From positions 1-14,287 of the forward strand of contig UZAE01001254.1 in the NCBI GenBank assembly GCA_900617975.1: DNA of 14,287 bases. Reading direction: 5' to 3'. A program made the translations under genes and the position numbers. Shown piece by piece: positions 1 through 14,287 of this stretch. The first letter of the stretch is position 1, and every line of letters starts with the position of its first letter. Source of the DNA: Rodentolepis nana. Lineage: Eukaryota; Platyhelminthes; Cestoda; Cyclophyllidea; Hymenolepididae. The notes beneath the pieces were generated by a model. It had not been told where the DNA came from, did not search any database, and saw only the letters and a list, made by a program, of their open reading frames with translations.

Positions 1-535
1 TTAGCGTGTCTTCAATTTCCTTTCCAGCTATGTTTGTATCCTTGTGGCCCCATCTGGTGGAGTGGGCGTTGAAGTCTCCTAGTACTATAGTTTTGTGTGA
101 GATGTTCAGAATGTCAAAGTTTGGACAATTCTGGGGAGGATTATAGACTGCATATATCTTGAATTGGTTTTGACATTTCCAAACATTTAATCTGATTATT
201 TCACATTTGTCTTGTGTCGAGCCCATACTCTTGATTAGATCATAGTGTGAGGTGAGGCCTTCTTTTACTCCAGTTAGAATTCCACTTGCAACTTGCCGGT
301 ATTTAGGTAGATTGTACAGAGTGTAACCTGGGAATTGGTAGTACTTCAGTTTGTCATCCGAAATGTTAGCTTCCATAATTGTGAAAATGTCTACATCATA
401 CGTTTGTAGGATTTTCTGTACTTGGATCTTTTAGTCCGGAGACATTCCTCCAGCATTCCACTGGAGGATCTGAAGACGTAGTGATTCGCCCTGACGAGGG
501 CGATTTTTCTTATAGCCTTTTTTAAAGCTAATCAT
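1..535 (-). pseudogene. LINE endonuclease (EEP/APE-type) domain, partial, one in-frame stop
   Basis: The minus-strand reading frame starts at ATG 535-533, just after an in-frame TGA at 550-548, and runs 178 codons to the window edge. It encodes the N-terminal endonuclease/exonuclease/phosphatase domain that nicks target DNA for target-primed reverse transcription. Visible motifs are LQWNAGG (Asn27), FTIMEAN (Glu55), IYAVYNPP (Tyr131, Asn132) and IVLGDFNAHSTRWGH (Asp154, Asn156), which match the metal-binding and catalytic blocks of LINE endonucleases. A TAA at 433-431 replaces codon 35, directly after GGMSPD, and breaks the protein; the other 143 codons are open, so decay is mild. The reverse transcriptase lies outside the window. 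In my recollection the closest relatives are abundant spider LINE proteins. Confidence 0.92.
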
Positions 536-568
536 AATAAATCGAAGTCAAAAACGAATACCGAGTGA

Positions 569-639
569 TAGACTTTTTTGCCGTAAGAAAATACGTTGCC
601 CAGGGTGCACCACGTGGAGGTAAGTCTATCGCGCACCCC
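569..639 (-). ncRNA. HDV-like self-cleaving ribozyme, LINE 5' end (copy 1)
   Basis: The minus-strand RNA folds as a nested double pseudoknot. P1 is GGGGUGC with GCACCCU, 7 bp including the 5' G-U wobble typical of this ribozyme class. J1/2 is GCGA and P2 is UAGACUU with AAGUCUA. P3 is ACC with GGU around the loop UCCACGU, whose CC can pair with GG of the joining strand UGGGCAA (P1.1). P4 is CGUA with UACG. The J4/2 strand GGCAAAA carries the expected catalytic C, opposite plus-strand base 580. This copy has the best P1 in the window. Cleavage is predicted just 5' of base 639, releasing a LINE RNA that begins with GGGG. The fold was made by eye; activity is inferred. Confidence 0.85.
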
Positions 640-2810
640 AAATTGATAGGAAATAATTTAATGACTTAACGTTGCAGATGAGATAACCAAAAAGGGCATT
701 TCTGATTTTCAAAGATGCATGATTAATTGGGACAATAACCGGTACTCAGATATATGCAGTGTTTCAATCGAACCTATTTGAAAATAGGATGGCATTTAGA
801 AACGGAAAAATGTACAAATTGTGAGGCAATTGTGGCAATGGTGATTCACCTTCTTCATTCGAACATGCGCTTGCAACATTAGTAAGGGAGGATTAGTTTA
901 AATCGAATTTTTCTTAAAGCAAATAATTTCCATGTAAACTCAAATAGGCTGGGCGAGTGGGATAGGGGAACGGGTATTTTCAAAGGCATCTTTGTCAACG
1001 TTTCATTGTTTTTTTTTTTCATAGAAATGAGTTAAGAATACGTATGCGTTAGCGGTTTTGAATTTCAAAATGCAAGGAAACATTTGAAGATGGATGTAGG
1101 AGAGAACTTTTTTATATTTCCTTAAAGCAAAGATGATAATCTCATGAAAAAAATTCTCAGATATTATTGATGGTTAAGAGCGCGCGGCATATTTCAAGCT
1201 CTAATGGATTTCGAGCGGGAAGAGTGACAGGTAAGAAAGTTTTCAGGAAAAGCACCGCTAGACTTTTCTCAAATTGGTAAAACAGAGTTTTTGCTCAAAC
1301 ATATTTTTGCTATGCAAAGCGTTATTCTAAATTTAACTTTCCCAACAAGAATATGACAAACCATTGCTAAACAGAGACAAAATAACTGCAAGATTTTGAT
1401 TAATTTTTGCTCATAAAGTGAGCTTTAACCTCATAATGATTATACTTAATTTATTACTTCCAAGACCATAAGAGTAGGTACTTTGAAGCAACTGATTAAG
1501 AACCTAGCCTTCCGATTCGATAATTTAAACAAAGTGATCTGTTAATGAATTTACTTGTATTTTTTGAAGATAAGCAATTGGAAGTGGGAATTATATAAAG
1601 TCATTAGTAATTTTATCGATCGAACGGATAGATAAATGATTTAAAATTATTTCTCAAGTTTGAAAAGGACTGATGCGTTCATTTTTAAATAAGTTAATTT
1701 TGGTATTTTTTAGGAGTTGTTCAATCAGGTCTTACGCTTTCATTGCCATTGTCTTAAAAGCTTAATCTTTGACCTCTAGGTTAAGTGATCCATAGAACTC
1801 GATCGTGCATCTCAAAATAACACTGGTTTGAGCCTTGTTTCGTAATATCATGATTGAAAAATTGTAGTGAAAATAAATTTGCCCTAATTTTTGGCATATG
1901 AAACCCAACGACGGTTTCAAATCTTTGAAATATACCGGAGACAGCTAAATCAAATTTTGGCATTAAATTTTAGTCAAACTTCGCAAACTTTTAGTCGTAT
2001 TTTGGCTGTTTTTGAAAAAATTAAAAGAAGGATCAACCACAGTTAATCCAAAAGGATTTTTTCCGGTTGAAAATTTTGCCTAATAATTAGATTTAGTTTG
2101 AAAGAAAATCTAAAAGGAATTTTCTTCATCTTAGTAAATTTGACGGAAACATAATTCTTTTAGACTGAAAGCAATTCCGTAATTTAAAAAATATCGGCAT
2201 TTACTAGCAGGTTGAAGCTACAAATACTTTTATGGCGAAATCAAGGACAAAGCAAACAGTTTTATTTTCGACGTAATATTCGATAATTAAAAGTACTTTT
2301 GAATGAAAGACCCAGATTTGCAAGAAAGATCAAATTTTTGTTCGCTTTGATGCGAAAATGAATTTACCTTCTGCTCGCTTACGCTTCATTTCTTCATAAT
2401 CTCCTTGAAATGGATCCCACGTTGTGGCGCAACAAATGGCTTGAAATTATTTTCACATTCTTACATAACATTAATCATTAAATGGTCATGTTTTTCATTA
2501 CATCCCGAATGCAGTTGCTAGTGAAACCATCCCTTTTAATTTTGTAGTCTTTTGCCTGATTGGTAAAGATAAAAGCCATTTGTCGGTTAGAAAAAAGATG
2601 TGTCTTCCAATCGGACTTTTGTAAACAGGGTTGGGGGGGGGGGAGGTAAATTGAAATTGAAAATTTTCAAATGACCATTCACTTTCTCCATTCAAACATA
2701 AATGCTTACAGCATTAAGCTGCCAGCATTAACGAAACTAATCGTTCTGTAAATTTTAATAGACTGAAGGTGAGGGGGGTGGAAGGATGTGATCAAAGACT
2801 GTTTTTTCAA
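640..2810. other. Non-coding AT-rich stretch
   Basis: No convincing gene is present on either strand; open frames are short and lack recognisable motifs. The only distinctive piece is a G-rich tract at 2633-2643. The stretch separates two retroelement insertions and could be intergenic or intronic. Confidence 0.6.
2633..2643 (+). repeat. Poly-G tract, 11 bases
   Basis: Eleven consecutive G residues follow GGGTT and precede AGG. Runs like this also occur at 3188-3196 and 10480-10490, and as C at 4941-4949. They could form G-quadruplexes but are too short and isolated to assign a role. Confidence 0.7.
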
Positions 2811-2822
2811 ATGTTTCATTGT
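2811..2822. repeat. Target-site duplication, left, of the 2823-3149 element
   Basis: ATGTTTCATTGT is repeated exactly at 3150-3161 on the far side of the element. A perfect 12-bp direct repeat that abuts a 5'-complete element and its A-rich 3' tail is the signature of target-primed insertion. Confidence 0.9.
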
Positions 2823-3149
2823 GGGGGTGTGCGATAGACTTACCTCCACGTGGTGCACCCTGAGCAACGTATACTCATACGGCAAAAAAGTCTATTAACT
2901 GACAGTTGACTTCTGACTTCAAACCACCACGACCCCCCTGGTTGTCATATTCGACCACTTACACAGTACTCATCTTCCTTTTTTCTCTACATTTGTGTCT
3001 GTATGCCTCTTTTATATCTGTGAATCGCTCTTCTGTTCCCCACCCCTCGAATTTATTCTATTTTGATGAACCTTCCTTCTGTGAATCCCGAAGTTAGTTA
3101 AATGGCTAATGATAGCTATCAAAGCGCCTGTCATTTGAAATAAATAAAT
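2823..3149 (+). mobile_element. Ribozyme-headed non-autonomous retroelement, complete copy (copy 2)
   Basis: This 327-bp insertion is bounded by a perfect 12-bp target-site duplication. In order it contains the HDV-like ribozyme (2824-2894), a short stretch resembling the LINE leader (TTGACTTC), a pyrimidine-rich body of about 170 nt without coding potential, and a 3' terminus ending GCCTGTCATTTGAAATAAATAAAT. The 3' terminus matches the end of the LINE fragment at 11268-11338, including CCC..GGC and TGATAGCTATCA inverted repeats. It encodes no protein, so its mobilisation presumably depends on LINE enzymes recognising that tail. I see no Pol III A or B box, which argues against a tRNA-type SINE. 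Copies at 11394, 11728, 13572 and 13891 share the body. Confidence 0.9.
2824..2894 (+). ncRNA. HDV-like self-cleaving ribozyme (copy 2)
   Basis: Helices match copy 1. P1 is GGGGUGU with GCACCCU (7 bp, wobbles at both ends) and P2 is UAGACUU with AAGUCUA (perfect). P3 is ACC with GGU around UCCACGU. P4 is CGUAU with AUACG and loop ACUC. The J4/2 strand GGCAAAA has the candidate catalytic C at 2883. The joining strand reads UGAGCAAC rather than UGGGCAAC, so one P1.1 pair is lost and activity may be reduced. The flanking insertion starts one G upstream of the predicted cleavage site. Confidence 0.82.
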
Positions 3150-3161
3150 ATGTTTCATTGT
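3150..3161. repeat. Target-site duplication, right, of the 2823-3149 element
   Basis: An exact repeat of the 12 bases at 2811-2822, starting right after the AAATAAATAAAT tail of the inserted element. Confidence 0.9.
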
Positions 3162-4335
3162 TTGACAGTTAAGATTCAAGAATGGGAGGGGGGGGGTACA
3201 GTTCCAGTTTTGAATTTCCAAATAAAATCCTGCGCTCGACGGTGAATGGGGAAAAGTCCGTTTTCATTTCGTTTTGGTTGTCTTATGCTTGTTTGTTAAT
3301 ATTAGCTCTAAAATCGACTTATTTTATTCATGCTGCGTGTGAGATGTGGTGTATCACATGGCCAGAGTCAGGTTCTAATGCAAAACTGAAACATCATCAA
3401 ATTATTTACAATCGAATAGTCAAGCATTACACTTCACAAATGCCTTTACTAGCAAGGCCCATTACTAACTCTATTTCTTGACACCATTAAACTTACTTTT
3501 ACCCTGACTCGATTACTCGAATCTTCTCCCTTTATAAAACTGAAAATGGTTTTGTAACCAATAGCAGTATAAAATTGTCCAGATTGAAACAGATCATTTC
3601 CCAGGCAAAAGTGTGTCATACTGATGGCATCGATCTTCAAATCTTTAAGTTATTAATCAAGAATCCGAGATAAATAGACAGCCAATCTTGAGCCTATAAT
3701 TAGCCAGCTTTAGTGCTTCCAAGGCTAGGAACTGGATTAATGGAAGAACGAATTTTGCTTTTAAGTGAGATCCTCTTGAACAGAGAGGCGAATTATATCA
3801 AAGTCATCTTCTTGAAGCATGATTGGTGGAAGCGAATCACAAATAAGTCAAAGTGACTCTGCTCTATTGCTGTGCGCATATCTGAAAACACGGTGGACAG
3901 CATATTGTAAGAAGGGATTTACATAAGTTTATCGCCTTAAAGAGCCCACCAAAAGTACAAAGCGGTAAACGAGTTGCATGGGTTCTTAGGTTCTTTGCAT
4001 TATTTTTCCTCAGCTTCGAGCTCTAAATGTCATTGTTGTGTCTTAACTAATCTTCAATAATATCTCAGAAATCCCACAACTGTGTCACAAGATGAAATTG
4101 CTGGAAAGAGGTTATTGTTAGAAAACCTGATTAGTCAGCGTCCCATATTTTTTAGCACATTTTGACAAATGGAGGAAGGTGTTGGTTAAAAGTTGTGGAA
4201 ATGCAACTAGTTTGTATATTGTGTTTGAGATATTCATCCACACTACTCTTTCATTGCAAGTGTAAACCCCTCTACCTTCTTTGTGACTTGAAGCAAGAAG
4301 CCTAATGGAGGTTCTGATCAGTTTTCGCACATCCA
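3162..4335. other. Non-coding stretch between elements
   Basis: No gene could be supported. It holds a 9-base G tract at 3188-3196. A 99-codon plus-strand open frame at 3182-3481 has no motif, no codon pattern like the coding remnants nearby and no homology I recognise. Confidence 0.5.
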
Positions 4336-4510
4336 GTGGATTTCTCTGAATACTGCTTTGCACAAAAGGCACGTGAAAGTCGTCTGACAAAGGCGAGGAA
4401 ACTTCTGAACAAATTAAAACATGATTTGGACGACCAAATATTCTGGTTCTTTTCAGATGGGAAAAAGTTGAGTCATGACCAAAAGGCTCTTCCCGAGTCA
4501 TGCACATCTA
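4336..4510 (+). pseudogene. Mariner/Tc1-like transposase fragment
   Basis: The plus-strand frame from 4336 includes KARKLLNKLKH and FWFFSDGKKLSHDQK (residues 19-50). These resemble the region around the first catalytic Asp of mariner-family transposases, usually of the form FFSDEKNF.QDQK; Asp41 (base 4456) would be that residue. Here the Glu after Asp is Gly. From 4491, in another frame, the translation SRVMH resembles the PRVMHTKFP block that normally lies about 20 residues further on, so a deletion plus frameshift is likely. Less than a quarter of a transposase remains and no inverted terminal repeats were seen. The family call rests on these short motifs. Confidence 0.5.
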
Positions 4511-4545
4511 TCTTCTTTTTTACGCTCGAATTATTTCATTGAAAA

Positions 4546-4776
4546 TTGCATCAAACCGCACGCACGCGTGCCTCACAGCAGCCTGATACCGCCGACGTGA
4601 TGAGGTTGGGTGGTGTGCCAGACGAGGACTATAGACATGTACTGAGCATGTTACAAACGGCAATAGCGCCTTCTGTTGCGAGTCTAATACCAATGGAGCA
4701 TATTTTGAAAGAAAACCCCAGGGTCCTGCAGCTCGTTAAGGGGTTAATACCACCAAGTGATGCGATGCTTCTTTAA
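4546..4776 (+). pseudogene. Unrecognised coding-like block
   Basis: An open frame of 76 codons plus stop, noticeably richer in GC than its surroundings. It reads like a soluble protein piece, with DTADVMRLGGVPDEDYRH, a predicted helical HVLSMLQTAIA segment, and LVKGLIPPSDAMLL just before the stop. I do not recognise the family. It follows the mariner-like scrap by about 35 bases and could be a fragment of another mobile element, a retrogene piece or a host exon. The ATG is at 4546, but upstream frame continuity is broken, so no start is proposed. The base composition makes translation in the past plausible, not proven. Confidence 0.3.
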
Positions 4777-6703
4777 ATTTTGCAGAGGGACTTAGGCTTA
4801 ACTCAGGTGCCGACGCGGAATTGTTGATCAGAGTAATAGTTAAGCCCTGAACAACCTGGGTAGCCAATAATAGGCCATATGTAGGTCAGGAAGACGTCAG
4901 AAATGGTTTTCGGCCTGATCCAATGTTTTGGCTCTAAACTCCCCCCCCCTCTCCAAATCTTTACCTGATGGGTTAAATTGACTGTGCTTGACGTTCTCAA
5001 GAAAAGTACCAATGGCCGTGGCAGGAAATGGATAGAATTTAATCACCTGTTGAGATCCTTTAATGGAACTTGGTGTCAAAAGCGAGACTTGCTCGTTTAT
5101 TGAAACTCGTCGAAAGTTGTAAAATATTTTAGCTTCCAGCTACTATTTCCTTCCCACAGCTCAAAAGCATGGATTAACTTTACTGACATATCCATCAGTT
5201 ACTATACAGCTCATAAGCTCAACTTTTATGAGATAAAGAGTGTTCCGATTTCTTCAACATTGATAGGGTTGAATACCAGCCACCAAGAGTCGAAATAGTA
5301 AAATTTGTTATTGAAAATGTAATGGAAAATGCAATTGAAATCCGTTCCCCATTTTGCATTTTACAATAAAATTTATGCTTGAGCATAAAGTCTAATATTG
5401 TTCACCCAAATTTGAAGAATTCTCTCTCTAAATGCTAAGAACATTGCCTAATTTACAGTACATATTTATTCGTGTCTCAAAATTAGAATATTAAACAAAT
5501 TATTTGCTCGAATTAATGATATGAAGTTGAATTAATTGAATTAATGGAGATATGCGTCATTGATTTACTTATTAGCTGAAAAAAGTGTCGCTTTAAATGA
5601 CCATTCCAATCTGATGCCTGAGACGGTTCTAATACTTTATTCATAATCAGATTTGTCCCAAAATTATAGGCCAATGTAAATTTATTTCATTAATTGCGAA
5701 AATAAGAAATTACTCATCATCCACTGCAGCCTTATAATTAAAAGTACCATATAGCTGTCAAAATTAGAAGGTCAAATATATCGTATGTTTCTCCTAAAAA
5801 GTTGTTAAAAATAATCTGGCTTCCTTAAACAGAACACTGTGGTAATTTCATTTTGACAAAAGCAAAGAGTTGTAAGATAAACGAGTTCCTAATGAAGAGG
5901 AATTTTGATAAATGATGGTGTAAAGTGTATTTGTTCTCTAACAAATTCGCTGAGGAAGGATAAACCATTTCTAGCTTAAGCAATTCTAACTTAGGGAGTT
6001 AGTATTGAACAAGCTGAATTGGTATGTATATCGTGAATCAACATCACGACTTCTTTCATTCAAAATAACTCAGATATGATAAAATACCAAAATTTAAAAT
6101 TAGCTCACCATTGGAGTCTCAGCAGGTATGTATCTTTATTATTCATCCCTTAACACCCGGTGCGTAACATTACTGAATAATTAACTGTAAATTTTTATTA
6201 TATCTTTTTTTTGAATATGAATTGTCCCTTTTTATCTTCTCTACGCATTTTATTGAGAAAACAGTAATTTCTTGAAGTCATCTGATTGGCGGCGACAGTT
6301 ACTACTATACAAGATCATTGGATCTATTTAGAAGAAAGCTATGATAGTATTGAGATTCGAGCAGAACTTGTCAACTTAAACTGATAATTAAAAAGTTCAA
6401 GAATTTGCACCTTATTTTGGATAAAGAAATAAGAAATCCCTGTCATGAAGGATACCCTTATTTTTGTAATCAACAATAATTGCCAGAACATACTTCTTTA
6501 TTTGAATAGGGTAGAAAAGTTCGATAATGTCTTTTTTATCTTATTCGAGACCTTTAAAGCTTTTCTTCAAATCAAAGTTGAAATTGCTCCATTTCCAGTC
6601 ATTTTCAAGTAAATGAGAATAACTACTGCCTAACCGAACCGTTTGATAAAATTAATTATTAGAATTTTTCATTTTACGACGAGTGGGTATCTTGATAAAA
6701 TAT
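4777..6703. other. Gene-free AT-rich stretch
   Basis: No gene is supported. 4797-5080 is more balanced in base composition and has short open frames on the minus strand without recognisable motifs; it may be residue of the coding-like block just upstream. A run of nine C lies at 4941-4949. The rest is low-complexity AT-rich DNA. Confidence 0.55.
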
Positions 6704-6740
6704 TGCTACTATTATGTTATTAGTAGTAGTAATAGTAGCA
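6704..6740. repeat. Perfect 11-bp inverted repeat with 15-base spacer
   Basis: TGCTACTATTA at 6704-6714 is followed by its exact reverse complement TAATAGTAGCA at 6730-6740, giving a possible hairpin in either RNA strand. The spacer is itself a TAG/TTA-like microsatellite, so the arm may have grown from simple-sequence expansion. No transposon features flank it. Confidence 0.7.
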
Positions 6741-9700
6741 GGACATGAATGTCACTTTTTCAAAGTTGGTGCTAAACACTGAAATGTTTTATGGGTTTAT
6801 TTGAGGCATATTTCGAAAAAATTCCAGCAACGGAATAAGCCGAGTTCATTTGGCAATTAATTTAAAACTTTCAATCAAATGCTGCTCTATTTCTTTCACT
6901 TTTTTCAGTCAAAAAGAAATGCCCAGATAGATATCATCTAAAGAATTGTATCTTTTTTTTAATATTGACCATAATTTAAATGATGACTTATTTATTTATG
7001 TGTCCTATCGAAAAAAAATTAATTCCCCTGAGAAATCAGCATAAATTGAGATTAACCCTTATTAACCCCCACCCACATAATTGCCACGTCGGGACACCTA
7101 CGCAACAAGCAAACGAAAATTTTATCTTTTTTCCTATCTAAACACAAACTTCGCTTTTTCGATATTTACAAAAAACCCCAATTAGTTAAGTGATTTGCAA
7201 TGGAAAAGTGATTACTTATAGCTGCTATTAAATCCATTCGCCTGAACGCAGAGTCACATCGCTGTGTGATGGAACGTCAGCGATTTGCCTTGGGTAATTA
7301 GCTTCTGTACTTTATAGAAAATAAATCATCAATCCTATTAAAGCTTTGTCACGATACACTCATGAAAGTTATCCTTTGGGGAGGCTTTCGACTTCCAAAA
7401 TCTGCATTAAGAACTGTAAAGTCCTTGATTAATTAGTAAAGTTCATTGAAAACACTGGAACCTGTCTTACCTACCGCAGTCTAGAGAAACCGTAATCTAT
7501 CAATATCTATTAGATACAAATAACATAAGTGGAGAAACGGCAGTATCTGAAACCTTTGGCTGAGTCCAGACTGACTCTATCACTCTATCTAAAGCCCAGA
7601 ATGGAAGTTGTATCCAATTTTAAGTATCTCTTAGGTTCATGCATTAACAAACCAATTCCATGATCGTATTCTTAGATTGCTTCTTATTTGATGCGGAATC
7701 ATCAAAACGCGTTGAGAACTCATCTTAACTATGGAAATTTGTAATAATAACCTGGTACTGAGAGGAATTACATCTCGACTTCACAAAGCAGTAACCTAAT
7801 TAAACTTAACACCATCTTTGAAATAGATGCTAAACTTGGATTACTGGACCTCTGCCTCAATGCGCAATGGATCATTGCATCAGTAAAACAAAAGATCAAA
7901 CAGCTGTGTTTAACCTCGGAATTGCGGTTTTGGTTTCTTAGACTCACGCGCGCAGAATATTCTGTAAAAACGAATCGTGCGGTCTAATAAGACCCTACTT
8001 TAGTTGCCGGCTTTTAGTTTACTGTTCAATCAAGGCGTTAGTGAAGGTGGAGGAAGTGAAATGGACCTTTTATCGTTTCACTCCCCTCTTTTCTCGCCTT
8101 TCAAAGAACGATGATTAATGAGTTAAAAGGACCCTTTTTTTCCAAAACGCACAAGCCTCTTTGCACTTGAGGTAGTTCCCTAAATCTTAGCCACATTTGA
8201 GTAAAAATGTGCAATTCTAAATCAATCTACTCAGACAATCTTAGATTAAGAGCTTGTTTCAATATTATCTTTCTCCTACTTTAGTCTGTCAAATTCGTAA
8301 TTAATCTTAACACAAAAAATAAACATATTGTGTGTTTTATATTGAAAATCATTATATTAATTCACCGATCGATAAGAAATGTTTCGGCTGTAGTTAGAGT
8401 TGAATGCCAGCAAATCCGATTCGAATATGTTCTCCTCATTCGAGAGCAATTCATAAGCATTATTTCTCATGCACAGGTGTATCGATTTTTAGGTACTTAG
8501 TCAATTATGTCCACCTCAGACGTTATTAGGGCAGTAATTATCGTCAAACTACGCAGTTAGTGATTTATTACATATCCATTGGCAAGCAAGCAAACGAACT
8601 GAACTTTCTGATAAGAGGCAGACATTTGTTTTACTGGCCTTTGTTCTTTTTCCAACGATCTTAACAAATGAAAATGCATAAAATTTTTTACACTCTTTGA
8701 TTACTCATCTACTTTCTGCTCTCCTATCTACCACATGATGGTAGTTACTTTGGGCCTCTTTCCTAAGGTTCTAAGTAATTCCTCACTATTATCATACCCC
8801 AACTAACTGCTTTCCAGCCAATTCTTAAAAGCTGACTTTCTTCCAGTTCCACGTCACGCCACCTCGCTTCTATTCTTTGTTGTTGATTCCCATAATGGAT
8901 CAAATTTTTAGCAAATTCAAGGATTCTCGTTGGCGTTGTGGCAAGTCTAGAAGCTTTTATTAATCTGCCTAGCCTTCTTTACTTTTATTTAAGCATTTGT
9001 CTAACATTCATTGGCATTAGTTTCACTAAAAGTTCACTCATTTAGCGGACTCATGCTGTTACTCCATTGAGGAAACTCATTCTACTTTGGATAAATTTGA
9101 GCGTGTTATAGAACTCACTTATTCCAGATTTAACAGTACGATTTTTACTAGTGTGTGGCTCTCAGTTAAAAATTAATTATTCCATCACGAATACTTTTGA
9201 CATTTTAAGGCCAAAGTCGTAATCATTCTAACAATCTGAGACAGAATTAGGGTTAATTCTATCAAATCGCCTCAACTTAATTGTTTAATATAAAGTACGC
9301 ATTTTAGTCTACATAACTGCTTTATATTTTTTCGCAAATTAGCTTATTTCAACATAGTTGCAATTGTAATTTTAGTGTGCTTTAAAAGCAAATTGGAACA
9401 TTTGACAGCACCTAATTTTCCTTGACAAATTGAAGTTCCTTACCTGGTGTATTTCGCAACCACCAGGCACTAAACCACATCAAATTTGAGATAATTAGAA
9501 TTCAGTTTTGATCAATTTAGGTGTGGAGCATTTGCGAAATATTTCTCAAAATGAACTAATAGTATTTTTTTATTATTGATATTTCATTGACAAAGCAATC
9601 ATTATTTTCGATAGTCTAATCACCCACAAATTTTGCTCAGCTAATTGATTAAATCGCAGATTAGTATTTACTCGGAATGGCTTGCTCAGAATGCCGTTAA

Positions 9701-10312
9701 GGCAATACTACTGAACTTCCGGTTTCTTCCGTGCAGATTTGAAGTGTTTTGTACTCAAGGAAAGCATAACGTATCCTTACAACTTAGTGCCAATTTTAAT
9801 TAAAGAGTGTAGGGGTAAGTGATGTACCACTTTTAGGTGTGCTTGCTGACACTCGGCACAAATATTCGCTTATCCACAAATTGGGCTAAAAAAAGGGAGC
9901 TAATTTCATTAAAAGACACTGAATTCTAGAAAAATATGGACGTATATTGTGGGAGTTTCATTTTCATACAGGACTCAGACTCGAAACTCGAAGGCCTAAA
10001 ATAAAAATAAAAACATTTGTAGGAAACTAATTGGGAAGTGTGTGGTTAAATTTTAAATAGCGCCTTTTGAGATAAAAATTTAATTATTTTCTTAGAGGTT
10101 CTTGTCGTTAGTAATAGCGTACCTTTGCAGTTGCCTAGGCATCTTTATCTGCGCCAGATATGTGCTTTGTGTCAATTTCGTCCACAAAAGCCACTGACCT
10201 TTGCGATCTAAAATGACCAATGAAAATGGTTATATGCTGGCTAAAAGTGAAGTTCAAAAACAATACTGGGATGGGGATTGAAGTTGTTACTAAGTGGTCA
10301 ATTGGAAATTCA
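6741..10312. other. Long gene-free stretch
   Basis: I see no coding region, RNA gene, element of the 71-nt-headed family or long tandem array here. Open frames are interrupted every few tens of codons on both strands. Scattered small inverted repeats occur, the clearest at 9443-9541. It is compatible with intergenic DNA or a long intron. Confidence 0.55.
9443..9541. repeat. Nested inverted repeats
   Basis: CCTGGTG (9443-9449) and CACCAGG (9461-9467) form a 7-bp inverted repeat. The loop sequence TATTTCGCAA (9450-9459) is in turn the exact reverse complement of TTGCGAAATA (9532-9541). The two pairings are mutually exclusive or pseudoknotted. The arms are short, so chance cannot be excluded. 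Confidence 0.4.
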
Positions 10313-10324
10313 TTTGCAGTAGCT
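10313..10324. repeat. Possible target-site duplication, left, of the scrambled element
   Basis: TTTGCAGTAGCT here matches TTTTCAGTAGCT at 11345-11356 in 11 of 12 positions. The final AGCT could also be LINE sequence, because the inverted LINE 5' end next to it contains AGCT at the same place, so only the first eight bases are independent evidence. Confidence 0.4.
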
Positions 10325-10427
10325 GATCATAATAATTTGAAGTCAAATGCCGGTTATAGACTTTTTTGCGTACAAAGTATACGTTGTCCAGGATGCTCCA
10401 CGTGGAGGTAAGTCTATTGTGCACCTG
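10325..10427 (-). mobile_element. Inverted LINE 5' end (second copy)
   Basis: On the minus strand the ribozyme-like segment (10427 to 10357) is followed by 26 nt and then ATG at 10330-10328 in the context TTATTATGATCAGCT. Copy 1 has TTATTATGATTAGCT after its 33-nt leader, so both are the same LINE leader and start codon. Shared leader words are CGG.ATT and TTGACTTC. Similarity to the LINE stops right after the AGCT. Confidence 0.72.
10357..10427 (-). ncRNA. HDV-like ribozyme, degraded (copy 3)
   Basis: P2 (UAGACUU with AAGUCUA) is intact, the UCCACGU loop is kept, and the candidate catalytic C remains opposite plus-strand base 10368. P1 has decayed to CAGGUGC opposite GCAUCCU, with only about five pairs and none at the cleavage site. 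P3 has an A-A mismatch, and the joining strand reads UGGACAAC. It is most likely inactive. Confidence 0.68.
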
Positions 10428-10474
10428 AGATTGTGGTTAAAGCATGTGGGACACGTCATCGTTTAACACGCCAT

Positions 10475-10673
10475 CGAGAGGGGGGGGGGGACAGAAGTGT
10501 TTCAAAGCCAGAAAAAAGGTGAGGTGAGTACTATGGAAGTGGTGGAATATGACATACAGTGGGGTGATGGTAGTTAGAAGTCAGAAGTCAACTGCAAGTT
10601 AATAGACTTTTTTGTCGTATGAGTATACGTTGCCCAGGGTGCACCATGTGGAGGTAAGTCTATCGCACACCCC
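10475..10673 (-). mobile_element. Ribozyme-headed short element, 3'-truncated (copy 4)
   Basis: On the minus strand the ribozyme is followed by the same body as the other short copies: TTGACTTCTGACTTC, then CCCCACTGTATGTCATATTC, CACTTCCATAGTACTCACC and the C-rich run. Similarity stops in the TCTCGA at 10475, so the last 110 or so nt, including the tail, are missing. Loss of the 3' end is unusual for target-primed insertion, which starts at the 3' end; it suggests a recombination or inversion product. Its first base, 10673, directly abuts the forward LINE fragment at 10674. Confidence 0.8.
10603..10673 (-). ncRNA. HDV-like self-cleaving ribozyme (copy 4)
   Basis: P1 GGGGUGU with GCACCCU, P2 UAGACUU with AAGUCUA, P3 ACC with GGU, joining strand UGGGCAAC and P4 CGUAU with AUACG are all complete. 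The loop of P3 is UCCACAU (G to A compared with the other copies) and J4/2 is ACAAAA in place of GCAAAA, keeping the candidate catalytic C opposite base 10614. Structurally this is one of the best-preserved copies. Confidence 0.82.
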
Positions 10674-11267
10674 AAAGAGAGAGAGCCACCCAAAACAGCT
10701 GAGATATACGAATGTAAAAAACTATATCAGCTTCTGAGAGAAAAAAACAAAGCAGAGGTTCTACACTGGATTCCTGAACACTGTAGCATTAAAGGCAACG
10801 AGCGTGCTACGCGCTTGCTGAGAATGGGACTACAATTTCGCAAGGCATAGATCGGTTGATGTCTTTCCATACAATGAAGACAATATGGACCGGGGTCTTC
10901 CCACACAATGAAGGCCTTAATCAGAAAAGAATTCCCGACCTCAATGTGCAACGAAATTAAAGCTCGAAAGAGAATTCAAGACCTCAAGGTACAACGAACT
11001 TAAAGCTCTAGCAAAGGAGAAACAGTGGACAGTGGCACTTTCTGACATAAACGATTGGCCAAGAATCGAAGCCGTTGCTTGGTGCTTCACGATTGCTTGG
11101 TGAAGCACCTTCACAGAATAGGAATATACACTCAACTAACATGCCCCCTATGTGACCTACAGGAGGAAATGGAGAAGAGCCACCTGATTTGGTGTCCAGC
11201 CCCAAAGACAACGACGGAAAGCCAGAGATACTGGGAAGCCAGAAGACAACTAATGAACTGCTGTTAA
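10674..11267 (+). pseudogene. LINE RNase H end and C-terminal zinc-binding region, frameshifted
   Basis: The first segment, about 10686-10826, reads PPKTAEIYECKKLYQLL and then WIPEHCSIKGNERA, the last conserved block of RNase H. The Asp expected after NERA is Thr, so a catalytic residue is lost. Near 10826 the frame shifts and continues as TTISQGIDRLMSFHTMK. Further shifts and a 43-bp tandem duplication (10928-11013) follow, then EKQWTVALSDINDWPRIEAVA and, after another shift near 11080, HDCLVKHLHRIGIYTQ, CPLCDLQEEMEKSHLIWCP (Cys-X2-Cys-X9-His-X3-Cys) and QRYWEARRQLM, with a stop at 11265-11267. It is the C-terminal end of the LINE protein, nonfunctional here, and resembles abundant spider elements. 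Confidence 0.9.
10928..11013 (+). repeat. 43-bp imperfect tandem duplication inside the LINE fragment
   Basis: The unit starting AGAATTCCCGACCTCAATG at 10928 is repeated as AGAATTCAAGACCTCAAGG at 10971, with most positions matching across 43 bases. Because 43 is not a multiple of three, it changes the reading frame. Divergence between units suggests an old duplication. Confidence 0.75.
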
Positions 11268-11338
11268 TTAACTGTTATGTATGCTCCCTGTCAATAAGGG
11301 GCTAACGATAATATCATGAAGCCTGTCAATTGAAATAA
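11268..11338 (+). mobile_element. LINE 3' untranslated end and tail
   Basis: Only about 70 nt separate the stop codon from the end of the element. It contains a CTCCC..AAGGGG inverted repeat, then GGCTAACGATAATATCATG, GCCTGTCAATTGAAAT and an (AAT)n tail. The short elements in this window end with the same series of motifs, with an (AAAT)n tail. The two hairpins plus tail are the probable recognition site for the LINE reverse transcriptase, by analogy with LINEs that need a 3' stem-loop. Confidence 0.75.
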
Positions 11339-11344
11339 TAATAA

Positions 11345-11356
11345 TTTTCAGTAGCT
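11345..11356. repeat. Possible target-site duplication, right, of the scrambled element
   Basis: TTTTCAGTAGCT follows the (AAT)n tail and matches 10313-10324 in 11 of 12 positions. Confidence 0.4.
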
Positions 11357-11393
11357 ATTACACTAAAACTGTATACACTACATGACATTAATT

Positions 11394-11447
11394 GGGGTGC
11401 ACGATAGATATGTCTCCACGCGGTGCACTCTGTGCAAAGTATACTCA
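11394..11447 (+). ncRNA. Truncated HDV-like ribozyme (copy 5)
   Basis: The 5' side survives: P1 GGGGUGC with GCACUCU, and the P3 loop region UCCACGC. The 3' strand of P4, the catalytic C and the 3' strand of P2 are deleted, so it cannot cleave. Confidence 0.7.
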
Positions 11448-11614
11448 CTTCCACAGTACTCACCTTTGTGTCTCTCTACCCCTATTACATCTGTAAATTA
11501 CACTTCTGTTCTCCCCCTCTCGAATTTTTGAGACTGATATTCTTACCCTCCATGAAACCCGAAGTCAACTGAAGGGCTGATGATAACTCTCTTAAGGCCT
11601 ACAATTTGATGTTA
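11394..11614 (+). mobile_element. Ribozyme-headed short element with internal deletion (copy 5)
   Basis: It starts GGGGTGC like the others but jumps at 11447 from TATACTCA straight into CTTCCACAGTACTCACC, deleting roughly 90 nt that include the end of the ribozyme. The rest of the body and the CCC..GGGCTGATGATAACT 3' region follow, with a degraded tail. ACATGACATTAATT before it (11380-11393) and ATGTGACATTTATT after it (11615-11628) match in 11 of 14 positions and are probably a decayed target-site duplication, so this is an old copy. Confidence 0.78.
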
Positions 11615-11713
11615 ATGTGACATTTATTTAGACTTATTAAAACATGAACTTAGTAGTAGATGAATAAACTACTAATTTTTATTTTCCTTAAATAATTGCA
11701 TATGGAGTTGCTT

Positions 11714-11727
11714 AATTTAGGACTTCA
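11714..11727. repeat. Target-site duplication, left, of the 11728-12037 element
   Basis: AATTTAGGACTTCA is repeated exactly at 12038-12051. The next base, 11728, is the first G of the ribozyme, which places the 5' end of the inserted RNA exactly at the predicted cleavage site. Confidence 0.92.
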
Positions 11728-11798
11728 GGGGTGTGCGATAGACCTACCTCCACGTGGTGCACCCTGGGCAACGTATACTCATACGACAAAAAAGTCTA
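11728..11798 (+). ncRNA. HDV-like self-cleaving ribozyme (copy 6)
   Basis: P1 GGGGUGU with GCACCCU, P3 ACC with GGU around UCCACGU, joining strand UGGGCAAC and P4 CGUAU with AUACG are complete. P2 has one C-A mismatch (UAGACCU with AAGUCUA). J4/2 is ACAAAA with the candidate catalytic C at 11787. The target-site duplication ends at 11727, one base before G1. Confidence 0.84.
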
Positions 11799-12037
11799 TA
11801 AACCGGCAGTTGACTTCTCACTTCAAACTACCATCACCTCACTATATGTCATATTCGACTACTTCCACAGTATTCACCGCACCTTTTTTCTACCTTTGTG
11901 TCTGTGTCTTTTTCATCGTTGAAATACTCTTCTGTCCCTCCCCCTCGACTTTCACTTTGATTTTTCTTTTCATCTATGAAGCCTGAAGTCCACTAAAGGG
12001 CTAATGATAACTATCAAAACGCCTGCCATTTGATATA
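11728..12037 (+). mobile_element. Ribozyme-headed non-autonomous retroelement, complete copy (copy 6)
   Basis: A 310-bp insertion with a perfect 14-bp target-site duplication. Order: ribozyme (11728-11798), AACCGGCAGTTGACTTC leader-like stretch, pyrimidine-rich body, then GAAGCCTGAAG..AAAGGGCT and TGATAACTATCA, the shared 3' end GCCTGCCATTTGATATAAAT. The tail is very short. Open frames across it have no recognisable motifs and are interrupted in the sister copies, so I treat it as non-coding. Confidence 0.9.
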
Positions 12038-12051
12038 AATTTAGGACTTCA
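12038..12051. repeat. Target-site duplication, right, of the 11728-12037 element
   Basis: Exact 14-base repeat of 11714-11727. The boundary with the A-rich tail may be off by a few bases because the duplication begins with AA. Confidence 0.9.
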
Positions 12052-12323
12052 AGTAAAATTCTAGCTGTTATTAGCACACTTCCTATTTCCAGTTGAGAAC
12101 AACTTTTATTTGAAGTGAGTTGACGGTTACTTTATGAGCTGTGTCCAGGAAATTTTGGCTGTCTGTGGCTATGCGGAGCCGATTTTGAATGTATATGCGC
12201 AACAAAACGATGCTGGAATGTTTTGACTAGCCAGTTATGTTACAGCGGAAGTCTCCCTTTACTAATTCATTAACGGAGTAAAAAAGGGTGCCGAAAGCAG
12301 ATATATAAAATGCAGTTTTGCCA

Positions 12324-12341
12324 ATCATCATCATCATCATC
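12324..12341 (+). repeat. (ATC)6 microsatellite
   Basis: Six uninterrupted ATC units following CCA. A plain simple-sequence repeat. Confidence 0.9.
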
Positions 12342-12579
12342 TTTAAAATGTTTGCCCATAGATTACTAAAAATGCGAGGACAAACTTTGTAAAGATCTGG
12401 AAACATGAGAAAAGTATATACTGACCGCCGAGTTATAGGCAATGACCATGACTTTCATGGCTACATTGTCATCTTATTGGTTGAGGCTTTTCAGATTCCT
12501 GCATTCTAACCAATCGTGTTAACCTACAATTGTCACGCGTTCTCAAGAAGTATGGGTTGTTTCAGGTTAACCTCTAATA

Positions 12580-12889
12580 ATGCCTAAAACGAGTTCAGTA
12601 AACAAATACGCAAAGTCGCAAATGCAGGAATTCTTAAAAATAGCAAGATGAGAAGAAGACGGACAAAGTTAGTAGGAAACTTGTTTCGAGAGCAAACAAT
12701 TCACAAGGCTCAAACCGGTCGAGGCTGTGCATAATGGCTGCAAACCAAACAGCCAAAAATGCGTACTTTAATGTGGAGGAATCCATTAGCGAATCACACT
12801 TGGAGGCGAAATTATTTGCCGAATGCAGTAGAGAAATCTGAGCCAAGTCGGTTACAGAAGCGCTACAGTTGATCGTGGGCAAGAACTAA
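12580..12889 (+). pseudogene. Unrecognised coding-like block, frameshifted
   Basis: An ATG at 12580 opens 23 codons (MPKTSSVNKYAKSQMQEFL and so on) to a TGA at 12649. From 12653, one frame over, 62 codons are open, including MAANQTAKNAYFNVEESISE and SHLEAKLFAECSREI, then a TGA at 12839 and a further 15 codons to TAA at 12887. The composition is balanced and the translation reads like a helical soluble protein, better than the antisense frame, which is also open. I do not recognise the family. It could be a decayed retrocopy or transposon gene, or chance. Confidence 0.25.
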
Positions 12890-12900
12890 ATTCACAGATT

Positions 12901-12924
12901 ATATATATATATATATATATATAT
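12901..12924 (+). repeat. (AT)12 microsatellite
   Basis: Twelve uninterrupted AT units, likely polymorphic in length. Confidence 0.95.
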
Positions 12925-13571
12925 GCCTAGTGATGTGGTGTCAATTTTGATCTCCGAATTTATATTATTAAGGGAAGTCTTTAAATGGAAACACTTAGAT
13001 AACTGCATAAAATTTCCCATCTAAGCGAATTGAATTGAAAGGTTTCATAAAAAATTTGCAATTATTAAGGGTAGTCATTCAGATGCCAGTGGATATGAAA
13101 CCAATACCTCACTTAATTTTACGCAAAATTAATTGACAGTGATTAATTATTCTCATTATTTCGATGCTTCCAAACACCTCACGTTCAGTGAAGTCACTTC
13201 TAGGTCAGTGGATGAAAATTGAATTTTGGCAAGTAGGCCAGTAGGCACAGGACATTTTAGGTAAGCATTTTTTTCCCAACCAGAGCACGAAGAATTTGAA
13301 CTTCAAATTTGAAATTTGAAATTCATTTTAGGCAGATAGCGCTCAATCAAATAGAGTTATCCCGTACGAGACATAGCACAGATTTCTACCCCATTTGGGC
13401 ATGCTGCCTTCCGACACCGATTGCCTCCCTCCCCTCACTCACCCACAATTAAAGCAGCGAAATTGTTTCAGTATTATTCTTGATAGCATTATTGAAAATA
13501 GCCATGATCACATTTTATGGAATTCAAGGAACCTTAGAATCAAATTGAACTCCTTCCATTATTTTGAACAC

Positions 13572-13641
13572 AGGGTGTGCTATAGACTTACCTTTACGTG
13601 ATACACCCTGGGCAACGTATACTCATACGGCAAAAAGTCTA
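13572..13641 (+). ncRNA. HDV-like ribozyme, altered (copy 7)
   Basis: P1 is AGGGUGU with ACACCCU, seven Watson-Crick pairs in which both ends differ from the other copies yet still pair. P2 and P4 are intact and the candidate catalytic C is at 13631. The P3 loop reads UUUACGU and the 3' strand of P3 GAU, weakening P3 and P1.1, so activity is doubtful. J4/2 is one A shorter than in the other copies. Confidence 0.75.
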
Positions 13642-13890
13642 TTAACCGGTAGTTGACTTCTGACTTCAAACTAACATGAAATTATGTCATATTCAACCAC
13701 TTCTATAGTAATTATCTTACATTTTCTCTGCCTTTGTGTCTGCCTGACTCTTTCACAGCTGTCAATCATTATTCTGTCCCTCCTCTCGACTTTCTGTTAC
13801 TTTGATGTTCCTTTTCCTCTCTGTGAAGCCCGAAGTCAACTAAAGGGCTAATAATAACTATCATAAAGCCTGCCATTTGAAATAAATAAA
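13572..13890 (+). mobile_element. Ribozyme-headed non-autonomous retroelement, 5'-complete (copy 7)
   Basis: It starts AGGGTGTGC and runs through the ribozyme, the AACCGGTAGTTGACTTC stretch, the pyrimidine-rich body, GAAGCCCGAAG..AAAGGGCT and the tail GCCATTTGAAATAAATAAA. The next base begins another, 5'-truncated copy, so its own right-hand target-site duplication cannot be seen, and I find no matching duplication around the pair. Confidence 0.88.
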
Positions 13891-14131
13891 CTTCTGACTT
13901 CAAACTACCATCACCCCACTGTATGTCATATTCCGCCATTTAAGCAGATTTAGTCTTACCTTTTACTCAACATTTGTGCCTGTCTGTCTCTTACATCTTT
14001 GAAACACTCTCCTGTTCTCCCCTCTCGAATTTTTGCCACTTTAATGTTCCCTCCCCCTCCTCTGTAAAGCCTGAAGTCAGCTAAAGGGCTAATGAAATCT
14101 ATCAAAACGCCTGCCAATTGAAATAAATAAA
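13891..14131 (+). mobile_element. 5'-truncated short element in tandem (copy 8)
   Basis: It begins CTTCTGACTTCAAACTACC, corresponding to position 13658 of the copy just upstream, so the ribozyme and first 80-odd bases are absent. Body, AAAGCCTGAAG..AAAGGGCT and GCCAATTGAAATAAATAAAT end follow. Joining directly to the tail of copy 7 without spacer suggests a template jump or insertion into the A-rich tail. Confidence 0.85.
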
Positions 14132-14156
14132 TGATTAAAGATTGAGCGAGACTTAC

Positions 14157-14287
14157 ACTGATCGTTTTCCAGTACTCATCGAATCGGAGCTATCTTTACA
14201 ATTATCACCTTTCTTGATTGCAGGTTTAATCTTTGGTGCGATGCCTTCACTTTCATCAAAAGATCTACAACTTGCGGGTTGGGGTCC
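14157..14287 (-). CDS. Possible internal host exon, partial, strand uncertain
   Basis: On the minus strand 43 codons are open from the window edge, rich in Ser, Lys and Asp (CRSFDESEGIAPKIKP, then KKGDNCKDSSDSMSTGKRS), and end at CAGT followed by GTAAGT, a strong splice donor. The other two minus frames have stops. A competing reading exists on the plus strand: a pyrimidine-rich stretch ending TTGATTGCAG at about 14222 could be an acceptor, with an open frame beyond it ending DLQLAGWG, reminiscent of the AGWG block of trypsin-like proteases. I cannot decide between them, and the stretch is short enough for either to be chance. Confidence 0.28.

Follow-up and report, generated by a model that had tools for sequence, protein, structure and literature searches.

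A 2011 paper in JBC reportedly described HDV-like ribozymes in non-LTR elements. Among the systems closest to the one analyzed here, L1Tc is given in the accessible part of PMC4035085 as a LINE with endonuclease, RT and RNase H, with a 5' ribozyme that is also found on the short derivatives NARTc and SIDER. R2 SIDEs are short, internally deleted elements that keep the ribozyme and the 3' end (PMC3414825, accessible part). In the accessible part of PMC3774820, most of the R2 ribozymes tested, that of planarian R2 among them, cut upstream of the junction, and cleavage at the element 5' end is given for R4, Dong, baggins, L1Tc and RTE. Since that source includes a planarian R2 ribozyme, flatworms were already known to have HDV-like ribozymes.

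The window (the whole stretch of DNA analyzed, 14,287 nt) contains a tapeworm LINE and a SINE-like element, both headed by a 71-nt unit. Trypanosomatid L1Tc/ingi with NARTc, RIME and SIDER (Pr77) likewise have, as far as the accessible sources go, a 5' ribozyme on a LINE and on its short derivatives, and the LINE domains agree (endonuclease, RT, RNase H), a likeness of domains alone. The hosts of L1Tc and NARTc are trypanosomatids, whereas the present elements are from a tapeworm and the middle of the SINE is unmatched in 13 LINE loci. In R2 and the Drosophila R2 SIDEs an HDV-like ribozyme likewise sets the 5' end, and short ribozyme-bearing derivatives occur (same sources). However, R2 is 28S-specific, whereas the 5' flanks of the tapeworm copies are mutually unrelated and the LINE endonuclease is APE-type (PF14529); and G1 of the tapeworm elements, the predicted cut, is the junction, unlike the upstream cuts of most tested R2 ribozymes (PMC3774820, accessible part). 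No title on a ribozyme-headed LINE or SINE of tapeworms was found in a partial search of the openly licensed literature. Ribozyme-headed LINEs with short derivatives are already known; what appears to be new is a very abundant tapeworm example, and not the kind of ribozyme. To the retroelements that apparently use an HDV-like ribozyme for their 5' end, it adds one LINE family from a tapeworm together with an abundant SINE-like partner.

The 71-nt units and their predicted fold

Seven 71-nt units, members of repeat families, are present on both strands of the window, with all coordinates and strands as in the earlier note (Table 1). An HDV-like ribozyme is the best reading of these units, but not of all seven. 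For copy 1 the predicted P1 is GGGGUGC/GCACCCU with a G1-U pair, followed by J1/2 (GCGA), P2 (UAGACUU/AAGUCUA), P3 (ACC/GGU) with L3 (UCCACGU), P1.1 (CC/GG) and then GCAA, P4 (CGUA/UACG) and J4/2 (GCAAAA). A strict double-pseudoknot descriptor (P1, P2, P3, P1.1 and P4 in standard order), composed after the units had been seen, matched 2 of the 7 copies (569-639 and 10603-10673, both minus) and nothing in 60 dinucleotide-shuffled windows. The pseudoknot-aware check was therefore positive for these two copies and negative for the remaining five, and the claim of the earlier note that the unit fits every element of the fold holds strictly for the same two. To speak of seven self-cleaving ribozymes was an overstatement, because the copies at 10357, 11394 and 13572 are degraded. 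The copy at 11394 is without the P4 3' strand, the J4/2 (catalytic) cytosine and the P2 3' strand; four P4 breaks of the copy at 10357 in the alignment disappear on a one-base shift, and four P2 breaks of the copy at 13572 stem from a single missing base in an A-run. The P2 segments of copy 1 form a 9-bp helix, which was equalled by 8 of 100,000 shuffles of their letters; as the Rfam models leave P2 unpaired, P2 is an independent test of the fold.

Table 1. Features of the window, with positions in nt.
Feature	Position	Strand	Remarks
LINE body	1..568	-	ends at contig end; 33-nt leader after candidate ribozyme; ATG at 535
LINE endonuclease frame	430-2	-	PF14529, E 6.1e-8
Candidate ribozyme, copy 1	569..639	-	LINE type; matches strict descriptor; G1 = 639 = 5' end of LINE copy
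Candidate ribozyme, copy 2	2824..2894	+	single P1.1 mismatch; heads SINE-like element
SINE-like element	2824..3148	+	315 nt to conserved tail end, plus AATAAATAAAT
Candidate ribozyme, copy 3	10357..10427	-	degraded in P1 and P3 (three broken P1/P3 pairs)
Partial SINE-like copy	~10503 to 10673	-	headed by copy 4
Candidate ribozyme, copy 4	10603..10673	-	SINE type; matches strict descriptor
LINE 3' remnant	10680..11340	+	RNase H/C-terminal region, 52% identity to R. nana P0012; SINE-shared 3' tail
Candidate ribozyme, copy 5	11394..11447	+	truncated; heads degenerate SINE-like copy
Candidate ribozyme, copy 6	11728..11798	+	one P2 mismatch
Complete SINE-like element	11728..12043	+	target-site duplication ATTTAGGACTTCA abuts G1
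Candidate ribozyme, copy 7	13572..13641	+	A at position 1, P3 mismatch; SINE-like element to ~13890
Second SINE-like unit, ribozyme-less	13890..14131	+	head-to-tail behind the 13572 element

In covariance-model searches RF02682 (HDV-F-prausnitzii) was the best match, and 6 of the 7 window copies were found with 20.5-41.4 bits (E-values of 6.8e-5 to 8e-4 for four copies; two weak, 0.28 and 4.6), none of the six exceeding the gathering score of 44 bits. The copy at 11394-11447 had no Rfam match in the window search. RF00094 matched four window copies (31.8-39.7 bits, E 0.0072 to 0.23), all under its gathering score of 50, and no Rfam family passed its gathering score in the window. For the window's genome (G000; 107 Mb, 4,701 contigs), 61 of 25,212 candidates were scored with RF02682; 59 matched at E <= 0.001, and 37 of these exceeded the gathering score. 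A covariance-model hit above threshold, proposed earlier as a check, was thus obtained in the genome but not in the window itself. RF02682 gave no matches in 14 well-known control genomes; those of them that are named are prokaryotes, which makes the comparison with a tapeworm a weak one. At E <= 0.001, RF00094 matched nothing in G000, and nothing in the controls either. The letters of P3, L3 and J1.1/4 are near the RF02682 consensus, whereas those of P1 and P4 differ, the model P1 is two bases off for most copies, and the family is named for a bacterial ribozyme.

C75 and the G1-U pair have roles in the cleavage reaction of HDV-like ribozymes. In a structural alignment of 67 distinct copies, the J4/2 cytosine (C75 position) was present in 64 and G1-U at the predicted cleavage site in 61. 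One natural copy (L047) has A in place of the J4/2 cytosine. Standard pairs made up 92.2% of pair cells, vs. 28-48% for slid structures and 92.4% for shuffled columns, and 1 pair was changed on both sides (shuffled mean 2.2). As shuffled columns pair equally well and both-side changes do not exceed those of the shuffles, there is no covariation support within the family. The copies look recent, largely decayed and too alike, so this result speaks neither for nor against selection on the fold. With the pair that closes the P4 loop set aside, the alignment shows 22 of the 67 free of lesions and 45 with a broken pair or without C75. Indels throw copies out of register, so that the first count is a minimum and the second is inflated.

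The 5' boundary, the LINE and the SINE-like element

Both the LINE and the ~315-nt SINE-like element begin exactly with the 71-nt unit. Boundaries were analyzed in 89 of 108 copies (19 were left out because the match began late, the score was low or the flank was short). Information was 0.12 bits at -1 and 1.95 bits at +1, and mean identity was 0.30 over the 40 nt upstream of G1 and 0.92 over the 40 nt downstream; upstream flanks were >60% alike in four pairs, three of them among TA repeats. As copies were selected by matches starting near G1, this comparison is informative for the drop in identity upstream of G1, not for the likeness downstream. Of the 28 copies with a recognized 3' tail, 15 had a duplication of 11-18 nt that ended at G1 or no more than two bases from it (re-paired flanks: mean 0.76, maximum 4 of 28), and the other 13 had no clear duplication. 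Of 11 LINE copies examined, 8 had a tail in the available sequence; 7 of these had a duplication (mean for mismatched pairs 0.39), which in two cases lay in TA repeats. The unrelated upstream flanks and the duplications at G1 make G1, the predicted cleavage site, the inserted end.

The unit lies upstream of the LINE endonuclease match in all 30 loci examined (the best 30 of 150 loci that were scored out of 985 candidates), at 204-217 nt and at 209 nt in 21 of them. With the G1 boundary and the duplications, this supports the reading in the earlier note that the unit heads a LINE and its short derivatives. The first ATG after the unit was at nucleotide 105 in 5 of 6 LINE copies and at 104 in one (33 and 32 nt past the unit), so that the candidate ribozyme is about two thirds of the leader. 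The window copy of the LINE has an in-frame TAA at 433-431 and runs off the contig. In the protein of one LINE copy PF14529 and PF03372 passed their cut-offs, and the beginning of an RT fell just short (29.3 bits, cut-off 29.6); in another (L055:1384-3024, contig C4530) an internal deletion puts the endonuclease (PF14529) and the RNase H (PF00075; 53 bits, cut-off 25.8) into a single 547-aa frame. The eight LINE copies that have both ends measured 0.74-2.6 kb and were deletion-shortened or contained N runs. PDB matches (LINE-1 ORF2p, another RT chain and R2) were of low similarity and gave no clade placement. The features of the R2 clade, a restriction-like endonuclease and a 28S rDNA target, were not found: the endonuclease is APE-type (PF14529/PF03372) and the target flanks are mutually unrelated.

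The LINE had been called chelicerate-type, which did not stand, as its proteins and COX1 point to a tapeworm. Identity of the LINE proteins was 57-90% to Rodentolepis nana (best match 81% over 72% of the query) and 63-74% to Hymenolepis microstoma, vs. 25-39% for three named spider matches. COX1 (contig C1797, flatworm code) had an unnamed protein as nearest match (89%), followed by Pseudanoplocephala crawfordi (86%) and Cloacotaenia, Fimbriaria and Taenia (84%). A chelicerate origin was ruled out by these matches; the host is a cyclophyllidean tapeworm and, from the same proteins, probably a hymenolepidid.

The SINE-like element (~315 nt) consists of the candidate ribozyme, a ~40-nt stretch like the LINE leader, a middle part and a tail shared with the LINE that ends in AATAAAT repeats. 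The element at 2824..3148 has the target duplication ATGTTTCATTGT on both sides and an extra G ahead of G1. Identity between the LINE 3' tail and four SINE tails was 81-84% over 45-57 nt. Across 13 LINE loci, the middle (~113-244) matched nothing apart from three SINE copies that lie inside them. Internal deletion alone therefore does not derive the SINE from the LINE parts seen, and derivation of its middle from the LINE was rejected on these 13 loci. Between the LINE consensus (40 copies) and the SINE consensus (23 copies), the ribozyme portion differs at 5 of 72 positions and the following 37 columns at 16 of 37. The low divergence of the ribozyme portion would fit selection on a ribozyme, for which one comparison is weak evidence. 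A tRNA search of the window found none and a box B search of three SINE-like elements gave no match, and a tRNA-headed SINE was rejected on these results; one box A-like match was found, in 1 of the 3 elements scanned. Two further arrangements were observed. In a hybrid 320-nt element (L023:1501-1820) a LINE-type unit and leader are followed by the body and tail of the SINE type, and at another locus (L041, contig C2274) a SINE-like element lies directly behind a LINE copy with the same target sequence flanking both, which suggests a nested insertion at one site.

Proposed mechanism and alternative explanations

The best explanation as a whole, which we hold to be highly probable, is that the predicted HDV-like ribozyme cuts before G1 and so sets the 5' ends of LINE and SINE RNA. 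Self-cleavage by the 71-nt RNA is predicted from its sequence. Transcription would be driven by a promoter that lies at the insertion site or upstream of it, the nascent RNA would fold into the nested double pseudoknot during transcription and cut itself just before G1, and the 5' end of the cut RNA would be the exact element end. The LINE protein would then copy LINE RNA and, in trans, SINE RNA from the shared 3' tail into a new site by target-primed reverse transcription. As the ribozyme would be copied along with the element, every full-length insertion could process read-through transcripts.

The exact coincidence of G1 with the inserted 5' end and the retention of the J4/2 cytosine (64 of 67 distinct copies) speak against an alternative in which self-cleavage is weak or absent and the unit is a relic of an HDV fold, or a 5' RNA structure kept for 5'-end binding by the RT, for the start of translation or as an internal DNA promoter of the Pr77 sort. 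Lesions in many copies and the lack of covariation are in keeping with that reading, as are the L1Tc stretch that doubles as promoter and ribozyme (PMC4035085, accessible part) and the ATG that follows the unit at 33 nt in 5 of 6 copies and at 32 nt in one; we consider it improbable. An ordinary SINE, with a head derived from a small RNA, an internal pol III promoter and a chance likeness to HDV, would have the size (~315 nt), the copy number and the LINE-shared 3' tail seen here, and the single box A-like match in 1 of 3 elements would suit it. However, the window has no tRNA and no Rfam family above gathering score, box B is absent from the three elements scanned, and the LINE carries this head at its 5' end too in 30/30 loci (best 30 of 150); together with the RF02682 matches in the genome, the strict descriptor and the P2 shuffle test, these make chance likeness very improbable indeed.

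If self-cleavage by the HDV-like ribozyme is as predicted, the SINE would spread by cutting itself out of read-through transcripts, which suggests how a SINE may manage without a pol III promoter of its own. The chances are about even that this is a dominant animal SINE family in which a ribozyme head replaces the pol III promoter and the middle does not come from the partner LINE.

Copies across the genome

The 107-Mb genome has 7,712 exact matches to the 19-nt core (3,432 + 4,280, tandem arrays included) and 0 to the reversed pattern. The SINE-type 71-nt sequence was found 3,623 times with <= 3 mismatches and the LINE-type 71-nt sequence 138 times (control 0 for each), two sets that may overlap by a few copies. 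Core patterns had 0 exact matches in prokaryotic and viral contig collections and one SINE-like element had 0 matches in phages, which says little, as these collections hold prokaryotes and viruses. With about 3,600 copies near the consensus and 7,700 core matches in 107 Mb, the units would, if they are ribozymes, rank among the largest families of HDV-like ribozymes known. Thousands of natural copies with visible lesions could show whether the copies in which the ribozyme is intact are also those with precise 5' ends and the greater copy success. A ~39-41-nt unit that spans L3 to P4 of the ribozyme core is tandemly repeated at L002:2652-2941 and L008:1429-1546, and likewise in G000 at C20:53445-54260 (14 exact core matches) and C26:47159-47809; these arrays possibly arose from template switching or slippage at the folded ribozyme.
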